A program made the translations under genes and the position numbers. From the NCBI RefSeq assembly GCF_002159945.1, contig NZ_NFJQ01000001.1, forward strand, positions 248,001 to 312,000: a DNA stretch of 64,000 nt, written 5' to 3'. A model generated the notes under the pieces. The model had not been told where the DNA came from. It was given only the letters and a program-made list of their open reading frames with translations, and did not search any database. This DNA is from Cloacibacillus sp. An23. Its GTDB lineage: Bacteria; Synergistota; Synergistia; Synergistales; Synergistaceae. This document shows positions 1 through 64,000 of this stretch, piece by piece; positions within the stretch are counted from its first letter, which is position 1; each line of letters begins with the position of its first letter.

Positions 1-50
1 TAGGGGCGAAACGCGCAAATCGTACCGCCGCCGCGCCTCCGGCAGCTCCG

Positions 51-908
51 CTATTCCTTCGAAGATCGCAGAGTCGAAAGCAGTGCCGTGCCTAAAATCA
101 CCGCTCCGCCCGCGAGCTCGCGAAGCGTCGGGAACTCGCCGATAAAAAGCGCCGCCGCAGCGATGCCGTAGACGCTTTCGAGGCTCGCTATCACGCCCGC
201 CGTCTGCGCGCGCACGCTCTTCATGCCGCTGATAAAAAGCGAGTGCGCGACGCCTGTGAGCACGACGCCGAGCACGGCGAGAAGCGCCCAGTCCGCCGGC
301 GTGACGTGCGGCCTGTCGAAAAGCAGGACCGGCAGCATCAGAAGCGCCGCAGTCCCCTGCTCGTAGAAGGCCACGACGCTGCCGTCGTAGCGCGCGACGA
401 ACTTCCTGTTGAGCAGCGACATCACCGCGTAAGAGAGGCTCCCGGCCATGCCCCAGATCATCCCCGCAATCATGCCGGGCCCCGCATCGAAGCCGGGCAC
501 GACGAGCAGCACTCCGCCGAACATCACGAACGCGGCGAGCACGTCAGCGCCGCGCAGCCTTTCACGGAACAGCAGCGGCTCGAGGAAAGTGACGAAAATA
601 GGGTAAGCGGCGAAGGTCAGCACGCCTATCGCGACTGTCGAGAGCTTGACTGAAAGATAAAAGGCGGTCCAGTGGAGCGCGAGCACCGCCCCGACCGCGG
701 CGATCGCCGCGTAATCGGCGGCGCGGGCCAGACGCACATTCTTTTTCCTTAAAAAGAAGAAAAGCCCCATCGACGCGGAGGCGAAGAACACGCGCCCGAG
801 CACGATGTACGGCGCGGGCAGGCTTATGAATTTGCCGAAAAGCCCCGTAAGGCCGAAAAGTACGACTGAAAGATGAATTTCCAGAAGATTCCGCGTCCTG
901 ACGTCCAC
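51..908 (-). CDS. EamA/DMT-family transporter
   Basis: Integral membrane protein of about 285 residues with roughly ten hydrophobic helices, the size and pattern of two EamA repeats (drug/metabolite transporter superfamily). Members export or import amino acids and other small metabolites; the substrate cannot be read from sequence. The open frame extends further upstream, but the extra part is Arg-rich shadow of the next gene. The likely start is the GTG at 908, with an AGGGAGGA ribosome site about 8 bases upstream. It follows the PAS regulator by about 14 bases, so the two are probably co-transcribed. The neighbourhood (regulator plus ornithine-cyclodeaminase-like enzyme) suggests an amino-acid or imino-acid substrate; that is inference. 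Confidence 0.85.
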   Translation of the reverse strand: MDVRTRNLLEIHLSVVLFGLTGLFGKFISLPAPYIVLGRVFFASASMGLFFFLRKKNVRLARAADYAAIAAVGAVLALHWTAFYLSVKLSTVAIGVLTFAAYPIFVTFLEPLLFRERLRGADVLAAFVMFGGVLLVVPGFDAGPGMIAGMIWGMAGSLSYAVMSLLNRKFVARYDGSVVAFYEQGTAALLMLPVLLFDRPHVTPADWALLAVLGVVLTGVAHSLFISGMKSVRAQTAGVIASLESVYGIAAAALFIGEFPTLRELAGGAVILGTALLSTLRSSKE

Positions 909-922
909 GCAGCGCTTCCTCC

Positions 923-1582
923 CTATTCCGCGCCGCAGCGCTTCCTGACGGCGCGCAGGTCGGCGTACAGGGTGTAGCGGCTCTTCCCCATCTCGCGCGC
1001 GAGATAGTCTATCGAGCCCTTGAGACGGAAGAAGCCGCGCCCGTCGAGAAATTCCACGCACTCCCGGCGTTCCCCGCTCGTGAGATACTCGAGCGGGCGG
1101 CCCATGCGGCGGCGCGCCTCTTCGACGAAAGACGCCTCGTCCTCGGGGCCTCCGAACCTCTCCACCCTGGGGCCGTCGAAGGAAAGCGGCTTTACCGCGG
1201 TCAGGAAGGAAGCCGCGTCGAGAAGCATCCTCGCCTTCGTCGTATCGTAATTGACGCAGAGCATCCCGACGAGCTTCCGCCCCGCGTCGCGTATCAGCAG
1301 GACGCTCGAACGGAGCTGCCGCCCGTTCCGCGCCTCCGCCGGGTAGTTAGCGATATAGTCCAGCGTCTCCACCTCGGAGCTGGTCATGAGAAAGCGCCCG
1401 AAGTCCGACATAGGCGCGTCCGCGCCGCGCCCCGAAAGACGCTCGTTCGCGGAGGCGATTATCCTCGTACCCTCCGGCGTCAGGTCGTGCAGTATTACCT
1501 CGTAATCAGGGCCGAGCGTCTCGCCGAGCATACCGACGAGCGGCACGAAAGGCGCGAGCAGCGGATGACAAATCTCTGACAT
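923..1582 (-). CDS. YheO/DauR-like PAS-HTH transcriptional regulator
   Basis: 219-residue regulator. Residues about 5-120 match the YheO-like PAS domain (the HDLTPEGTRI region, then a block ending in LVGMLCVNYD). The C-terminal 60 residues form a helix-turn-helix with IDYLAREMGKSRYTLYADL. This is the architecture of DauR, which in Pseudomonas controls D-arginine catabolism genes, including dauB, a member of the ornithine cyclodeaminase family. Here the upstream neighbour is such an OCD-family gene, so this protein plausibly senses an amino acid and controls that gene. The effector is unknown. Confidence 0.85.
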   Translation of the reverse strand: MSEICHPLLAPFVPLVGMLGETLGPDYEVILHDLTPEGTRIIASANERLSGRGADAPMSDFGRFLMTSSEVETLDYIANYPAEARNGRQLRSSVLLIRDAGRKLVGMLCVNYDTTKARMLLDAASFLTAVKPLSFDGPRVERFGGPEDEASFVEEARRRMGRPLEYLTSGERRECVEFLDGRGFFRLKGSIDYLAREMGKSRYTLYADLRAVRKRCGAE

Positions 1583-1685
1583 AAAAAGCCTCCATACAAA
1601 AATAAGGCGAAGAGCCTTTCTCTCCGCCTATTATACCCACGCGCGCGGCGCGGCGGAAGTTCGGCGCGCCGGCGCCGTGCCTTCG

Positions 1686-2678
1686 CTACATCGCCACTTC
1701 GACGCCCGCGCCCGCGGCCTTCGCCTTTTTCACTATCTCGGCGGCGGCGACCACGTCGAGCGTCGCGAAGCCCACTGTCTTCATGATCGTGACGTCCTGC
1801 GGCGAGCGGCGTCCTTCGACGCGCCCGAGTATCAGCTCGCCGAGCTCGCCGGAAATCATATCGGGCGAGAATTTACCCTCGCGCTCCGCTATTATAAAGT
1901 CTCCCGCCTCGGCGAGCACCGCCTCGCGGTTGTCCACGAAAATGCGCGACGCGCGCGCGAAAAGCTCCGCGGGTATCTCGCGCATCTCGGGCGTGTAGGC
2001 CCCGACGCCGGTCACGTGGCAGCCGTCCTTTATGTCCGCGGCGTCGAATACCGGTTCGCGCGAGGTCGTCACGGCGGTCACTACGTCCGCGCCGGTCACC
2101 GCCTCCTTCGGCGTAGCGGCTGGAATCAGCTTCGTACCGAACTTCCCGGCAAGCGGCGCGTACTGTTCCGCGAACGTCCGCGCGCGCCCCTCGAGCGCGT
2201 CGTACACGCGCACCTCTGAAAGCCTGCGCGCCGTCATAAGAGCTTCGAGCTGCGCGGGGGCCTGGCCTCCGGTGCCGAATAGCGCGCCTACGCTCGCATC
2301 CGGGTTCGCCAGCAGCTCTATCGCCGCGCCGGAGATCGCCGCCGTTCTGAGCTGCGTCAGAGTCGTGCCGTCGAGTATCGCCGACACAACGCCCGTCTCG
2401 CCGTCCACGACCGCCATCGTCGCGGGGATGACGGGCAGCCCCTTTTCGCGGTTGCCGGTGAAGCAGGAGACGATCTTCACGCCGCCCGCGTTCAGCGCGC
2501 CGCCGACGTAGGCCGGCATGAACATTATCTGCCCGTCGCGCGCGTCGTTGTCGATGTTTATGCGCAGCGGCACGACGGCGCTGCCCTCCGTGTGCAGCAC
2601 GAAGGCCTTCTTGTCGGCCTCTATCGCGTCGCGCATCGAAAAAACCTTAAGAATATCTTCCCTTGTAAGAATAAGCAT
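1686..2678 (-). CDS. Ornithine cyclodeaminase / mu-crystallin family protein
   Basis: 330-residue NAD(P)-dependent enzyme of the OCD/mu-crystallin family, full length. The N-terminal substrate domain contains LRINIDND and QIMFMPAYVGG, and the Rossmann domain has GTGGQA at about residues 136-141. Family members include ornithine cyclodeaminase, alanine dehydrogenase, ketimine reductases and DauB-type arginine dehydrogenase; sequence alone does not separate them. The ATG at 2678 has AAAGGGG upstream and a well-formed promoter with a palindromic operator. The downstream PAS-HTH gene makes a DauB-like role attractive but unproven. Confidence 0.88.
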   Translation of the reverse strand: MLILTREDILKVFSMRDAIEADKKAFVLHTEGSAVVPLRINIDNDARDGQIMFMPAYVGGALNAGGVKIVSCFTGNREKGLPVIPATMAVVDGETGVVSAILDGTTLTQLRTAAISGAAIELLANPDASVGALFGTGGQAPAQLEALMTARRLSEVRVYDALEGRARTFAEQYAPLAGKFGTKLIPAATPKEAVTGADVVTAVTTSREPVFDAADIKDGCHVTGVGAYTPEMREIPAELFARASRIFVDNREAVLAEAGDFIIAEREGKFSPDMISGELGELILGRVEGRRSPQDVTIMKTVGFATLDVVAAAEIVKKAKAAGAGVEVAM

Positions 2679-2719
2679 AACGCACGCCCCTTTCAGCGAT
2701 TGAAAAAGCCTTTATCATT

Positions 2720-2747
2720 AGCATACGCAGAAAAACTTTTTTGTCAA
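2720..2747 (-). promoter_or_regulatory. Promoter of the OCD-family gene
   Basis: On the minus strand TTGACA (2747-2742) and TATGCT (2725-2720) are separated by 16 bases and lie about 40-70 bases before the ATG at 2678. Confidence 0.65.
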
Positions 2748-2749
2748 TG

Positions 2750-2765
2750 ATACAAAATTTTGTAT
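2750..2765. promoter_or_regulatory. Palindromic operator ATACAAAATTTTGTAT
   Basis: Perfect 16-base palindrome placed two bases upstream of the -35 of the OCD-family promoter. It also overlaps a plus-strand promoter-like pair (TTGTCA 2741-2746, TATAAT 2763-2768, spacer 16). A repressor or activator site is likely; the adjacent PAS-HTH protein is the obvious candidate binder. No plus-strand gene starts here, so the plus-strand promoter may be fortuitous or drive a short antisense RNA. Confidence 0.6.
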
Positions 2766-2851
2766 AATGCGTGGGACACGGTGCGCAAAGCAGAACGGGC
2801 AGCCTTCGCGTCGGACGCCGCCGGTTTTTATTACGCTTACTAAACTACGGC

Positions 2852-2895
2852 AAAAAAGGAAACGGCCCCTCTCGCGCAGGCTCTCGCGGAAGGGC
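2852..2895 (-). terminator. Probable terminator after the ROK gene
   Basis: Imperfect hairpin (GCCC...CGCG paired with CGCG...GGGC) followed on the minus strand by CCTTTTTT, just downstream of the ROK stop codon. Confidence 0.45.
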
Positions 2896-2932
2896 GGCGT
2901 TTCATCGAATATTTCAGGGGACGGCGCGTCCG

Positions 2933-3844
2933 TCACGCCGCGCTTTTGTACAGAGAGGCGGCGCCTATCACGGCTGCGTCTCCGCCGAGTTTCGAGGTCT
3001 TCAGGCGGAAATACGGACGGAAGGGCGCGGGCAGGTACTTTTGCGCGCGCTCCGCAAGCTCTTCCGCTATGCCTTCCGCGCGGCTCATTCCGCCGCTCAG
3101 TATCACGGCTTCCGGGTCGAGCGCGACGGCGACGGAAACTATGCCGCGCGCAAGCGTTTCGAGCGCGGGAGATAGCATCGCGCTGGCTTCGGGCGCGGCG
3201 CGCATTTGCCAGAGCTTTTTGAAATCGGCGGGAAGTCCGGCGGCCTTAGCGCGTCGTTCGAGCCAATCCGCCGATGCGGCCTCTTCGAGATGGCCCGCGC
3301 CGCCGCAGCCGCAGCCCGTGAGCTCCGCGCCGCAGAGCGCCATGTGTCCGCATTCCGCGGCCATGCCGTGCGCCCCGCGCACGAGCCGCCCGCCCGAGAC
3401 TATGCCCGCGCCGATGCCGGTGCCGAGCGTCAGTACGACGTAGTCCTCCATCCCTGCGGCAGCGCCCGCCATGCCCTCGCCGAGCGCCGCGCAGTTAGCG
3501 TCGTTCTCGATCGCCGCTTCGGCGCGCAGGCCAAGGGACGCGAGACGCCTCTCGACCATAGCGCCGAGCGCGAGGCCGTCGCAGTTTTCGTAATTCGTGA
3601 GCCGCGCGGCGGTTTTACGGTCTTTCGCCACGAAGCCCGGCAGCCCCATGCCGACGAAGCACTCTTCGCCGTTTTCCGCAAGGCGCAGGACGAGCGCGGC
3701 GGCGGTCTCGACGAGATTCTCAGCCGTGCGCGGCGACGGCGCGGCGCAGGTTTCGGCGCGCAGCAGACGCGCGGGACTCTGCGAAAAATCGGCCGCGCCC
3801 GCCGTTATCGTGTGTCCGCCGACGTCGAGGCCGATATACTTCAT
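2933..3844 (-). CDS. ROK-family sugar kinase
   Basis: 303-residue cytoplasmic kinase of the ROK family (glucokinase, N-acetylmannosamine or N-acetylglucosamine kinase type). The N-terminal phosphate loop is IGLDVGGHT, the catalytic Asp lies in ENDANCAALGE, and a Gly-rich ATP motif is LTLGTGIGAGIVSGG. The zinc motif is altered: GH is followed by GCGCGGAGHLEE, so the third Cys of the usual CxCGxxGCxE is replaced by His. The gene starts right after the M55 peptidase stop and is probably co-transcribed with it. The sugar specificity cannot be read; a cell-wall amino-sugar would fit the D-aminopeptidase neighbour (inference). Confidence 0.88.
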   Translation of the reverse strand: MKYIGLDVGGHTITAGAADFSQSPARLLRAETCAAPSPRTAENLVETAAALVLRLAENGEECFVGMGLPGFVAKDRKTAARLTNYENCDGLALGAMVERRLASLGLRAEAAIENDANCAALGEGMAGAAAGMEDYVVLTLGTGIGAGIVSGGRLVRGAHGMAAECGHMALCGAELTGCGCGGAGHLEEAASADWLERRAKAAGLPADFKKLWQMRAAPEASAMLSPALETLARGIVSVAVALDPEAVILSGGMSRAEGIAEELAERAQKYLPAPFRPYFRLKTSKLGGDAAVIGAASLYKSAA

Positions 3845-4681
3845 TTAATAGCTCTCCTTCGCGGCGTTCGCAATGTCACACGACGTGCAAATGAAGCGCC
3901 GCAGCTCGAATACCTCTTCGCATTCGAAGCGCAGCGCGCGTCCCGAGACGCGGCGAGCGCCCGGGACGAGAGCCGCCGCGTCGGTCTGTAACGTGTTCAT
4001 GAAGGATATTTCCAAGACGTATGGCCCTTCAAGCGTGAACGGACGAAGCTCGCCGCGCCGCGCAGCCTCTGCAGCTTCTTTAGCGGCGGCGTAAATTTCA
4101 GCCTCCGTCTCCTCCGGCGTGCGGCAGAGCGCCGCGCCTCGCCCGAGCCCCTCTTTTACCGAGCAGAGCCGCGCCTGCGGTCCGAGCAGACTGCGCGCCT
4201 CGGCGCAGAGCGCGTCGTCGCCGGAGACGAACGCGACGGGGACGCCCAGCGCTCCGCAGAGCAGCGCGTTCACGCCGGTCTCGCCCATTTTTACGCCGTT
4301 GACCGCGATGCCGTAGATAGTGTGTCTGTCGTAGCTGTGGTCGAGCACGGCCTTCTCCGTCCCGGCCATCGCGTGATAGCCGGTGAAGAACGCCGCGTCG
4401 CAGCCCTCCGCGCCCTCGACCATGCCGAGCACCTTCGGAGAGCCGCTAGCGAGAAGTACGGAGCCTCCGAACTCCGCGACGTCGAGGTTCGTCATGGAGC
4501 AGTGGGCGTCGCAGATTATCACGCGCTCCGCCCCGGCGTCGAGCGCGCCGCGCACGGCCGCGCTCACGTCGCCGAGCTGGCGCGCGCGCCCGAAGGGATA
4601 TTCGGGACGGCCCGCCGTCACCTGCGCCGTGCTGACGACGCCGGTCGAGCCCTCCATATCTGAGCTTATAAATATTTTCAC
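3845..4681 (-). CDS. M55 family D-aminopeptidase (DppA-like)
   Basis: 278-residue zinc D-aminopeptidase of the DppA family, which cleaves D-amino acids such as D-Ala from peptides. Metal-ligand motifs are intact: SSDMEGSTG with D8 and E10, DAHCSMTN, GYHAMAG and GETGVNA. The start is the GTG at 4681, with GGAGG 8 bases upstream; longer open frame upstream is shadow of ychF. In Bacillus this enzyme sits with a dipeptide transporter, but here its partner is a ROK kinase, which suggests recycling or use of murein-derived peptides and sugars (inference). Confidence 0.9.
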   Translation of the reverse strand: MKIFISSDMEGSTGVVSTAQVTAGRPEYPFGRARQLGDVSAAVRGALDAGAERVIICDAHCSMTNLDVAEFGGSVLLASGSPKVLGMVEGAEGCDAAFFTGYHAMAGTEKAVLDHSYDRHTIYGIAVNGVKMGETGVNALLCGALGVPVAFVSGDDALCAEARSLLGPQARLCSVKEGLGRGAALCRTPEETEAEIYAAAKEAAEAARRGELRPFTLEGPYVLEISFMNTLQTDAAALVPGARRVSGRALRFECEEVFELRRFICTSCDIANAAKESY

Positions 4682-4704
4682 GGCAAGAGCCTCCGTTTCA
4701 TGCG

Positions 4705-4749
4705 GAAATAAAATACGCGCCGCCGTTTCGTGAGAAACGCGGCGGCGCG
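4705..4749 (-). terminator. Terminator after ychF
   Basis: Perfect 10-base stem (CGCGCCGCCG/CGGCGGCGCG) with a TTTC/GAAA inner extension, followed on the minus strand by TATTTTATTT. Confidence 0.6.
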
Positions 4750-4764
4750 GCGTGTGGCCGAATG

Positions 4765-5859
4765 TTAGACGTTGAAGCGTATCTCTATCATGTCTCCGTC
4801 TTTGACTATATATTCCTTGCCTTCGAGCCTCAGCACCCCGGCCTTGCGGCATTCGTCGAAGGAGTGGCCGTGCGCCATGTAGTCGTCGAAGGCGACGACC
4901 TGCGCCCTGATGAAGCCGCGCGCGAGGTCGGAGTGTATCGTCCCCGCCGCGTCCACGGCGGTCTCTCCCTTGTGCAGCGTCCAGGCGCGCACCTCGTCCG
5001 GGCCGCAGGTGAAGAAGCTGATGAGGCCGAGCACGCGGTAGGCCTCTTCGATGAGGCGTTCGCGCCCCGGCTCCGTGATGTTGAGCCCTTCGGTGAACTC
5101 CTTCGCCTCCTCGGGGTCGAGGTCCATGACGTCCATCTCGAGGCTGCCGTAGAGCGTGCAAAGCTTCGCCCCGCGCTCTTCCGCGCGCTTTTTAAGCTCA
5201 TCCCACTTCGGGATCTTCGTCTCTTCGTTCTGGCTCTCGTCGAGGTTCAGCAGAATTATCTGCGGCTTCGACGTGACGAAGGCGAAGCCGCGAAGCTGGC
5301 GCGTCTCCTCGGGCTTCAGCTCGATGCTCGAAAGCGGCTTTTCCTCCATGAGGCAGTCGTAGCATTTTTCAAGCAACGCCTTTTCCTTGTCTTCGTCCGG
5401 CGTGAGCTTCTTCTTCGCGCGCAGCTTCGAGAGGCGGTTGTCTATCACGCCGAGGTCGCGGAAGATAAGTTCGTTGTCCACTATGTCCCAGTCGCGTACG
5501 GGGTCTATGCTCCCCTCCGGATGCTCGACCGCCGGGTTCGCGAAGCATCGGATGACGTGTATCAAAGCGTCGGCGTCGGCTACGAACGAAAGGAAGGCGT
5601 TGCCGAGCCCCTCGCCCTTGCCGGCCCCGCGCGAAAGTCCGGCGAGGTCTACGAATTCCACCTGCGCCGGGGTCTCCTTGCGCGGCGCATGTATCCCGAC
5701 AAGAGCGTCGAAGCGCTTGTCCGGCACGGGGACGACGGCCTTGTTCGGGTCCGTCTTGCCTCCGGCGTATGGCTTCACCTCGGCGCCGGCCCTCGTTATA
5801 ACGTTGAAAACAGTGCTCTTGCCGCTCAACGGCAGCCCGATAATTCCGCAATGCAGCAT
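4765..5859 (-). CDS. ychF: YchF/OLA1 family ATPase
   Basis: 364-residue Obg-superfamily P-loop ATPase that binds ribosomes and takes part in stress and translation control. P-loop GLPLSGKST lies at residues 8-16, the G3 region is DLAGLSRGAGKGEGLG, the G4-like NLDE (typical of YchF, explaining ATP preference) is around residue 200, and the TGS domain ends the protein (EYIVKDGDMIEIRFNV). The P-loop is unusual: most YchF proteins have GLPNVGKS. It is a single-copy housekeeping gene elsewhere; its link to the downstream peptidase is broken here by a terminator. Confidence 0.94.
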   Translation of the reverse strand: MLHCGIIGLPLSGKSTVFNVITRAGAEVKPYAGGKTDPNKAVVPVPDKRFDALVGIHAPRKETPAQVEFVDLAGLSRGAGKGEGLGNAFLSFVADADALIHVIRCFANPAVEHPEGSIDPVRDWDIVDNELIFRDLGVIDNRLSKLRAKKKLTPDEDKEKALLEKCYDCLMEEKPLSSIELKPEETRQLRGFAFVTSKPQIILLNLDESQNEETKIPKWDELKKRAEERGAKLCTLYGSLEMDVMDLDPEEAKEFTEGLNITEPGRERLIEEAYRVLGLISFFTCGPDEVRAWTLHKGETAVDAAGTIHSDLARGFIRAQVVAFDDYMAHGHSFDECRKAGVLRLEGKEYIVKDGDMIEIRFNV

Positions 5860-5932
5860 CTATATCAGCTCCACAGATATTTTTTCTTTTCGTAAGAGTT
5901 TACTATAACGCGGCGCGCGCCGCAAATCTCAT

Positions 5933-6958
5933 TCAGCTCGCGGAGACGCCGCCGTAGCTTTTTTCGTTTATTACTATGAGGCCGTTTTTTATTTTTTCGG
6001 CTATCTCGTCTATTTTATCGCGGATCTCTACCGGCACGTTCATCTTCGATTCGCGCGTCCACGTCGATATGTCCATGCACCCTTCGGCGAGGCCTATCGA
6101 GAAGCTGTCCTTCGGCAGCTTGCCGTCCATATAGTTCTCGATGACGCGCGCGACTACGTGCCCGCTCCGCTTCACCACGCTCGCGAGCACCGCGTCTGGA
6201 AATTCCGTCTCAAGCTCGCTGTCAACTCCGATGCACCACCATCCTCCGGAAACAGCGTCCTTTATCGCAGACAGAGAGGCCGGGCCCGCGGCGCAGAATA
6301 TCACGTCGGCCCCGCCGCGGCTGAGCTTCCTCGCCGCTGCGGCTACCTTCGAGGCGTCGGTGAAGCTGCCCGTGTATTCGCACAGCACCTCGACGCCGGG
6401 CGACGTGTACCACGAGCCGGCCCTGTAGCCGAGCTTGAAGCGCCGCGCCGGAGGCACGTCCTCCCCGAGTATTATGCCTATCACGAAGTCTCCGTTGATC
6501 CGCGCCATGTCTTTTTCGCCCGTCATCATCGCGGCGAGGACTCCGGCGAGGAAGCCTCCCTCCTCCTCGCGGAAGACGATGTTGGTGACGCCCTCCATGC
6601 CGCGGCTGTCGAAGACCACGTAGGTGCAGTCGGGGAATTCGTCCTTGACGGCCCTGAGCGCCGGAACGTAGAGGGACGACGTTATTATAACGAGGTCGGA
6701 CTCGCTCGAGGCTTCGCGCAGCAGCGGCTCGAGCAGGGCCGCGTCGCCGTAGGCGTTGTAGACCTCCGTCTGTATCTTCCTGCCGTAGCGCTCGCGCGCC
6801 ATCTCGAGCCCGCTGCAGCATATCCCGTTGAAGCTATTAGGCATAGCCACGGGGTCGGCCCCTTCGAGCATAAGGGCTATCCTTTCCGCCGCAAGACATC
6901 CGCCGGCGGAGAAAACGATAATCAGAGCCGAAAGCATGAAACAGAAAATTTTTTTCAT
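5933..6958 (-). CDS. BMP-family (BmpA/Med-like) substrate-binding protein
   Basis: 341-residue exported binding protein of the BMP family (PnrA/BmpA, usually nucleoside-binding parts of ABC importers). It has an N-terminal signal sequence of about 23 residues, ending SAGGCLAAE; the lipobox is poor (A at -3), so lipidation is uncertain. Typical family blocks are GVTNIVFREEEGGFLAG and RFKLGYRAGS. The permease and ATPase genes that usually accompany such proteins are absent here, so it either uses a transporter elsewhere or acts as a sensor-type protein. Confidence 0.85.
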   Translation of the reverse strand: MKKIFCFMLSALIIVFSAGGCLAAERIALMLEGADPVAMPNSFNGICCSGLEMARERYGRKIQTEVYNAYGDAALLEPLLREASSESDLVIITSSLYVPALRAVKDEFPDCTYVVFDSRGMEGVTNIVFREEEGGFLAGVLAAMMTGEKDMARINGDFVIGIILGEDVPPARRFKLGYRAGSWYTSPGVEVLCEYTGSFTDASKVAAAARKLSRGGADVIFCAAGPASLSAIKDAVSGGWWCIGVDSELETEFPDAVLASVVKRSGHVVARVIENYMDGKLPKDSFSIGLAEGCMDISTWTRESKMNVPVEIRDKIDEIAEKIKNGLIVINEKSYGGVSAS

Positions 6959-7014
6959 CCGTCCACCTCTTCGCGCGAAACGGCGGCGGCCGCCGCGCCG
7001 TAGTCCGTCTTACC

Positions 7015-7043
7015 ATTATATTATATCCCTCCCTGCACTCCAA
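7015..7043 (-). promoter_or_regulatory. Promoter of the BMP-family gene
   Basis: Minus-strand TTGGAG (7043-7038), 17-base spacer, TATAAT (7020-7015), about 57 bases before the start at 6958. Confidence 0.55.
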
Positions 7044-7088
7044 CGCGAAACGGCGTAAAAAGCGCGTTTCCGCCGGCGCGGCGCGCGT

Positions 7089-7118
7089 TTGACAAATTCC
7101 GCGCCGCTTAACTATCAT
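7089..7118 (+). promoter_or_regulatory. Promoter of the M23 gene
   Basis: TTGACA (7089-7094), 18-base spacer, TATCAT (7113-7118). The GGAGGT ribosome site and ATG at 7148 follow. Confidence 0.6.
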
Positions 7119-7147
7119 AGTCTGAGGCTGACATTGGAGGTATCACG

Positions 7148-8011
7148 ATGAGAAAATTCATGAAATTATGCGCGGCGGCGGCTTTAGCCGTGCTTTTGGC
7201 GGCGGGCTGCGGAGCCGCCGACGTCGCGGTGAAAGCGCCGTCAGAGGTAAAAATCGGCAGGCCGTTCCTTGTACGCGTAGAGGCGCGCGCAGAGACGCTC
7301 TCCGACGTAAAGGTGTCGTGGCTCGGGCAGGAAGCGCCGCTTTCCGCCGCGCCGGACGGGGTATATTCAGTTCTGCTCGGAAGCGACGTAAAGGGGACGG
7401 AGCCCGGCGAGGCCGAGCTCGCCGTTACGTTCCGCTCCGGCGGCGGAGACGAGGAGCGCGTCGCGCATCGCGTGAAGCTGCTGCCGCACAGCTATCCCGC
7501 CGAAAAATTGACCGTCGCGCCGTCGAAGGCGTCGCCTCCGTCTAAGGAGGCGGAGCGCATAAAACGAGAAGCGGAGCTCGGGCGCGCCGCCGTGATGAGT
7601 ACGCGTCCGGGGCACGCTCCATCGCTGCCGCTCGTCCGTCCCGTGCCGGGGATATTCACCTCGAATTACGGCAAGAGCCGGTGGTTCAACGGCAAATTCA
7701 GCGGACGCCACGGCGGCGCGGACATGCGCGCCAAGACAGGCACTCAGGTCAAGGCCGCGGCGGACGGCGTCGTGACGCTCGCGGGGGATTTCTACTTCGC
7801 TGGGCGCTGCGTCTACGTCGATCACGGCGCGGGCTTCACGACATTTTACTGCCACCTCTCGAAGATCTCCGTCAAGGCCGGAGGCGAGGTGAAGGCCGGA
7901 CAGACGATAGGGCTCTCGGGCAGCAGCGGGCGCGTCACCGGGCCGCACCTGCATTTCAGCACCGCGTGGCGCGGCATATACTTCGACCCGGAGCCGCTTC
8001 TCGCCAAATAG
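7148..8011 (+). CDS. M23 (LytM-type) peptidoglycan endopeptidase lipoprotein
   Basis: 287 residues. The signal peptide ends in LAAGC, a good lipobox, so this is probably a lipoprotein. An Ig-like N-terminal domain of about 100 residues and a linker precede the C-terminal M23 domain. Zinc-site motifs are intact: RHGGADM (HxxxD), HLSK and HLHF, so it should be an active metallo-endopeptidase acting on peptidoglycan cross-links. GGAGGT lies 6 bases before the ATG. The gene diverges from the BMP gene. Confidence 0.92.
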   Translation: MRKFMKLCAAAALAVLLAAGCGAADVAVKAPSEVKIGRPFLVRVEARAETLSDVKVSWLGQEAPLSAAPDGVYSVLLGSDVKGTEPGEAELAVTFRSGGGDEERVAHRVKLLPHSYPAEKLTVAPSKASPPSKEAERIKREAELGRAAVMSTRPGHAPSLPLVRPVPGIFTSNYGKSRWFNGKFSGRHGGADMRAKTGTQVKAAADGVVTLAGDFYFAGRCVYVDHGAGFTTFYCHLSKISVKAGGEVKAGQTIGLSGSSGRVTGPHLHFSTAWRGIYFDPEPLLAK

Positions 8012-8095
8012 CCGAGCGGCCGCGCGCAATATCTTTCAATAAATCCCGCGGCGGCGGCGCTAAAATAGGCCGCGTACTGCTAAAGGCTGGAGGCG

Positions 8096-8924
8096 GTGAA
8101 AAACGGCGGCGAAACGCGAAAACGGAGAGGCCCGCTTCAGCACGGCGCTCGGCATAGAGGCCTACTCGCTGCACGGGAACGGGCGCGGCTTCCCGGATCA
8201 TTTCCACGCGCACTACGTCGCCGGCATCGTCGCGGACGGGCGGCGCGCGCTGCGCTGCGCGGGACGGAGCGCGGAGCTTCGCGCCGGCGACGTGATGCTG
8301 CTCAACCCGGGCGACAGCCACGGCTGTTCCCCGCTCGGCGGCGCGCCGCTCGAATACCGCGCGCTCAACATAAGCCGCGCCGCGATGGAAAAGGCCGCCG
8401 CCCGCTTGGGACTTACAGAAACGCCGAGATTCGCGGCGAACGTCATGCCGCGCGCGGAGGCCGGAGAGCTTCTCGACGCGCTGCACCGCGCGGTCATGGA
8501 GGGCGTGCCGGGAGAAAAACAGCAAAATCTGTTCGACGGGCTGCTCACGCGGCTTCTGGCGCCCCGCCCCGCGCGCAGTGAAAGCGAAAAGACGGCGCGC
8601 GAAACGTCCGCTCAGGTGTCGGCGCTGCGCCGCTACATCGAACGCCACTACGCGGAAAGCCTGTCGCTCGACGGACTGCTCGCTATGACGAACCTCTCGA
8701 AATTCGCCATGATACGCGCTTTCGCCAAAGAGACCGGGCTCACGCCATACCGGTACCTTCAGGCCGAGCGGCTCGAAATGGCGAAAGTTTTCCTGCGCGG
8801 CGGCATGACGCCGGCCGAGGCTGCGGACGCCGCCGGCTTCGCCGACCAGAGCCATCTCACCAACTACTTCCGCGAATTCACCGGCCTCACGCCGAAGCAG
8901 TACCAGAAAATTTTTTCGGAATGA
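8096..8924 (+). CDS. AraC-family regulator, apparent frameshift at the first codons
   Basis: C-terminal DNA-binding domain with two helix-turn-helix units (about the last 100 residues: LSLDGLLAMTNLSKFAMIRA and the signature FADQSHLTNYFREFTGLTPKQY) behind an AraC-type cupin domain (FPDHFHAHYVAG, RAGDVMLLNPGDSHG). The cupin is read in the frame that opens at 8100, but that frame has no ATG, GTG or TTG before 8289. A good ribosome site (GGAGGC) and GTG at 8096 lie one frame off; the run gtgAAAAAcgg has five A, and four would join the GTG to the cupin frame. So this is a frameshift, a base-call error, or an unusual start. The coordinates span GTG to stop. It precedes DUF2000, which it may control. 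Confidence 0.8.
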
Positions 8925-8933
8925 GGCTTGCAG

Positions 8934-9359
8934 ATGGACGAAAAAATAGAAGAAAAAAGCTGCGTCATTGTGATAGACGAGACACTCCCGCCCGGCACCG
9001 CGGCGAACACGGCCGCGATAATAGGCGTAACTCTCGGGAAAAGACACCCGGAAGCCGTCGGCCCAGACGTGACCGACGGCGACGGAACGGCACACGGCGG
9101 CATAATAATGATCCCAGTGCCGGTGCTCAAGGCTAAGACGGAAACTCTTCGCACGCTGCGCGAAAAAATGCGGGAGGCCGGAAACGACGCGGACTTCGTG
9201 GATTTCTCCGACGTCGCGCAGCACTGCCGCACCTACGAGGAATACACGGAAAAAACCGCGCGCATAGCCGAGCGCGACTTCACCTACATAGGGCTAGGCA
9301 TCTTCGGCCCCCGCAGGACGGTAAAGAAACTCACCGGAAGCCTGCCTCTGCTCCGCTGA
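8934..9359 (+). CDS. DUF2000 family protein
   Basis: 141 residues, close to the usual length of the DUF2000 family (IVIDETLPPGTAANTAAIIG and LGKRHPEAVGPDV near the N-terminus; FTYIGLGIFGPR near the C-terminus). The family adopts a peptidyl-tRNA-hydrolase-like fold but has no assigned reaction that I can state. The ATG at 8934 was chosen because GAGG lies 7 bases upstream; the TTG at 8928 has no proper spacing. It starts 9 bases after the AraC gene and is probably co-transcribed. Confidence 0.85.
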   Translation: MDEKIEEKSCVIVIDETLPPGTAANTAAIIGVTLGKRHPEAVGPDVTDGDGTAHGGIIMIPVPVLKAKTETLRTLREKMREAGNDADFVDFSDVAQHCRTYEEYTEKTARIAERDFTYIGLGIFGPRRTVKKLTGSLPLLR

Positions 9360-9381
9360 GGCCGCCGCCGTCAAAGAACAG

Positions 9382-9412
9382 TAAAAAAGGCCGCCTTTTG
9401 AGGAGCGGCCTT
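9382..9412 (-). terminator. Terminator after the membrane protein at 9450-9923
   Basis: Perfect 8-base stem (AAGGCCGC/GCGGCCTT) followed on the minus strand by seven T. Confidence 0.7.
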
Positions 9413-9449
9413 AAATCTGCGGCGTTTTCGTAAAAAACGCGCTTCCGCG

Positions 9450-9923
9450 TCAGTTCATTATGCGCAGTACTACTTCCGCTATTACGGCGGAGCCGATAAA
9501 GGTGCCGACGAATACGAAGAGGCCGACGACGACTATCTTCCAGCCCTGCGACTTGAGCGCGTCGATGTCTTTGCCGACGGCGAGCCCCGCGTAGGCGAGT
9601 ATCGGAGTGCAGAGGCCGATGAAGCTTATCTTCGAGACGTAAGCCGTCAGTATCTCGGAGCCCGGGAAGCCCGGTATCGTGACGACGCAGCCGAGTGTCA
9701 CGATGTAGGCGACTGCGGGGAGGCCTTTCCACGGCATGATGTGCGCGATGAACACGCCGCCCGCTATTATGCCGAGCAGGACGAGGAAGCCCGGTATCGA
9801 AGCGGCGAAGGCCTGAGCCGCCGCGGCCGCGCCGCCCGACCAGCCCTTGGCCCCGACCCAGTTGCCGACGAGAATCTGGAGGCCGCATATCATTAGGAAT
9901 ACCGCCATCTGACCGTATTTCAT
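9450..9923 (-). CDS. Small multi-helix membrane protein, partner of DUF3100
   Basis: 157 residues with about five hydrophobic helices (for example GFLVLLGIIAGGVFIAHIM and IVVVGLFVFVGTFIGSAVIA). I do not recognise a named domain. Its ATG overlaps the stop of the DUF3100 gene (ATGA), so the two are translationally coupled and very probably form one membrane complex, likely a two-part transporter. Start chosen at 9923; the longer frame upstream is shadow. Confidence 0.8.
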   Translation of the reverse strand: MKYGQMAVFLMICGLQILVGNWVGAKGWSGGAAAAAQAFAASIPGFLVLLGIIAGGVFIAHIMPWKGLPAVAYIVTLGCVVTIPGFPGSEILTAYVSKISFIGLCTPILAYAGLAVGKDIDALKSQGWKIVVVGLFVFVGTFIGSAVIAEVVLRIMN

Positions 9924-10759
9924 TGTTTTTTGCCTCCTTCCTGCGCTCCGGCCTTGGCCGGGACGCTGGGCGGGTCGGTCACGCCCATTTTGCGCACGAG
10001 CCAGTTGGCGAGCGGTATGCTGATAAAGACGCACATATAGACCCCGTCGAGGCCGGAGAACATGTTGCTGGCGGCGGCGAGCGCCGTCAGTTCGTCCTGT
10101 ATCTGCGGATACATCTCGACGAGCGGAGCGAGCGCCGCGGTCATCATTCCTGCGCTGCCCGTGCCGGTCGCCATAGCGAGCGCCTGCGGGCTGAAGAACG
10201 GCATAGTGGAGGCGACGAAGGAGCTGAGAAGGCTGCAGAATACCGCGCCGAAGACCGTCCCGGTCACGTAGACGCCCATGACGCCGCGTCCCTCCGGCGT
10301 GTCGAGGCCGTATTTCTCACCGATTATAGCGATATTCGGCTCGCGCGCGTTGGAGAAGGCCGCGCCGACGGCTTCGCGCTTGAGGCCGAGCAGGACGGCG
10401 ATCGGCACGCCGAAGAAGACGGTGCCGAGGTTCCCGAATTCCTGAAGAATGAGCGCCGGGCCCGATTCGACGACCTTCCAGAAGCTGGGGCCGACGAGCG
10501 TGCCGTAGCGCGCCATGAGGAAGAAGAATGTGACCCCGACGAGCGAGGACGCCTCGAACATATCGTCGCGCTTGAGTATCTTCAGCTTCGGCAGTCCGCA
10601 GAGCGCGCCGAGCGCGAAGGAGTAAAGCAGCGGGACGAGCACGAGGATGCCGGGGCCGACCTTGAAGGTCTTGGCCCCGATGAGTTCGGCGACGACCGTC
10701 AGCACCAGCGCGAGAACGTGGAGCTTCCAGTTCCGTATCGCCTTGTCGACGATGTCCAT
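9920..10759 (-). CDS. DUF3100 family membrane protein (putative transporter)
   Basis: 279 residues, about eight membrane helices, recognised as DUF3100 (N-terminal HVLALVLTVVAELIGAKTF; Gly/Met-rich LAMATGTGSAGMMTAALAP). The reaction is unknown, but this family is commonly found beside M20 amidohydrolases, as here, suggesting uptake of an N-acyl or peptide substrate that the downstream enzyme hydrolyses (inference). The soluble Pro/Gly/Lys-rich tail ends in GGKKQ. It lies 38 bases after the M20 gene and is probably in one operon with it. Confidence 0.82.
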   Translation of the reverse strand: MDIVDKAIRNWKLHVLALVLTVVAELIGAKTFKVGPGILVLVPLLYSFALGALCGLPKLKILKRDDMFEASSLVGVTFFFLMARYGTLVGPSFWKVVESGPALILQEFGNLGTVFFGVPIAVLLGLKREAVGAAFSNAREPNIAIIGEKYGLDTPEGRGVMGVYVTGTVFGAVFCSLLSSFVASTMPFFSPQALAMATGTGSAGMMTAALAPLVEMYPQIQDELTALAAASNMFSGLDGVYMCVFISIPLANWLVRKMGVTDPPSVPAKAGAQEGGKKQ

Positions 10760-10797
10760 GATGAATACGCCTCCTTAGAGAGATAAAAATTTTTCCG

Positions 10798-12111
10798 TTA
10801 CTCGGAGAAGAAGCGGCTGTCCATAGCCGCGAGATATTCTTCCTTCGTATAGACGGGTTTGAAGTTCGCGAGCACTTCCTTCGCTTCTTTGGCTCCGTCG
10901 GAGAGCAGATCGACGAGCGTCATGAGCATGACCTTCGCTGGGGCGAGGACGGCTGCGTCGAAGTCGACGGCTGCGAACTCCTTCGCGTGGAGCGCGCCTA
11001 CCGTGCCGCCGCCGGAGGGCTGTATCGCTGGCATGAGGTGCGCTATGTCGCCGAGGTCTGTAGAAGCGGAGAAATACGTGCCGCGCTGAACGTGTTCCGC
11101 CCCGACGAGCACGTCGGCGTTGCCGGCGAATATCCTGTTGAGCTCCTTGCTCGCGTTGAGCGGCAGGTAGCCGGCGATGCTGCGGACGTGACACTTCGCG
11201 CCGAGCGCTTCGCCGCCGGCCTTGAAGGCGCGGACGACCTTGGCGAACGTTTCGTCTATCCTCTCGATGCTTCCCGCGCGGACGTAGCCTTCGAGGCGCA
11301 CGTCGTCTGGGACGCTGTTGACCGAATCGCCGCCCTTCGTGATGATGTAGTGGACGCGGACGTGGTCGTCGTCGCGGAACGTCTCGCGCAGCGCGTTGAC
11401 GGCGTTGATGCCGGCGACCGCGGCGTAGAGCGCGTTTATCCCGAGGTGCGGAGCCGCGGCGGCGTGCGCCTGTTTGCCCTCGTAGCGTAGCATGAAGATG
11501 CGGAAGCCGTTGCCTCCGTCCGGGACTGTGAAGCCCGGCTCGGGCGCGTCGTCGCCCGCGTGTACCATCATGCTCATATCTATGTCGTCGAACACGCCGA
11601 GGCGCACGAACTCCTGCTTGCCGCCGTAGTAGACGAGCTCGCCCCTGTCGCGCATTTCGGTGCGGCGGCCCACCTCTATGAACTCCTCCGCGGGCAGTCC
11701 GAGGAAGGCGACGGAGCCCGCGAGCTCCTTCATCAGCCCGGTCTTTTTGAGCGCCGCGGCCATCGCGTAGACCGCGGAAATCTGGAGGTTGTGGCCGCAG
11801 GCGTGCGACGCGCCGGTCTCTTCCACGGCGAGCGGATGCTGGCGGCAGACTATGCCGTCGAGCTCGCCTATGACTGCGACTTTCGGCCCTTCCGCTCCGC
11901 CCTCCATGTCGGCGCGCAGCCCGGTGCGCGCGAGGCCGCGCTTCACGTCGAGGCCGAGCCCTTCGAGCGCCGCCGCGAGTTTGTCAGAGGTGCGCGTCTC
12001 GAAAAATCCGAGCTCGGCGTGCGCGCCTATGTCGTCAGCGAAGGCTTTCGTCTCTTCCCTGACGGAATCCACGGCTTCGCACAGCAGTCTCTTCACTTCG
12101 TTTTTGTCCAT
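10798..12111 (-). CDS. M20 family metallo-amidohydrolase
   Basis: 437 residues, cytoplasmic zinc hydrolase of the M20D type (aminoacylase, carboxypeptidase or aminobenzoyl-glutamate hydrolase relatives). Metal and catalytic motifs: GELDGI, ASHACGHN and LGLPAEEF; the dimerisation domain includes GKQAHAAAAPHLG. Two ATGs are near the start. I choose 12111 because AAGGAG lies 8 bases upstream of it and only 2 bases before the earlier one. First gene of an operon with the DUF3100 membrane pair, so its substrate is probably what that pair imports. The exact amide substrate is not predictable. Confidence 0.9.
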   Translation of the reverse strand: MDKNEVKRLLCEAVDSVREETKAFADDIGAHAELGFFETRTSDKLAAALEGLGLDVKRGLARTGLRADMEGGAEGPKVAVIGELDGIVCRQHPLAVEETGASHACGHNLQISAVYAMAAALKKTGLMKELAGSVAFLGLPAEEFIEVGRRTEMRDRGELVYYGGKQEFVRLGVFDDIDMSMMVHAGDDAPEPGFTVPDGGNGFRIFMLRYEGKQAHAAAAPHLGINALYAAVAGINAVNALRETFRDDDHVRVHYIITKGGDSVNSVPDDVRLEGYVRAGSIERIDETFAKVVRAFKAGGEALGAKCHVRSIAGYLPLNASKELNRIFAGNADVLVGAEHVQRGTYFSASTDLGDIAHLMPAIQPSGGGTVGALHAKEFAAVDFDAAVLAPAKVMLMTLVDLLSDGAKEAKEVLANFKPVYTKEEYLAAMDSRFFSE

Positions 12112-12212
12112 ACGCATTGCTCCTTGCTGAATGTTATAAAGACTTACCTCCCGATTATACAATATACGGCGCAATATTTATTCAAAACATCGGTAAATTT
12201 CAAGCGAAGAAT

Positions 12213-12251
12213 AAAAAAGAGACGCTTTCTTAATACAAAGAAAAGCGCCTC
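12213..12251 (-). terminator. Terminator after livF
   Basis: Long hairpin (GAGGCGCTTTTCTT pairing with AAGAAAGCGTCTC) followed on the minus strand by TTTTTT. Confidence 0.75.
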
Positions 12252-12281
12252 CGTGTCAATCTGTTTTGCGCGGCTCGGGCT

Positions 12282-12986
12282 TTAGCCGCCGAGATAGGCC
12301 TCGACGACGCGCGGGTCGTCCAACAGCTCGCGCCCCGTGCCTTCGAGCGTTATCTCGCCGACCTCGAGCACATAGGCGTAGTCGGCGATGCGAAGCGCGG
12401 CGAAGGCGTTCTGCTCGACGAGCAGGACGGTTTTGCCCTCCGCGTTTATCTGCGCGATTATGTGAAAGACTTCTTCGACAAGTATCGGAGCGAGCCCCAT
12501 CGACGGCTCGTCGAGCATGATGAGCTGCGGGTCGCTCATGAGCGCGCGCCCGACCGCGAGCATCTGCTGTTCTCCGCCGGAGAGTGTGCCGCCCTTCTGC
12601 CATGAACGCTCCTTGAGGCGCGGGAAAAGATCGAAAGCGCGCTCGACGCCCGCCTCGACCTCGGCCTTGTTCTTGCAGCCGTAGCCGCCGAGCTGCAGGT
12701 TCTCGAGCACCGTGAGGTGCGGGAAGATGCGCCGCCCTTCGGGGCAGAGCGCAACGCCGCGCGCGAGGACGTCCTCGGGCGGGAGGCCGAGCAGGTGCTT
12801 CTCGTCCCACGTCACAGTGCCGCCCGACGTTTTGACGAGCCCAGCTATCGCGCGCAGCGTGCTGCTCTTGCCCGCGCCGTTCGCGCCGATGAGCGTGACT
12901 ATCTTCCCCTCCGGCACCTCGAGCGAGATCCCGCGCAGCGCGCGTATGCCGCCGTAGCTTACGGAAAGGTCCTTCACCTTCAGCAT
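12282..12986 (-). CDS. livF: Branched-chain amino-acid ABC transporter ATPase LivF
   Basis: 234 residues. Walker A GANGAGKS, signature LSGGEQQM, Walker B LIMLDEPSMGLAP. Cytoplasmic ATPase that, with LivG, powers the LivHM permease. The ATG at 12986 has GGAGGCG upstream and overlaps the end of livG by 7 bases; the longer open frame upstream is shadow of livG. Last gene of the operon, followed by a strong terminator. Confidence 0.96.
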   Translation of the reverse strand: MLKVKDLSVSYGGIRALRGISLEVPEGKIVTLIGANGAGKSSTLRAIAGLVKTSGGTVTWDEKHLLGLPPEDVLARGVALCPEGRRIFPHLTVLENLQLGGYGCKNKAEVEAGVERAFDLFPRLKERSWQKGGTLSGGEQQMLAVGRALMSDPQLIMLDEPSMGLAPILVEEVFHIIAQINAEGKTVLLVEQNAFAALRIADYAYVLEVGEITLEGTGRELLDDPRVVEAYLGG

Positions 12987-13759
12987 CTCGCCGCCTCCTT
13001 TCCGAGATAGGCCTCTATGACACGAGGATTTTTCTTTATTTCGTCCGGCGTCCCTTCCGCTATGAGCTGGCCGTAGTCGAGGACGCGAATCCACTCCGAA
13101 ACGCCCATGACGACCTTCATGTCGTGCTCTATCATCAATATCGTGACCTTGAAGCGGTCGCGTATGCTCCTGATGAAGTCCATAAGCTCGAGGCTCTCCT
13201 GCGGATTCATGCCGGCCGCCGGCTCGTCGAGCAGAAGGAGCTCCGGCCCCGTCGCGAGCGCGCGCGCTATCTCGAGCCGCCGCTGCGCGCCGTAGGGCAG
13301 CCCCGTAGCCACCTCCGAGGCGAGGGAGCCTAGGCCGACGGACTCGAGCAGCTCCATCGAGCGCTCGCGTATTTCGCGCTCCTCGCGGCGGAAAATCGGG
13401 AGCTGCAGCGGAGCGCTCCACCACGGCGCTCGCTGGCGCACCCAGCAGGCCGTCATGACGTTCTGGAGCACAGTGCCGCCAGTGAAAAGCCTTATGTTCT
13501 GGAAGGTGCGCGCGATGCCCGTCTTGCAGACGAGGTGCGGCGCCATTCCCGTAACGTCCTTGCCGTTGAATATCACGCGCCCCGAGGTCGGCTTGTAGAA
13601 GCCGGTGATTATGTTGAAGCAGGTAGTCTTGCCGGCTCCGTTCGGCCCTATGAGGCTGCTTATCGAGCCGCGCTCGGCCTCTATGCTGAAGCCGCTGACC
13701 GCCGTGAGGCCGCCGAACTTTATCACTACGTCCTCGGTCTTGAGTATCGCGTCAGCCAT
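12980..13759 (-). CDS. livG: Branched-chain amino-acid ABC transporter ATPase LivG
   Basis: 259 residues. Walker A GPNGAGKT, Walker B LLLLDEPAAGMNPQE (the AGMNP form is typical of LivG), and a family C-terminal tail after the H-loop (LMIEHDMKVVM) ending in GTPDEIKKNPRVIEAYLG. Partner ATPase of LivF; overlaps livM by 8 bases at its start. Confidence 0.96.
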   Translation of the reverse strand: MADAILKTEDVVIKFGGLTAVSGFSIEAERGSISSLIGPNGAGKTTCFNIITGFYKPTSGRVIFNGKDVTGMAPHLVCKTGIARTFQNIRLFTGGTVLQNVMTACWVRQRAPWWSAPLQLPIFRREEREIRERSMELLESVGLGSLASEVATGLPYGAQRRLEIARALATGPELLLLDEPAAGMNPQESLELMDFIRSIRDRFKVTILMIEHDMKVVMGVSEWIRVLDYGQLIAEGTPDEIKKNPRVIEAYLGKEAARC

Positions 13760-14813
13760 TCGCCGCGCCCCCTTTCCCTTTTCCGAGCCTGCGCAGGAAG
13801 CGCGCCGCGCCCTCCCAGCTGAATTCGCATCCTCCTATGATGCCCTCGCGCCTGTAAAGGATTATGAAGAGCAGCAGCAGCGAGAAGATCAGCATCCTCA
13901 TGCCGGGAATGCCCGCTATCTCCCACGAGCCTATCTGTATCGTGTCCTCTACGAAGCGCAGCCACTCGAGCATGACCGTGACGACCGCCGCGCCGACGAG
14001 CGAGCCCGTTATCGAGCCGAGGCCGCCGACGACGACGAACATCAGAATGTTGAAGGTGAGCTGGAAGTTGAACATCTTAGGGTCTATCGTCGTTATGAGG
14101 CTGCCGGTAAGAGAGCCGCCGATTCCGGCGAAGAACGCGCCGACTACGAACGAAATGGTCTTCGCGCGGAATGTGTCGATGCCCATCGCCTTGGCCGCGA
14201 CCTCGTCGTCGCGCACGGCGCGCAACGTGTTGCCGAAGTTGCTCGAAAGCAACTTGACTATCACGTACACGGTCAGTATGCACCAGAAATAGTTCCAGCC
14301 GAGATTCGCGTAGGCCGGTATGCCCTTGAGTCCGAGCGCGCCGTTTGTAACGGGCGTTATGTTGGTGAAGATGACGCGGATTATCTCGCCGAAGCCGAGC
14401 GTCGCTATGCCGAGGTAATCGCCGCCGAGGCGAAGGCACGGAGCCGCCATCAGCAATCCGATGAAGGCCGCGGCTATCCCCCCCGCGACGACCGCGGCGA
14501 AGAACGGCGCGTGCATCACGTTGAAGGGCCACATCATAGGCTCGAGTATATACATCATTTCCTTCTGCGCCTGTGGCAGGATGAGTATCGCCGTGACATA
14601 GGCCCCTATCGCCATGAACCCGGCGTGCGCGAGCGAGAACATCCCGGTGAAGCCGTAGATGAGGTTGAGGCTGACGGCGAGAATCGCGTTTATCGCGATG
14701 AGGTTCAGCACCTGCACCTTGTAGCCGTCGAGGTTCGCCCCGGCCCATTTCAGGAAGAGCGCGAGCAGTGCGAGGCAGGCGAGGTTGAGGACGGTCTTAG
14801 TTGATTTCTTCAT
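13752..14813 (-). CDS. livM: Branched-chain amino-acid ABC transporter permease LivM
   Basis: 353 residues with about nine to ten membrane helices. Contains the family blocks NLIYGFTGMFSLAHAGFMAI and the EAA-like cytoplasmic loop LRAVRDDEVAAKAMGID that docks the ATPases. Overlaps livH by 4 bases (ATGA) and livG by 8, so the four downstream Liv genes are translationally coupled. Confidence 0.96.
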   Translation of the reverse strand: MKKSTKTVLNLACLALLALFLKWAGANLDGYKVQVLNLIAINAILAVSLNLIYGFTGMFSLAHAGFMAIGAYVTAILILPQAQKEMMYILEPMMWPFNVMHAPFFAAVVAGGIAAAFIGLLMAAPCLRLGGDYLGIATLGFGEIIRVIFTNITPVTNGALGLKGIPAYANLGWNYFWCILTVYVIVKLLSSNFGNTLRAVRDDEVAAKAMGIDTFRAKTISFVVGAFFAGIGGSLTGSLITTIDPKMFNFQLTFNILMFVVVGGLGSITGSLVGAAVVTVMLEWLRFVEDTIQIGSWEIAGIPGMRMLIFSLLLLFIILYRREGIIGGCEFSWEGAARFLRRLGKGKGGAANG

Positions 14814-15703
14814 ATCTTATCCTCCAGCTTCTCGCCCATAAGCCCCGTCGGGCGGCAGAAGAGTATCACGATGAGCAGGACGAAGGCGAAGGCGTCGCGA
14901 TAGCCCGAAAGCGCCGGAAAGAAGGCGACGAGCAGTATCTCCATGAAGCCGAGCAGCAGCCCGCCTATCATCGCCCCCTGCACCGAGCCTATGCCGCCGA
15001 GCACGGCCGCTATGAACGCCTTGAGCCCGGGGAAGACTCCCATGAACGGATGTATCTGCGGATAGCGCAGCGCCCACATGATGCCGGCGCAGGCCGCGAG
15101 CGCCGAGCCGACGGCGAAGGTGAGCGCTATAATCCTGTCCACCTTGACGCCCATCAGCCGCGTAGTCTCGATGTCGCGCGAGATGGCGCGCATCGCCAGC
15201 CCGGGCTTCGTGCGGTAGAGCATCCAGAGCATCGCGCCGACGAGCGCGAAGGTGATGATCGGGACGAATATGACGAGCGGCAGTATCCTGACGCTGCCGA
15301 GAGAAATAACCTTGACGAGCGGCTCGAAGCGAGGCATCGGCTTCGGCACTCCGGTGAATATAACGAGACAGAGGTTCTCGATGAAGAACGAAACGCCTAT
15401 CGCTGAGATCAGCGCCGATATTCGCGGCGCGGAGCGGAGCGGGCGGTAGGCCACCCTGTCTATCATAAAGCCGAACGCGGCGGTCGCCGCTATAGAAAGG
15501 ATCACTGCCGGAATCCACGGCAGGTGCAGCGCGGCGATAGCGACGAAGACGAAGTACGTGCTTATCATAAAAATATCGCCGTGCGCGAAGTTGATGAGCC
15601 TCAGTATGCCGTAGACCATCGTGTAGCCTATGGCTATGAGGCCGTAGAGGCTGCCCAGCATCAGAGCGTTGAAAAGATGCTGGATCATCATGTTTGCAGT
15701 CAT
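14810..15703 (-). CDS. livH: Branched-chain amino-acid ABC transporter permease LivH
   Basis: 297 residues, about eight helices, with LYGLIAIGYTMVYGILRLINFAHGD split over the start region typical of LivH and the coupling loop LAMRAISRDIETTRLMGV. The ATG at 15703 has GGGGAG 5 bases upstream. Pairs with LivM. Separated from livK by a terminator-like hairpin and a second long inverted repeat, so it may be expressed less than the binding protein. Confidence 0.95.
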   Translation of the reverse strand: MTANMMIQHLFNALMLGSLYGLIAIGYTMVYGILRLINFAHGDIFMISTYFVFVAIAALHLPWIPAVILSIAATAAFGFMIDRVAYRPLRSAPRISALISAIGVSFFIENLCLVIFTGVPKPMPRFEPLVKVISLGSVRILPLVIFVPIITFALVGAMLWMLYRTKPGLAMRAISRDIETTRLMGVKVDRIIALTFAVGSALAACAGIMWALRYPQIHPFMGVFPGLKAFIAAVLGGIGSVQGAMIGGLLLGFMEILLVAFFPALSGYRDAFAFVLLIVILFCRPTGLMGEKLEDKI

Positions 15704-15730
15704 GGGCTCTCCCCTTTTAAGAAGCTGGAG

Positions 15731-15778
15731 CCGGAACCCGCGCGCGCCGTCCTATCGGACGCGGCGCGCCGGTTCCGG
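15731..15778 (-). repeat. Long hairpin in the livK-livH gap
   Basis: Arms of 22 bases (15731-15752 and 15757-15778) match at 19 positions around a 4-base loop. It lies between the livK terminator and the livH ribosome site and would form a very stable RNA stem, likely an mRNA 5'-end stabiliser or a brake on read-through. Confidence 0.6.
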
Positions 15779-15819
15779 CAAAAAAAGCGAAAGTCCGGCG
15801 AAGGCGCGCTCCGCCGGGA
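15779..15819 (-). terminator. Partial terminator after livK
   Basis: Stem CCGGCG/CGCCGG followed on the minus strand by CTTTCGCTTTTTTT. As livHMGF have no clear promoter of their own, read-through is expected. Confidence 0.55.
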
Positions 15820-15878
15820 AAATGTCAAAGCGTCATGCTGGGGAAAGCCGGTCGGCCTCCCCCCGCCGCGGGCCGTTT

Positions 15879-17024
15879 TTATTTGCCGGGCGCGTCCACT
15901 ATCGCGTGGAACACCTGCTTGCCGTTCTCGACCTTGATAATGCCTATCGGCTTCTCTGCGTCGTGAGTCGCGTTGATAGTCAAAGTCCCCGTAACGCCGG
16001 GCATATCCTTCGTCGCGGCGATGGCGGCGGTTATCTTCTCTGGGTCGGTGCTCTTGGCGTTCTTTATCGCGTTATAGATGAGCAGGTAGGCGTCGTAGCC
16101 GCAGCCGGTGAGAGCCGCGGGGTCCTTGTCGGGATAGGTCTCGCGCCACTGCTTCGTGAACTGCTTCTGGATGTCGCTCATGAGGCTCTCCGGCATATTC
16201 GGCGAATAGGCGAACGAAGTGTAGCTGAAGCCCTCGACCGAGTCTCCGCCTATCGAGACCATCTCCGGGTTGTCCATCGCGTCGCCGCCGAGAATGTTGA
16301 AGGTAGCGCCGAGTTCGCGCGCCTGGCGCATGATTATCGCGCCCTCCGCGAAGTTGGCGGGTATGTAGAGAACGTCGGGGTTCTTGCTGATTATCTCGGT
16401 GAGCTGCGCCGTGAAGTCCTGGTCGCCCTTCTGATAGTTCATGACGGATACGACCTGGCCGCCGAGCTTCTCAAAATTCTGCTTGAAGAAGTTGCCGAGG
16501 CCGACGCTGTAATCTTCCGTAACTTCTATGAGCATCGCGGCCGTCTTGGCTTTCAGTTCCGTAACGGCGTAATTCGCGGCTCCAGCGCCCTGGAACGGGT
16601 CGATGAAGCAGACGCGGAAGACGTACTTCTTGCCCTGCGTCACGAGCGGGTTCGTGCAGGAGGTCCCTACCATCGGAACGCCGGCCTTCTCCGCGACTTC
16701 GCCTCCGGCCATCGCGAGCGACGAGCCGTAGGTTCCTATTATCGCGCAGACCTTTTCGCGTTCGACGAGGCGCTTGACGGCGTTCGCCGCCTCTACTTTG
16801 TCGCTCTTGTTGTCCACGACGACGAGCTCTATCTTCTTGCCGTCCACTTCAGGATACTGCTTGTGCGCCAGATTGACGCCGTCGAGCTCGAGCTGCCCGC
16901 CGACCGCGTTGCCGCCGGTGATCGGCAGATATACGCCTATCTTGACCGTCTCCGCGGCCGCGGCGACTCCCGCCGCGGCTAGGACCGCCGCAAGGGCTAG
17001 AGCAAAACGTTTGGTCAACTTCAT
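15879..17024 (-). CDS. livK: Branched-chain amino-acid ABC transporter substrate-binding protein LivK
   Basis: 381 residues. A Sec signal peptide of about 25 residues (ending GVAAAAE) precedes a type-I periplasmic binding fold starting TVKIGVYLPITGGNAVGG, with AIIGTYGSSLAMAGGEVAEK. Exported; captures a branched-chain or related amino acid for LivHMGF. The ATG at 17024 has AGAGGT upstream. First gene of livKHMGF. Confidence 0.95.
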   Translation of the reverse strand: MKLTKRFALALAAVLAAAGVAAAAETVKIGVYLPITGGNAVGGQLELDGVNLAHKQYPEVDGKKIELVVVDNKSDKVEAANAVKRLVEREKVCAIIGTYGSSLAMAGGEVAEKAGVPMVGTSCTNPLVTQGKKYVFRVCFIDPFQGAGAANYAVTELKAKTAAMLIEVTEDYSVGLGNFFKQNFEKLGGQVVSVMNYQKGDQDFTAQLTEIISKNPDVLYIPANFAEGAIIMRQARELGATFNILGGDAMDNPEMVSIGGDSVEGFSYTSFAYSPNMPESLMSDIQKQFTKQWRETYPDKDPAALTGCGYDAYLLIYNAIKNAKSTDPEKITAAIAATKDMPGVTGTLTINATHDAEKPIGIIKVENGKQVFHAIVDAPGK

Positions 17025-17352
17025 AAAAACTACCTCTCTTCCATAAAATATGAATATGTCGGAAATTATAGCGTATCTCCGTATAAATTTCAGCCCCGCA
17101 CCTGCATATTTTACAGTATTTTTTAAATTATCCGGCACACTGGGCCAAACTACGTGCCGCACGCTCCATATACCCATCCTGTGCCGCTCCGGAAATATTC
17201 TGCCCGGAGCCTCAGGCGGTAAACGCCGGCCACCGCACAAGCGCATCGCCGCAGCCACCGCGCGTTCCACGCCTTCATAAAATTCAAGCCTTTGTAAAAC
17301 TGCCGCCGCTTCCCCACCATTGGAGGCAATTTATCCAAAGGAGGGCACAGTC
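17025..17352. other. Divergent intergenic region between livK and the sigma factor
   Basis: No gene. On the minus strand TATAAT (17070-17065) with a weak CTGAAA 17 bases further upstream is the likely livK promoter. AT-rich stretches at 17100-17135 may serve the rightward sigma gene, but no convincing -35/-10 pair stands out. Confidence 0.5.
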
Positions 17353-17871
17353 ATGTCATTCATGGAAGATTCCCAAATCGCGGCGCGCGCCGTGGACGAA
17401 GACGTCGAGGCCTACGCGCCGCTCGTGCGTTCCGTCGCATGGCGCTACGCGGGGCGCGGAGCTGACTTTGAGGATTTAGTGCAAGAGGGCAACCTCGCGC
17501 TGATAGTGCTTATACCACGCTGCCCGGACAAGCGGTGGCTTGCGCGCTGCCTCAAAGTCAACCTTCCGGGCTTCGTGCGCGACGCGGCGGCGAGAATGAG
17601 AAGACATGCGGCGTATAGAGGCGTGGCGATGACGGAAGAACTTGAGGCGACGCTCGGAAAAAACGAAGAACGCTACGAAGAGACGGAGCTCCGCGAAACG
17701 CTCGAACGCCTGCTGACACGTGCGGAGCTGGAGATAACGCAGGCGCTCATGGAAGGCTTCACGCAGGCCGAGATAGCACGCGGCCTCGGAGTAACGCAGC
17801 AAGCCGTCGCCGCACGCGTCAAAAAAATCCGCGCGAAGCTCCGCGGCGCGTTCTACGACGAACGCGGCTGA
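17353..17871 (+). CDS. Small sigma-70-family RNA polymerase sigma factor
   Basis: 172 residues. Residues about 15-75 form a region-2-like block (core-binding DFEDLVQEGNLALI), and about 115-165 a region-4 helix-turn-helix (TQAEIARGLGVTQQAVAARV). Regions 1 and 3 are absent, so it is of ECF-like size, though region 2 looks shortened. The ATG at 17353 has AAAGGAGG 8 bases upstream; an earlier in-frame ATG has none. Likely directs RNA polymerase to a small regulon. The adhesin pair immediately downstream is the natural candidate (inference). No anti-sigma gene is adjacent. Confidence 0.8.
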   Translation: MSFMEDSQIAARAVDEDVEAYAPLVRSVAWRYAGRGADFEDLVQEGNLALIVLIPRCPDKRWLARCLKVNLPGFVRDAAARMRRHAAYRGVAMTEELEATLGKNEERYEETELRETLERLLTRAELEITQALMEGFTQAEIARGLGVTQQAVAARVKKIRAKLRGAFYDERG

Positions 17872-18259
17872 AAGCCGCGAGAAAAACAAAAAAGCGAGAC
17901 GAACGAAAAAGCAAAGTCTTGCAAAAATTTGCAGCTTGTGTAAAATACCTCTAAATGAGCGCTGACCGCGCGAATTTTCCAAAGAAAGGGCGGGCTAGGA
18001 GAAATGATAACTAAAAGACATATTTCTATTAGATATGTTACACTAACCCCCCCCCGTTTTACATTCCTCTAAGCATGTCAACAATAACTATACAATAACT
18101 GATTTCACATCGGGCGAAGAAGGGCGCGAAAACGCCGTTGCTTTCGCGTGCCGTTTCCCAATGCAGTATCTCCCGTATTGTGACGACGGGTAGGGAATCA
18201 GGGGGCTTCGCCCCCGCTTCCTGCACCGTCAATTTTTTTTTGAAAGGATGACAAGAATA
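17872..18259 (+). promoter_or_regulatory. 388-base leader/regulatory region before the Skp-adhesin pair
   Basis: No gene. It holds a promoter-like pair TTGCAA (17919-17924)/TAAAAT (17941-17946), spacer 16. A second, weaker pair TTACAC (18038-18043)/TACATT (18060-18065) has a 16-base spacer containing nine consecutive C. A GGGGGC/GCCCCC hairpin (18201-18215) and nine T (18233-18241) just before the ribosome site follow. The homopolymers are candidates for slippage-driven expression changes. Confidence 0.5.
18047..18055 (+). repeat. C9 homopolymer
   Basis: Nine C in a row in an otherwise AT-rich stretch, inside a possible promoter spacer upstream of a surface adhesin operon. Confidence 0.9.
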
Positions 18260-18718
18260 ATGCGTTTAATAAAGGCAGTGACGGTACTGCTGTTGGCAGT
18301 GTGCGCTATCGCCGCCCCGGCCCTGGCGGAGGTCGCCGTCGTCGACGTGGCGCGCGTGATAGACGCGAGCGCCCCTGGCAAAGCGGGACAAAAATATGTA
18401 GACAATCTGAAATCATCGCTTGAAGAGGAGCTTGAACGATTCGTCAAAAAAACGGAGAAAGACAAGGACGCGCAGGCGAAGGCCGCGGACAAGCAGGCTG
18501 AGTTGAACGCGCGCTTCGCCGCAGAATACGACCGCGTGACCGCGCTCGTTATGGACGAGCTCAGAAATGTAATCGCGCAGTGGATAAAGACGAACAAGAA
18601 AGGAATATCCGTCGTGGTCCCCGCGCACACCACTCTCGGCTTCTCGCCCGCCGCCGACGTGAGCGGCGAGATTTTGAAGAAGCTCAACGCCGCGGCGATA
18701 GATTTCACGGCGAAATAA
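18260..18718 (+). CDS. OmpH/Skp-like periplasmic chaperone
   Basis: About 152 residues. A signal peptide (ending APALAE) is followed by VAVVDVARVIDASAPGKAG, the usual first strand of Skp/OmpH, a charged coiled-coil arm (residues about 45-95) and a C-terminal strand region. Skp trimers hold unfolded outer-membrane proteins in the periplasm. The next gene, 34 bases on, is a trimeric autotransporter, so this is probably a dedicated chaperone for it. An ATG at 18248 is also in frame, but the GAAAGG site is too close to it; 18260 is better spaced. Confidence 0.82.
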   Translation: MRLIKAVTVLLLAVCAIAAPALAEVAVVDVARVIDASAPGKAGQKYVDNLKSSLEEELERFVKKTEKDKDAQAKAADKQAELNARFAAEYDRVTALVMDELRNVIAQWIKTNKKGISVVVPAHTTLGFSPAADVSGEILKKLNAAAIDFTAK

Positions 18719-18752
18719 ACGGCCAAAAATCAGAAGAAAGGAAAATGGCATA

Positions 18753-21362
18753 ATGAAAAAATCATTGAAATGCTTCATTGCTTTGATAACTACGGCAAGC
18801 CTCGTCTCCATATCAAGCGCGGCAGGCGCGGCCTCGTATGACGAGGGAGGCGGGAACGCCACAGGACTCGATTCGCTTGCGATAGGCATAGGAACGCTCG
18901 CATCCAACAGATACGCCAACTCCATCGGCTACTATGCACAGGCTACGGGAGAGTACAGCTCCGCATACGGAGTTTATGCAAAAGCGACAGGCAATTACAG
19001 CGTAGCAATCGGGCGTTACGTTACAGCAAGCGGCAGCGAAGCTATGGCGTTCGGAGGCAACAATACCGCAGCAAACGGAGAGTACAGTTTCGCCGGCGGG
19101 CGTGAGGCGATTGCGAACGGGAAGTACAGCACAGCTCTCGGAAACAATGTCAAGGCAGGCAGTATGTCAACCGACGAAGGCAACACCGCGATAGGCTACA
19201 ACGTAACGACCTCCGGAAGATACAGCACCGGCGTCGGACACAGCATAACAGTCGAAGGCATAGAAAGCTCGGCGTTCGGGCGCAACCTCAAGGCTACCGG
19301 AGATTACAGCCTCGCCGTCGGACATTCGTCAAGCGCTACAAATGAACGCAGTACAGCAATAGGATACAGTGCTGAGTCAACGGGCTCAGACGCCCTCGCC
19401 GTCGGGGTAAGTGCAAAGGCTAAATCAACGTACAGCGTGGCTTACGGTTATTACTCACAGGTAGGAGAGACGGCGGCAAACAGCGTTGCGGTTGGATACA
19501 GGGCAAGCGTGAGAGACGGAGCCGGCAACAGCTCCGCATTCGGCAACGAAGCGACCGTAGACCGAGCGTCTTCAAACAGTTTGGCCATCGGCTACAAGGC
19601 AAAGGTAAACATGGGGCTTACGAACGCTGTCGCGATAGGAAGCAACGCCGTCGCATCGGAGTCGAACACAATATCGATAGGCAGCAGCACCACTCAACGC
19701 CGCCTCGTCAACCTCATGGCAGGCAGGGCCGACACCGACGCGGTGAACGTGAGCCAGCTCAAAGGTTTGAACGACCTGCTCGGCGGTTCTACGCTTACTG
19801 GCGGTAAATGGGGCGAGAAGTTCAAAGTCGGCGAAGATGAGTACGACAGCGTAGCCGACGCGATATCGTCTCTCGCGGGCGGTTCCGACAACTCCGTCCT
19901 CTACGACGGCGACGATAAATCCGCCGTTACGCTCGGCGGTACGAACGGCACGACGATAGACAAGGTCGCGGCTGGAAATATCGCAAGCGGCAGTATGCAG
20001 GCTGTCAACGGCGGTCAGCTTTTCACAACGAATACCAATTTATCAAACCTCGGCGCAAGCATCGCTGACGCTTTCGGCGGAGATTTCAAATTTGAAAACG
20101 GAGCACTTACCGGCGGCATAACCTACGGAGATGAAACCACGATACAGGGCGCGTTCGACAGCATACGCGACGAGCTGGACAAGCTCTCCGAGGGCTGGAC
20201 GTTCAACCCTGTCGACGATTCTCAGCAGTCCGGCGGCGCGGGAACAGGCGACGGCGCTGGAACTCCTCCGGCATCTTCGACAATCAAACCGGGCGACAGT
20301 CTGACGGTCAATGCCGGCGACGATATCAATATCACGCAGAACGGCGACAAGGATTACACAATCAGCGTAGACCCGGCTCTGCGCGAGGAAATCGAGGAGG
20401 GCTACACAGCCGCCGACGACGCTCTGAAAATGGAGATAACAGAAGCATACAAGGATGCGGATAAAAAGCTCGAAGCCAGTATTACCGAAGCCTACCAACA
20501 GGCCGATTCAGAGCTGAAGGCAGGCATCGACAAGAACGCCGCGACGATTGGGGAGATCGGCTCCGTCCTTGGCGGCGCGGAGAACGGGTATAAAAAGCCG
20601 ATGTTCGACACGGTGACGGCAAACGATATAAACGTCGGCAAAATCAATATCTCCGGCTCCGGCATCAACATGGGCGGCGCGGATATAAATACCGGCGGCG
20701 GCAACATCGATATGGGCGGCGGCAGGATAACGAACCTCGCGCCCGGCGCGATAGCACCGGGAAGCACCGACGCTGTGACGGGCGGACAGCTCTGGGAGGC
20801 CTATAACCGCATGGACGACCTCGGCGAGCGCATCAACGTAGTCGGAGCGCACGCGGCGGCGCTGTCCGGCCTGCATCCGATACAGTACGACCCGTACGAA
20901 CCGACGACGCTTTCGGCCGCGGTCGGTGCGTACCGCGACGAGTACGCGGTCGCGGTCGGCGTGTTCCATTACGTGCGCGAGAACGTGCTCTTCAACATGG
21001 GCGCGTCGCTCTGCTCCGACGGCGACATAATGGGCCGCATGGGCGTGAGCTTCGCGGTCGGCAGGTCGTCCGACAAGCCGAAGGTGGCGGCCACGATAGG
21101 CGGCCTGCGCAAACAAGTGCTCGAGATGCAGAAGGAGCTCGAAGGGCTGCGCACCGCGCGCTCCGAGAACAAGGCGATAAAGGCCGAACTTGCCTCCCTG
21201 CGCGAGAAGAACGAAAGCAGCGAAAAAGCTCTGAGCGAACTGGCAACCCTGCGTGAAAAGAACGAACGCAGCGAAAAGGCCCTGCGCGAGAACGAAAAGA
21301 TAATGAAGCAGAACGCGGAGCTGATAAAGGAACTGATGAAGCGGTTGGAGGCGAAGAAGTAG
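18753..21362 (+). CDS. YadA-like trimeric autotransporter adhesin with post-anchor coiled coil
   Basis: 869 residues. Signal peptide of about 28 residues, then a head of some 14 YadA repeats (for example SIGYYAQATGEYSSAYG; residues about 40-310). Three neck/connector motifs follow: DAVNVSQL, MQAVNGGQL and DAVTGGQL. A coiled-coil/stalk region covers about 540-600, and the YadA anchor about 700-776 (LSAAVGAYRDEYAVAVGVFHYV to MGRMGVSFAVG). Unlike classical members, which end at the last barrel strand, this one continues for about 93 charged residues of predicted coiled coil with a 17-residue direct repeat (LREKNESSEKAL.., LREKNERSEKAL). That tail would lie in the periplasm. Outer-membrane homotrimer for adhesion. 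Confidence 0.9.
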   Translation: MKKSLKCFIALITTASLVSISSAAGAASYDEGGGNATGLDSLAIGIGTLASNRYANSIGYYAQATGEYSSAYGVYAKATGNYSVAIGRYVTASGSEAMAFGGNNTAANGEYSFAGGREAIANGKYSTALGNNVKAGSMSTDEGNTAIGYNVTTSGRYSTGVGHSITVEGIESSAFGRNLKATGDYSLAVGHSSSATNERSTAIGYSAESTGSDALAVGVSAKAKSTYSVAYGYYSQVGETAANSVAVGYRASVRDGAGNSSAFGNEATVDRASSNSLAIGYKAKVNMGLTNAVAIGSNAVASESNTISIGSSTTQRRLVNLMAGRADTDAVNVSQLKGLNDLLGGSTLTGGKWGEKFKVGEDEYDSVADAISSLAGGSDNSVLYDGDDKSAVTLGGTNGTTIDKVAAGNIASGSMQAVNGGQLFTTNTNLSNLGASIADAFGGDFKFENGALTGGITYGDETTIQGAFDSIRDELDKLSEGWTFNPVDDSQQSGGAGTGDGAGTPPASSTIKPGDSLTVNAGDDINITQNGDKDYTISVDPALREEIEEGYTAADDALKMEITEAYKDADKKLEASITEAYQQADSELKAGIDKNAATIGEIGSVLGGAENGYKKPMFDTVTANDINVGKINISGSGINMGGADINTGGGNIDMGGGRITNLAPGAIAPGSTDAVTGGQLWEAYNRMDDLGERINVVGAHAAALSGLHPIQYDPYEPTTLSAAVGAYRDEYAVAVGVFHYVRENVLFNMGASLCSDGDIMGRMGVSFAVGRSSDKPKVAATIGGLRKQVLEMQKELEGLRTARSENKAIKAELASLREKNESSEKALSELATLREKNERSEKALRENEKIMKQNAELIKELMKRLEAKK

Positions 21363-21793
21363 CCAAACGCGGACGCGGCGTACGAGGGCGTACAAGGGCA
21401 TCAAACTGCTGTGCTTGCGCGGCTCAGGCGTTCAATGGCGCTCGAAGACGTTAAAGGGCGCATAATGGCAAAATCTGGGCGAGCCTGACGGCTCGCCCGA
21501 TTTTTTGCCGCACAGGTAAATCCGCCGGTTAAATAGCCGCTAACCCCGCGGCTGTGCATGGCCGTGTGGCAAGCAAACGCCGCAAGAAGGACAAGCCCAA
21601 CGCCGCGCCGTCAATTTTCCACACCATGCGCCCGCCCTTCCACGCGCCTGTCATCTATGAGAGAAACCGCCCCGCCGTCATGCCGCGCCCCGACACGGCA
21701 TCCAGATCCGTCTGTCAAGCCCGGCGCAACGAAATGCCGGTCTCTTTTATATAGTTAATCCAAGTATAATATTTGCGTAAACGTCCGCTTTCG
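21363..21793. other. Convergent gap after the adhesin
   Basis: Besides the adhesin terminator at 21477-21507 I see no gene, RNA or repeat. Short open frames here have no ribosome site or recognisable motif. Confidence 0.5.
21477..21507 (+). terminator. Terminator of the adhesin operon
   Basis: Perfect 9-base stem GGGCGAGCC/GGCTCGCCC with a TGAC loop, followed by GATTTTTTG. Confidence 0.92.
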
Positions 21794-22480
21794 TCAGCCG
21801 CGTATTTCTGCGCCGGGCAGGAGGCGGCGAAGTTCTTCCGCGCGCGCGGGCGCGGCGGATAGGAAATTAGCGTCGAGGCAGCCGTTAGGCTTGAAGCACT
21901 GGACGAACCACGGCTCGCCGCGCAGCTCTTCGCGCAGCGCGAGCATGTCTTCGTCCGTGTGCAGCGGCGGGACGTATGTCGTGCGGAACTCGTAGGAGGG
22001 CGCGCGGCCTTTGACGAGCTCCACCGAGGCGCGGATTTTTTCGACATCGGCTTCGACGCCGGTCAGCCGCCTGTAGGCCGCGGCGTCTAGCGGCGCTTTC
22101 ACGTCCATCGCCACGTGTTCGACCAAACCTTCGCCGAGCAGCGCCGCTATGACATCTGGGCGCGAGCCGTTGGTGTCGAGCTTGACGGGAAGGCCGAGTT
22201 CCCTTATCGCGCGCGCGAGCGCCGGAAGCCCCGGCCAAAGCGTGGGCTCGCCTCCGCTTATCACTATGCCGTCGAGGAAGGCTGCGCGCCTTTTTATATC
22301 GGCCAAAATTTTACCGAGGTCGAGCCTTTCGCCCTCTCCGAGCGCGAGCCCGCCGTTGTGGCACCACGGGCAGCGGAAGTTGCAGCCGAGGCAGAATATG
22401 ACTGCGCTGACGTGCGCCTCCCAGTCCAAAAAAGAGGCGGGGAGGTATCCCCCCGCCGCGAAATCTATTTCGTTCTGCAT
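21794..22480 (-). CDS. nrdG: Anaerobic ribonucleotide-reductase activating protein (radical SAM)
   Basis: 228 residues. Radical-SAM cluster motif CNFRCPWC follows an N-terminal YLPASFLDWEAHVSAVIF block typical of this activase subfamily. ISGGEPTLWP is the GGEP SAM site. It generates the glycyl radical on NrdD using a 4Fe-4S cluster and S-adenosylmethionine. It starts 14 bases after nrdD and is the last gene of nrdR-nrdD-nrdG. Confidence 0.92.
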   Translation of the reverse strand: MQNEIDFAAGGYLPASFLDWEAHVSAVIFCLGCNFRCPWCHNGGLALGEGERLDLGKILADIKRRAAFLDGIVISGGEPTLWPGLPALARAIRELGLPVKLDTNGSRPDVIAALLGEGLVEHVAMDVKAPLDAAAYRRLTGVEADVEKIRASVELVKGRAPSYEFRTTYVPPLHTDEDMLALREELRGEPWFVQCFKPNGCLDANFLSAAPARAEELRRLLPGAEIRG

Positions 22481-22494
22481 ATTTTTCGCGCGCT

Positions 22495-24615
22495 CTACTT
22501 CGGCGCTCCTACCGGCGTGCGCGCGCGGTCTTTAAGCTCGCCGCGCTTGCCGGCGTTCCACGAGGATATGCGCGTGAAATATCCCGTAACGCGCGTGATG
22601 CCGTCCACGTCCTCCGAGCCGCAGAGCTCGCAGTGGTCGCTAAGGCCGCGCTCCATGTGGCTGCATTCGTTGCATATCGTGAACTCGGGGCTGAAGGCCA
22701 CCTGAGCGTTCTCCGAATATTTGAAGGTCTTTATGACGAACGAGGCGAGCGCCCTCGGGTCGGGCTTGTGCTCGCCCATCCAGACGTGAGTGATGGCCCC
22801 GGCCTTTATCATCGGGTGCAGCGCCCCTTCGCGCATGACCTTGTCTATCGGGTCCTGCGCGAGCTTGTAGTTGAGGTGCGTGCTGTTCGTGTAGTATATC
22901 TCGCCGCTTTCGAGGTCGCCTTTGACGTATTTCTTCGCCTCTTCCGGGTAGGCGCGCAGGTCGAGCTTCGCGAAGCGCAGCGCCGTGCTCTCTGCGGGCG
23001 TCTGTTCGAGCACTATCTTGAGGCCGAGACGCTCGGAGAGCTGCTGGCACTTGAGGTCCATGTACTGTATGACGGCGCGGCCGAGCTTCTCCGCCTCCTC
23101 GCTCTCGTGGAGCTGGCAGCCGGTCATCGCCTGCACCATCTCGTTGAGGCCGAGGATGCCTATCAGGTGGCTCGCCTTGCGCATACGCAGATACGGCTCG
23201 TCGTCGTGCGAGACGCAGAGCGCGGCGAGCGGCCCCTTCTCGCCGAGGTCGAGTATGCTCTTTATGAAGGCGCGCTTCTGAAGGTGCGCTTTCGCCGCGA
23301 GCTCCATCTCCGCGTCGATTATGTCGAAGAGCAGCTCGTCGTCGCCCGCGGCCTTGTAGGCGGCGCGCGGCAGGTTCAGCGTGACGTTCTGCAGCGCGCA
23401 GTAGCGCATCTTCCACGGGTGCTTCGCCTCGTCGAGATCCTCCGGCGTCAGCTCGAAGGAGAGGCGGCAGCATTCGGAGAGCTTCGCGACGCCGCCGCGG
23501 TCGAATACGAAATAGGTGTTGCCTTTCTCCGACGAGAGAGTGCAGGCGAGGTTGAGGAACTCTTCCCAGCCATCTTCCTTGAAGAAGTAGTCGGTGATGT
23601 GGAGCAGCGGCTTCGGGAAGAAGAAAGGCTGCCCGCGGCTGTCGCCGCTCATGTAGACGTCGAAGAGCGCGCGCAGGAACATCTTCGCCTCGGGCGCGTA
23701 GTCGGCGTATGTCTTTCCGGTGAATTTGCCGCCAGGCCCTATAGCGGGCACGTCGCGGAAGTGGTTCGGGATTTCATAGTAAAGGTTGATGTCGGTGAAG
23801 GCGACCTGCCCGCCGCGTCCGCCCGCGAGCTGGTTGAACTCGAAGATGAGCTGCTGCGCGAGCTGGCGGTACTGCTCGTAGCTCCAGCCGACCGTGTAGG
23901 GCGCGAAGAACATGTTGACCGCGTCCCAGCCTATCGCACCGGCGAAGTGGTTCTGCAGCACGGAGGTCATCTTGAGCATGTGCGCGAGCAGCACGTCGGC
24001 GTGCTTCGCCGGGTTCGAGACGCTGGTTATCGACGGGATGTTGAGGCCGTAGCGCGCGGGGTAGGCGACGCTCTGCCCCGAGCAGTACGGGCGGTTCACC
24101 ATGCCGAGGTCGTGCAGGTGTATGTCGCCCTTCAGGTGCGCGTCTGCGACGTCCTTCGAAAAGACCTTCGTCAGCGCGTATTCCTTGAGCACCATCTCCG
24201 CGATCGAAAGGTTTATAGACTCGGGGTTGTGGCTCGTGTTGCTGTTTTCCTTGTTCCTATTGAACATCATCGTCTCGAGGTCGTGGACGGGAAGCCCTAT
24301 GCGCGAGTGGTCGGCGAGCTTCGCGTCGAGGCCGCGCTGGAACAGCTTGACGTTGACCATCTCGCGGATTATCGAGGTCGTCACTTTCGTGCGCCCGTAT
24401 TTGAGCAGCTCCTCCTCGACCTCGAGCGCTATGCTCTCCGCCGTCGCCGGATCTACGCCGGCCTCCACCATAAGCGCGTCGCGGATGCGGCTCGCGTCCC
24501 ACGGCGAGCGCTCTTCCTGAGCGAGCGCGTCCACCATCAGCGCGAGGTCGGTCGATTCCCCGCCGCCGCTGAAAAGCCGTTCCTGACGGCCGAATGTCTT
24601 TATCTCGTTATCCAT
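22495..24615 (-). CDS. nrdD: Class III anaerobic ribonucleoside-triphosphate reductase
   Basis: 706 residues. An N-terminal ATP-cone (residues about 5-95, allosteric control) precedes the ten-stranded barrel with NKENSNTSHNPE and HLHDLGMVNRPYCSGQS. A C-terminal zinc motif (CNECSHM..CELCG) is followed by RVTGYF with the radical Gly at about 678 and a tail SSWNAGKRGEL. Makes dNTPs without oxygen. Overlaps nrdR by 8 bases and is followed by nrdG, a complete anaerobic module. Confidence 0.96.
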   Translation of the reverse strand: MDNEIKTFGRQERLFSGGGESTDLALMVDALAQEERSPWDASRIRDALMVEAGVDPATAESIALEVEEELLKYGRTKVTTSIIREMVNVKLFQRGLDAKLADHSRIGLPVHDLETMMFNRNKENSNTSHNPESINLSIAEMVLKEYALTKVFSKDVADAHLKGDIHLHDLGMVNRPYCSGQSVAYPARYGLNIPSITSVSNPAKHADVLLAHMLKMTSVLQNHFAGAIGWDAVNMFFAPYTVGWSYEQYRQLAQQLIFEFNQLAGGRGGQVAFTDINLYYEIPNHFRDVPAIGPGGKFTGKTYADYAPEAKMFLRALFDVYMSGDSRGQPFFFPKPLLHITDYFFKEDGWEEFLNLACTLSSEKGNTYFVFDRGGVAKLSECCRLSFELTPEDLDEAKHPWKMRYCALQNVTLNLPRAAYKAAGDDELLFDIIDAEMELAAKAHLQKRAFIKSILDLGEKGPLAALCVSHDDEPYLRMRKASHLIGILGLNEMVQAMTGCQLHESEEAEKLGRAVIQYMDLKCQQLSERLGLKIVLEQTPAESTALRFAKLDLRAYPEEAKKYVKGDLESGEIYYTNSTHLNYKLAQDPIDKVMREGALHPMIKAGAITHVWMGEHKPDPRALASFVIKTFKYSENAQVAFSPEFTICNECSHMERGLSDHCELCGSEDVDGITRVTGYFTRISSWNAGKRGELKDRARTPVGAPK

Positions 24616-25084
24616 TGCGGTGCGCCTCCTTATCCTCCAAAAGTCTGGCTATCTCGTTCGTGAAGCTTGAGACGTCGGTGAATTCCCTGTAAACGGACGC
24701 GAATCGCACGTATGCGACTTTGTTGATTTTCTTGAGCTCGTCCGAGGCCATCTCGCCGAGCTGCGTCGTGGCGACCTCGCCCTGCCCCGAGGCTCGTATC
24801 TCCTCTTCTATGCGCGCCGCCGCCGCTTCAAGCGTGTCGAGCGACACCGGCAGCTTCTCGCAGGCGTGCTGGAAGCCGCGTATGAGCTTCTCCCTGTCGA
24901 ACGACTCGCGCCGTCCGTCCTTCTTGACGACCCAGAGGAAGCTCTTTTCCTCGAGCCGCTCGTATGTTGTGAAACGGTTCTGGCACTCTGGGCACTCGCG
25001 CCGCCTCCGGTTGACGCGTCCCTCGTCGGCGCTCCGCGTCTCTATGACCCTGGTCTCCGGCGCTCCGCACACGGGACATCTCAT
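24608..25084 (-). CDS. nrdR: Transcriptional repressor NrdR
   Basis: 158 residues. N-terminal zinc ribbon (MRCPVCG..CPECQNRFTTYE), then an ATP-cone domain from about residue 47 (VVKKDGRRESFDREKLIRG). It senses nucleotides with the cone and represses ribonucleotide-reductase genes. Start taken at the ATG 25084, which has GGAGGG upstream and gives the canonical MRCPxC N-terminus. Two NrdR boxes precede the gene, so it represses its own operon. Confidence 0.96.
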   Translation of the reverse strand: MRCPVCGAPETRVIETRSADEGRVNRRRRECPECQNRFTTYERLEEKSFLWVVKKDGRRESFDREKLIRGFQHACEKLPVSLDTLEAAAARIEEEIRASGQGEVATTQLGEMASDELKKINKVAYVRFASVYREFTDVSSFTNEIARLLEDKEAHRNG

Positions 25085-25101
25085 CGTCGGACCCTCCAAG
25101 C

Positions 25102-25152
25102 ACTACATGTAGTTCGCAGAAGTGATTATAACACTATATATAGTGTTGTAAA
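25102..25152 (-). promoter_or_regulatory. nrdR promoter with two NrdR boxes
   Basis: Minus strand TTTACA (25152-25147), 16-base spacer, TATAAT (25130-25125). Box 1, the perfect palindrome ACACTATATATAGTGT (25131-25146), fills the whole spacer. Box 2, ACTACATGTAGT (25102-25113), lies 31 bases further along, centre to centre, the helical spacing known for paired NrdR boxes. Binding would block the promoter directly. Confidence 0.88.
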
Positions 25153-25185
25153 TAGCGGAACGCGCGAAATCTGCGGCGCGTCCGC

Positions 25186-25215
25186 TTGCGTCTTACCCGC
25201 CGTCGGTATTATAAT
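25186..25215 (+). promoter_or_regulatory. Promoter of the cobalamin riboswitch
   Basis: TTGCGT (25186-25191), 18-base spacer, TATAAT (25210-25215), about 20 bases before the aptamer. Confidence 0.6.
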
Positions 25216-25233
25216 CCAAAATAAGAAGATTGA

Positions 25234-25342
25234 CCGCGAGGTGCTCTCTCCGAGAGTCAAATCAGGGAATGCGGTGAGATTCCGCAGCTGTCACGCAACT
25301 GTGATGCTTTCACTAAAGCAGAGCCAGAACGCAGCCTCGCGG
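25234..25342 (+). ncRNA. Cobalamin (B12) riboswitch aptamer, orphan
   Basis: Closing helix CCGCGAGG (25234-25241) with CCTCGCGG (25335-25342) is perfect. Inside are the conserved AGGGAATGCGGTGAGATTCC block, the B12 box AGCTGTCACGCAACTGTGATGC-type segment and GAGCCAGAAC. The order and spacing match the cobalamin riboswitch. It is followed by its own terminator, but the next 1.6 kb on this strand has no gene: the first feature downstream is dsdA on the opposite strand. Confidence 0.9.
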
Positions 25343-25397
25343 CACGACGCATTGTTTCCGCGAACGACGGGAGAGTGCGGGCGCGGGCACCGGCGCG

Positions 25398-25433
25398 TCC
25401 CCTTTCGCGAATAGCGGAAGGGGATGTTTTTTG
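25398..25433 (+). terminator. Riboswitch expression-platform terminator
   Basis: Eleven-pair stem (TCCCCTTTCGC with GCGGAAGGGGA, one G-T pair), loop GAATAG-like, followed by TGTTTTTTG. Confidence 0.85.
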
Positions 25434-25545
25434 CCGCCTCCATGACATATCCGGGCACACGGGAGAAGCACAGCTCCCGCCACACCACACGAAGGGCGGA
25501 GCGCGCGACGCGCTCCGCCCATACTTTCACGCGCGGCAGAGAGCT

Positions 25546-26883
25546 TTACGCCAGGCGCGTCGCTATATATTCCTTCCTTATATCTTCGGGGACGAGGCGG
25601 CCTCCCGTCGCCCACGCGATGTGCGCAGCATTCTTCATTTTGTCCGCAAGGCCGTGTTTTTCTATGTACTCGCGCCACGCTTCCGCGCGCCCGAGAAGAG
25701 CGGGTCCTTCGAACGCGGCGCACGAGCTCGGCTCTATGAATATGTTTTCCGTCTCAAGCAGGTCGCGCATATATTCGTAGAGCTTCGCGTCGCAGAGCGT
25801 CATGTCGCCGGAGAGCAGCGGCTCCATAACGCGGCCGACGAAGCCCGAGGCGCGCCCGACGGCGAGGCCGTCCGCGTGCGTCAGCCCCGTCAGCCCTATA
25901 TCCTTGACCGCTATGCCGCTGTGCAGGCCGCTGGCCATGCCGAGCAGCATGCACGGAGCCTGCGTCGGCTCGACGAAGAAGCAGTGCACGGCGTCGCCGA
26001 AGACCTGCTTCAGCCCGAATGTCACGCCGCCCGGCGCTCCGCCGACGCCGCACGGCAGGTAGACGAAGAGCGGATGACCGGCGTCCGCAGTTACGCCGAG
26101 CGCCGCGAGCTGCGGCACAAGGCGCTTCGCCGCGACCGCGTAGCCGAGGAAGAGGTCTTTCGAGTTCTCGTCGTCTACAAAATAGCTCTTCGGGTCTGCG
26201 TCGGAGAGCGCGCGCCCCTGTTTGACCGCTTCGCTGTAGTCCGTCTCGTACTCGATCACTTTTACGCCGTGGCTGCGCAGCAGCGCCTTTTTCCACTCGC
26301 GCGCGTCGGCGGACATGTGGACGACTGCGTTGTAGCCTACGGCGGCGCTCATGATGCCTATGCTGAGGCCGAGATTTCCGGTAGAACCGACCTGCATCGT
26401 GTACTGTGAGAAAAATTTCCGAGCTTCGTCCGAGGCGAGCTTTTCGTACGAATCGCCGTCCCTGAGCAGCCCGTGCTCGAGCGCAAGCTCCTCCGTGTGT
26501 TTGAGCACCTCGTAGATGCCGCCGCGCGCCTTTATCGAGCCGGCTATCGGCAGGTCGCCGTCCATCTTCAGCAGCAGGCGGCCCTCGACGTCCGCGCCGT
26601 ACTTGCCGGCGAGGCGGCGCTTCATCGACGGGATCTCGCGCAGCTCGGACTCGATGATTCCGCGAGCCGCCGCCGTCTCCGGAAATTTCTTCATTATAAA
26701 CGGCGCGAATCGCGCGAGCCGCGCCTCCGCGTCGTCGACGTCCGCCATGGAGAGCGGCAGAGATCCGCGCGCGTCGTCGAATTTCTCAAGCTTCGGGTTG
26801 AGCCAGAATACCTCGCGCTCTTCGGCGAGAGCTTTCACCGCCGGGTTTTCCTCGACGAGCTTCTTGATCTGTTCCTTATCCAT
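25546..26883 (-). CDS. dsdA: D-serine ammonia-lyase (DsdA)
   Basis: 445-residue PLP enzyme converting D-serine to pyruvate and ammonia. The PLP lysine is in GSIKARGG at residue 118, the same position as in the E. coli enzyme. The phosphate-binding loop is QVGSTGNLGLSIG, and later blocks include YLPCGVGGAPGGV and FFVEPTQAPCMLLGM. ATG at 26883 preferred (GGAGG 8 bases upstream) over an earlier TTG. It stands alone, without a D-serine permease or DsdC next to it. A riboswitch-terminated transcript points toward its 3' end. Confidence 0.93.
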   Translation of the reverse strand: MDKEQIKKLVEENPAVKALAEEREVFWLNPKLEKFDDARGSLPLSMADVDDAEARLARFAPFIMKKFPETAAARGIIESELREIPSMKRRLAGKYGADVEGRLLLKMDGDLPIAGSIKARGGIYEVLKHTEELALEHGLLRDGDSYEKLASDEARKFFSQYTMQVGSTGNLGLSIGIMSAAVGYNAVVHMSADAREWKKALLRSHGVKVIEYETDYSEAVKQGRALSDADPKSYFVDDENSKDLFLGYAVAAKRLVPQLAALGVTADAGHPLFVYLPCGVGGAPGGVTFGLKQVFGDAVHCFFVEPTQAPCMLLGMASGLHSGIAVKDIGLTGLTHADGLAVGRASGFVGRVMEPLLSGDMTLCDAKLYEYMRDLLETENIFIEPSSCAAFEGPALLGRAEAWREYIEKHGLADKMKNAAHIAWATGGRLVPEDIRKEYIATRLA

Positions 26884-27039
26884 TTCCAACGCCTCCTCTT
26901 ATTGCTTATTTAAAAATTTCGCAGCATGACGTTATATTACAGCCCACGCGGCGGGCCGTCCACGCCGCGGACAGCCGGAGCGAAGCGCACTTTTCACGGA
27001 TTTCCGGCGCTTAATGTACCGCCGCGCTGGCTTGTGCGA

Positions 27040-27045
27040 TATAAT
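27040..27045 (+). promoter_or_regulatory. Possible -10 of the etfBA operon
   Basis: TATAAT about 80 bases before etfB; no good -35 is visible, so support is moderate. Confidence 0.4.
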
Positions 27046-27123
27046 GAAGTGTATTATTCTTTCCGCGTGCGGAACGCCGCGTAAAAGGATACGTGAAAAA
27101 GCTTGTTCAGGGAGGAAAGAATT

Positions 27124-27936
27124 TTGCGTATAGCAGTATTGATAAAACAGGTGCCGGCGGTCGATACCGTCAAGATAGACGAGAAGACCGGCACGATGAT
27201 ACGCGACGGCGTCGAGGCGGAGCTGAATCCGCTCGACCTTCACGCGGTCGAGGCCGCCGTCCGCATAAAGGAGTCGCGCCCCGAGGGCGAGGTCGAGATA
27301 ACGGCCGTGACCATGGGGCCGCCAGCCGCGCTCAAGGCGGTGCGCTACGCGATAGCGATGGGATGCGACAAGGGGCTGCTGCTTTCCGACAGGAAGTTCG
27401 GCGGCGCAGACACCCTCGCGACGGCGCGCACTCTCTCGCGCGCGCTGCTCAAGGCCGGACCGTTCGACCTGCTCTTCGCCGGAGAGCGCGCGACCGACGG
27501 CGAGACGGGACAGGTCGGCCCGGCCTGCGCCGCGCTGATGGGCGTCTCCGTGCTCTCATACGTCAGCGCTATAGACGAACTGACGGAGGACTGCGTCCGC
27601 GTCACGCGCGCGGTCGAGGGCGGCCACGAGACTGTCGAAGCTCCTCTGCCGGCGATAGTGATTCCCGTCAAGGAGATGAACATCCCTCGCCTCTGCACGC
27701 TCGGCGGCAAGCTGCGCGCTAAGGCCGCCGAGATACCGGCGGAGACGGCCGACGACCTCGGCATGGACGGCTCGGAGACGGGGCTCGCCGGCTCGGCGAC
27801 GCAGGTCGTGCGCGTCACATATCCGAAGGTGACGCGCCACGGGCGCAGGATAAACGCCGCGGACGGCCTGGAATCCGCGATAGACGAAATAATGAAAGTT
27901 CTTGAAGATAAAAACTGTTTGGAGGCGGCGATATGA
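27124..27936 (+). CDS. etfB: Electron transfer flavoprotein beta subunit
   Basis: 270 residues. Opens RIAVLIKQVPAVDTVKID and carries the AMP/FAD-site block FAGERATDGETGQVGP. The start is a TTG at 27124 with GGGAGGAA 6 bases upstream; an earlier in-frame TTG lies over that ribosome site. Forms a heterodimer with EtfA that passes electrons between an FAD dehydrogenase and another carrier. It is followed by etfA with an ATGA overlap and then a GlcD-type oxidase, so it likely serves that enzyme. Confidence 0.93.
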   Translation: MRIAVLIKQVPAVDTVKIDEKTGTMIRDGVEAELNPLDLHAVEAAVRIKESRPEGEVEITAVTMGPPAALKAVRYAIAMGCDKGLLLSDRKFGGADTLATARTLSRALLKAGPFDLLFAGERATDGETGQVGPACAALMGVSVLSYVSAIDELTEDCVRVTRAVEGGHETVEAPLPAIVIPVKEMNIPRLCTLGGKLRAKAAEIPAETADDLGMDGSETGLAGSATQVVRVTYPKVTRHGRRINAADGLESAIDEIMKVLEDKNCLEAAI

Positions 27937-28934
27937 ACGGCGGCGAAGTCTGGACATTGGCGGAGGTGCGCGGCGGGGAGATACATCCCGTGTCGCGCGA
28001 ACTGCTCGCGTGGGGACGCGAACTCGCCGACGCGCTCGGCGCGCCTCTCGCGAGCGTCGTTATGGGAAGCGGCGTCGCCGAGGCGGCGCCTCTGCTCGCG
28101 GCCTACGGCGCGGACAAGGTCTACGTCGCCGACGAGCCGGAATTTGAGCATTTCAAGGCCGACATAGCCTGCGCGGCGCTCGCCGAACTCATAGAGGAAT
28201 ACAAGCCGTCGATACTGATAGCATCGGCCACGACGCAGGGACGCACAGTAATGCCGATGCTCAGCGCGCGCCTCGGCTGCGGCCTCACCGCCGACTGCAC
28301 GGAGCTCGCCATCGACCCGGAAAGCAAGCGCCTCGTGCAGACGCGCCCGGCGATAGGAGGCAACGTCATGGCCGACATCAAGACGAAGGGGCGCGACCCG
28401 CAGATGTGCACCGTGCGCCCGAAGTCGAAGCGCCCGCTCGCGCCGGACGGCTCGCGCGCCGTCGAGCTCGTGCGCTTCACTCCCGCCTCCGACATTATGC
28501 GCTCTATGATAAAGTTCATCGGCTTCGACGCGGAAAAGAGCGTCGGCCTGCCGCTGCAGGAGGCGGAAATAATAGTCGCCGGCGGCAAAGGAATGAAAAA
28601 CGCCAAAAACTTCGCGAAGCTCGAAGAGTTGGCGGAGCTGCTCGGCGGCACCGTCGGGGCATCGCGCATGGCTGTTGATCTCGGCTGGGCCCCATACTCG
28701 GCGCAGGTCGGACTCTCAGGCAAATCCGTAACGCCGCGCCTCTACCTCGCTTTCGGAATATCCGGCGCGGTGCAGCACATAGCGGGAATGTCGGGAGCGG
28801 AAACGGTGATAGCGGTCAACACCGACCCCGAAGCGCCGATATTCCGAGTCGCCGACCTCGCGGTGCAGGGCGACGCGATGGAAGTGCTGAACGCGCTCGT
28901 CTCCGCCGTCAAAAAATTCAAGGGCGTGAAATAA
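27933..28934 (+). CDS. etfA: Electron transfer flavoprotein alpha subunit
   Basis: 333 residues. Its C-terminal FAD domain has VGLSGKSVTPRLYLAFGISG, QHIAGM and AVNTDPEAPIF. There is no N-terminal ferredoxin domain, unlike LctC of the electron-confurcating lactate dehydrogenase. Overlaps etfB by 4 bases and shares its last base region with the next gene, so all three are translationally coupled. Confidence 0.94.
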   Translation: MNGGEVWTLAEVRGGEIHPVSRELLAWGRELADALGAPLASVVMGSGVAEAAPLLAAYGADKVYVADEPEFEHFKADIACAALAELIEEYKPSILIASATTQGRTVMPMLSARLGCGLTADCTELAIDPESKRLVQTRPAIGGNVMADIKTKGRDPQMCTVRPKSKRPLAPDGSRAVELVRFTPASDIMRSMIKFIGFDAEKSVGLPLQEAEIIVAGGKGMKNAKNFAKLEELAELLGGTVGASRMAVDLGWAPYSAQVGLSGKSVTPRLYLAFGISGAVQHIAGMSGAETVIAVNTDPEAPIFRVADLAVQGDAMEVLNALVSAVKKFKGVK

Positions 28935-30364
28935 TGCCGCGATACGGAAAGATAACGAAGGAAATATACGGCGAGCTGCTCGCCGTCACAGGCCCCGGCG
29001 GCGTCACGGCGGACGAAGAAGCGCTCGACAATTACGCGTGGGATCAGGCGGGACGCGTCTGGGGACACATGCCCGAGGCCGTAGTCAAACCGGCTGACAC
29101 CGAGCAGGTCTCCAAGATAATGAAAATAGCGAGCCGCGAGCGCATCCCGGTCACCCCGCGCGGCGCGGGCAGCGGACTCAACGGCGGCGCCGTGCCGCGC
29201 GCCGGAGGCATCGTCCTGTCGCTCGAGCGCATGAACAGGATACTTGAGATAGACCCGGTCAACCGCGTCGCCGTCGTCGAGCCGGGCGTCGTCACCAACG
29301 ACCTATGCCGCGCCGCGGCGGAGCGCGGCTTCCTCTACGCCGGATATCCGATGAGCACGGAGACGAGCTTCATCGGAGGCAACTTCGCCACCAACGCTGG
29401 CGGCGGCAAGGTCATACGTTACGGCAGCACGCGCCGCCACATCCTAGGCGCGGAAGTCGTGCTCCCCTCCGGCGAAGTGCTCGAGCTGGGCGGCCGCTAC
29501 CGCAAGGACACGTGGGGCTACAGCCTGCTCAGCCTTCTCGTCGGCAGCGAAGGCACGCTCGCCGTAGCGACGAAGCTCATAGTCAACCTTGAACCGAAAC
29601 CCGGCAGGACGGTCAACCTTCTCGCCTGCTACCCGACGGTCGAACAGCTCGTAGAAAGCGTCGCGAAGGTCATCGGCTCGGGACGGCGCATAATATCATG
29701 CGAATTCATGGACAGGAAGCTCGTAAAATACACTACGGAATACCTCGGCTGCACTCTGCCCGAGCAGGAACGCAGCGAAGCGTACCTTCTGATACAGCTC
29801 GAGGGCGACACCGACGAGCAGCTCGAAGACGGCTATGAGACCGTGGGCAAGATATGCCTCGCGGGCGGCGCGTTCGAAGTATTCGTCGCCGAGAGCCGCA
29901 CCGACTCCGCGGCGATGTGGAACGTGCGCCAGAACGGCCTTGAAGGAATGCGCGCAAAAGACCCATACGCCTGCTCGTCGGGCGACCTCATGGTGCCGCT
30001 CTCAGCGGTGCCCGAGATGCTGCGCCGCATCAAAAAAATCGCGGAAGAATGGAACGTCGAGATCGGCATAATCGCGCACATCGGAGACGGCAACATCCAC
30101 CCTATACCGCTCAAGCCCGACGGCATGAGCCCCGAAGAATGGGCGCGCTACGCCGAAGACTTCTTCGCCGCGCTCATCCGCGAGGCGATAGCGCTCGGCG
30201 GAGTCGGAAGCGGCGAGCACGGCGTAGGCCACGTCAAGCAGAAGATACTGCTCGAGAACAAAACGCCCGCAGAGCTCGAAGTGCTGCGCGGCGTCAAAAA
30301 AGCCTTCGACCCCCTCGGCATAATGAACCCGGGCAAAATGTTCTCCCCGCTCGAAGAGGATTAA
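28934..30364 (+). CDS. GlcD/LctD-type FAD-linked 2-hydroxyacid oxidase
   Basis: 476 residues. An N-terminal PCMH-type FAD-binding domain (VTPRGAGSGLNGGAVP; SFIGGNFATNAGGGKVIRYG) is followed by a substrate domain with HIGDGNIHP and the C-terminal GVGSGEHGVGHVK and FDPLGIMNPGKMF. Family members oxidise D-lactate, glycolate or D-2-hydroxyglutarate. The gene order etfB-etfA-oxidase is that of lctBCD, so electrons probably go to the ETF. The substrate is open: lactate and 2-hydroxyglutarate are the leading options. Confidence 0.9.
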   Translation: MPRYGKITKEIYGELLAVTGPGGVTADEEALDNYAWDQAGRVWGHMPEAVVKPADTEQVSKIMKIASRERIPVTPRGAGSGLNGGAVPRAGGIVLSLERMNRILEIDPVNRVAVVEPGVVTNDLCRAAAERGFLYAGYPMSTETSFIGGNFATNAGGGKVIRYGSTRRHILGAEVVLPSGEVLELGGRYRKDTWGYSLLSLLVGSEGTLAVATKLIVNLEPKPGRTVNLLACYPTVEQLVESVAKVIGSGRRIISCEFMDRKLVKYTTEYLGCTLPEQERSEAYLLIQLEGDTDEQLEDGYETVGKICLAGGAFEVFVAESRTDSAAMWNVRQNGLEGMRAKDPYACSSGDLMVPLSAVPEMLRRIKKIAEEWNVEIGIIAHIGDGNIHPIPLKPDGMSPEEWARYAEDFFAALIREAIALGGVGSGEHGVGHVKQKILLENKTPAELEVLRGVKKAFDPLGIMNPGKMFSPLEED

Positions 30365-30397
30365 CGGGGCCGGACGAAACACAGCCCGAAATGAGAC

Positions 30398-30430
30398 AGC
30401 GCGCCCGCATACGGGCGCGCTTTACTGTTT
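30398..30430 (+). terminator. Terminator of the etf operon
   Basis: Perfect 10-base stem AGCGCGCCCG/CGGGCGCGCT followed by TTACTGTTT, between convergent genes. Confidence 0.7.
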
Positions 30431-30491
30431 CAGACGGACGCAGGCGGAGAGCCTGCGGCAAACCGGCGGCGCGCGCTTTTCACGCTTGCCG

Positions 30492-30959
30492 TCATCCGCA
30501 TCTTCCGTTGTTTCTGTGCGAGACGTGGGCCGTTATGCTCCACGCCAGTTTCGCGGCGCATGAGGCCAGGATTATGCCCGTCGCTATGGCTCCCGCTTCG
30601 AGCAGCACCATGTTGGAAGTCTCGGCGAATTCGTCGTAGTTGTTTCTGACGAAGTGGTACATAGTGTAGTAGAGGTCTTTCCCGGGAAATTCCGGGATGA
30701 GCATCGGAACCAGCAGAAGGATGACCGGCGTCCTGACCACTCGCGCCAGCACTTCGCTGAGCGCGGAGACGAAGAGGCTCGCCCAGAAAAGCCCCCAGTA
30801 CATGCCGTGTCCGAGGCCGACGCAGACCAGATACACCGCCCAGCCCGCGCCGCTTCCGGCGGCGATCCACGCGAGCTTTCTGTCGCGCACGCCGAAAAGC
30901 ACGGCGAAGCATGCCGAGGCTATCATTCCCATTATCGTCTGGATTATCTGCGCCTGCAC
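30492..30959 (-). CDS. Threonine/serine exporter, ThrE_2-type small subunit
   Basis: 155 residues with about four to five helices, matching the C-terminal ThrE_2 half (IQTIMGMIASACFAVLFGV; VILLLVPMLIPEFPGKDLYYTM). In split systems this half works with the separate DUF1212-type half, here encoded just upstream. Inner membrane; exports threonine, serine or other small metabolites. Confidence 0.88.
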   Translation of the reverse strand: MQAQIIQTIMGMIASACFAVLFGVRDRKLAWIAAGSGAGWAVYLVCVGLGHGMYWGLFWASLFVSALSEVLARVVRTPVILLLVPMLIPEFPGKDLYYTMYHFVRNNYDEFAETSNMVLLEAGAIATGIILASCAAKLAWSITAHVSHRNNGRCG

Positions 30960-30973
30960 ATCGTTCGCCCCCC

Positions 30974-31753
30974 CTACATAACGAATACCACGAGCGCGAA
31001 CCCCATCGCCACGAATATGGCGCGCATCAGAGCCTCGGAGAGGTTGAGCAGTCCGCTTATCGTGTCGCCGCCTATCATGTCGCGCAGCGAGTTGGTGAGC
31101 TGGCGTCCCGGGATCACCAGCATTATGTTTCCTATCATTATTTTATCCGGCTGGTCTCCGAGGCCGGCTTTTACGAGCAGCACCACGGCGAGCGCTGTCG
31201 CCGCGCTGCACAGCGTCGTTCCAACGATGTCGTTGAGCTTCAGCGCGGAACATGCGTACAGCGCGGCGAAGAGTATCGCGCCGGACACCGCAGAGGCCGC
31301 TCCGTCGGCCCACGAGCCGCCGAAGAAGACCGATAGCGCGAAGGAGATCGTCACGTACATCGCGAGCTGAACGCTTCGCGGCGTCCCCTTCGCGCCGCGG
31401 ATCTCCGATATTTCGCGCTCAAGCTCCGAAAGAGCGAGCGGCTCCGCGCATATTCGGCGCGACAGAGCGTTTATCTTTTCCACCTTGCCCAGGTCGGTCC
31501 CGCGTTCGCGTATGCGGCGCGTCTGCGTGCAGGATCCGCCGCCGGGCGCGGCGGCTGTGACGATGATGCTCGACGTTATCGTGAAGACGTCGGCGCGTTC
31601 GAAGCCGTAGGCGCGGCACAGCCGCGTGATCGTGTCCTCTACGCGGCTGACTTCAGCCCCGGAGGTCAGGAGTATCTCGCCCATGTCCATTATCATGGAG
31701 AGGCGGCTGTCCATCTGATTTTCGCGCTGTCCGTCCGGAGCCGGAACCGTCAT
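30974..31753 (-). CDS. Threonine/serine exporter, ThrE N-terminal-type subunit
   Basis: 259 residues. A cytoplasmic N-terminal domain (MGEILLTSGAEVSRVEDTI, residues about 18-36, then DVFTITSSIIVTAA) is followed by five hydrophobic helices. The C-terminal VIPGRQLTNSLRDMIGGD is typical. The start at 31753 was chosen for the GGAGG a few bases upstream. With the downstream 155-residue partner it makes a complete split ThrE exporter. Confidence 0.9.
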   Translation of the reverse strand: MTVPAPDGQRENQMDSRLSMIMDMGEILLTSGAEVSRVEDTITRLCRAYGFERADVFTITSSIIVTAAAPGGGSCTQTRRIRERGTDLGKVEKINALSRRICAEPLALSELEREISEIRGAKGTPRSVQLAMYVTISFALSVFFGGSWADGAASAVSGAILFAALYACSALKLNDIVGTTLCSAATALAVVLLVKAGLGDQPDKIMIGNIMLVIPGRQLTNSLRDMIGGDTISGLLNLSEALMRAIFVAMGFALVVFVM

Positions 31754-32030
31754 AGAAGTTTCCTCCCGCACCGCTTCTCGCGGCATACGTTAGCGAATTT
31801 CGCGCTTTCCCGTAAAGTTATATCACAAGGCGCCGTTTCGGTTAATACGCGGAAGTCCTAACGCCGGCGCTAAAATTCGGCACGCAGCCGCTAAACTCGC
31901 CGGGCCCGCTTAAAATCCAGCCTTTTTATTACAATTCGGCAGCGTCGTTTTTTGACGGAAGCGTCTTAAATCGCTGTAAACGGCGCTTAGACTTGACGGC
32001 GCGGAGAAAAAATAGTAATCTATGCGCCAC
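31754..32030. other. Divergent gap between thrE and the Mn riboswitch
   Basis: No gene. Contains several short copies of a CGCTAAAA-like motif (for example at 31868-31876 and 31890-31895) and the promoter-like TTGACG (31993-31998) with TAATCT (32016-32021), spacer 17, which would start the riboswitch transcript. Confidence 0.45.
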
Positions 32031-32126
32031 GTAAGGGAGTAGGCGGCGCGTCCCGGCCGGGCGCGCAGCAAGGTCAACACCCTGAAATCGCCGATTTCTG
32101 GCCTTGTTTGAAACGACGAGACTTAC
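32031..32126 (+). ncRNA. yybP-ykoY manganese riboswitch
   Basis: Closing helix GTAAG (32031-32035)/CTTAC (32122-32126), the hallmark GGGAGTAG right after it, a GC-rich arm (GGCGCGTCCCGGCCGGGCGCGC), GGTCAACACCCTG, the second arm with GCCGAT..GGCC, and GACGAGACTTAC at the 3' end. This fits the Mn2+-sensing yybP-ykoY class. Its 3' closing strand overlaps the 5' arm of the terminator, so Mn2+ binding would favour read-through (gene on). Confidence 0.85.
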
Positions 32127-32174
32127 TTGACCGTTTCCGTTGAGACGGAGCGCCAAGGAAGTCTCGTTTTTTTT
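32117..32174 (+). terminator. Terminator of the Mn riboswitch
   Basis: CGAGACTT (32117-32124) pairs with AAGTCTCG (32159-32166), with an inner CTTG/CAAG, followed by eight T. It competes with the aptamer's closing helix. Confidence 0.88.
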
Positions 32175-32283
32175 GACCTTACGGCGGGGCGCCCGGTAAA
32201 AATTATGAGGCGGCTTCCCGCAGACGGTGGGACAATGTGCTCTTGGGAGACCGTCCCGGTTTTTGTGCGAAGGAGGAAAATTT

Positions 32284-34932
32284 ATGAAAGAATATCTATC
32301 GTCATACGAAGAAGTCCTGAGGGAGCAGGGCTCTTCGCCGGAGGGGCTTTCCGGCCGCGAGGCGGCGGAACGCCTCGAACGTTTCGGAAGGAACAAGCTG
32401 AAGGAGGGGGAGAAGACCCCTCTCTGGAGACGCTTCCTCGACGAACTCGCCGACCCGATGATAATAATCCTCATCGTTGCGGCGGTCATTTCAGGCGTTA
32501 CCGCGTTTTACGAGGGCGAGTCCTACGCCGACGTCATAATCATCATGTTCGTCGTCGTCATCAACGCCGTGCTCGGAGTAGTGCAGGAGAGCAAAGCCGA
32601 GGCCGCCATCGCCGCGCTGCAGGAGATAGCCGCCGCGACGAGCAAGGCGCTGCGCGACGGGAAGCTTACAACGCTCAAAAGCGAAGAGCTCGTCCCCGGC
32701 GACGTGGTGCTCCTCGAAGCCGGAGACTCCGTCCCAGCCGACGGACGGATAATCGAATGCGCAAGCATGAAGATAGAGGAAGCCGCACTCACCGGAGAAT
32801 CCGTCCCTGTCAATAAAACGGCGGACGTACTCAATCTCGGCGGCGAAAAAGACGTGCCGCTCGGCGACCGCAAAAATATGGTCTATATGGGTTCGACGGT
32901 AGTCTACGGACGCGGCGCGGCGGTAGTCACAGGCACGGGCATGAATACCGAAATGGGCAAGATAGCCGACGCTCTCGCCAACGCCAAGGAAGAGGAGACG
33001 CCGCTCCAGATAAAGCTGAACCAGCTCAGCAAATTCCTCACCGTCCTAGTCGTCGGGATATGCGCCGTGATTTTCGCCGTCGGCCTCTTCCGCGCGAACG
33101 GCTCCGACGGTGGGATAAACGGCGACGCCGTCCTATCGACCTTCATGGTCGCAGTATCGCTCGCCGTCGCCGCCATCCCGGAGGGGCTCGCCGCAGTCGT
33201 CACGATAGTGTTGTCCATAGGCGTCACCAACATGTCGCGGCGCAACGCGATTATACGCAAGCTCACCGCCGTCGAGACCCTCGGCTGCACGCAGATAATC
33301 TGCTCCGACAAGACGGGCACGCTGACTCAGAACAAGATGACAGTCGTCGAACATTCCGCGGACGACGAAAAAATCCTTGAAACGGCGATGGCGCTCTGCT
33401 CCGACGCATCCATCGACCCCGACACGGGAGAAGCCGTAGGCGAGCCGACGGAATGCGCCCTCGTCAACGACGCGAACAAAAACGGCCTGCCGAAGACAAA
33501 GCTCATGGAGGAATACCCGCGCATAGGCGAAGCGCCCTTCGACTCGATGCGCAAAATGATGTCCACCGTCCACAAAACGAAAGACGGCAGAATGATCCAG
33601 TTCACCAAGGGCGCGCCCGACGAAGTGCTCAAGCGCTGCGCCTCGGCGCTCGTAGGCGGCAAAGCCGTGCCTATGACTGACGAAATACGCGCCTCGATAA
33701 TCAAAAGCAACAAGGAGATGGCGGACAAGGCGCTGCGCGTCCTCTGCGGCGCGATGCGCGAATGGGACAAGGCCCCGGACAATTTCGAGCCCGACTATCT
33801 CGAGCGCGAACTCACCTACATCGGCCTCTCCGGCATGATCGACCCCGTCCGTCCCGAGGTCAAGCCCGCGATAGTAGAATGCCGCGGCGCGGGAATCCGC
33901 CCGATAATGATAACCGGCGACCACAAGGACACGGCCGTAGCGATAGCCAAGGAGCTCGGCATAATCAGCGACGCTTCGCAGGCGATTACGGGCGCTCAGC
34001 TTAACGAGATAAGCGACGGGCAGTTCAAAGAGGATATAGAGAAATACTCCGTCTACGCGCGCGTACAGCCCGAGCACAAGGTTCGCATAGTGACGGCGTG
34101 GAAGGCGAAGGGCAAGATAACGGCTATGACCGGCGACGGCGTCAACGACGCGCCCTCGATAAAGAGCGCCGACATAGGCGTAGGCATGGGCATCACGGGG
34201 ACGGACGTAACGAAGAACGTCGCCGACATGGTCCTGGCCGACGACAACTTTGCGACGATAGTCTCCGCTGTGGAAGAGGGCCGCCGCATATACGCGAACA
34301 TCCGCAAGGCGATACAGTTCCTGCTCGCATCCAACCTCGCTGAGGTGCTCGCGATATTTTTCGCGACGCTGATAGGCTTCACCATACTCGAGCCGGTACA
34401 CCTGCTATGGATAAACCTCATCACCGACTGCTTCCCGGCGCTCGCGCTCGGCATGGAAAAGAGCGAGCCGGACATAATGAAGCGTCCGCCGCGCGACCCG
34501 CGCGAAGGGATATTCGCGGGAGGCATGGGCTTCGACGTATTCTTCCAGGGCGCGATAGTAACGGCGCTCGTCATGGTGTCGTATATAGTCGGCCACTATG
34601 TTGAAAGCGGCACATGGGAATTCACCAACAGCCACGACGGGACGACGATGGCCTTCCTCACGCTCTCGATGGTGGAGATATTCCACTCGCTCAACATGAG
34701 AAGCCGCCGCGGCTCCATCTTCACGCTCAAGACGCACAACGTATTTCTCTACGCGGCGATGCTGGTCTCGCTCGTGCTGACGACCGTAGTCATAGAAGTG
34801 CCGTTCGTAGCCGCGGCCTTCAACTTCACGCCGATAGACCTCCACGAATACGCGATAGCGCTCGGCCTCGCCGTGCTCATCATACCTATCATGGAAATCG
34901 TGAAGTTCGTGCAGAGACGGCTCGGCGTGTAG
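32284..34932 (+). CDS. P-type cation ATPase (P2, Ca2+/Mn2+ type)
   Basis: 882 residues, full-length P2-type pump with about ten helices. Actuator TGESVPV, phosphorylation motif DKTGTLT with D342, nucleotide-domain KGAPDEVLKRC and MITGDHKDTA, hinge TGDGVNDAPSIKSADIG, and the C-terminal six-helix cation domain. Ion-site residues AAIPEGLAAVV in helix 4 and NLITDCFPALALG in helix 6 fit a Ca2+-ATPase-like pump. GAAGGAGG precedes the ATG at 32284. The upstream Mn riboswitch suggests that the real cargo is Mn2+, exported when it is in excess. Confidence 0.94.
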   Translation: MKEYLSSYEEVLREQGSSPEGLSGREAAERLERFGRNKLKEGEKTPLWRRFLDELADPMIIILIVAAVISGVTAFYEGESYADVIIIMFVVVINAVLGVVQESKAEAAIAALQEIAAATSKALRDGKLTTLKSEELVPGDVVLLEAGDSVPADGRIIECASMKIEEAALTGESVPVNKTADVLNLGGEKDVPLGDRKNMVYMGSTVVYGRGAAVVTGTGMNTEMGKIADALANAKEEETPLQIKLNQLSKFLTVLVVGICAVIFAVGLFRANGSDGGINGDAVLSTFMVAVSLAVAAIPEGLAAVVTIVLSIGVTNMSRRNAIIRKLTAVETLGCTQIICSDKTGTLTQNKMTVVEHSADDEKILETAMALCSDASIDPDTGEAVGEPTECALVNDANKNGLPKTKLMEEYPRIGEAPFDSMRKMMSTVHKTKDGRMIQFTKGAPDEVLKRCASALVGGKAVPMTDEIRASIIKSNKEMADKALRVLCGAMREWDKAPDNFEPDYLERELTYIGLSGMIDPVRPEVKPAIVECRGAGIRPIMITGDHKDTAVAIAKELGIISDASQAITGAQLNEISDGQFKEDIEKYSVYARVQPEHKVRIVTAWKAKGKITAMTGDGVNDAPSIKSADIGVGMGITGTDVTKNVADMVLADDNFATIVSAVEEGRRIYANIRKAIQFLLASNLAEVLAIFFATLIGFTILEPVHLLWINLITDCFPALALGMEKSEPDIMKRPPRDPREGIFAGGMGFDVFFQGAIVTALVMVSYIVGHYVESGTWEFTNSHDGTTMAFLTLSMVEIFHSLNMRSRRGSIFTLKTHNVFLYAAMLVSLVLTTVVIEVPFVAAAFNFTPIDLHEYAIALGLAVLIIPIMEIVKFVQRRLGV

Positions 34933-34966
34933 GACGCGCTGGAAAACAAAACGCCATACTGATATG

Positions 34967-34997
34967 AAGAGAGCCCGGCGGCAGGCCGGGCTCTCTT
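34967..34997. terminator. Bidirectional terminator between the ATPase and RpiR genes
   Basis: Perfect 13-base stem AAGAGAGCCCGGC/GCCGGGCTCTCTT with loop GGCAG, between convergent genes; the T-tract lies inside the stem. Confidence 0.65.
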
Positions 34998-35024
34998 TGC
35001 GCGTTTCGCGTTCGGGCGGGGTCG

Positions 35025-35897
35025 CTAAAAATTACCAAACTTGACTGTATAGGCGTTGATGCGTTCGAGCAACTCTTTGTTGGAATAGTTGGAGATGCGC
35101 GAGAGGTACGCGCAGAGCATCTCCGCCGTCATCAGAGCGGCTACGTAGGAATTGTAATAGTCGCTGCTCCGGCACTGGGCCGTGAGCACGACGTCGGCGC
35201 AGTGGGCGAGCGGGCTCGTCACGGAGTCGGTTATGAGGATTATCTTCGCCCCCTGCGACTTCGCCATCTCCGTGGCGTTGACGGTCAGCAGGGAATAGCG
35301 CGGAAACGATACAGCGATTACGCAGTCGCTCGGGCCGAGGTCGCTGACGAAGTCAAAAATGTTCTGCGAGTAGCCTATGTAGTTGTGTACGTGCGAGACC
35401 ATCTGGCGCATAATCAGGCTGAGGAAGCTCGCGACGCACGCCGCGCCGCGCTCGGAAACTATATATTTCTGGTCGCTCGCAAGGATGATACCGCTTGCTT
35501 TTTGAAACAGCGGCTCGGGATTGTTCGCGAGAGTGTTGTGTATGTTGGAAAGCACGTGTGCCGCGACGACGTCCCGCACGGGGGCGGTGACGCCGCGCGC
35601 TATAATCTCGTCGATTCTCTGCGAGGGGACTACGATGTCTTCGTTTATCGTGTTAAGGCTGTCGTCGAACGCCGCGCGCAGAAATTTCTGAAATTCCGGA
35701 TAGCCGCCGAAGCCCAGCGCCTTCGCGAGGCGGATGACCGTAGAATAGCTTGCGTTTATTGCGTTGGCGAGCTCTATCGCGGTGAGGAACCGGCATTCGT
35801 CAAGGTTGTTGATTACGTAGTCTGCGGCCGCCCTCAGTTTTGGGGGCAGCTCCGCAGATGCTACCAATTCCCTTAACCTGCCAAACTGATTATCCAT
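35025..35897 (-). CDS. RpiR/MurR-family transcriptional regulator
   Basis: 290 residues. An N-terminal RpiR helix-turn-helix (FLTAIELANAINASYSTVIRLAKALGFGGYPEFQ, quoted here only as its span, residues about 37-70) is followed by a SIS sugar-phosphate-type domain from about residue 125. It diverges from the dicarboxylate symporter operon and is the likely regulator of it. Many RpiR proteins sense phosphosugars, but some control amino-acid-derived acid pathways, as the context suggests here. Confidence 0.88.
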   Translation of the reverse strand: MDNQFGRLRELVASAELPPKLRAAADYVINNLDECRFLTAIELANAINASYSTVIRLAKALGFGGYPEFQKFLRAAFDDSLNTINEDIVVPSQRIDEIIARGVTAPVRDVVAAHVLSNIHNTLANNPEPLFQKASGIILASDQKYIVSERGAACVASFLSLIMRQMVSHVHNYIGYSQNIFDFVSDLGPSDCVIAVSFPRYSLLTVNATEMAKSQGAKIILITDSVTSPLAHCADVVLTAQCRSSDYYNSYVAALMTAEMLCAYLSRISNYSNKELLERINAYTVKFGNF

Positions 35898-36086
35898 AAA
35901 TGTCCGTTCATCCCTTCAAATGCTAGTAAGTCTACTTCCTCCAATATCTTACAGTTTATCATAAAAGAGCACTATTGCCGTTTTTATTATAAAAAACCTT
36001 GCTTGTACGCTTCAAAAATTTTATCTCTACCGCCGCAACGCTTAAACAACGTAAGTAATGACGCACGTACCGCGTGCGCGCCGCAT

Positions 36087-36115
36087 TTGACATGTCAGAT
36101 AAAGAATGATATATT
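36087..36115 (+). promoter_or_regulatory. Promoter of the dicarboxylate symporter operon
   Basis: TTGACA (36087-36092), 17-base spacer, TATATT (36110-36115): near consensus and in an AT-rich stretch. Confidence 0.8.
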
Positions 36116-36196
36116 TCCCACAACAAGGTTATTTTTATTTGTTATATAAAAAATAAAAATATTTTTCATTATAAATTCAAAAGAAGGTGTTTTGTA

Positions 36197-37417
36197 GTGA
36201 AAAAGTTGTCTTTGGGTACCAAAATCGTCATCGGTATTGTGATAGGCCTGGCTATCGGCTTCGCTTCGCCGCGCGCTGCTGAGTTCCTCTCTCCGCTTGG
36301 CGACGTCTTCCTGCGAATGTTGAAGATGCTCATTGTTCCGCTTGTCTTCTTCAGCATCACGAGCGGGATATGCAAGATGGGCGACGTCAAGCAGCTTATT
36401 ACGGTCGGCCTCCGCTTCTGGCTGTGGATTATCGTGACTTCAGGATTCGCCGCCTTCGTCGGCGTCATCGCAGGGCTCATCACCCAGCCAGGCTCCGGCA
36501 CAACGGAGTTCCTTCAATATTCGGGCGAGGTTAAATCAGTCACTTACAGCTTTATAGACAACATAATCTCGTGGTTCCCAGAAAATATCGTCGTTGCGAT
36601 GTATAACGCCGACATGCTCCAGATAATCGTCTTCTCCCTCTTCCTCGGCGTCGCGCTGCTGTGCCTTGGCAAGCGTGTAGAACTCGTGATCTCGTTTATC
36701 GACCAGGCTAGCGAAACGATGCTAAAAATCACCGAGTTCGTCATGGCCTTCTCTCCGATAGGCATCGCCTCCCTCATGGCGACGATGGTCAGCACCGTCA
36801 GCAGCGCCACGATGTACGAAGTCATCGGATTCATGATAACCGACAACATCTGCGCGGTGCTGATACTCTTCGTCATGTACCCGGTGCTCGTCAAAGTTCT
36901 CGGCGGACTCAACGGGATCCTCTTCATGAAGAAGATCACCGCGCCTATGCTCGTCGCCATCACGACCACTTCGTCCGCGGCGACTCTGCCCGTCTCGATA
37001 CGCACGGCGGAAGAGAAGCTCGGCATCCCGGAGAACGTCTACGGCTTCACCCTGCCTCTCGGCAACACCTGCGGAATGAACGGTTTCGCACTCTTCGTCG
37101 GCCTCTGCTGCGTATTCGCCTCGAACCTCTACGGATTTGAGCTGACGATAGGCCGTATCTTCCAGTTCGTATTCCTCGGCATAATCCTTTCGATAGGCGC
37201 TGCGGGCGTCAAGGGCGCGGGCGTCGTTATGTCGGTCGTGCTTATGGAAGCGCTCGGAATGCCGCTCAGCCTTATCCCGATACTCGCGGCGATATGGCCG
37301 ACGATAGACCCGGCGCACACCGTACTGAACAACGTCGGCGACCTCGCCGGAACCGTTATCATATCGAACCGCCTCGGCCTCATGGATACGAAGGTCTTCA
37401 ACGATACAAGCAAATAA
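36197..37417 (+). CDS. Dicarboxylate/amino-acid:cation symporter (DAACS family)
   Basis: 406 residues, GltP/DctA-like inner-membrane symporter with eight helices and two hairpins. Signatures: FLRMLKMLIVPLVFFSI near residue 35, the Ser-rich hairpin TTTSSAATLPVS, LPLGNTCGMNGFA and the C-terminal IDPAHTVLNNVGDLAGTVI. The start is a GTG with AAGGTG upstream. It imports glutamate, aspartate, a hydroxy- or methyl-substituted relative, or a C4 acid. First gene of a four-gene set with an aminotransferase, an RraA-like enzyme and a 2-hydroxyacid dehydrogenase. Confidence 0.9.
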   Translation: MKKLSLGTKIVIGIVIGLAIGFASPRAAEFLSPLGDVFLRMLKMLIVPLVFFSITSGICKMGDVKQLITVGLRFWLWIIVTSGFAAFVGVIAGLITQPGSGTTEFLQYSGEVKSVTYSFIDNIISWFPENIVVAMYNADMLQIIVFSLFLGVALLCLGKRVELVISFIDQASETMLKITEFVMAFSPIGIASLMATMVSTVSSATMYEVIGFMITDNICAVLILFVMYPVLVKVLGGLNGILFMKKITAPMLVAITTTSSAATLPVSIRTAEEKLGIPENVYGFTLPLGNTCGMNGFALFVGLCCVFASNLYGFELTIGRIFQFVFLGIILSIGAAGVKGAGVVMSVVLMEALGMPLSLIPILAAIWPTIDPAHTVLNNVGDLAGTVIISNRLGLMDTKVFNDTSK

Positions 37418-37444
37418 AAGACATTCAGAAAGGAGCGTTTTTGT

Positions 37445-38617
37445 ATGATAACCTTCAATAAGGAAATCGCCAACCTTCAGCCGTCGAAGTCCATGACTTT
37501 CATGGCGAAGGCGAAACAGATGCAGGCAACCGACCCGACGGTCATCAACCTCGCCGGTGGCGAGCCGGATTTTGCAACGCCAAAAAAGATATGCGACGAG
37601 CTTTTCCGCCAGGTCGAAGCCGGATACACGCACTACACCGTAGGCCCGGGCCTTCCGGAACTTCGCGAAAAGATAGCGAAGAAGCTGGCGGAGGAGAACG
37701 GGTGCAATTATTCGCCCGAAGGCGTCATCGTGACGCCCGGAGGCAAATTCGCGATATATCTCGCGGTGCGCAGCCTCGTCAACGCTGGCGACGAAGTCAT
37801 GTACCTCGAACCCGGCTGGGTCTCCTATCCGGCCATCATCGAAGCGTCGGCCGCCCTGCCCGTCCCCGTGCGCCTTTCACTCGAAAACAACTATAAGGTG
37901 ACGCTCGAGCAGCTCGAACAGTTCGTGACGGACAAGACGAAGGTGCTCATCATCAACTATCCGAACAACCCGACCGGAAAAACCCTCTCGCGCGAAGAGG
38001 CCGGCGAGGTCGAGCAGTTTATGCTGCGCCACCCCGACGTGGTGCTCATCGCCGACGAGATATATGAGCGCATCGTCTTCACCGGCTACAGCAACGTCAG
38101 CATGGCTTCCTACCCGTCGATAGCGGACAGGGTCGTCACTGTAAACGGATTCTCCAAGAGCGTCGCGATGACGGGCTGGCGCATAGGCTACCTAGCGACG
38201 ACGCCGGAGATAAAGAACGTCATGAACAAGCTCTTCCAGCACACCATGTCATGCGTAAGCGGCTTCATCCAGAAGGCCGCCGTCGTCGCCCTCGACTGCA
38301 AGGACGAGATAGAAGAGATGCGTCAGAGCTACGAGCGCCGCCGCGACCTCTTCGTCGGAGGGCTGAACGCGATAGACAGCGTACAGTGCAGCTATCCCGA
38401 GGGAGCCTTCTACGCGTGGGTGAAGTTCGACATTCCAGGCCTCGATTCCGAAGGAGTCTGCGAGTATATACTTAAAGAAGCCAAGGTCGTCGGCGTTCCC
38501 GGCGTAGCCTATGGGACGGACGACAGCTGCGTGCGATTCTCGTTCGCGTCGAGCGAAGAGGATCTCAAGCAGGCCGTGGAGCGCATCGGCGCGGTCATGG
38601 CCGCTGTGAAGCGTTAA
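37445..38617 (+). CDS. Class I/II PLP aminotransferase
   Basis: 390 residues, fold-type I aminotransferase of the aspartate aminotransferase Ib kind. NLAGGEPDFATP near residue 37, NYPNNPTGKTLS and the PLP lysine in GFSKSVAMTGWRIGY are all present. Cytoplasmic; it would deaminate the amino acid brought in by the upstream symporter to a 2-oxoacid. GAAAGGAG precedes the ATG. Confidence 0.92.
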   Translation: MITFNKEIANLQPSKSMTFMAKAKQMQATDPTVINLAGGEPDFATPKKICDELFRQVEAGYTHYTVGPGLPELREKIAKKLAEENGCNYSPEGVIVTPGGKFAIYLAVRSLVNAGDEVMYLEPGWVSYPAIIEASAALPVPVRLSLENNYKVTLEQLEQFVTDKTKVLIINYPNNPTGKTLSREEAGEVEQFMLRHPDVVLIADEIYERIVFTGYSNVSMASYPSIADRVVTVNGFSKSVAMTGWRIGYLATTPEIKNVMNKLFQHTMSCVSGFIQKAAVVALDCKDEIEEMRQSYERRRDLFVGGLNAIDSVQCSYPEGAFYAWVKFDIPGLDSEGVCEYILKEAKVVGVPGVAYGTDDSCVRFSFASSEEDLKQAVERIGAVMAAVKR

Positions 38618-38636
38618 TTATCGGAGGTAACATAAA

Positions 38637-39314
38637 ATGAGCAAAGGATGCAAAATCATAACGAATTTCGTAAGGCCGCCGAGGGAACTCGTCGAAGAGT
38701 TCCGCGGAATGCCGGTCGCCAATATCGACGACTGCATGGGACGCACCGCGGCGATGAATTACAGGATTCACCCGATGAACAAGGGCTGCCTCGCCGGCAC
38801 GGCCTTCACTATCAAGGTGCCGGAGGGCGACAATCTGATGTTCCATAAGGCGATGGATATGGCGAAGCCTGGAGACGTTTTTGTGATAGACGCGGGAGGC
38901 TCGTGCAGCCGCTCCATCTTCGGCGAGCTGATGGTATCATACTGCCGCGCGCGCGGCATCGCCGGAATCGTAGTAGACGGCAGTATCCGCGACTCCGAGG
39001 CGATAGGCGAGATGACCGATTTCCCCGTCTACGCGGCGGGCGTCACGCCGAACGGCCCGTACAAGAACGGCCCCGGCGAGATAAACACGCCCGTGAGCGT
39101 GGGCGGCGTAGTCGTGCACCCCGGCGACATAATCGTCGGAGACGCCGACGGCGTGATAGTGATCTATCCCGAGGACGCCGGGACGGTGCTCGCCGCCGTG
39201 AAGGCTGTCAAGGTCAAGGAAGCGCAGATAATGAAGGACATCGTCGAAAAGACGAGCTATCCGCGCCCGTGGGTAGACGAGAAGCTCAAGGAGATAGGCT
39301 GCGAGATCATATAG
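38637..39314 (+). CDS. RraA-family protein / HMG aldolase-like
   Basis: 225 residues. RraA fold with NIDDCMGR near the start, VIDAGGSCSRSIFGELM, GIVVDGSIRDS (Arg/Asp of the metal and pyruvate site) and the C-terminal PGDIIVGDADGVIVI. Enzymatic members split 4-hydroxy-4-methyl-2-oxoglutarate or related 4-hydroxy-2-oxoacids to pyruvate, or decarboxylate oxaloacetate. The Asp-Gly-x-Arg-Asp residues needed for catalysis are intact, so an enzyme rather than an RNase E inhibitor is likely. It follows the aminotransferase by 19 bases. Confidence 0.88.
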   Translation: MSKGCKIITNFVRPPRELVEEFRGMPVANIDDCMGRTAAMNYRIHPMNKGCLAGTAFTIKVPEGDNLMFHKAMDMAKPGDVFVIDAGGSCSRSIFGELMVSYCRARGIAGIVVDGSIRDSEAIGEMTDFPVYAAGVTPNGPYKNGPGEINTPVSVGGVVVHPGDIIVGDADGVIVIYPEDAGTVLAAVKAVKVKEAQIMKDIVEKTSYPRPWVDEKLKEIGCEII

Positions 39315-39339
39315 CGCGGCCGCACGGTAAGGTTTAGGA

Positions 39340-39345
39340 TATAAT
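39340..39345 (+). promoter_or_regulatory. Possible separate -10 for the hydroxyacid dehydrogenase
   Basis: TATAAT in the 110-base gap after the RraA gene; no clear -35. Confidence 0.35.
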
Positions 39346-39424
39346 TCGCGACGGGAGATGTAATGGCGCGGCGCGCGCTTTATATTTCCCGTCGTCGTAT
39401 TTTTACGGAAGCGATGGTGGATTT

Positions 39425-40390
39425 ATGAAAATAGTCGTACTTGACGGATACGCGGAAAATCCGGGCGACCTGAGCTGGGCTCAGGTCGAGGCGTTCGGCG
39501 AAACGACGGTCTACGACCGCACGCCGTTCGGCGACGAAGATGAGATAATATCGCGCGTCGGGGACGCGGAGGTCGTTTTGACCAACAAGACGCCTGTCTC
39601 GGCGCGCGTGATGGATTCGTGCCCGAATATGAAATTCATCGGAGTGCTCGCGACGGGCTACAACGTCATAGACTGCGCGCACGCGAAGGAAAGGGGCGTT
39701 ATCGTCGCTAACGTCCCGACCTACGGCACCGAAGCCGTCGGACAGTTCGCGATAGCGCTGCTGCTCGAGATTTGCAGCCGCGTCGGCCATCACGACGCGA
39801 GCGTCCACGCGGGAAAGTGGCAGAGCTGCGCCGACTGGTGCTACTGGGACTACCCGCTGATAGAACTCGCGGGCAAGACCATCGGGATCATAGGCTTCGG
39901 GCGAATCGGGCGACAGACCGGGAAAATAGCGAAGGCCATCGGCATGAAGGTGCTCGCCTTCGACAGATTCGAGAACGACGAGGGCCGGGCGATAGCCGAT
40001 TACGTGCAGCTCGACGAACTGCTCGGCGCGTCGGACGTCGTCGCGCTTCACTGCCCGCTGACGCCCGAGACTTCGGAAATAATCAACCGCGAGAACATAG
40101 CGAAGATGAAGGACGGCGTTATCATCATCAACAACAGCCGCGGACAGCTCGTCAACGAACGCGACTTGGCAGACGCGCTCGAAAGCGGCAAAGTCCGCGC
40201 CGCAGGGCTCGACGTCGTATCGTCCGAGCCTATCAGGGCGGACAACCCGCTCCTAACTGCGAAGAACTGCATAATAACGCCGCACATCTCGTGGGCCGCG
40301 AAGGAAAGCCGCCAGAGGATAATGGACTGCACGGCGCTGAACATAAAGGCGTTTCTCGACGGAGACCCCGTGAACGTCGTAAACGGATAG
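39425..40390 (+). CDS. D-2-hydroxyacid dehydrogenase (glycerate/hydroxypyruvate type)
   Basis: 321 residues. NAD-binding GFGRIGRQTGKIAK, catalytic Arg in NNSRGQLVNE, Glu in SSEPIRADNP and His in ITPHISWAAKESR. Reduces a 2-oxoacid or oxidises a D-2-hydroxyacid with NAD(P)H. Context suggests it acts on the 2-oxoacid released by the RraA-like or aminotransferase step. A possible promoter of its own lies in the preceding gap. Confidence 0.9.
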   Translation: MKIVVLDGYAENPGDLSWAQVEAFGETTVYDRTPFGDEDEIISRVGDAEVVLTNKTPVSARVMDSCPNMKFIGVLATGYNVIDCAHAKERGVIVANVPTYGTEAVGQFAIALLLEICSRVGHHDASVHAGKWQSCADWCYWDYPLIELAGKTIGIIGFGRIGRQTGKIAKAIGMKVLAFDRFENDEGRAIADYVQLDELLGASDVVALHCPLTPETSEIINRENIAKMKDGVIIINNSRGQLVNERDLADALESGKVRAAGLDVVSSEPIRADNPLLTAKNCIITPHISWAAKESRQRIMDCTALNIKAFLDGDPVNVVNG

Positions 40391-40394
40391 GCCG

Positions 40395-40422
40395 CGGAGG
40401 CGCGCCGCCTCCGAAGTTTTTT
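40395..40422 (+). terminator. Terminator after the hydroxyacid dehydrogenase
   Basis: Perfect 7-base stem CGGAGGC/GCCTCCG followed by AAGTTTTTT. A second hairpin, ACGCCGCCC/GGGCGGCGT (40442-40464) with TTTT, follows and may serve the same transcript. Confidence 0.75.
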
Positions 40423-40493
40423 GCCGCACAACTAGACAATGACGCCGCCCGTCGGGGGCGGCGTTTTCGCGTTCATTTGCGGGATACTGATAT

Positions 40494-41546
40494 CTACCGC
40501 CGCGCGGCGTCCTCGTCTATCCTGCGAAGTTTGTCGAACGCGGCGCTGTGGCGGCTGGAGGCCGCGGTCGGGTTGCGGCGCAGCAGCGAGAGCGCGCGGC
40601 GGTAGTCGCGGTCCCTGTATGAGGCGAGTTCAGTCTCCGCGCTGCGCATCGCTTCGCGCAGCTCTTTCAGCGCGGCTGCGTGGCGCGCGAGGCGGGCCTT
40701 CTCTTCGTCGGTGCGCGCGGAGGCCGCGGCGCGCTCTATCATCTCGAGCGCGGCGGAAGCCTTGCTCTCCATCATATGTATGCGGTCGTATTTCGCGCGG
40801 CGTTCGCGCTCGATAAGTTTAAGCAGCAGCTGCAGCCCCTTCTCGCGCCTCTCCTCGCCGCGTTCGCGGGCCGCCTCTCTGCGCGCGGCGAAGGCGGCTT
40901 CGACGGAGGCGAGCTTTTCTTTCAGTCCCGCCATGTTCGCGCCGAGCTCGGCCGCCGCGCTGTTCAGCCGCGATTCGGCCGCGGCGAGCCGTTCGTTGTT
41001 CGAAGATATGTTCTGAAGCAGCTCTTTAAGGCCGGAGGCCGCCTGCACCGATTTAACGACGTCCGCAGCGAAGAGCGCGGTCAGGGCGAGGTTCAGCATG
41101 TCCGAGACTGGTATCGGAATCGAGCTTATGAGGCGGACGAGCGGCGGCTCCACGGCATCGACGAGAAGCACGGAAAAAACTCCCCACGTGAGCGACGCGC
41201 GCAGGCATACGTAGCCGTTGATGTTGAAGCGCCGCTTGCTGTAGTCCCAGTAGCGCACCTGAAATATCTTCTCCATAGCCCAGCCCGTGACGTATTCGAG
41301 AGTCGTCGAGCTGGTCATTCCCGAGAAAAACACGAGCAGCGCGCTGGTGCGGAACGGCTCTGTCGAGCAAAGTATGATGACGGCGCCGAATCCGTATATA
41401 GGTATCCACGGGCCGAACAGGAAGCCCCTGTTGACCCATCTGCGCCGCTCGCACGATACGAGCAGAGATTCCCATACCCATCCGAGAAAACAGTAGCTCC
41501 AGAAAACGAGCATATATTGGGCCGTCGTCGACAGTTCCACCGGCAT
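40494..41546 (-). CDS. CmpB-like membrane protein with coiled-coil tail
   Basis: 350 residues. Residues about 10-165 carry five hydrophobic helices and match the ABC_trans_CmpB family (GWVWESLLVS; NRGFLFGPWIPIYGFGAV; LEYVTGWAMEKIFQ). Residues about 175-350 are charged, Ala/Glu/Arg-rich and predicted coiled coil, longer than in most family members. Despite the family name, no ABC partner is here and the function is unknown. The fold suggests a membrane anchor with a long cytoplasmic arm. Confidence 0.78.
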   Translation of the reverse strand: MPVELSTTAQYMLVFWSYCFLGWVWESLLVSCERRRWVNRGFLFGPWIPIYGFGAVIILCSTEPFRTSALLVFFSGMTSSTTLEYVTGWAMEKIFQVRYWDYSKRRFNINGYVCLRASLTWGVFSVLLVDAVEPPLVRLISSIPIPVSDMLNLALTALFAADVVKSVQAASGLKELLQNISSNNERLAAAESRLNSAAAELGANMAGLKEKLASVEAAFAARREAARERGEERREKGLQLLLKLIERERRAKYDRIHMMESKASAALEMIERAAASARTDEEKARLARHAAALKELREAMRSAETELASYRDRDYRRALSLLRRNPTAASSRHSAAFDKLRRIDEDAARR

Positions 41547-41738
41547 TCCCCCGTTCTCCGCGCGCGGCGCGGCTTTCCGCTATCGTATCATAGGCGCGGA
41601 AAAATACAAACATGTTTTATCGCCGGCGCAAAATATGGACAATTCAGGCGTTCAGGTGCTAATATTCTACATTGGCTAGCAGAATCGTCGGCTTAAAATC
41701 AATGCCCGCGGGCATTTTGAATGTGAGGAATTTACGGA

Positions 41739-43631
41739 ATGCAGGACTCTTCAAAGATACGCAATATAGCGATAATAGCGCACATAGACCACGGCAAGAC
41801 GACGCTCATCGACGGCATTTTCAAGGCGGCGCACCTTTTCCGCGACAACCAGGTGATGGAAGAGCGCGTCATGGACGCGGGCAACCTCGAGCGCGAGCGC
41901 GGAATAACGATCAAGGCGAAGCACTGCACCGTCGAGTGGCAGGGATATAAGATAAACATCGTGGACACGCCGGGCCACGCGGACTTCTCGGGCGAGGTCG
42001 AGCGCGTGCTCTCGATGGTCGATTCCGTCCTTCTGCTCGTGGACGCCAACGAGGGGCCGATGCCTCAGACGCGCTACGTGCTTATGCGCGCTCTGAAGCT
42101 CGGGCTGCGCCCGATAGTCATTATAAATAAAGTAGACCGTCCGAACGCCGACCCGGAAGCGGCGCTCGACAAGACCTTCGACCTCTTTATAGAGCTCGGC
42201 GCTACGGAAGAGCAGTGCGACTTCGCGGTGCTCTACGGCTCGGGCCTTCAGGGCTGGTTCGTGGACGACCTCTCGAAGCGCGAGGACAATTCTCAGGCCG
42301 GCATGGACGACCTCTTCAAGGCGATAATCGAGCGCGTCCCCGCGCCGAAGGCCGAGATGGACAAGCCCTTCCTGATGCAGGTCTGCACTCTCTCGTGGAG
42401 CGAGTACCTCGGACGCATCGGCTGCGGCAGGATTTTGCAGGGGACGCTGAAAAAGGGCGACAAGATACTGCGCACGCACACCCGCTGGAAGGACTACGAC
42501 CAGACCGACTGGGAGGTAGTATCGACCGACACTTCGACCTGCACGCACCTCTACGTGACTAAGGGGCTGGACCGCGCGGAGGTCGAAGAGGCCGGAGCCG
42601 GCGACATAGTCTGGTTCACCGGCCCGGCGAATATAGACCTCGGCGACACTATGAGCTCGCCGGAGATTCCCGACGCAGTTATGCCGCCCCTCGACATAGA
42701 GGAGCCGACGGTGTCGATGTTCTTCATCGTCAACACAAGCCCGTTCGCGGGACAGGACGGCAACGCGATAACGCTGCGCCAGCTCAAGGCCCGCATCGAG
42801 CGCGAGACGAAGACCGACCCCGCGCTGCGCATGGAGGACCTGGGCCGTCCCGACGGCATAAAAGTCTCGGGCCGCGGCGAGCTGCACCTCGGCATTCTTA
42901 TAGAGGAAATCCGCCGCGAGGGCTCGGAGATATGCGTCTCGCGCCCCGAGGTCATCGTGCAGCACGATGAAAACGGCAAAACGCTCGAACCTATGGAGGA
43001 GCTCATCATCGACGTGCCGGAGGAATATCAGGGCGTCGTCATACAGAAGCTCGCGCAGCGCAAGGGCGAGCTCAAAAATATGGAAAACAGCGGCACCGGC
43101 GTGCTGCGCCTCGAATTCAAGATACCGACGCGCGGCCTTATCGGCTATCGCGGCGAGTTCCTCACCGACACGCGCGGCCTCGGCATCCTCGCATCGCGCT
43201 TCATCGGCTACGAGCCGTGGGTCGGAGAGATAAACGCGCGCTCGCGCGGCTCGCTCGTGAGCATGGACACGGGCACGGCTACGAGCTACGCGCTCGAGAA
43301 CCTCCAGGAGCGCGGCACCCTTTTCATCAAGCCGGGCGACCCGATATACAACGGGCAGGTCGTCGGAGAATCCTCGCGCGGCAAGGACATACCCTGCAAC
43401 CCCTGCAAGCGCAAGCAGCAGACCAACCACCGCTCCGCCACGAAGGACATGATGACCGTGCTCGACGTTCCGCGCACGATAACCGTGGACTCCGCGCTCG
43501 AGTGGATAAGCGACGACGAGCTCGTCGAAGTGACGCCGCTCTCCGTGCGCATACGCAAGATGATACTCGACGCCGACCAGCGCAAGAAGGCGCGCATCCA
43601 GGCCGGAATACGCGACGACGACGAGGACTAG
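41739..43631 (+). CDS. typA: Ribosome-associated GTPase TypA/BipA
   Basis: 630 residues. Translational GTPase: G1 AHIDHGKTTLID, switch region GNLERERGITIKAKH, G3 DTPGHADF, G4 NKVDRPNA, then domains II, III and V and the BipA-specific C-terminal region (GRGTLFIK-like and CNPCKRKQQTNHRSA). Works in ribosome assembly and stress adaptation. Gap of 6 bases to the next gene. Confidence 0.97.
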   Translation: MQDSSKIRNIAIIAHIDHGKTTLIDGIFKAAHLFRDNQVMEERVMDAGNLERERGITIKAKHCTVEWQGYKINIVDTPGHADFSGEVERVLSMVDSVLLLVDANEGPMPQTRYVLMRALKLGLRPIVIINKVDRPNADPEAALDKTFDLFIELGATEEQCDFAVLYGSGLQGWFVDDLSKREDNSQAGMDDLFKAIIERVPAPKAEMDKPFLMQVCTLSWSEYLGRIGCGRILQGTLKKGDKILRTHTRWKDYDQTDWEVVSTDTSTCTHLYVTKGLDRAEVEEAGAGDIVWFTGPANIDLGDTMSSPEIPDAVMPPLDIEEPTVSMFFIVNTSPFAGQDGNAITLRQLKARIERETKTDPALRMEDLGRPDGIKVSGRGELHLGILIEEIRREGSEICVSRPEVIVQHDENGKTLEPMEELIIDVPEEYQGVVIQKLAQRKGELKNMENSGTGVLRLEFKIPTRGLIGYRGEFLTDTRGLGILASRFIGYEPWVGEINARSRGSLVSMDTGTATSYALENLQERGTLFIKPGDPIYNGQVVGESSRGKDIPCNPCKRKQQTNHRSATKDMMTVLDVPRTITVDSALEWISDDELVEVTPLSVRIRKMILDADQRKKARIQAGIRDDDED

Positions 43632-43637
43632 AGGACG

Positions 43638-44930
43638 ATGCTGTACGAGCTTGTGCCGTTCCGCTCCTTCGAGCAGGATGAAATTTACAGCTGCTTCACG
43701 GGCATTCTTGAAAGCATCGGTACATTCGACGACGCGGAACGCGCCGAGAGCGCCGAATGGTTCAGCAACAGCGCGGCGCAGCTCGCCTGCTACGCAGAGC
43801 GCGCCGGAATAAAAGGGAACGTCTGGACCGCGTGGCTAGCGAAGCTCTTCGCGGAGGCGGAAAACCCCTTCTCGCTCGCGCACGAGCGCCGCGAACCGGG
43901 CGGCGGCACGATGGACGGCCTCGCGATGCAGGACATGGAGCAGCTTTACTTTTATTTGAAATATGATTACGCGAAGCTCGAAAAGCGGATGAACGTCAAC
44001 ATGATGAGGCGTTTCGGCAAAACCTTCGAACCCTCCGCGAACGGCCCTGCCTCGCTCGAACGCGCGGCCGGCGCGGTGATTGCCGAACTCGCCGACGCCA
44101 TGGAGAAGGCCGGCTCGCCGCAGGAGCTTTACCGCGCCGTCACGGCCTTCTACCACGCGCACGGCGCCGGCAGGTTCGCGCTCTACAACGGCTTCCGCTG
44201 GGACGACAAGGCGCGCGAGATAGTCCCCGCCGCGCCGCTCGAAGACGTCACATTCGACAAGCTTTTCGGCTACGAGGAGCAGAAACGCGCGCTCATCGGC
44301 AACACCATCGCATTCATCGAAGGCCGCCCCGCGAACAACGTCCTGCTCTACGGCGAGGGCGGCACGGGAAAATCATCGTCGATAAAGGCGCTGCTCAACG
44401 AGTACGCGCCGCGCGGCCTGCGCATGATAGAACTCTACAAACACCAGATGGCCGACTTCGAGGCCGTGCTCGACGCCGTCAAATGGCGCAACTACAAATT
44501 CATAATCTTCATGGACGACCTGTCGTTCGAGCAGTTCGAGGTGGAATACAAATTCCTCAAGGCCTTCATCGAGGGCGGCCTGGAAAAACGCCCCGACAAC
44601 GTGCTGATATACGCGACGTCGAACCGCCGCCATCTCATGAAAGAGACGTGGGGCGACCGCGACGACAAATCCGACGACATGCACGAGTCCGAGACGATGC
44701 AGGAAAAAATGTCGCTCGTTGACCGCTTCGGCCTCATGATACGCTACTTCTCGCCGGAGCAGGAACAGTACCTCGACATAGCGAGGAAGCTCGCCGCGGA
44801 GTACGGCATCGACACGAGCAGCGAAGAGTTTGAAAAAGGCGCGATACGCTGGGAGCTGAAGCACGGCGGCTTCTCGGGCCGCAGCGCCCGGCAGTACGTC
44901 GAGCACCTCGCGGGCCTCGCCGGAAAGTAA
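43638..44930 (+). CDS. DUF815 family AAA-type ATPase
   Basis: 430 residues. The N-terminal half lacks a known domain; the C-terminal half has the DUF815 ATPase. Walker A GEGGTGKS at about residue 237, Walker B FIIFMDDLSFE, sensor-like YATSNRRHLMKE and a lid region ending FSGRSARQYVEHLAG. Cytoplasmic; the biological role of the family is not established. Immediately downstream of typA, probably co-transcribed, and followed by a terminator. Confidence 0.88.
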   Translation: MLYELVPFRSFEQDEIYSCFTGILESIGTFDDAERAESAEWFSNSAAQLACYAERAGIKGNVWTAWLAKLFAEAENPFSLAHERREPGGGTMDGLAMQDMEQLYFYLKYDYAKLEKRMNVNMMRRFGKTFEPSANGPASLERAAGAVIAELADAMEKAGSPQELYRAVTAFYHAHGAGRFALYNGFRWDDKAREIVPAAPLEDVTFDKLFGYEEQKRALIGNTIAFIEGRPANNVLLYGEGGTGKSSSIKALLNEYAPRGLRMIELYKHQMADFEAVLDAVKWRNYKFIIFMDDLSFEQFEVEYKFLKAFIEGGLEKRPDNVLIYATSNRRHLMKETWGDRDDKSDDMHESETMQEKMSLVDRFGLMIRYFSPEQEQYLDIARKLAAEYGIDTSSEEFEKGAIRWELKHGGFSGRSARQYVEHLAGLAGK

Positions 44931-45309
44931 ACGCAAGAGAAAATCATCCAACGCCTCCTTACGGGGGCGTTTTTTATTTATGACGGACGAATCGGGGAGA
45001 TTCGCGGCGTCGCGGGTAATCGGTATGAAATATGTTTTTGCAATTTAAGCCGTGCCGCATGGACGCCGTCGCGTCCGTGGGGCTGCGGGGCGCGGCTTCG
45101 CACGTCGGCGAAAAACTCCGCGTACGGCTGCGACGGCCCCGCAGAAAGCGCGTGAAAGCGGCGCGCAGCTCCCAAGCGGCCTGCCGCCGCAGACGCCGCG
45201 CCACCGCCCGCCTTCGGACTGACGTGTGGCGGCGTCTGCGAAAAGCGGGCGCGCGTAGAAAAACGCCGTTCCTCTTGCGCGCGGCCCGACGAGCGCGGCG
45301 GCGCGCCCT
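44931..45309. other. Convergent gap with terminator only
   Basis: Apart from the hairpin at 44950-44976 I see no credible gene. The very GC-rich stretch 45050-45310 has several imperfect inverted repeats and open frames with no ribosome site. Confidence 0.45.
44950..44976 (+). terminator. Terminator of the typA operon
   Basis: Nine-base stem AACGCCTCC/GGGGGCGTT (one G-T pair), loop TTAC, then six T. Confidence 0.88.
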
Positions 45310-46218
45310 CTACGCCTTTTCAGTCTCCGGCACGTCCTTCACGCCGCCGTCCGGCGCAACCATCCTCTTTACGTAGCCGACGAATTTCTTGCAGGCGGGG
45401 GACGCATCGGCGAACGAAGGCAGGCATATCGACAGCTCGCGCGTCACGCGCGGCGTGAGCGGCAGCTTGACGACGCGCCCCTCCCAGCCGCGCAGCACAA
45501 GCTCCGGCAGGATGCTGACGCCGAGCCCGTTCTCCACCATCGAAAAAATCGTCCGCTCGTCGCGCGATGTAAACTTTATATTCGGCTTCAGCGAATAATC
45601 GTCGAGTATCCTCCCAGTCGCGTAGTCGTAGCTGTGCGTGACTATGACGAAATCCTCGCCGTTGAAAGCCTCGAGCGGAAACTCGGCGCGCCCCGCGAGC
45701 GGGTGCTCCTGCGGAAGAATCGCGAGAAAAGGGTCTACGCACAAAGCGTGGTGCTCGAGATGCAGCCCCGGCTGGTACGTCATCAGGGCCAGGTCGGCGC
45801 GCCCGTCCTCCACCGCCTCCTCGAGCGCGTCCGTGCCGCCCTCCGTTATCTCGATTTTGATATTCGGATAATTTTCCTGAAAGCGCTTGATTATCTGCGG
45901 CAGCCAGTGAGTCGCGATGCTCGAGAAGGAGCCCACGCGCAGCGTGCCGGAAATCAGGCCGTTGAGCGAACCGACAGTCTGCGTCAGGCGCTCGTTCCAC
46001 TTCACTATCTCGCGCAGATACGGCAGCACGCTGCGCCCCTCCTCGGTAAGAGTCACGCCGGCGCGGCCGCGCATAAAAATTCGGAAGCCGAACTCCGCCT
46101 CGACAGCTTTTATCATGTGGCTCACGCCTGACTGCGTGTAGCCGAAGCTCTCTCCCGCGCGAGTGAGGCTGCCGCACTCCGCCGCCTTTATGATGACCTC
46201 GTATTTTCTCACGTCCAT
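45310..46218 (-). CDS. LysR-family transcriptional regulator
   Basis: 302 residues. The N-terminal winged helix (SLTRAGESFGYTQSGVSHMI, residues about 17-36) is followed by a type 2 periplasmic-binding-like effector domain (SGTLRVGSFSSIATHWLPQI, IEITEGGTDALEEAV, DLALMTYQPG). A regulator of unknown target: no divergent operon starts within 600 bases on the other side, so its target is not evident. Confidence 0.92.
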   Translation of the reverse strand: MDVRKYEVIIKAAECGSLTRAGESFGYTQSGVSHMIKAVEAEFGFRIFMRGRAGVTLTEEGRSVLPYLREIVKWNERLTQTVGSLNGLISGTLRVGSFSSIATHWLPQIIKRFQENYPNIKIEITEGGTDALEEAVEDGRADLALMTYQPGLHLEHHALCVDPFLAILPQEHPLAGRAEFPLEAFNGEDFVIVTHSYDYATGRILDDYSLKPNIKFTSRDERTIFSMVENGLGVSILPELVLRGWEGRVVKLPLTPRVTRELSICLPSFADASPACKKFVGYVKRMVAPDGGVKDVPETEKA

Positions 46219-46885
46219 AGCGCGCGCACCGCCTTTTCATATATTTCACGCCGACTATATAATAGCATCGCGCGCGGAATATCCGGCTACGGTCACACGG
46301 AACGCGGCGCGGCCGCTGCGCGGACGAAAATCAGTCGATGATTCGCGGCGGCGTTCGCCGGCCTGACTGACGGCGCGCGACGGCTTCAATCCATACGGAA
46401 CGCGGCCGCCCCGTGCGGACGGGAGGCCGCGCGTTCTCGAAGCTTTCCGCCTAAAAAGGAGCCGGGAGGCTGTATCCACAGCCCGATATGCGTATGCGCG
46501 GCGGATGGGACGGTAGGTAAATTTGCGTAAATCGCGCCGCGCGGGCTGCAGCGCGCCCGAAAACGCCGCGTTTAAGCGCCTGCGCGGAAATTTTCGTCCG
46601 CGATCAAGGTATCTATAAGAAGCTATATAACACATAAAACAAACTATAAGTACATAAAACACTCCTCTTTTAAGACCCGTCCCATAAATATTTATTAAGT
46701 GAATATATTGAAGCCTGCGGAGCGCAGCCGCGCCGTTTAATACGGATTTAACGCGGCTCCGCCCTTGTAGGTAATTATGCGTAACACGCCTAAAATAGAA
46801 ATTTTTTTTGTTTTACGAGCGGAGCGGAGCGCTTCTATAATGCAGGCTGTCAATGAGGAATAAGTATAAAGGGGGATGGATTGGA
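46219..46885. other. 667-base gap upstream of LysR
   Basis: No recognisable gene. 46600-46700 is unusually AT-rich for this genome and carries two copies of ACATAAAACA (46630-46639 and 46650-46659). The right end holds a promoter-like pair for the small gene that follows: TTTACG (46812-46817), spacer 18, TATAAT (46836-46841). Confidence 0.45.
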
Positions 46886-47035
46886 ATGGGCGGCGATATG
46901 ATTCTTCTTGCGACGATGGCTGTCACTGCGGCTGTCTCCGCGATATTCGCGTTTGTTATGACAAAGAAAATGATATGGCAATCGACGGACGCTTCCGTGG
47001 TCTCCGTAACGGAGGCTGAGAAAGCGGCCTGTTGA
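46886..47035 (+). CDS. Small single-helix membrane protein
   Basis: 49 residues. One hydrophobic helix (MILLATMAVTAAVSAIFAF) followed by a short polar tail ending EAEKAAC. AAAGGGGG lies 10 bases upstream of the ATG; an earlier in-frame ATG at 46853 would be almost leaderless. A promoter upstream and a UUCG-loop terminator 26 bases downstream make a complete transcription unit. I do not recognise the protein. Confidence 0.65.
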   Translation: MGGDMILLATMAVTAAVSAIFAFVMTKKMIWQSTDASVVSVTEAEKAAC

Positions 47036-47060
47036 TAAATTTCCTCCCTAGGAAGAAAGG

Positions 47061-47084
47061 CGCGGCCTTCGGGCCGCGTTTTTT
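47061..47084 (+). terminator. Terminator of the 49-residue gene
   Basis: CGCGGCC/GGCCGCG stem with a TTCG tetraloop, followed by six T. Confidence 0.92.
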
Positions 47085-47094
47085 GTGCGCTTAT

Positions 47095-47115
47095 GACATG
47101 AATAATTTTCATGTC
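47095..47115. promoter_or_regulatory. Inverted repeat GACATGAA-N5-TTCATGTC
   Basis: Perfect 8-base arms, 46 bases upstream of the TATAAT (47161-47166) that precedes the next small gene; a candidate operator. Confidence 0.45.
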
Positions 47116-47160
47116 TGAAATTAAATTATGTCGTTTTACTAATTACTGTGCCGCTGATAA

Positions 47161-47233
47161 TATAATCGCCGTAAGGGATGGCCGTTCCTGATAAGAGAAA
47201 TTTACGGCGGCGACGCCTGGGAGGTCACTTAAA
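47161..47233 (+). promoter_or_regulatory. -10 box and structured leader of the 42-residue gene
   Basis: TATAAT (47161-47166) is followed by a leader in which CGCCGTAA (47167-47174) can pair with TTTACGGCG around 47202-47210, closing an RNA loop of about 28 bases. GGGAGGT precedes the ATG. Confidence 0.4.
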
Positions 47234-47362
47234 ATGATGGAATTGACTGAAATGTTCATAGCGGTCGGCAGCCTGGTTTTCGCTTTCGCGATGGAGATAC
47301 GCGACATCTGCGCCGACATGCAGGGCGCGGGCCATTCGCACGCGGCCGCGAAGCGCTTCTAA
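47234..47362 (+). CDS. Small 42-residue protein
   Basis: 42 residues: a hydrophobic first half (MFIAVGSLVFAFAMEI) and a His/Ala-rich end (GHSHAAAKRF). Ribosome site GGGAGGT is 9 bases before the ATG; a second ATG follows at once. It lies between a TATAAT-box leader and a strong terminator (47487-47530). No homology recognised. The gene call rests on signals and helix-like composition. Confidence 0.55.
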   Translation: MMELTEMFIAVGSLVFAFAMEIRDICADMQGAGHSHAAAKRF

Positions 47363-47486
47363 CTTCGTACCGAAAGAATACTTCAGGGCGCTGTTCCAAG
47401 CGCGGCGCCCGGTTACGGAAAACGCGGCGGCTCACGACCCCGCCGTGTATGAAGGCAGAGCTCAAGGCGAAGGGCCTGCATTCCTC

Positions 47487-47530
47487 AAAAAACGCGGCGT
47501 TCTGACTTGCGCCGCGTTTTTTATTTTTTT
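47487..47530. terminator. Bidirectional terminator
   Basis: AAAAAACGCGGCG/CGCCGCGTTTTTT, then more T: works for the small gene on the plus strand and for amrS on the minus strand. Confidence 0.88.
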
Positions 47531-48356
47531 ATATATTCCCTATTATTACGGTCTCAAGTTTTTCGCGCGCGACGTCCGCGAGGCGGAAAAGCGTCTCTTT
47601 CGGCGTCGGCGGCCTGTCCGTCATCAGGCGGCGCGGGAAGAAGCGCGTTATGTGGAGCGGGATTTTCACGTCCACCGATGCGGCCCACGACGAAAGCGCG
47701 CGCATCTCGTCCTCTCCGTCGTTTTCGCCTGGGACTATCAGCGTCGTCAGCTCCACGTGCGCCGCGCCGGCCGCCGTTTTTATGAAATTCTTCACGGTTT
47801 GCAAGTCTCCGCCGAGCTTTCTGTACCATTCCTCCGTGAAGCCCTTGAGGTCGATGTTGTAGGCGTCTATGAGCGGCAGCAGTTCGCGCAAGACTTCCGG
47901 CTCCGCCGTGCCGTTCGTGACGAGGACGTTCTTCATTCCGCGCGCCCGCACTTCGGCGGCGCAGTCGCGCACGAACTCCCAGCCGACCAGCGGCTCGTTG
48001 TAGGTGTAGGCGAGGCCGATGTTGCCGCGCGGCCTGAGCTCTTCCGCGAGTTCTGCGAGGCGGCTCGGCGCCGCGCTCTCCGTCGGTAAATCCTCGCCCG
48101 CGCCCGCTATTTCGTAATTCTGGCAGAACGGGCAGTTAAGGTTGCAGCCGAAGCTCCCGACCGAAAGAATCATCGAACCCGGATAAAATTTCGCGAGCGG
48201 CTTCTTCTCTATCGGGTCGAGCGCGGCCGACGTTATCCTGCCGTAATTGAGGCTCACGACGCGCCCGGCGACGTTCTTTCTCGCGCGGCAGAGCCCCGTC
48301 CGTCCTTCATCGAGGCGGCAATGGTGGAAACAGACGCCGCAGACTGCACTAGTAAT
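47529..48356 (-). CDS. amrS: AmmeMemoRadiSam system radical SAM enzyme, probable ATT start
   Basis: 275 residues if read from the ATT at 48356. The N-terminal metal-type motif CGVCFHHCRLDEGRTGLC and the family block LDPIEKKPLAKFYPGS precede the radical-SAM motif CNLNCPFCQN. The only conventional start (GTG at 48257) would cut off the conserved Cys block. In this frame a TGA lies just upstream, and no ATG, GTG or TTG exists before the Cys block. But GAGGTGA, a perfect ribosome site, lies 6 bases before ATT. Overlaps the end of the upstream gene by 8 bases. The reaction of the family is not settled. Confidence 0.85.
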   Translation of the reverse strand: MTSAVCGVCFHHCRLDEGRTGLCRARKNVAGRVVSLNYGRITSAALDPIEKKPLAKFYPGSMILSVGSFGCNLNCPFCQNYEIAGAGEDLPTESAAPSRLAELAEELRPRGNIGLAYTYNEPLVGWEFVRDCAAEVRARGMKNVLVTNGTAEPEVLRELLPLIDAYNIDLKGFTEEWYRKLGGDLQTVKNFIKTAAGAAHVELTTLIVPGENDGEDEMRALSSWAASVDVKIPLHITRFFPRRLMTDRPPTPKETLFRLADVAREKLETVIIGNI

Positions 48357-49737
48357 GGCGCGTCACCTCGAATCTCTCAAGCTCAACGTCCTCGCCGGGC
48401 GCGATGCCGGCCTTCTGCTTCGCGATCGCGATCTGCTGCGCGACGTCCGTCACGCCGTCGAGATTCGGCAGCAGCAGCCCGCGCTTGTATCCGCGCGTCA
48501 CGATTACGCCGTATTTTTTCACGTCGAGCTGCGAAGGCGACTCTATCCTCTCCGGCGGCTCAAGCACGTCCACGCTGTAGACGAGCCTCTCCAGCTCGTC
48601 CGGCTCTACGGGATTGAAGCGCGGGTCGCGCGAGGCGGCGCTGACCCCGTTGTCGATGATTTCCTGCGCGACGCAGGACGCGACGGGCGCTATCGTGCCG
48701 ATACAGCCGCGCAGCCTGCCGTCTTTATGCAGCGAGACGAACACCCCCGCGCGGCGGCGCGTCATATCGTCGGGCAGCCCGTCCGGCATTTCGAGGCGGC
48801 GGCCGGTGCGAACGTAACGTTCGACCGAGGCGCGCGCGAGGCGCACGTATTCGTCCTCCGCGGTGCGTATGGCTGCGAGCCGCCGTTTTTCCTTTTCTTC
48901 ATAAATTTCGAGGAAACGCCGCGAATCGCCGCGCCCGCCGCCCTCGAAGGCACAGACTCCGTAGCCGACGCCGAAAGGCCCTTCGTAAGAAAGTTTTTCC
49001 GCATGCACTGCTCGGCCGTCGAAAGCGCCGGCCATGATGACGAACGAGCGATGACCGCACTCGGCGGCGCTCTCGCAGAAATCTTCCGAAAAATCGAAAA
49101 GCTCGCCGAAAGCGCCGCGCGACATCACATCCATGACGCGTTCGTCGTATCTCGGGCCGTCCGGCGAAAAGCCGTAAGGGCCGTCGGCCTTGAGCTTGTG
49201 CGAAAGGTCGCCGCTCGCGACTATCACAACGCGCCGTCCGAGCTTCTCCGCGGTCTCGGCGACGAGCCGCCCGAATCTGTAATGCTCCGTAAGCGGCAGG
49301 CCGGAAAGCCCGGCGCGTACGACCTTCGGAAGCGTGCCGAAAGCGCGCGAAAGAAAGTGGAGCGGCACCATCACGCCGTGGTCGAGTTTTTTATCGCGCT
49401 CGCCGAGCGTCCCGGCCGGGAAACCGGCCCCGCGCGCATCCGATTCGAGAGCGCGCACGAACTCAGCGTCGTAAGAAACATCGAACGTTTCCTGCGGCGC
49501 GCCGAACTGCGCGAAATCCCCGAAAGCGCCCGCGCCCGGCGAAACGTGGAAATAATCGGCGTACATCGGCGCGTGCGGCGACGTTATTACAAGCGTCTCC
49601 GGCTTAAAGGCGGCGGCGAACTCAGCCGCCCGCTCATAAGCGCGCGCGGTCGCCCCGATCGCGCGCTCCCCGCCGCGCCCGACCGCCGGAACGATAAGCG
49701 GCGGATGCGGCACCATGATTCCAGCAAGGATTCCCAT
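48349..49737 (-). CDS. Fused AmrB (Memo/LigB-like)-AmrA (AMMECR1) protein
   Basis: 462 residues. Residues 1-260 are the Memo/LigB class III dioxygenase-like domain (MVPHPPLIVPAVGRG, ITSPHAPMYADYF, VASGDLSHK with a candidate metal His). About 285-462 are AMMECR1 (GVFVSLHKDGRLRGCIGTI, RDPRFNPVEPDEL). In most genomes these are two genes beside the radical-SAM partner; here they are one polypeptide with AmrS directly downstream. That supports a three-domain complex of unknown biochemical role. Confidence 0.93.
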   Translation of the reverse strand: MGILAGIMVPHPPLIVPAVGRGGERAIGATARAYERAAEFAAAFKPETLVITSPHAPMYADYFHVSPGAGAFGDFAQFGAPQETFDVSYDAEFVRALESDARGAGFPAGTLGERDKKLDHGVMVPLHFLSRAFGTLPKVVRAGLSGLPLTEHYRFGRLVAETAEKLGRRVVIVASGDLSHKLKADGPYGFSPDGPRYDERVMDVMSRGAFGELFDFSEDFCESAAECGHRSFVIMAGAFDGRAVHAEKLSYEGPFGVGYGVCAFEGGGRGDSRRFLEIYEEKEKRRLAAIRTAEDEYVRLARASVERYVRTGRRLEMPDGLPDDMTRRRAGVFVSLHKDGRLRGCIGTIAPVASCVAQEIIDNGVSAASRDPRFNPVEPDELERLVYSVDVLEPPERIESPSQLDVKKYGVIVTRGYKRGLLLPNLDGVTDVAQQIAIAKQKAGIAPGEDVELERFEVTRHY

Positions 49738-49821
49738 AACGATACCCCCTCGGATAAACGAAGATATTCAAACTATTATACAACGCTGCCGTTTGTAGCC
49801 GCGAAACGCCGCTGAGTGTTA

Positions 49822-49827
49822 TATAAT
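49822..49827 (+). promoter_or_regulatory. -10 box before the first GT8 gene
   Basis: TATAAT in GTTATATAATTG; the copy before the second GT8 gene is at 50958-50963. Confidence 0.5.
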
Positions 49828-49930
49828 TGTGGCCGAAATGACTGTATCATTGAATGAAAGAAATAAAGGAGAGCACGCAGTATGAAACTATTTCAGATAA
49901 CTTCGCCTTCCTTCCGAGGGGCGCTAGCCT

Positions 49931-50911
49931 ATGATACACATAGCGCTCGCGATACACGACCCAAATGGGACATACGCACGGCACGCCGGAGTGGTCATCG
50001 CGTCGGTACTGAGGAACACTGAAAATCCCGTCTGCTTCCATATACTGCATGACGAGACTATGACAGCAGAAAACAGGGGAAAGCTGGAAGAGGTGTTCAC
50101 CGTCAACGACCACGGCGGCGGAGAGATTTGCTTTGAAGATATGGCGCGATACGTGGAATGCTGGGCAGCTAAGTTTGATACCGTATGCGGCAGATTTACG
50201 CGCGGCGCGATGTTTCGCCTGTGCCTGCCAGAGGCGTTGCATGATGTCGATTATGTTATTTACCTGGACTGCGACGTCGTCGTCAACCTTGATATATCCG
50301 TCCTGTGGAACGAACGTATCAACATGAGTGATAAGGCGCTCGCCGGAGTCAGAGAAGATTTTTCGTCTCCCGAGCCAGATATGTCAGAGCCGTGCGAGTC
50401 GATAAAGACAGATAAGTACGGCATCGCCGACGGACGTTATATAAATTCAGGCGTTCTAATAATGAATCTCGAAAGACTGCGTTCCGAATATGCCTGCAAA
50501 GGCAGCCTTGCTAAACGCGCCGTAGCTTATGCGGAACGCTGTTCTCCGGCGTATCCTGACCAAGATTTCCTCAATGCGGAATATTTGTGCGACATTCTTT
50601 ACTTAAGCCGCAGATACAACGAGGTGCCGGTCGAGGATTACAAGGATGTCTTTCATAATGAACATATATGGCATTTCTTCTCGAAGGGCAAGCCGTGGAA
50701 CGTCGTCAGAGGGAGCAACGCCGACATGCTTTACTGGCAGAACCTGATGCACACGCCGTGGCGCGGCGAACTTGTGGAGTCGTTCTACAACGCCGCAGTC
50801 AACGGGCAGTATTATCACAGGCATTCGCGCGAGTGCATTGACAGGCTTGCACGTCAGCTTGTGGAAAATATCAAAAACATCAAACGAACATTCAAAAGCA
50901 ATAAACGGTAA
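49931..50911 (+). CDS. GT8-family glycosyltransferase, copy 1
   Basis: 326 residues. Retaining glycosyltransferase of family 8 (LPS galactosyl/glucosyl type): N-terminal nucleotide site, DxD in VIYLDCDVVVN, RYINSGVLIMNLERLR and the C-terminal HFFSKGKPW (HxxGxxKPW-like). Likely adds hexose to LPS or a surface glycan at the inner face of the membrane. More AT-rich in the third base than flanking genes. Paralogue of the next gene. Confidence 0.9.
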   Translation: MIHIALAIHDPNGTYARHAGVVIASVLRNTENPVCFHILHDETMTAENRGKLEEVFTVNDHGGGEICFEDMARYVECWAAKFDTVCGRFTRGAMFRLCLPEALHDVDYVIYLDCDVVVNLDISVLWNERINMSDKALAGVREDFSSPEPDMSEPCESIKTDKYGIADGRYINSGVLIMNLERLRSEYACKGSLAKRAVAYAERCSPAYPDQDFLNAEYLCDILYLSRRYNEVPVEDYKDVFHNEHIWHFFSKGKPWNVVRGSNADMLYWQNLMHTPWRGELVESFYNAAVNGQYYHRHSRECIDRLARQLVENIKNIKRTFKSNKR

Positions 50912-51015
50912 AAGCGAAGGGCGCGGTGTCGCGCTCGTCTTTCGGCGCGCAGTATTATATAATCCCCGGCGATGAGAGCCGCAAAAAGAATGTAACATGA
51001 AGGGACTGCGCCAAT

Positions 51016-51066
51016 ATGAAACCGGTTCAGAAAAAAAATCTATTTACCCATTCGAAGGATTGTTAG
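51016..51066 (+). CDS. Possible 16-residue upstream ORF of the second GT8 gene
   Basis: ATG with AAGGGA upstream; ends TAG 3 bases before the GT8 ATG. An ATGAAA-type start with similar following bases also precedes copy 1 (49882, GGAGAG 8 bases before), but there the frame runs into the GT8 gene. May be a translational coupling leader or coincidence. Confidence 0.3.
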   Translation: MKPVQKKNLFTHSKDC

Positions 51067-51069
51067 CCT

Positions 51070-52062
51070 ATGATACAAGTCGCGCTTTCTGTCTATGACC
51101 CTAAAGGCACCTACGCGCGCCACGCCGGAGTGGTTATCGCCTCAGTGCTGCGGAACACCGAAGCGCCCGTCTGCTTCCATATACTTCACGACGATACCCT
51201 GACGGATGAGAACAGGAGCAGGTTGGAGGAGAGCGCCGCGGAGCATCAGTCGAAAACCCCGGGCGAGCCTCGCGGAACGGTGGATTTTATTGATGTTTCC
51301 GACGCGATGGGCAAATTTCCTGAGTCCGATTTTGATAAAATCTGCGGCAGATTTTCCAGGGGCACGCTCTACCGCCTGATGCTCCCTGAAATCATCCATG
51401 ACAGCGTGGATAAGGTGATTTACCTTGATTGCGACATAGTCGTAGCTCTCGACATAGCGGATTTGTGGAAAATCGTATCGTCGGATACGGAGCGCACCCT
51501 CGGGGGAGTTCAGGAAGACAGGAGTCCCAATCCGCCGGCATCGGCCGTGCCCATAAGCGAGATAAAGACCGACGCGATGGGGCTTTCTCGCGAGCGCTAC
51601 ATCAACGCCGGAGTGCTGTATATGAACCTCGAGAGGCTGCGTTCGGAGCGCACCGCGAAGACCGCGCTGTTTCAGCGCGCAGTCGCCTATATAGACAGGT
51701 TTGCCCCGCCGCTGCTCGACCAGGATTTCCTCAACGCCGAGTACCTCGGCGACATTCTTTACCTCGACCCCAGATACAACACAGACCCGAAGGACGAGAT
51801 TTTCGAGAGTGTTTTCGAGATGGAGAGGATATGGCACTTCGGCGGACACCTGAAGCCGTGGAACGCCCTCACGGGGACGAACGCGGATATGCTTTACTGG
51901 AAATATCTCTCGCTGACGCCGTGGCGCGACGAGCTCTGGGATTCGCTTTTCGCCGCAATGTCGAACGAAAAATATTATCACAGGCATTCAAAAGGCTGCG
52001 TCAAGAGGTTAAAATCTCAGGTATGGGACAACATGAAAGATATTCTGAAGCTTAGGAGATAA
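51070..52062 (+). CDS. GT8-family glycosyltransferase, copy 2
   Basis: 330 residues, clearly a duplicate of copy 1 (shared GTYARHAGVVIASVLRNTE and DQDFLNAEYL). DxD in KVIYLDCDIVVALD; C-terminal HFGGHLKPW. Probably the second sugar-adding step or a different acceptor. The spacing and leader of copy 1 are repeated, so the duplication included the upstream region. Confidence 0.9.
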   Translation: MIQVALSVYDPKGTYARHAGVVIASVLRNTEAPVCFHILHDDTLTDENRSRLEESAAEHQSKTPGEPRGTVDFIDVSDAMGKFPESDFDKICGRFSRGTLYRLMLPEIIHDSVDKVIYLDCDIVVALDIADLWKIVSSDTERTLGGVQEDRSPNPPASAVPISEIKTDAMGLSRERYINAGVLYMNLERLRSERTAKTALFQRAVAYIDRFAPPLLDQDFLNAEYLGDILYLDPRYNTDPKDEIFESVFEMERIWHFGGHLKPWNALTGTNADMLYWKYLSLTPWRDELWDSLFAAMSNEKYYHRHSKGCVKRLKSQVWDNMKDILKLRR

Positions 52063-52070
52063 CTGAAACA

Positions 52071-53003
52071 ATGAAGCATATCACAGACATAGCCCTTATC
52101 GGTCTCGGCGCGGTCGGCGCGGCTTATCTTACGAGCGTGGCGGATAATTTTCCCGAGTGCCGCATCCGCGTGATCGCCTCCGGGGAGCGCGCGGAGCGGC
52201 TTCGCCGCGACGGGATCGTCTACAACGGTAAGCGCTATCTGTTCGACGTCGCGGAGCCGGACGAAGGGACTTCGGCGGGGATGCTTTTCGTTTCGGTCAA
52301 GAACGGGCAGCTCGCGGAAGCCATGGAGCAGGCGGCGGCTTTCGTCGGGCCGGATACTGTCATAATATCGCCGCTCAACGGCGTGACGAGCGAGAGGCTG
52401 CTCGGCGGGCGTTTCGGCGCGGAGAAAGTTTTATATTCCTACGCGATCAAGCTCGACGCGACGCGCATAGGCTCGGAGACTGTCTGCGGCAACGAGGGCT
52501 GGATAGTCTTCGGCGACGCGCGCAACGAACCGGGGCGCTATTCTGAAAACGTCCTCGCGGTCGAGGAATTTTTCAAACGCTCCGGCATCGAGTACGAAAT
52601 CCCTGAAGATATGATAAAGAGCCTGTGGAAGAAATTCATGATGAACTGCGGGCTGAATCAGACGTCGGCGGTGCTCGGCTTCAGCTACGGCATGATGCAG
52701 CGCTCGAAGGAGGCGCGCTCGCTGATGCGCTCCGCGATGGAGGAGGCGGCGTTGGCCGCGCGCTTTATGGCGGGAGTAGAGCTCGGCGAGGCGGAAATGG
52801 AAGAGATTTTCCGCACGATGGACATGCTCTCGCCCGACGGCAAGACCTCGATGCTCCAGGACGTAGACGCGCGCCGCGTGACGGAGGTTGACGCCTTCGC
52901 CGGAACGGTAGCCGCGACGTCGCGCGAGCATGATTTCGCCGCGCCGGTCAACGAACTGTATCTGCGGCTGATACGCGCGAAGGAGGAGTCGTTCAGGCTG
53001 TAA
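52071..53003 (+). CDS. Ketopantoate reductase (ApbA/PanE) family protein
   Basis: 310 residues. N-terminal GLGAVGAAYLTS nucleotide site, VSVKNGQ motif (catalytic Lys) and a C-terminal helical domain with KFMMNCGLNQTSAVLGFSYG. NADPH-dependent reductase. With no pantothenate genes nearby, either panE or a related 2-oxoacid reductase is possible. It starts 8 bases after the second GT8 gene. Confidence 0.88.
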   Translation: MKHITDIALIGLGAVGAAYLTSVADNFPECRIRVIASGERAERLRRDGIVYNGKRYLFDVAEPDEGTSAGMLFVSVKNGQLAEAMEQAAAFVGPDTVIISPLNGVTSERLLGGRFGAEKVLYSYAIKLDATRIGSETVCGNEGWIVFGDARNEPGRYSENVLAVEEFFKRSGIEYEIPEDMIKSLWKKFMMNCGLNQTSAVLGFSYGMMQRSKEARSLMRSAMEEAALAARFMAGVELGEAEMEEIFRTMDMLSPDGKTSMLQDVDARRVTEVDAFAGTVAATSREHDFAAPVNELYLRLIRAKEESFRL

Positions 53004-53399
53004 GGCGGCGGCGCTTCGCTCGGCCTCGCCGTCCGGTACGGCGGTTCCGGCCTGAAGACTGCCGGAACGACATAATCTTTGACTATACATCTGCAGCCCC
53101 GTGACGTGAATTTTCCGCACGGGGCTGCGTCATGTACGGCTGTTTCCGTTGCCGAGATGCCGCGTCGTCCTGGACGGCGGTTCCCTCAGACAGAACATTT
53201 CCGGAACGACGTAATCAAGTTATAGTGAAATCACCAGATTTCCCGTCCGCGCGGCTCGCCCCAGTCGGTTTCTGCCGGGCAACAGCCGCCGCGGTAATTT
53301 TGAAACAGCTCCGTTATCGTACGGCGGCGTGAGGTATTTGCTTTTTTCCCGGCTTTGCAGGCGCGTACGCGGGCTTTCGCCTTTCCGGCTTCTTTCATC
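53004..53399. other. Convergent gap with repeated hairpin unit
   Basis: No gene. It holds two copies of a unit ACGGCGGTTCC...CCGGAACGAC-TAATC (53038-53077 and 53174-53216), the first forming a perfect 8-base hairpin (GTTCCGGC/GCCGGAAC). Between them is a separate perfect 10-base hairpin GCAGCCCCGT/ACGGGGCTGC (53093-53128). Confidence 0.55.
53038..53216. repeat. Two copies of a 40-43 base hairpin repeat
   Basis: Copies share ACGGCGGTTCC at one end and CCGGAACGAC(a/g)TAATC at the other; the middle differs. Possibly a short dispersed repeat. Confidence 0.55.
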
Positions 53400-54068
53400 T
53401 CAGAATCTCCGCCGCACGAGGTCCGCGCTCACGTCGAGCTTCATCTCCGTCCTGTCGAGCAGCTCTTTCAGACTTACGTCGTCCGCTATATCGGTGAGAA
53501 CCATGCGCCCGTAGATGTTCCGCACGACGCAGTATTCCGTGGCTATTACGTCCACGGTCCCACGCCCCGTGAGCGGGAGCGAGCATTTGCGCACGAGCTT
53601 GCATTTCCCGTTTTTGTCGAAGTGGCGCGTCGCTGCGTAGACTTTTTTCGCGCCGGCTACGATGTCCATCGCGCCGCCCATGCCCGGGATTCTTTTCTGC
53701 GGTATCATCCAGTTCGCTATGCTGCCCTCTCCGTCCACTTCGAGAGCGCCGAGCACCGTGACGTCGATGTGTCCGCCGCGCATTATCGCGAAGCTCAGCT
53801 CGGCGGAGATTATCGCGCCGCCGGGCAGCACGCGCACCGGAGCGCCGCCCGCGTCGATGACGCGCAGGTCGTTTTTGTCAGGGTTCGGCCCCGCATTTAT
53901 CACGCCGTTTTCCGTCTGGAGAATGACGCGCACGCCATCCGGCAGGTAGTCCGGCACGAGCTGCGGTATCCCTATGCCGAGGTTGACGAGCGCGCCGTCT
54001 TCGAGCTCCGACGCTATGACGCGCGCTATGCGGACGCGCGCCTCGTTTTCGCTAAGTTCTGGAAGCAT
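53400..54068 (-). CDS. 3-oxoacid CoA-transferase subunit B
   Basis: 222 residues, beta subunit of a family I CoA-transferase. NLGIGIPQLV near residue 29, the catalytic Glu in QTENGVINAG and GGHIDVTVLGALEVD are all present. Moves CoA between a short acyl-CoA and an acid, typically in fermentation of branched-chain or 3-oxo acids. Overlaps subunit A by 17 bases. Confidence 0.92.
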   Translation of the reverse strand: MLPELSENEARVRIARVIASELEDGALVNLGIGIPQLVPDYLPDGVRVILQTENGVINAGPNPDKNDLRVIDAGGAPVRVLPGGAIISAELSFAIMRGGHIDVTVLGALEVDGEGSIANWMIPQKRIPGMGGAMDIVAGAKKVYAATRHFDKNGKCKLVRKCSLPLTGRGTVDVIATEYCVVRNIYGRMVLTDIADDVSLKELLDRTEMKLDVSADLVRRRF

Positions 54069-54759
54069 ATTTTCCCTCCTTCCTGAGTACGAGCGCGTCC
54101 ACGAATATGCCGGGGGTGACGGCTTCGTCCGGCTCTATCGCGCCTATTGGGACTATCTCGTCCACCTCGGCGATCACGGTTTTCGCAGCCGTCGCCATCG
54201 TCGGGTTGAAGTTCCTGTTCGTGCCGAAATAGGTGAGATTTCCAGCTTCGTCGGCAGTGTGCGCCTTTATGAAAGCTATGTCCGCGGTCAGAGCGCGCTC
54301 GACTATGTAGCGCCGTCCGTCGAGTTCCAGCGTGTCGCGCCCTTCTTCGTATACGGTGTCGATGCCGGTCGGAGTAAGAACGCCGCCGAGCCCGGCTCCG
54401 CCCGCTCGTATGCGCTCGACGAACGTCCCCATCGGTATCAGCTCCACCTTGAGTTCGCCTTTCGTGTAAAGCTCCTGCGTCCGTCTGTTGAGCCCTATGT
54501 GCGAGGCTGTGAGCGAGCCGAGCTGCCCGTTCACGACGAGCTTCGCGACGCCGACCGGCTCCGGCTCCTTGTCGTTGTACCAGCTCGTGTCTACACATAT
54601 AAGATTTATGTCCCGCGTGCCGGCGGCGCAGAGAGCGTCTATAAGCGTGTAGGGCGCGCCGCCGTAGTTGAAGCCGCCGACCATCAGCGACGAGCCGGGC
54701 TTTACGAGCGCCGCGGCCTCTTCGGGGCTTAAGACAGGTTTTATAAAAGGTTTCGCCAC
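54052..54759 (-). CDS. 3-oxoacid CoA-transferase subunit A
   Basis: 235 residues, alpha subunit. SSLMVGGFNYGGAP near the start, then a DEAGNLTYFGTNRNFNP block in the second half. Forms the dimer with subunit B. The pair diverges from the M20/RocB gene. Confidence 0.9.
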   Translation of the reverse strand: MAKPFIKPVLSPEEAAALVKPGSSLMVGGFNYGGAPYTLIDALCAAGTRDINLICVDTSWYNDKEPEPVGVAKLVVNGQLGSLTASHIGLNRRTQELYTKGELKVELIPMGTFVERIRAGGAGLGGVLTPTGIDTVYEEGRDTLELDGRRYIVERALTADIAFIKAHTADEAGNLTYFGTNRNFNPTMATAAKTVIAEVDEIVPIGAIEPDEAVTPGIFVDALVLRKEGKYASRT

Positions 54760-54876
54760 GTTGCGCCTCCTCTCGAATACTCTATAAGTTTCCCGGCGAA
54801 GCCGCGCACTGTCAAGAAAAATCTGCGCGCGCGCCGCGCTTGTGATATTATTGCCCTAAACGGAGGCGATAAAAAT

Positions 54877-56478
54877 ATGAAACGTGAGTATCTTCTGTCG
54901 ATGATAAAGGAGCTTGTCGCGATACCGAGCGTCACCGAGAGCGCGGAGGAGAGCGCGCCGGCTGCGTGGCTCCGCGCGCGGCTCGAAAAGCTGCCGTACT
55001 TCGCGCAGAATCCGGAGCGCCTGATAACGGCTGAGACGACGCTCGAAGGTTCGCCGCACGCGCTGAAGTCGCTCGTCGCGCGCGTGGACGCGGCGAAGGA
55101 GACGAAGCGCACGGTACTCCTAGTGAGCCATTTCGACGTCGTGGACGTGAGCGTCTACGGCGACGCCGCGCGGCACGCCTTCGACACGGAAGAGCTCGGC
55201 AAAATTTTCGGCGCGGACGAAGATACGCTCTACGGGCGCGGCGTCATGGACATGAAGTGCGGCGTGGCGCTTGAAGCCGCGCTTCTCGAAGAGTTCGCGC
55301 AGGACAGAGATCTTTTCGGCGTCAACGTCGTCGCCGCCTTCGTAGGAGACGAGGAAAATTCTTCGGCCGGGATGCGCGGCGCTCTGCCGGTCATAACGCG
55401 CATGATAGAAGAAGACGGGCTGGAATTCGTCGCGGCCCTCAACACGGAACCGGGAGAGGCGGGAAAATCCGGCCTGGTCGGCCCGATGGTGTTCCTCGGC
55501 ACGCTTGGCAAGCTCATGCCGAGCTTCTACGTGCGCGGGCGCGGCGCTCACGTCGGCAGCTGCTACGACGGATTTTCCGCGGCTCTCGCCGTATCGCGCC
55601 TCGTCTGCGCCGCGGAGGGTAACCGCTGCCTAGCCGACCCGCTTCACGGCGTATGCGAGCCGTCGTGGATATGCCTCGACATGAAAGTCATGCGCGAGAC
55701 ATACAGCGTCACCGTCCCCGACAGGGCCTACGCCTATTTCAACTGCTTCACGACGGGCAACACTCCGGAAAAAGTCATGAACCAGATGAAAGGTCTCGCC
55801 GTCCGCGCGCTTGCGGAAACTTCGGAGCAGCACGCGGAGTCGTGCGCGGCTCTGACCGAAATCGGCTACGACGGTTCGCGCTTCGTCCAGTCCGAGCCCG
55901 TGGTCTACACGCTCGGCGAACTCGGGGCGATGGCCCGGGCGCGGCGCGGAGACAGATTCGGCGCCGAGCTAGACGATTTTATAAAAAATCTGCCGCCCGG
56001 CGACATGCGGGCGCGCGGCATCCGCGTCGTAGACTTTATCGCCGACGCATCTGGCGCGGAAGGCCCGTACGCCGTCTGCTTCTTCCTGCCGCCGTGGATG
56101 CCGCCGCGCACCGACTTCACAGGCGACCCGCGCGACAAGAAAGTCGTGGATGCGGCGCGCGCCGTGGAAAAGCTCTGCAAAGAGAAGTACGGCCTCGATA
56201 TGACCGAGGTCGAGTTATTCGCCGGCCTCTGCGACCTCAGCTACGCCGGAGCGAAAATTTCGGACGGCGACGTGAAAACCCTTTCGGAGAACATGCCGGG
56301 CTGGGGCGAGCTGTACAAACTGCCGCTTTCCGAAATGCGCGCGCTCGGCCTGCCGGTGATGAACCTCGGCCCGAGCGGCGAAGCTCCGCACAAAAAGGAC
56401 GAGCGCCTCTATCTGCGCTACTCGCTCGAGGCGCTGCCCGAGCTTCTGTACGCCGCTGTACGCGAGCTCGCGGAATAA
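54877..56478 (+). CDS. M20 family peptidase, RocB-like
   Basis: 533 residues, longer than ordinary M20 enzymes and close in length to RocB. Metal-site motifs: LVSHFDVVD, LYGRGVMDMKCG and the Glu pair VGDEENSS. RocB is linked to arginine use in Bacillus but its reaction is not established. GGAGGCG precedes the ATG. Confidence 0.85.
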   Translation: MKREYLLSMIKELVAIPSVTESAEESAPAAWLRARLEKLPYFAQNPERLITAETTLEGSPHALKSLVARVDAAKETKRTVLLVSHFDVVDVSVYGDAARHAFDTEELGKIFGADEDTLYGRGVMDMKCGVALEAALLEEFAQDRDLFGVNVVAAFVGDEENSSAGMRGALPVITRMIEEDGLEFVAALNTEPGEAGKSGLVGPMVFLGTLGKLMPSFYVRGRGAHVGSCYDGFSAALAVSRLVCAAEGNRCLADPLHGVCEPSWICLDMKVMRETYSVTVPDRAYAYFNCFTTGNTPEKVMNQMKGLAVRALAETSEQHAESCAALTEIGYDGSRFVQSEPVVYTLGELGAMARARRGDRFGAELDDFIKNLPPGDMRARGIRVVDFIADASGAEGPYAVCFFLPPWMPPRTDFTGDPRDKKVVDAARAVEKLCKEKYGLDMTEVELFAGLCDLSYAGAKISDGDVKTLSENMPGWGELYKLPLSEMRALGLPVMNLGPSGEAPHKKDERLYLRYSLEALPELLYAAVRELAE

Positions 56479-56487
56479 AAAAAGCAC

Positions 56488-56511
56488 GGGGGCCGCGCGG
56501 CCCCCTTTTTT
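56488..56511 (+). terminator. Terminator after the RocB-like gene
   Basis: GGGGGCC/GGCCCCC stem with a GCGC loop, followed by six T. Confidence 0.9.
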
Positions 56512-56567
56512 ACGCCTTTTCGCCGCCCGCGCGAAACGCGCGCGATTTAACAAGAAGCGCGCGCTCT

Positions 56568-56583
56568 GTGGTACAATTACCAC
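56568..56583 (+). promoter_or_regulatory. Palindrome GTGGTA-CAAT-TACCAC over a -10
   Basis: Perfect 6-base arms; it contains TACAAT, a possible -10 for the GNAT gene, so it may be an operator. Confidence 0.4.
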
Positions 56584-56621
56584 GAAATTGAGAAACATAC
56601 GGGGGAGAAGAAACAGAAACT

Positions 56622-57092
56622 ATGTACGACGACGATGTTCGAATACGTCTCGCGAAACCCGCAGAGGCCGAAGAGCTGACAGACATAGCCTGGCGCTCCA
56701 AAGGCTACTGGGACTATCCGTCAGACGTGATGAACAGATTCCGCGGGCTTCTTACGATAAAGCAGGATTTTGTAGAGGCGAACCCGACATACCTCATCGA
56801 GCACGACGACACGGGCGAAAAGCTCGGCTTCTACGCGCTCGAAAAGAAAAACGGCGGCTGGTGGCTGCGCCACATGTGGGTGCTGCCAGAGGAGATAGGC
56901 ACCGGGCTCGGAGGCAAGCTCTTCTGCCACGCCTGCGAGATAGCCGAGACGATGGGCGCGGAGGAGCTCAACATCCTCTCCGACCCGAACTCCGAAGGCT
57001 TCTACCTCCACATGGGTGCGGAGCGCGCCGGCGAGGCCGAGAGCAAAGAAATGCCGGGCTGCACTCAGCCGGTGCTCCGCGTAAAGCTTTAA
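56622..57092 (+). CDS. GNAT-family N-acetyltransferase
   Basis: 156 residues, one GNAT domain. The acetyl-CoA loop is EEIGTGLGGKLF, preceded by the strand WWLRHMWVLP; LNILSDPNSEGFYLHMGA is the late conserved block. Substrate unknown. It ends 1 base before the helicase ATG, so the two are coupled. Confidence 0.88.
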   Translation: MYDDDVRIRLAKPAEAEELTDIAWRSKGYWDYPSDVMNRFRGLLTIKQDFVEANPTYLIEHDDTGEKLGFYALEKKNGGWWLRHMWVLPEEIGTGLGGKLFCHACEIAETMGAEELNILSDPNSEGFYLHMGAERAGEAESKEMPGCTQPVLRVKL

Positions 57093-57093
57093 G

Positions 57094-58662
57094 ATGCTCT
57101 ATAAATGGCAGGAAAAGGCGCTCGCCGCGATAGAAGGGCGCAGCGCAATACTCTCAGCGCCCACCGGCAGCGGCAAGACGTGGGTCGCCTACATCTGGGC
57201 CGGCCTCATGGAGCGCGACGGAACGCCGCGCCTTCCAGAGGGGCGCGTCATCTTCACCGCGCCGATAAAGGCGCTGTCGAACGAGCGCTACCTCGACCTC
57301 AAGGGCATGGGGTTCGACGTCGGCCTCGAGACGGGAGACTTCAAGAAAAACGCCGGAGCCTCCGTCCTCTGCTGCACGCAGGAGATATACACGCTCAAAT
57401 ACGCGCATCTTCCGGGCCAGCGCGTCGTCATAGACGAGTTCCACTTCATATTCAACGACCCTGAGCGCGCGCGCGCCTACATCGACGGGCTGCGCGGCAC
57501 CTCGGACGACAGCCGCATACTCGTCATGTCCGCGACCTTCGGCAATCCGGAGCGCGTGCGCCGCTACCTCGAAGAGATGGCGCGGCGCGACTTCGCGCTC
57601 TTCGGGACGAACGACCGCGTCACGAGACTCGTCTACAAACGGCGCGGCACGCGCTTCGCGCAGATACACGACGCGCTCATCTTCGCATTTTCCAAGAAGG
57701 GCGTCGAATGGGCCGCGGCTCAGACCGCGAAGACGCGCCGCAAAATAAGCCGCGAAAAGCGCGAGCGGCTGCGCGAGATAGCCGAGATACTCGAAGTCTC
57801 AAAGCTGCCCGACACGATGCTGCGCGGCGTCGGCATGTATTTCGGCTCCATGCTGCCGAAGGAAAAGCTGCTCGTCGAGATGGCCTTCCGCGAGCGCATA
57901 ATAGACGTCGTGGCCGGCACCGACGCCCTCTCGCTCGGCGTCAACCTTCCCGCCGAAAGCGTCATTTTCGCGCAGATGGCGAAATTCATCGACGGCCCGC
58001 TGACGCGCAACGAATTTCTTCAGATGGCGGGGCGCGCGGGACGAAAAGGCTTCTTCAACACAGGCTACGTATCCTACATACCGCGCAGCAAATGCGAAAA
58101 CTTCGACTACGACACCGGGCTGCTCTACCTCGAGACCCTCGACAAGCCGTGCGAAGAGGCGAAGATAAAGCTGCTCCCCGCTATAGGCCGCCTGCTCAAA
58201 AACGAGGTGGACGTGGAGACCGAGGCGAAGGTGATAGCCGAATGTTCCATGCCGCGCCGCGGCCTGCGCGCCGTCACGCGCGAGGTCGAGGGCGCGCTGC
58301 GCGAGATAACGCAGGCCCTCTCCGCTATAAAGGACCGCCGCGAGCGCTCGCGCGTCCGCACGATACTCGGCGACATATGGAGCGACGAAATGGAGCGCGA
58401 CGTCAACATAGCCCTCGCGCGCCTCTTCGCGGAGGAGGGCGAGCCCGACGCGCTGAAATGCGCGCAGCTCCTGAAAAAGACGGAGCGCAACTATCTGCAG
58501 GCGCTGCTCAAGATAAAGCGCTTCGCGAACCGCCTGCCGGAGCAGTACCGCTTCTCGCATATGGAGCGCGTGGACGAGGCCGTCAACGAGATCGACGGCT
58601 CCGTGTTCGGCTTCGAGGACAAGATACGCCAGATAAAGATAACTGAGGAAGCCGAGGGCTGA
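57094..58662 (+). CDS. Ski2-like superfamily 2 helicase
   Basis: 522 residues. Motif I APTGSGKT, Ia FTAPIKALSNERY, II DEFH, III MSATFGNP, IV-V region VVAGTDALSLGVNLPAESV and VI QMAGRAGRKG. This pattern matches Ski2/Mtr4-type RNA helicases, but the protein is about half their length and lacks the large accessory arch. Likely an ATP-driven RNA (or DNA) helicase in the cytoplasm; its substrate is unknown. Confidence 0.9.
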   Translation: MLYKWQEKALAAIEGRSAILSAPTGSGKTWVAYIWAGLMERDGTPRLPEGRVIFTAPIKALSNERYLDLKGMGFDVGLETGDFKKNAGASVLCCTQEIYTLKYAHLPGQRVVIDEFHFIFNDPERARAYIDGLRGTSDDSRILVMSATFGNPERVRRYLEEMARRDFALFGTNDRVTRLVYKRRGTRFAQIHDALIFAFSKKGVEWAAAQTAKTRRKISREKRERLREIAEILEVSKLPDTMLRGVGMYFGSMLPKEKLLVEMAFRERIIDVVAGTDALSLGVNLPAESVIFAQMAKFIDGPLTRNEFLQMAGRAGRKGFFNTGYVSYIPRSKCENFDYDTGLLYLETLDKPCEEAKIKLLPAIGRLLKNEVDVETEAKVIAECSMPRRGLRAVTREVEGALREITQALSAIKDRRERSRVRTILGDIWSDEMERDVNIALARLFAEEGEPDALKCAQLLKKTERNYLQALLKIKRFANRLPEQYRFSHMERVDEAVNEIDGSVFGFEDKIRQIKITEEAEG

Positions 58663-58764
58663 CGCCGGCGCTTTCCGCGCCGCCGCGAACGCGCCGGCCC
58701 ATCAGATGGTAAAATGGATGAGAGATGAAACGAACGCCGCGCACGCGGCGAAGGAGTGAGCCCC

Positions 58765-59082
58765 GTGAACTTGGCGGGGATCGCGGCGGCGGCCGTCTGC
58801 TTCGTCTGTATAGGTTTATTCCATCCGATCGTCATAATGGCCGAATATCGCTTCTCGGCGCGCTGCTGGCCAGTCTTTCTCGCGGCCGGGGCGCTCTGCA
58901 TAGCCTCATCGCTGTTCTTTGAGGCGCTGCTCGTCTCCGTAGCGCTCGGCGCGATAGGATGCAGCTGCCTGTGGAGCATAATAGAGCTGAAAGAGCAGGA
59001 GCGGCGCGTCGCGCGGGGATGGTTCCCTAAAAATCCAAAACGCGCGGCGAAGGAGAGTCGAGGCGGTGCGGACGGAAAGTGA
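58765..59082 (+). CDS. DUF4491 family small membrane protein
   Basis: 105 residues, three hydrophobic helices and a basic C-terminus. Blocks GLFHPIVIMAEY and LWSIIELKEQERRVARGWFP identify DUF4491. Function unknown. The GTG at 58765 was chosen because GAAGGAG lies 8 bases upstream; the earlier GTG at 58756 sits in the ribosome site. Confidence 0.85.
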   Translation: MNLAGIAAAAVCFVCIGLFHPIVIMAEYRFSARCWPVFLAAGALCIASSLFFEALLVSVALGAIGCSCLWSIIELKEQERRVARGWFPKNPKRAAKESRGGADGK

Positions 59083-59180
59083 CGCGCGGCGCGGCATACG
59101 GCGGCGTCCGTCCTCCGGCGCATGAACTTAGGGGCTGCGTGGGCCGATCCGGCGGCGTTCCGCGAAAGGGGTATGGTTCT

Positions 59181-59861
59181 GTGAAGGCTTCGATGAAGTT
59201 CAAAATTCTAGTAGACGTCGCTATGACGGCGGCGCTTTACTTCTGTATGGCCTACATGCTCGTCGGCGAAGAGGCGCACGAATGGGCCGGGAGCGGCCTC
59301 CTCCTGCTCTTCATCCTACACAACGTTCTGAACCGAAGGTGGTACGGCGCGCTCTTCGCAGGACGCTGGACCGCGCTGAGGATTTTCCAGACCGCCGTCA
59401 ACCTGCTCTGCCTCGTCTCGATGGCCGCCGCGGCAGTCAGCGGCGCCGCGATGTCGCGCTATATCTACGACGTGCCCTTCCTCAGAGACGGCGCGTCGCT
59501 CGCGCGCGTCGTCCACATGCTCGCCGCCTACTGGGGCTACTGCTTCATGTCACTGCACCTCGGCCTGCACTGGAGCATGATGATCGGGATGGTCAAGAGC
59601 TCGCCGCTCGCCGCGCGCGCGCCGCGCGGAACCGGGGCCGTGATGCGGCTCGCGGGCTTCGCCGCGGCCTGCTTCGGCGTGAGCGCGCTTCTGCGTCAGA
59701 ATCTGCTCGCTTATATGTTCCTTCGCAGCCAGTTCGTATTTTTCGACTTCGAGCGCCCGCTCGCGCTTTTCTTTCTCGACTATGCCGGAATAATGGCTCT
59801 CTGGGTGTGGACGGCCCATTACCTCCGCGCCCTCATGCTCCGCTCCGCGCGCAAAAGTTGA
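59181..59861 (+). CDS. DUF4405 family membrane protein (cytochrome b-like)
   Basis: 226 residues, about six helices. Matches DUF4405: early LLFILHNVLNRRWY and a second His-containing helix CFMSLHLGLHWSMM, which look like heme-ligand positions of a four-helix cytochrome b domain. Probably an inner-membrane electron carrier of unknown partner. GTG at 59181 has AAAGGGG upstream. Confidence 0.85.
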   Translation: MKASMKFKILVDVAMTAALYFCMAYMLVGEEAHEWAGSGLLLLFILHNVLNRRWYGALFAGRWTALRIFQTAVNLLCLVSMAAAAVSGAAMSRYIYDVPFLRDGASLARVVHMLAAYWGYCFMSLHLGLHWSMMIGMVKSSPLAARAPRGTGAVMRLAGFAAACFGVSALLRQNLLAYMFLRSQFVFFDFERPLALFFLDYAGIMALWVWTAHYLRALMLRSARKS

Positions 59862-59890
59862 CGGGCGAGAAGCCCCGCTGACAGATACGT

Positions 59891-59927
59891 AAAGCCCCGC
59901 GCCGGACTGCGCTGGGCTTTCTTTATA
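59891..59927 (+). terminator. Terminator after the DUF4405 gene
   Basis: AAAGCCCCGCGC pairing with GCGCTGGGCTTT (one mismatch), then CTTTATA. Confidence 0.6.
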
Positions 59928-60158
59928 CCCGTGAAGCATAGAGCGCTGATAATCCACGGGTATTAGACATTGAGCGGCCGCTAATTTAAGATTTTGTCCG
60001 TGAACGGGAGAATTGAGCGAGCGGCATGAACTTCCGCTCGCGGCGCAAAGAGCCGGAACCACTGGGATTTTCACTGACTGCGCGTCCCTTGCCGGCATAC
60101 GAGAGGATTTTTTGAAGAGGACGCGCGGCCTGCGCGGTTTTACGGAGGTTTTGAAAAA
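59928..60158. other. Gap before the Tat-exported pair
   Basis: No gene. It holds a perfect 8-base hairpin GCGAGCGG/CCGCTCGC (about 60017-60041) in the leader of the next operon, otherwise nothing recognisable. Confidence 0.4.
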
Positions 60159-61133
60159 ATGACGGCGGGCATGACGAGAAGAGATTTTATAAAAACGATG
60201 GGCGCCGCGGGCGGCGCGGCTCTGATGGGCGGAGCCGCACGCGCTGCGGCCGAGGCGGCGGAAAATGTAGCTGCGGACGGAATTTTGAAGGGCGTCTGCG
60301 ACATACACATACACTGCGCGCCCGACACGAAGCCGCGCTGCACGAGCGAGCTCGGCCTGTCGCGGCGCGCGAAGGCCGCGGGCTGCCGCGCACTGATGTT
60401 CAAGTCCAACGACTGGAGCTGCCACGACAGGGCCTATCTCATACGCGAGGCCGTGCCGGGCTTCGAGGTGTTCGGAAGCATCTGTATGAACCGCGTCCAC
60501 GGCGGCCGCGTCAACGTCTACGCCGCAGAGCAGGCGGTCAAAACGGACGGCGGCCTCTGCCGCTGCATCTGGATGCCGACGCTCGCGGCCGAATATCCTC
60601 TGCGCGGCGCGGGCGGAGATTTCCGCGGCATTCCCGTGCTCGACGGGAGCGGCGCGGTGCTGCCCGAGGTCGTGCGCGTCATGGAAATATGCGCGGAGGC
60701 AAACATAATTTTCGCGACGGGCCACTGCTCGCCCGACGAGAGCCTGACGCTCGCCGCGAAGGCGAAGGAGGTCGGCGTGCACAAGTTCGTCGTCACACAC
60801 GTGAACTCGCTGATGTGGAAGATGACGCGCGGCCAGATAGAGCGCGCCGTCGAGCTCGGCGCCTACGTCGAATACTGCTACCTGCCTCGCCTCTGGGGGC
60901 CGGGGACAGGCAACCCTGAGTTCGAACGCCAGAGCGCGGAGGAATTCCTGAGCTACGCGCGCACCGTCCCCGAGCGCAGCTTCATATCAACGGACCTCGG
61001 ACAGCGCGGCAACCCCGACCCGCTCGACGGCATGAGGATGTGCATAGAAGAGCTGACCGCGGCCGGCGTTCCGCAGCGCGACATAGACCTAATGGTGCGC
61101 GTCAACCCCGCGCGCCTCATCGGACTGGAATAG
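60159..61133 (+). CDS. Tat-exported amidohydrolase-like protein (DUF6282)
   Basis: 324 residues. An N-terminal twin-arginine signal (MTRRDFIKTMGAAGG.. about 30 residues) precedes an amidohydrolase-type metal-binding domain: CDIHIHCAPDT, ATGHCSPDES, VVTHVNSL and STDLGQ. This matches the DUF6282 family, whose reaction is unknown. Twin-arginine export implies folding and metal loading in the cytoplasm before crossing. GGAGG precedes the ATG. Confidence 0.82.
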   Translation: MTAGMTRRDFIKTMGAAGGAALMGGAARAAAEAAENVAADGILKGVCDIHIHCAPDTKPRCTSELGLSRRAKAAGCRALMFKSNDWSCHDRAYLIREAVPGFEVFGSICMNRVHGGRVNVYAAEQAVKTDGGLCRCIWMPTLAAEYPLRGAGGDFRGIPVLDGSGAVLPEVVRVMEICAEANIIFATGHCSPDESLTLAAKAKEVGVHKFVVTHVNSLMWKMTRGQIERAVELGAYVEYCYLPRLWGPGTGNPEFERQSAEEFLSYARTVPERSFISTDLGQRGNPDPLDGMRMCIEELTAAGVPQRDIDLMVRVNPARLIGLE

Positions 61134-61152
61134 ACGGAAGGGAAGCGAAAAA

Positions 61153-62442
61153 ATGAACAGACGCGATTTTCTCAAATCGGCGGCGATACTCGGCGCGGCG
61201 GGCTCCGTGCTCGGCGGCGGCAAAGCCTTCGCGGCGGAGGCGGCGGCATCGGCCGGCCCCGTGACGAAAGCCCTCAACTACAACCCTAAGATGAACTACC
61301 GCCCTATGGGGCGCACTGGCGTAAACGTCTCGGCGCTCGGCTTCGGCCTCCTGCGCCTGCCGATGCTCGCCGACGGCAAAACCGTGGACATGGACCAGAG
61401 CGTCGCGATGGTGCGCCGCGCTATAGAAGGCGGCGTAAACTACATCGACACCGGGCGCGTCTACCTCGGCGGGCAGAGCGAGGCGGTCGCGGGCAAAGCG
61501 CTCGCTGGAAACTGGCGCGACCGCGTCTACCTCACGTCGAAGGCCGCGTGGTGGATCATGGAGCGCCCCGAAGATTTTGAAAAGCAGTTCGACGAGTCGC
61601 GCCGCGCCATGAACACCGACGTGATAGACTTCTACCACATCCACATGATAATGCACCGCGGCTGGCGCGAAAAAGTCATTCCCTACAAACTCATCGACAA
61701 GATGATGAAGCTCAAGGAGCAGGGCAAAATACGCTTCGCCGGCTTCTCCTTCCACGACAGGCTCCAGCTATTCAAAGAAGTGCTGGACGCGAACCCGGGC
61801 TGGGATTTCTGCCTCATTCAGCACAACTACCTCGACTACGAGTACGAGGCGGGAGTGCTCGGGCCGAAATACGCCGCGGCAAACGGCATGGGCCTCGCCG
61901 TGATGAAGCCCGTGCGCACGGGATTCCTCGCCAACCTTCCGCAGTCGATGCGCGACGCGCTGCGCTCGACCGGCGTGACGAAGCCCGACGCCGAATGGGC
62001 GCTCGACTACCTCTGGGACATTCCGGAGGTCAGCGTCACGGTCAGCGGCATGGGCTCGATGGCCGACGTCGAGGCCAACCTCGACTACGCGTCGCGCGCG
62101 AAGCCGGACATGCTGACCCCAGACGAGCGCGAAGCTCTGGGCCGGGCGATACGCGCCTACCGCGGCACGCCGGGCCACGTTGACTGCACCGGCTGCTACC
62201 AGTGCATCCCGTGCCCGCACAACGTCGCCGTCGGCTACATCTTCGCCTACGTCTACAACAACTACCTGCTCCACAGAAACAAAGAGCGCGCTATGTTCGA
62301 CTACACGACTTCGATGTCCCCGATACAGCGCGGCGCTCCCGCATCCGCCTGCGTAGACTGCGGAGAATGTTTGCCCAAATGCCCGCAGAAGCTCGACATC
62401 CCGAAACACCTTAAAGAAGTGGCGGCTGAGTTCGGCTTCTAG
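61153..62442 (+). CDS. Tat-exported aldo/keto reductase with C-terminal 4Fe-4S domain
   Basis: 429 residues. Tat signal MNRRDFLKSAAILGAAG, then a TIM-barrel aldo/keto reductase with the catalytic set D and Y in YIDTGRVYLGG, K in YLTSKAAWW and H in FYHIHMIMH. The C-terminal domain has two ferredoxin-like Cys clusters, CTGCYQCIPCP and CVDCGECLPKCP. The combination of a reductase, iron-sulfur clusters and Tat export implies a periplasmic oxidoreductase. It starts 19 bases after the amidohydrolase and is in the same operon. Confidence 0.9.
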   Translation: MNRRDFLKSAAILGAAGSVLGGGKAFAAEAAASAGPVTKALNYNPKMNYRPMGRTGVNVSALGFGLLRLPMLADGKTVDMDQSVAMVRRAIEGGVNYIDTGRVYLGGQSEAVAGKALAGNWRDRVYLTSKAAWWIMERPEDFEKQFDESRRAMNTDVIDFYHIHMIMHRGWREKVIPYKLIDKMMKLKEQGKIRFAGFSFHDRLQLFKEVLDANPGWDFCLIQHNYLDYEYEAGVLGPKYAAANGMGLAVMKPVRTGFLANLPQSMRDALRSTGVTKPDAEWALDYLWDIPEVSVTVSGMGSMADVEANLDYASRAKPDMLTPDEREALGRAIRAYRGTPGHVDCTGCYQCIPCPHNVAVGYIFAYVYNNYLLHRNKERAMFDYTTSMSPIQRGAPASACVDCGECLPKCPQKLDIPKHLKEVAAEFGF

Positions 62443-62590
62443 CGCTTCGCCCATTTCCATAAAATCATAAAAATGTGCGCCGCTTCCGATAGAGAAAAAT
62501 CCCGGAAGCGGCGCTTACGCTTGCCGCCGCGGCGGAACAGCCGTGCGCGGACGCGCAGAGCCGGGCGCGCGTGAGCTATGGTTGTTTAAT

Positions 62591-62740
62591 CAACAAAGAG
62601 ATACAGTTGGTTTCACCGTCATTCCGCGTTTTGACGCGGAGCCCAGTTGCTTTTATCCGACTGAGTCGTAACGTTGTTAAAGCCGCGGGATTCCGCGTCA
62701 AGCGCGGAATGGCTATTAGACCGGCTATTTCTCTTTGTTG
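62591..62740. repeat. MITE-like palindromic element, about 150 bases
   Basis: Ends CAACAAAGAGATA (62591-62603) and TATTTCTCTTTGTTG (62726-62740) are imperfect terminal inverted repeats. Inside them ATTCCGCGTTTTGACGCGGA (62621-62640) pairs with TCCGCGTCAAGCGCGGAAT (62692-62710). It has no coding capacity and lies in a gene-free convergent gap. Confidence 0.7.
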
Positions 62741-62754
62741 GCTACCATATATAA

Positions 62755-62792
62755 AAGAGAAGAGAGAAGCCGCGCGGACTCTCTCTTCTCTT
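62755..62792 (-). terminator. Terminator of the surface protein gene
   Basis: Perfect 12-base stem AAGAGAAGAGAG/CTCTCTTCTCTT, followed on the minus strand by TTTTATATAT. Confidence 0.65.
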
Positions 62793-62828
62793 ACATTATG
62801 CACTTTGCGCCGCTGTGCTGCGCGTTCG

Positions 62829-64000
62829 TTATTTCTTCTTTCTCAGTACAAGCGGTATCAGCGCAAACAACGCAAGCGCGCCGAATCCTGCGGAACAGCC
62901 GCCGCCTCCGCCGCCGGAACTCTGCGGCGTTTCGGGCTCGGGTTCAGGTTCGGGCGTCGGTTCCGGTCCGGTTTCCGCAGCTGTCACCGTCACAGTCACG
63001 CTTGCGGTTAAGCCGCCGTCTGCGCTCGTCGCGGTTATCGTCGCGGCGCCCGCGCCGGTGGCTTCGACGGTCGCCGTGCCGTTTCCGTTGTCCGTGATAT
63101 TCACGATGCCCTCGGACGATGCGCTCCACGTTACGGATTTGTTCGTCGCGTTGGTCGGGGAGTAGATTATGGAGAAGCTCTGCGTATCGCCGATTTTCAT
63201 CTCGATGTCGTCGGAGGCGGGCGAGAGCGAGATAGACTCAAGCGCGACGTTTGAGACCGTCACGTCGAAGGTGAACGAGACCTCTTCGCCATCAACGGAG
63301 TAGGCTAGCAAGCTGTCGTCCGACAGAGCCGAGAGGTCGGTGACGTGCAGCGTCGCCTTCACCGTTATCGTCGCTGTGCCTTCGGCGATTCCCGCTACCG
63401 TTATCGTGCCGTTATCGTTGTATGCCGCCGTCGCGACGTTTAGGTTGGAGCTTTCAGCCCGCCCGCCGCGAACCACGCCGCTCGTCTGGTCGAACGCGTC
63501 CGAAGGCATGCCGGGGGAGGTGGAGAGCGTAATCGTTGCCGTTCCGCCATGCGCTATCATAGCGTTGTCTATCGACGCGGAGAGAGTTGTGACTACCTTC
63601 TGAGCGGCGTCGTCCGTCGTTATCGCAGTAATGCCGCCAGAACTGCCGTCTTTGCCCGCTCCGCTCAGCCCGTTGTTTATGGTCTCGGTCTGAAGGAATC
63701 CGCAGTTTTCAACTGTGGGCGAATTAACTGCATACCCCCAGACGCCGCCCACGTCGCCGCCTCCTGTCACATTTCCCAGGTTCATGCAGTCGGTGAGACG
63801 TACGCCGGAATTGCACCATCCGACGATTCCTCCGGTAGTTGCGCTGCCGGACACCTCCTCGGTGTTCGTGCAGTTCGTCACTGTACAGCCGTGGCCAAAC
63901 CCGACTATACCGCCCGTGCCGCCGTCTCCTGTTACCGTGCCGTTGTTCGTACAGTTGGAGACGGTTCCGCTAGTGCAGGCTCCCGCTATTCCGCCGGTGC
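62829..64000 (-). CDS. Synergist-CTERM surface protein with GLUG and Ig-like repeats, partial
   Basis: At least 390 residues; the reading frame stays open through the window end, so the N-terminus lies outside. The visible N-terminal part has GLUG-type repeats (TGGIVGWCNSGVRLTDCMNLG; VGGVWGYAVNSP), then about 150 residues with one less clear domain, then a bacterial Ig-like 2 domain (SISLSPASDDIEMKIGD to ASVTVTV). A Pro/Glu/Thr spacer (PEPTPEPEPEPE) and the Synergist-CTERM tail end the protein (GGGGGGC, SAGFGALALFALIPL, VLRKKK). Likely exported and processed at the Cys-containing motif, then anchored or released at the cell surface. Confidence 0.88.
   Translation of the reverse strand, partial: TGGIAGACTSGTVSNCTNNGTVTGDGGTGGIVGFGHGCTVTNCTNTEEVSGSATTGGIVGWCNSGVRLTDCMNLGNVTGGGDVGGVWGYAVNSPTVENCGFLQTETINNGLSGAGKDGSSGGITAITTDDAAQKVVTTLSASIDNAMIAHGGTATITLSTSPGMPSDAFDQTSGVVRGGRAESSNLNVATAAYNDNGTITVAGIAEGTATITVKATLHVTDLSALSDDSLLAYSVDGEEVSFTFDVTVSNVALESISLSPASDDIEMKIGDTQSFSIIYSPTNATNKSVTWSASSEGIVNITDNGNGTATVEATGAGAATITATSADGGLTASVTVTVTAAETGPEPTPEPEPEPETPQSSGGGGGGCSAGFGALALFALIPLVLRKKK

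Follow-up and report, generated by a model that had tools for sequence, protein, structure and literature searches.

The gap between nrdR and dsdA in the genome of Cloacibacillus sp. An23 contains a cobalamin riboswitch that most likely is a recent stray copy, because its closest relative shares the genes but not the switch. The element combines an aptamer with a terminator, is followed by no sense gene and is absent from the sister species and the outgroups. With moderate confidence, it is taken as a stranded attenuator that arrived in the nrdR-dsdA gap of this lineage without a downstream gene. The locus was analysed within a stretch of 64,000 nucleotides (the window), and its features are as follows.

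22495-24615, minus strand: nrdD, class III (B12-independent) ribonucleotide reductase (PF13597)
24608-25099, minus strand: nrdR (PF22811, PF03477)
25131-25146, no strand: perfect NrdR box of the nrdR promoter, located between this gene and the riboswitch
25186-25215, plus strand: putative riboswitch promoter, read from the sequence (-35 TTGCGT, 18 nt spacer, -10 TATAAT)
25222-25353, plus strand: cobalamin aptamer (RF00174), short form, most of the peripheral domain absent
25359-25372, plus strand: candidate antiterminator strand, pairing with 25398-25409 (5' arm of the terminator) in the nascent RNA
25375-25390, plus strand: possible L13-type hairpin GTGC-GGGCGCGG-GCAC, 3' of the aptamer, from inspection only
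25395-25432, plus strand: intrinsic terminator, 14-pair stem (25395-25427) followed by a T run
25494-25520, no strand: perfect 12-bp palindromic hairpin from a repeat search, in the stretch from the riboswitch terminator to the 3' end of dsdA
25546-26889, minus strand: dsdA, PLP-dependent D-serine ammonia-lyase (PF00291), convergent with the riboswitch transcript
27103-30364, plus strand: operon of etfB, etfA and an FAD-linked oxidase (PF01012, PF02913, PF01565)

Elsewhere in the window, at 18753-21362, a large plus-strand ORF resembles a trimeric autotransporter adhesin on inspection, with head repeats and a C-terminal region.

The aptamer and its expression platform

The Rfam cobalamin model was searched against the window with cmscan. 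RF00174 is matched at 25222-25353 of the plus strand over its full length (model positions 1-189), with 45.8 bits against a gathering cut-off of 31.5 and an E-value of 2.7e-8 (64-kb window, 4227 families). The match is therefore not due to chance, and the B12 aptamer of the preliminary description is confirmed. The closing helix P1, also part of that description, is perfect over 8 bp (25234-25241 with 25335-25342, read from the sequence), and the fold has a z-score of -3.0. The B12 box, named there as part of a complete aptamer, is non-canonical (AGCCAGAACGCAGC) and one base shorter than the usual AGYCAGGANACCNGC. The aptamer loop reads TCACG in place of the usual CCCCG.

A genome-wide search (2.9 Mb, 99% complete) reveals three cobalamin riboswitches, of which that in the window scores lowest. 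The other two are located upstream of the clusters btuB - btuFDC - exbBD - tonB and cbiK - btuCDF - cbi, whose gene names were assigned by similarity and context. An edit-distance scan over three conserved blocks counts five departures in the window aptamer, including the deletion in the B12 box. The same scan gives 0 to 7 departures for 73 other aptamers of the family Synergistaceae, 14 of which have at least 5. Judged by these blocks, the window aptamer is diverged, yet inside the range of family aptamers that precede sense genes. The RNA is predicted to bind a cobalamin.

The plus-strand promoter that had been proposed has a perfect -10 element (TATAAT, 25210-25215), which places the predicted RNA start at about 25222, the first position of the aptamer model match. 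The -35 element TTGCGT is weak, with a match in 3 of 6 positions only, and for this reason the promoter at 25186-25215 is missing from the list of a consensus promoter scan. The riboswitch is presumably transcribed from here. The proposed strong intrinsic terminator was recovered as well: its 14-pair stem and T run at 25395-25432 provide the expression platform of a cobalamin riboswitch, and the hairpin alone amounts to -25.4 kcal/mol. Most pairs of the candidate antiterminator have probabilities of 0.67-0.90 in an RNA ending at 25413. This pairing is not significant in comparison with shuffles, neither in duplex energy (752/2000) nor in pair probability (18/150), and is only suggestive. The pairing of the possible L13-type hairpin differs from the MFE fold prediction. 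The 12-bp palindrome further downstream is possibly the terminator of dsdA.

Genes behind cobalamin riboswitches in the Synergistaceae

The riboswitch starts at 25222 on the plus strand and is directed at the 3' end of dsdA, which a codon-usage gene finder calls on the minus strand (25546-26889). The first plus-strand gene past the riboswitch is etfB at about 27.1 kb, and none of the plus-strand ORFs opposite dsdA or between the terminator and dsdA matches a Pfam family. Both the orientation and the lack of a plus-strand gene for 1.6 kb are as had been stated earlier. The locus thus shows the geometry of an antisense riboswitch, which adjoins its target at the 3' end, is transcribed from the opposite strand and has no nearer sense gene.

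As a yardstick, the DNA behind cobalamin riboswitches of the family was analysed in 73 further cases. At five loci, frame and start errors of the gene finder were checked again with ORF listings or Pfam; the genes there are nrdD (L241), aconitase (L286), a DUF819 protein (L255), an ORF with an AAA-lid domain (L284) and btuB (L208). In this sample, which is not random and consists mostly of higher-scoring matches plus all obtainable short ones, every riboswitch but one has a sense gene no more than about 600 nt behind it. The exception (L218) has an aptamer of 31.3 bits, which is below the cut-off, and its gene starts 742 nt on. Since nearly every riboswitch of this sample has a nearby sense gene, the gene-less arrangement of the window is exceptional within the Synergistaceae.

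Two of the surveyed loci are described here in their own right. The riboswitch of L286 (215-379), from the relative G006, is located directly upstream of the aconitase gene. At L208 (2859-13109), a single cobalamin riboswitch precedes a continuous series of genes that starts with btuB and a second gene and goes on with btuFDC, exbB, exbD and tonB.

History and possible source of the element

The sister species, Candidatus Caccocola faecipullorum (G001, same contig as L093), keeps the gene order nrdD - nrdR - dsdA - etfB - etfA - oxidase; the proteins from NrdD to EtfA are 88-96% identical. The DNA identity to the window is 85% in dsdA and 87% across nrdR. No cobalamin aptamer is found in the nrdR-dsdA gap of the sister, which comprises 107 bp beyond the shared NrdR-box stretch as against about 400 in the window. 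Six further relatives (G029, G015, G021, G027, G009 and G034) encode no dsdA at the site; nrdR is followed by etfB, in G021 with an extra stretch of up to 0.9 kb between them. These six outgroup nrdR-etfB loci contain no cobalamin match even at E<=1. By the gene order of the relatives, etfB is the ancestral neighbour of nrdR. The presence of dsdA at the site in the sister and its absence from the six outgroups point to an insertion into the nrdR-etfB gap that is common to both species of the genus Caccocola. The nearest dsdA homologues outside the genus are mostly from Lachnospiraceae.

As the switch is missing from the sister, despite the shared genes, and from the outgroups, the riboswitch would have been gained in this lineage alone, or it would have arrived with the dsdA insertion and been lost from the sister, in a genus sampled with two species only. 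An arrival with dsdA from Lachnospiraceae was considered and rejected, with no cobalamin aptamer near the dsdA loci of the sister and the 11 next closest. A mobile origin was rejected as well: no phage or plasmid match and no convincing target-site duplication were found, and 60 relatives, phages and plasmids contain no close copy of the riboswitch segment. A decayed riboswitch in the gap of the sister was not persuasive, the best local match being an 11-base piece of a hairpin (AGCGGAAGGGG) that 8 of 300 shuffles reach on one strand; on the other strand, the best match is reached by 37 of 300.

The preliminary description had suggested comparing the synteny of related genomes and had named a B12-transport gene kept directly behind the riboswitch as contrary evidence. 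The comparison found the same gene order without the riboswitch in the sister, nrdR-etfB without it in the outgroups, and no such transport gene. A B12 gene is present at this site in none of the relatives sampled, and in no genome sampled is the riboswitch what is left of an ancestral B12 gene here.

A stranded riboswitch would probably have arrived by rearrangement or duplication, as a unit of promoter, aptamer and terminator. Binding of B12 would stop its RNA at 25432, at a length of about 210 nt. In the absence of B12, a share of the polymerases would continue past the 12-bp palindrome (25494-25520) into the 3' end of dsdA, in antisense. Such read-through at low B12 may occur, yet is probably unselected; a read-through without a selected target is favoured because the sister does without the switch and the enzyme has no known link to B12.

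A speculative source is the leader of btuF. In several relatives, a short cobalamin riboswitch precedes btuF (L210-L217). In the genome of An23, btuF is located behind the btuB unit and has no such short leader. Of the 73 riboswitches, the four most similar in sequence to the window element include three btuF leaders (E ~1e-4). A rearrangement that joined btuB and btuF would have displaced the short leader and left a stranded element, which would explain both the missing leader and the btuF-like matches. The short riboswitches of btuF operons (e.g. L213, L214 and L215, which are among the best matches) resemble the window element in their short aptamer without a large peripheral domain, followed by a terminator. 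They differ in that their B12 box and loop are canonical and btuF starts no more than about 130 nt away; the window element deviates in the box, contains a P2-like hairpin and is not followed by a gene. The weak similarity and the P2-like hairpin, which is absent from btuF leaders, count against this origin.

P1, the fold (z -3.0) and the terminator look intact, which counts against stranding, since long neglect would not leave them so. A recent gain under selection is conceivable, with two species of the genus sampled.

Regulatory alternatives and their meaning

A functional antisense riboswitch on dsdA, as known for Listeria pocR, is doubtful. At low B12, antisense RNA from read-through and collision would lower dsdA; at high B12, termination would free it. 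The geometry is of the described type, at the 3' end and on the opposite strand (PMC9943018), and the strong terminator has an alternative pairing that is mutually exclusive with it. Among 10,959 cobalamin riboswitches from across the bacteria, 190 are in a predicted antisense arrangement; these candidates were listed by geometry in a 2023 survey, before which only two antisense riboswitches had been described (PMC9943018). The pocR riboswitch of Listeria monocytogenes likewise joins a cobalamin aptamer to a terminator next to the 3' end of a gene and is transcribed on the opposite strand in the direction of this gene; its target is a regulator of the B12-dependent use of propanediol, and other Listeria share the arrangement (PMC9943018). 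The window element, predicted from the sequence, differs in that the arrangement is not kept in a relative with the target: the sister has dsdA in the same place without a riboswitch, which removes the support for a conserved antisense control of dsdA. DsdA, a PALP-family enzyme, has to our knowledge neither a link to B12 nor a dependence on it, and the antiterminator pairing is no better than shuffles in duplex energy and modest in pair probability. From the earlier proposal of an orphan switch giving antisense RNA to dsdA at low B12, the orphan status and the antisense geometry, rare in the family, are retained, and the dsdA of the sister speaks against the regulation. The switch can be called a regulator only on experimental proof.

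The leader of a B12-related gene may also have been inserted here together with that gene, which was deleted since. Every other surveyed riboswitch of the family that scores above the cut-off has a gene behind it, so that the one in the window presumably once had one. No relative has such a gene at the site, however, and the plus-strand ORFs between the terminator and dsdA match no protein family. A lost downstream gene, the dull alternative of the preliminary description, is thus unlikely; a lost sense gene conserved in relatives was looked for at the site and discarded.

The proposed link between B12 and the choice of ribonucleotide reductase is found in relatives. Of 15 genomes of the order that lack nrdR, 12 belong to the same family; 7 of the 15 encode nrdD, and 6 of these 7 have a cobalamin riboswitch in sense before it (L287, L288, L289, L291, L292 and L293 from G019, G036, G030, G016, G031 and G018, respectively). 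Conversely, the 19 other nrdR-bearing loci of the family show no cobalamin riboswitch within 1.5 kb of nrdR. NrdR and the B12 riboswitch look mutually exclusive in the family, though the genomes with nrdD riboswitches fall in few genera and independent events may be few. Probably, B12 supply governs nrdD in part of the family, there in place of NrdR. The same logic was proposed earlier for nrdDG of Desulfovibrio (PMC545781). The nrdD leaders of Synergistaceae and the nrdDG leaders of Desulfovibrio and Desulfuromonas (PMC545781) resemble the window element in being close to class III reductase genes. They precede nrdD in sense, whereas the riboswitch of the window is divergent from nrdR-nrdD: it occupies the opposite strand, the RNA made from it runs away from nrdR, and a perfect NrdR box serves nrdR itself. 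A second reductase of the genome is class II-like, and its gene has two near-match NrdR boxes 32 bp apart (L222, 14426 and 14458). Control of reductase choice by B12 through the divergent nrdR-nrdD promoter is nevertheless very unlikely at this locus.

Equally improbable is a B12-controlled excludon, in which a long RNA made without B12 would silence dsdA in antisense and continue as the mRNA of etfB, etfA and the oxidase. If true, it would couple B12 supply to a D-serine / lactate-type electron-transfer switch, in one species only.

The least credible reading is a trans-acting RNA that titrates an ANTAR antiterminator: although Rli55 and EutX, which bind EutV, are likewise riboswitches without a coding gene behind them and the genome encodes one ANTAR protein, the sole ANTAR gene adjoins a glutamine-synthetase-like gene, and the EutV decoy raised in the preliminary description is not supported, given the lack of EutB in the genome and of ANTAR-type hairpins (paired A1/G4 hexaloops) in 25200-25700.

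The element of the window is probably a young, orphan case of the antisense cobalamin riboswitches already described. It illustrates that antisense geometry can stem from recent stranding, as the sister keeps every gene and has no switch. Should dsdA in fact be under its control, the element would count among antisense switches as a very young one, in which the origin of such a switch could be followed.
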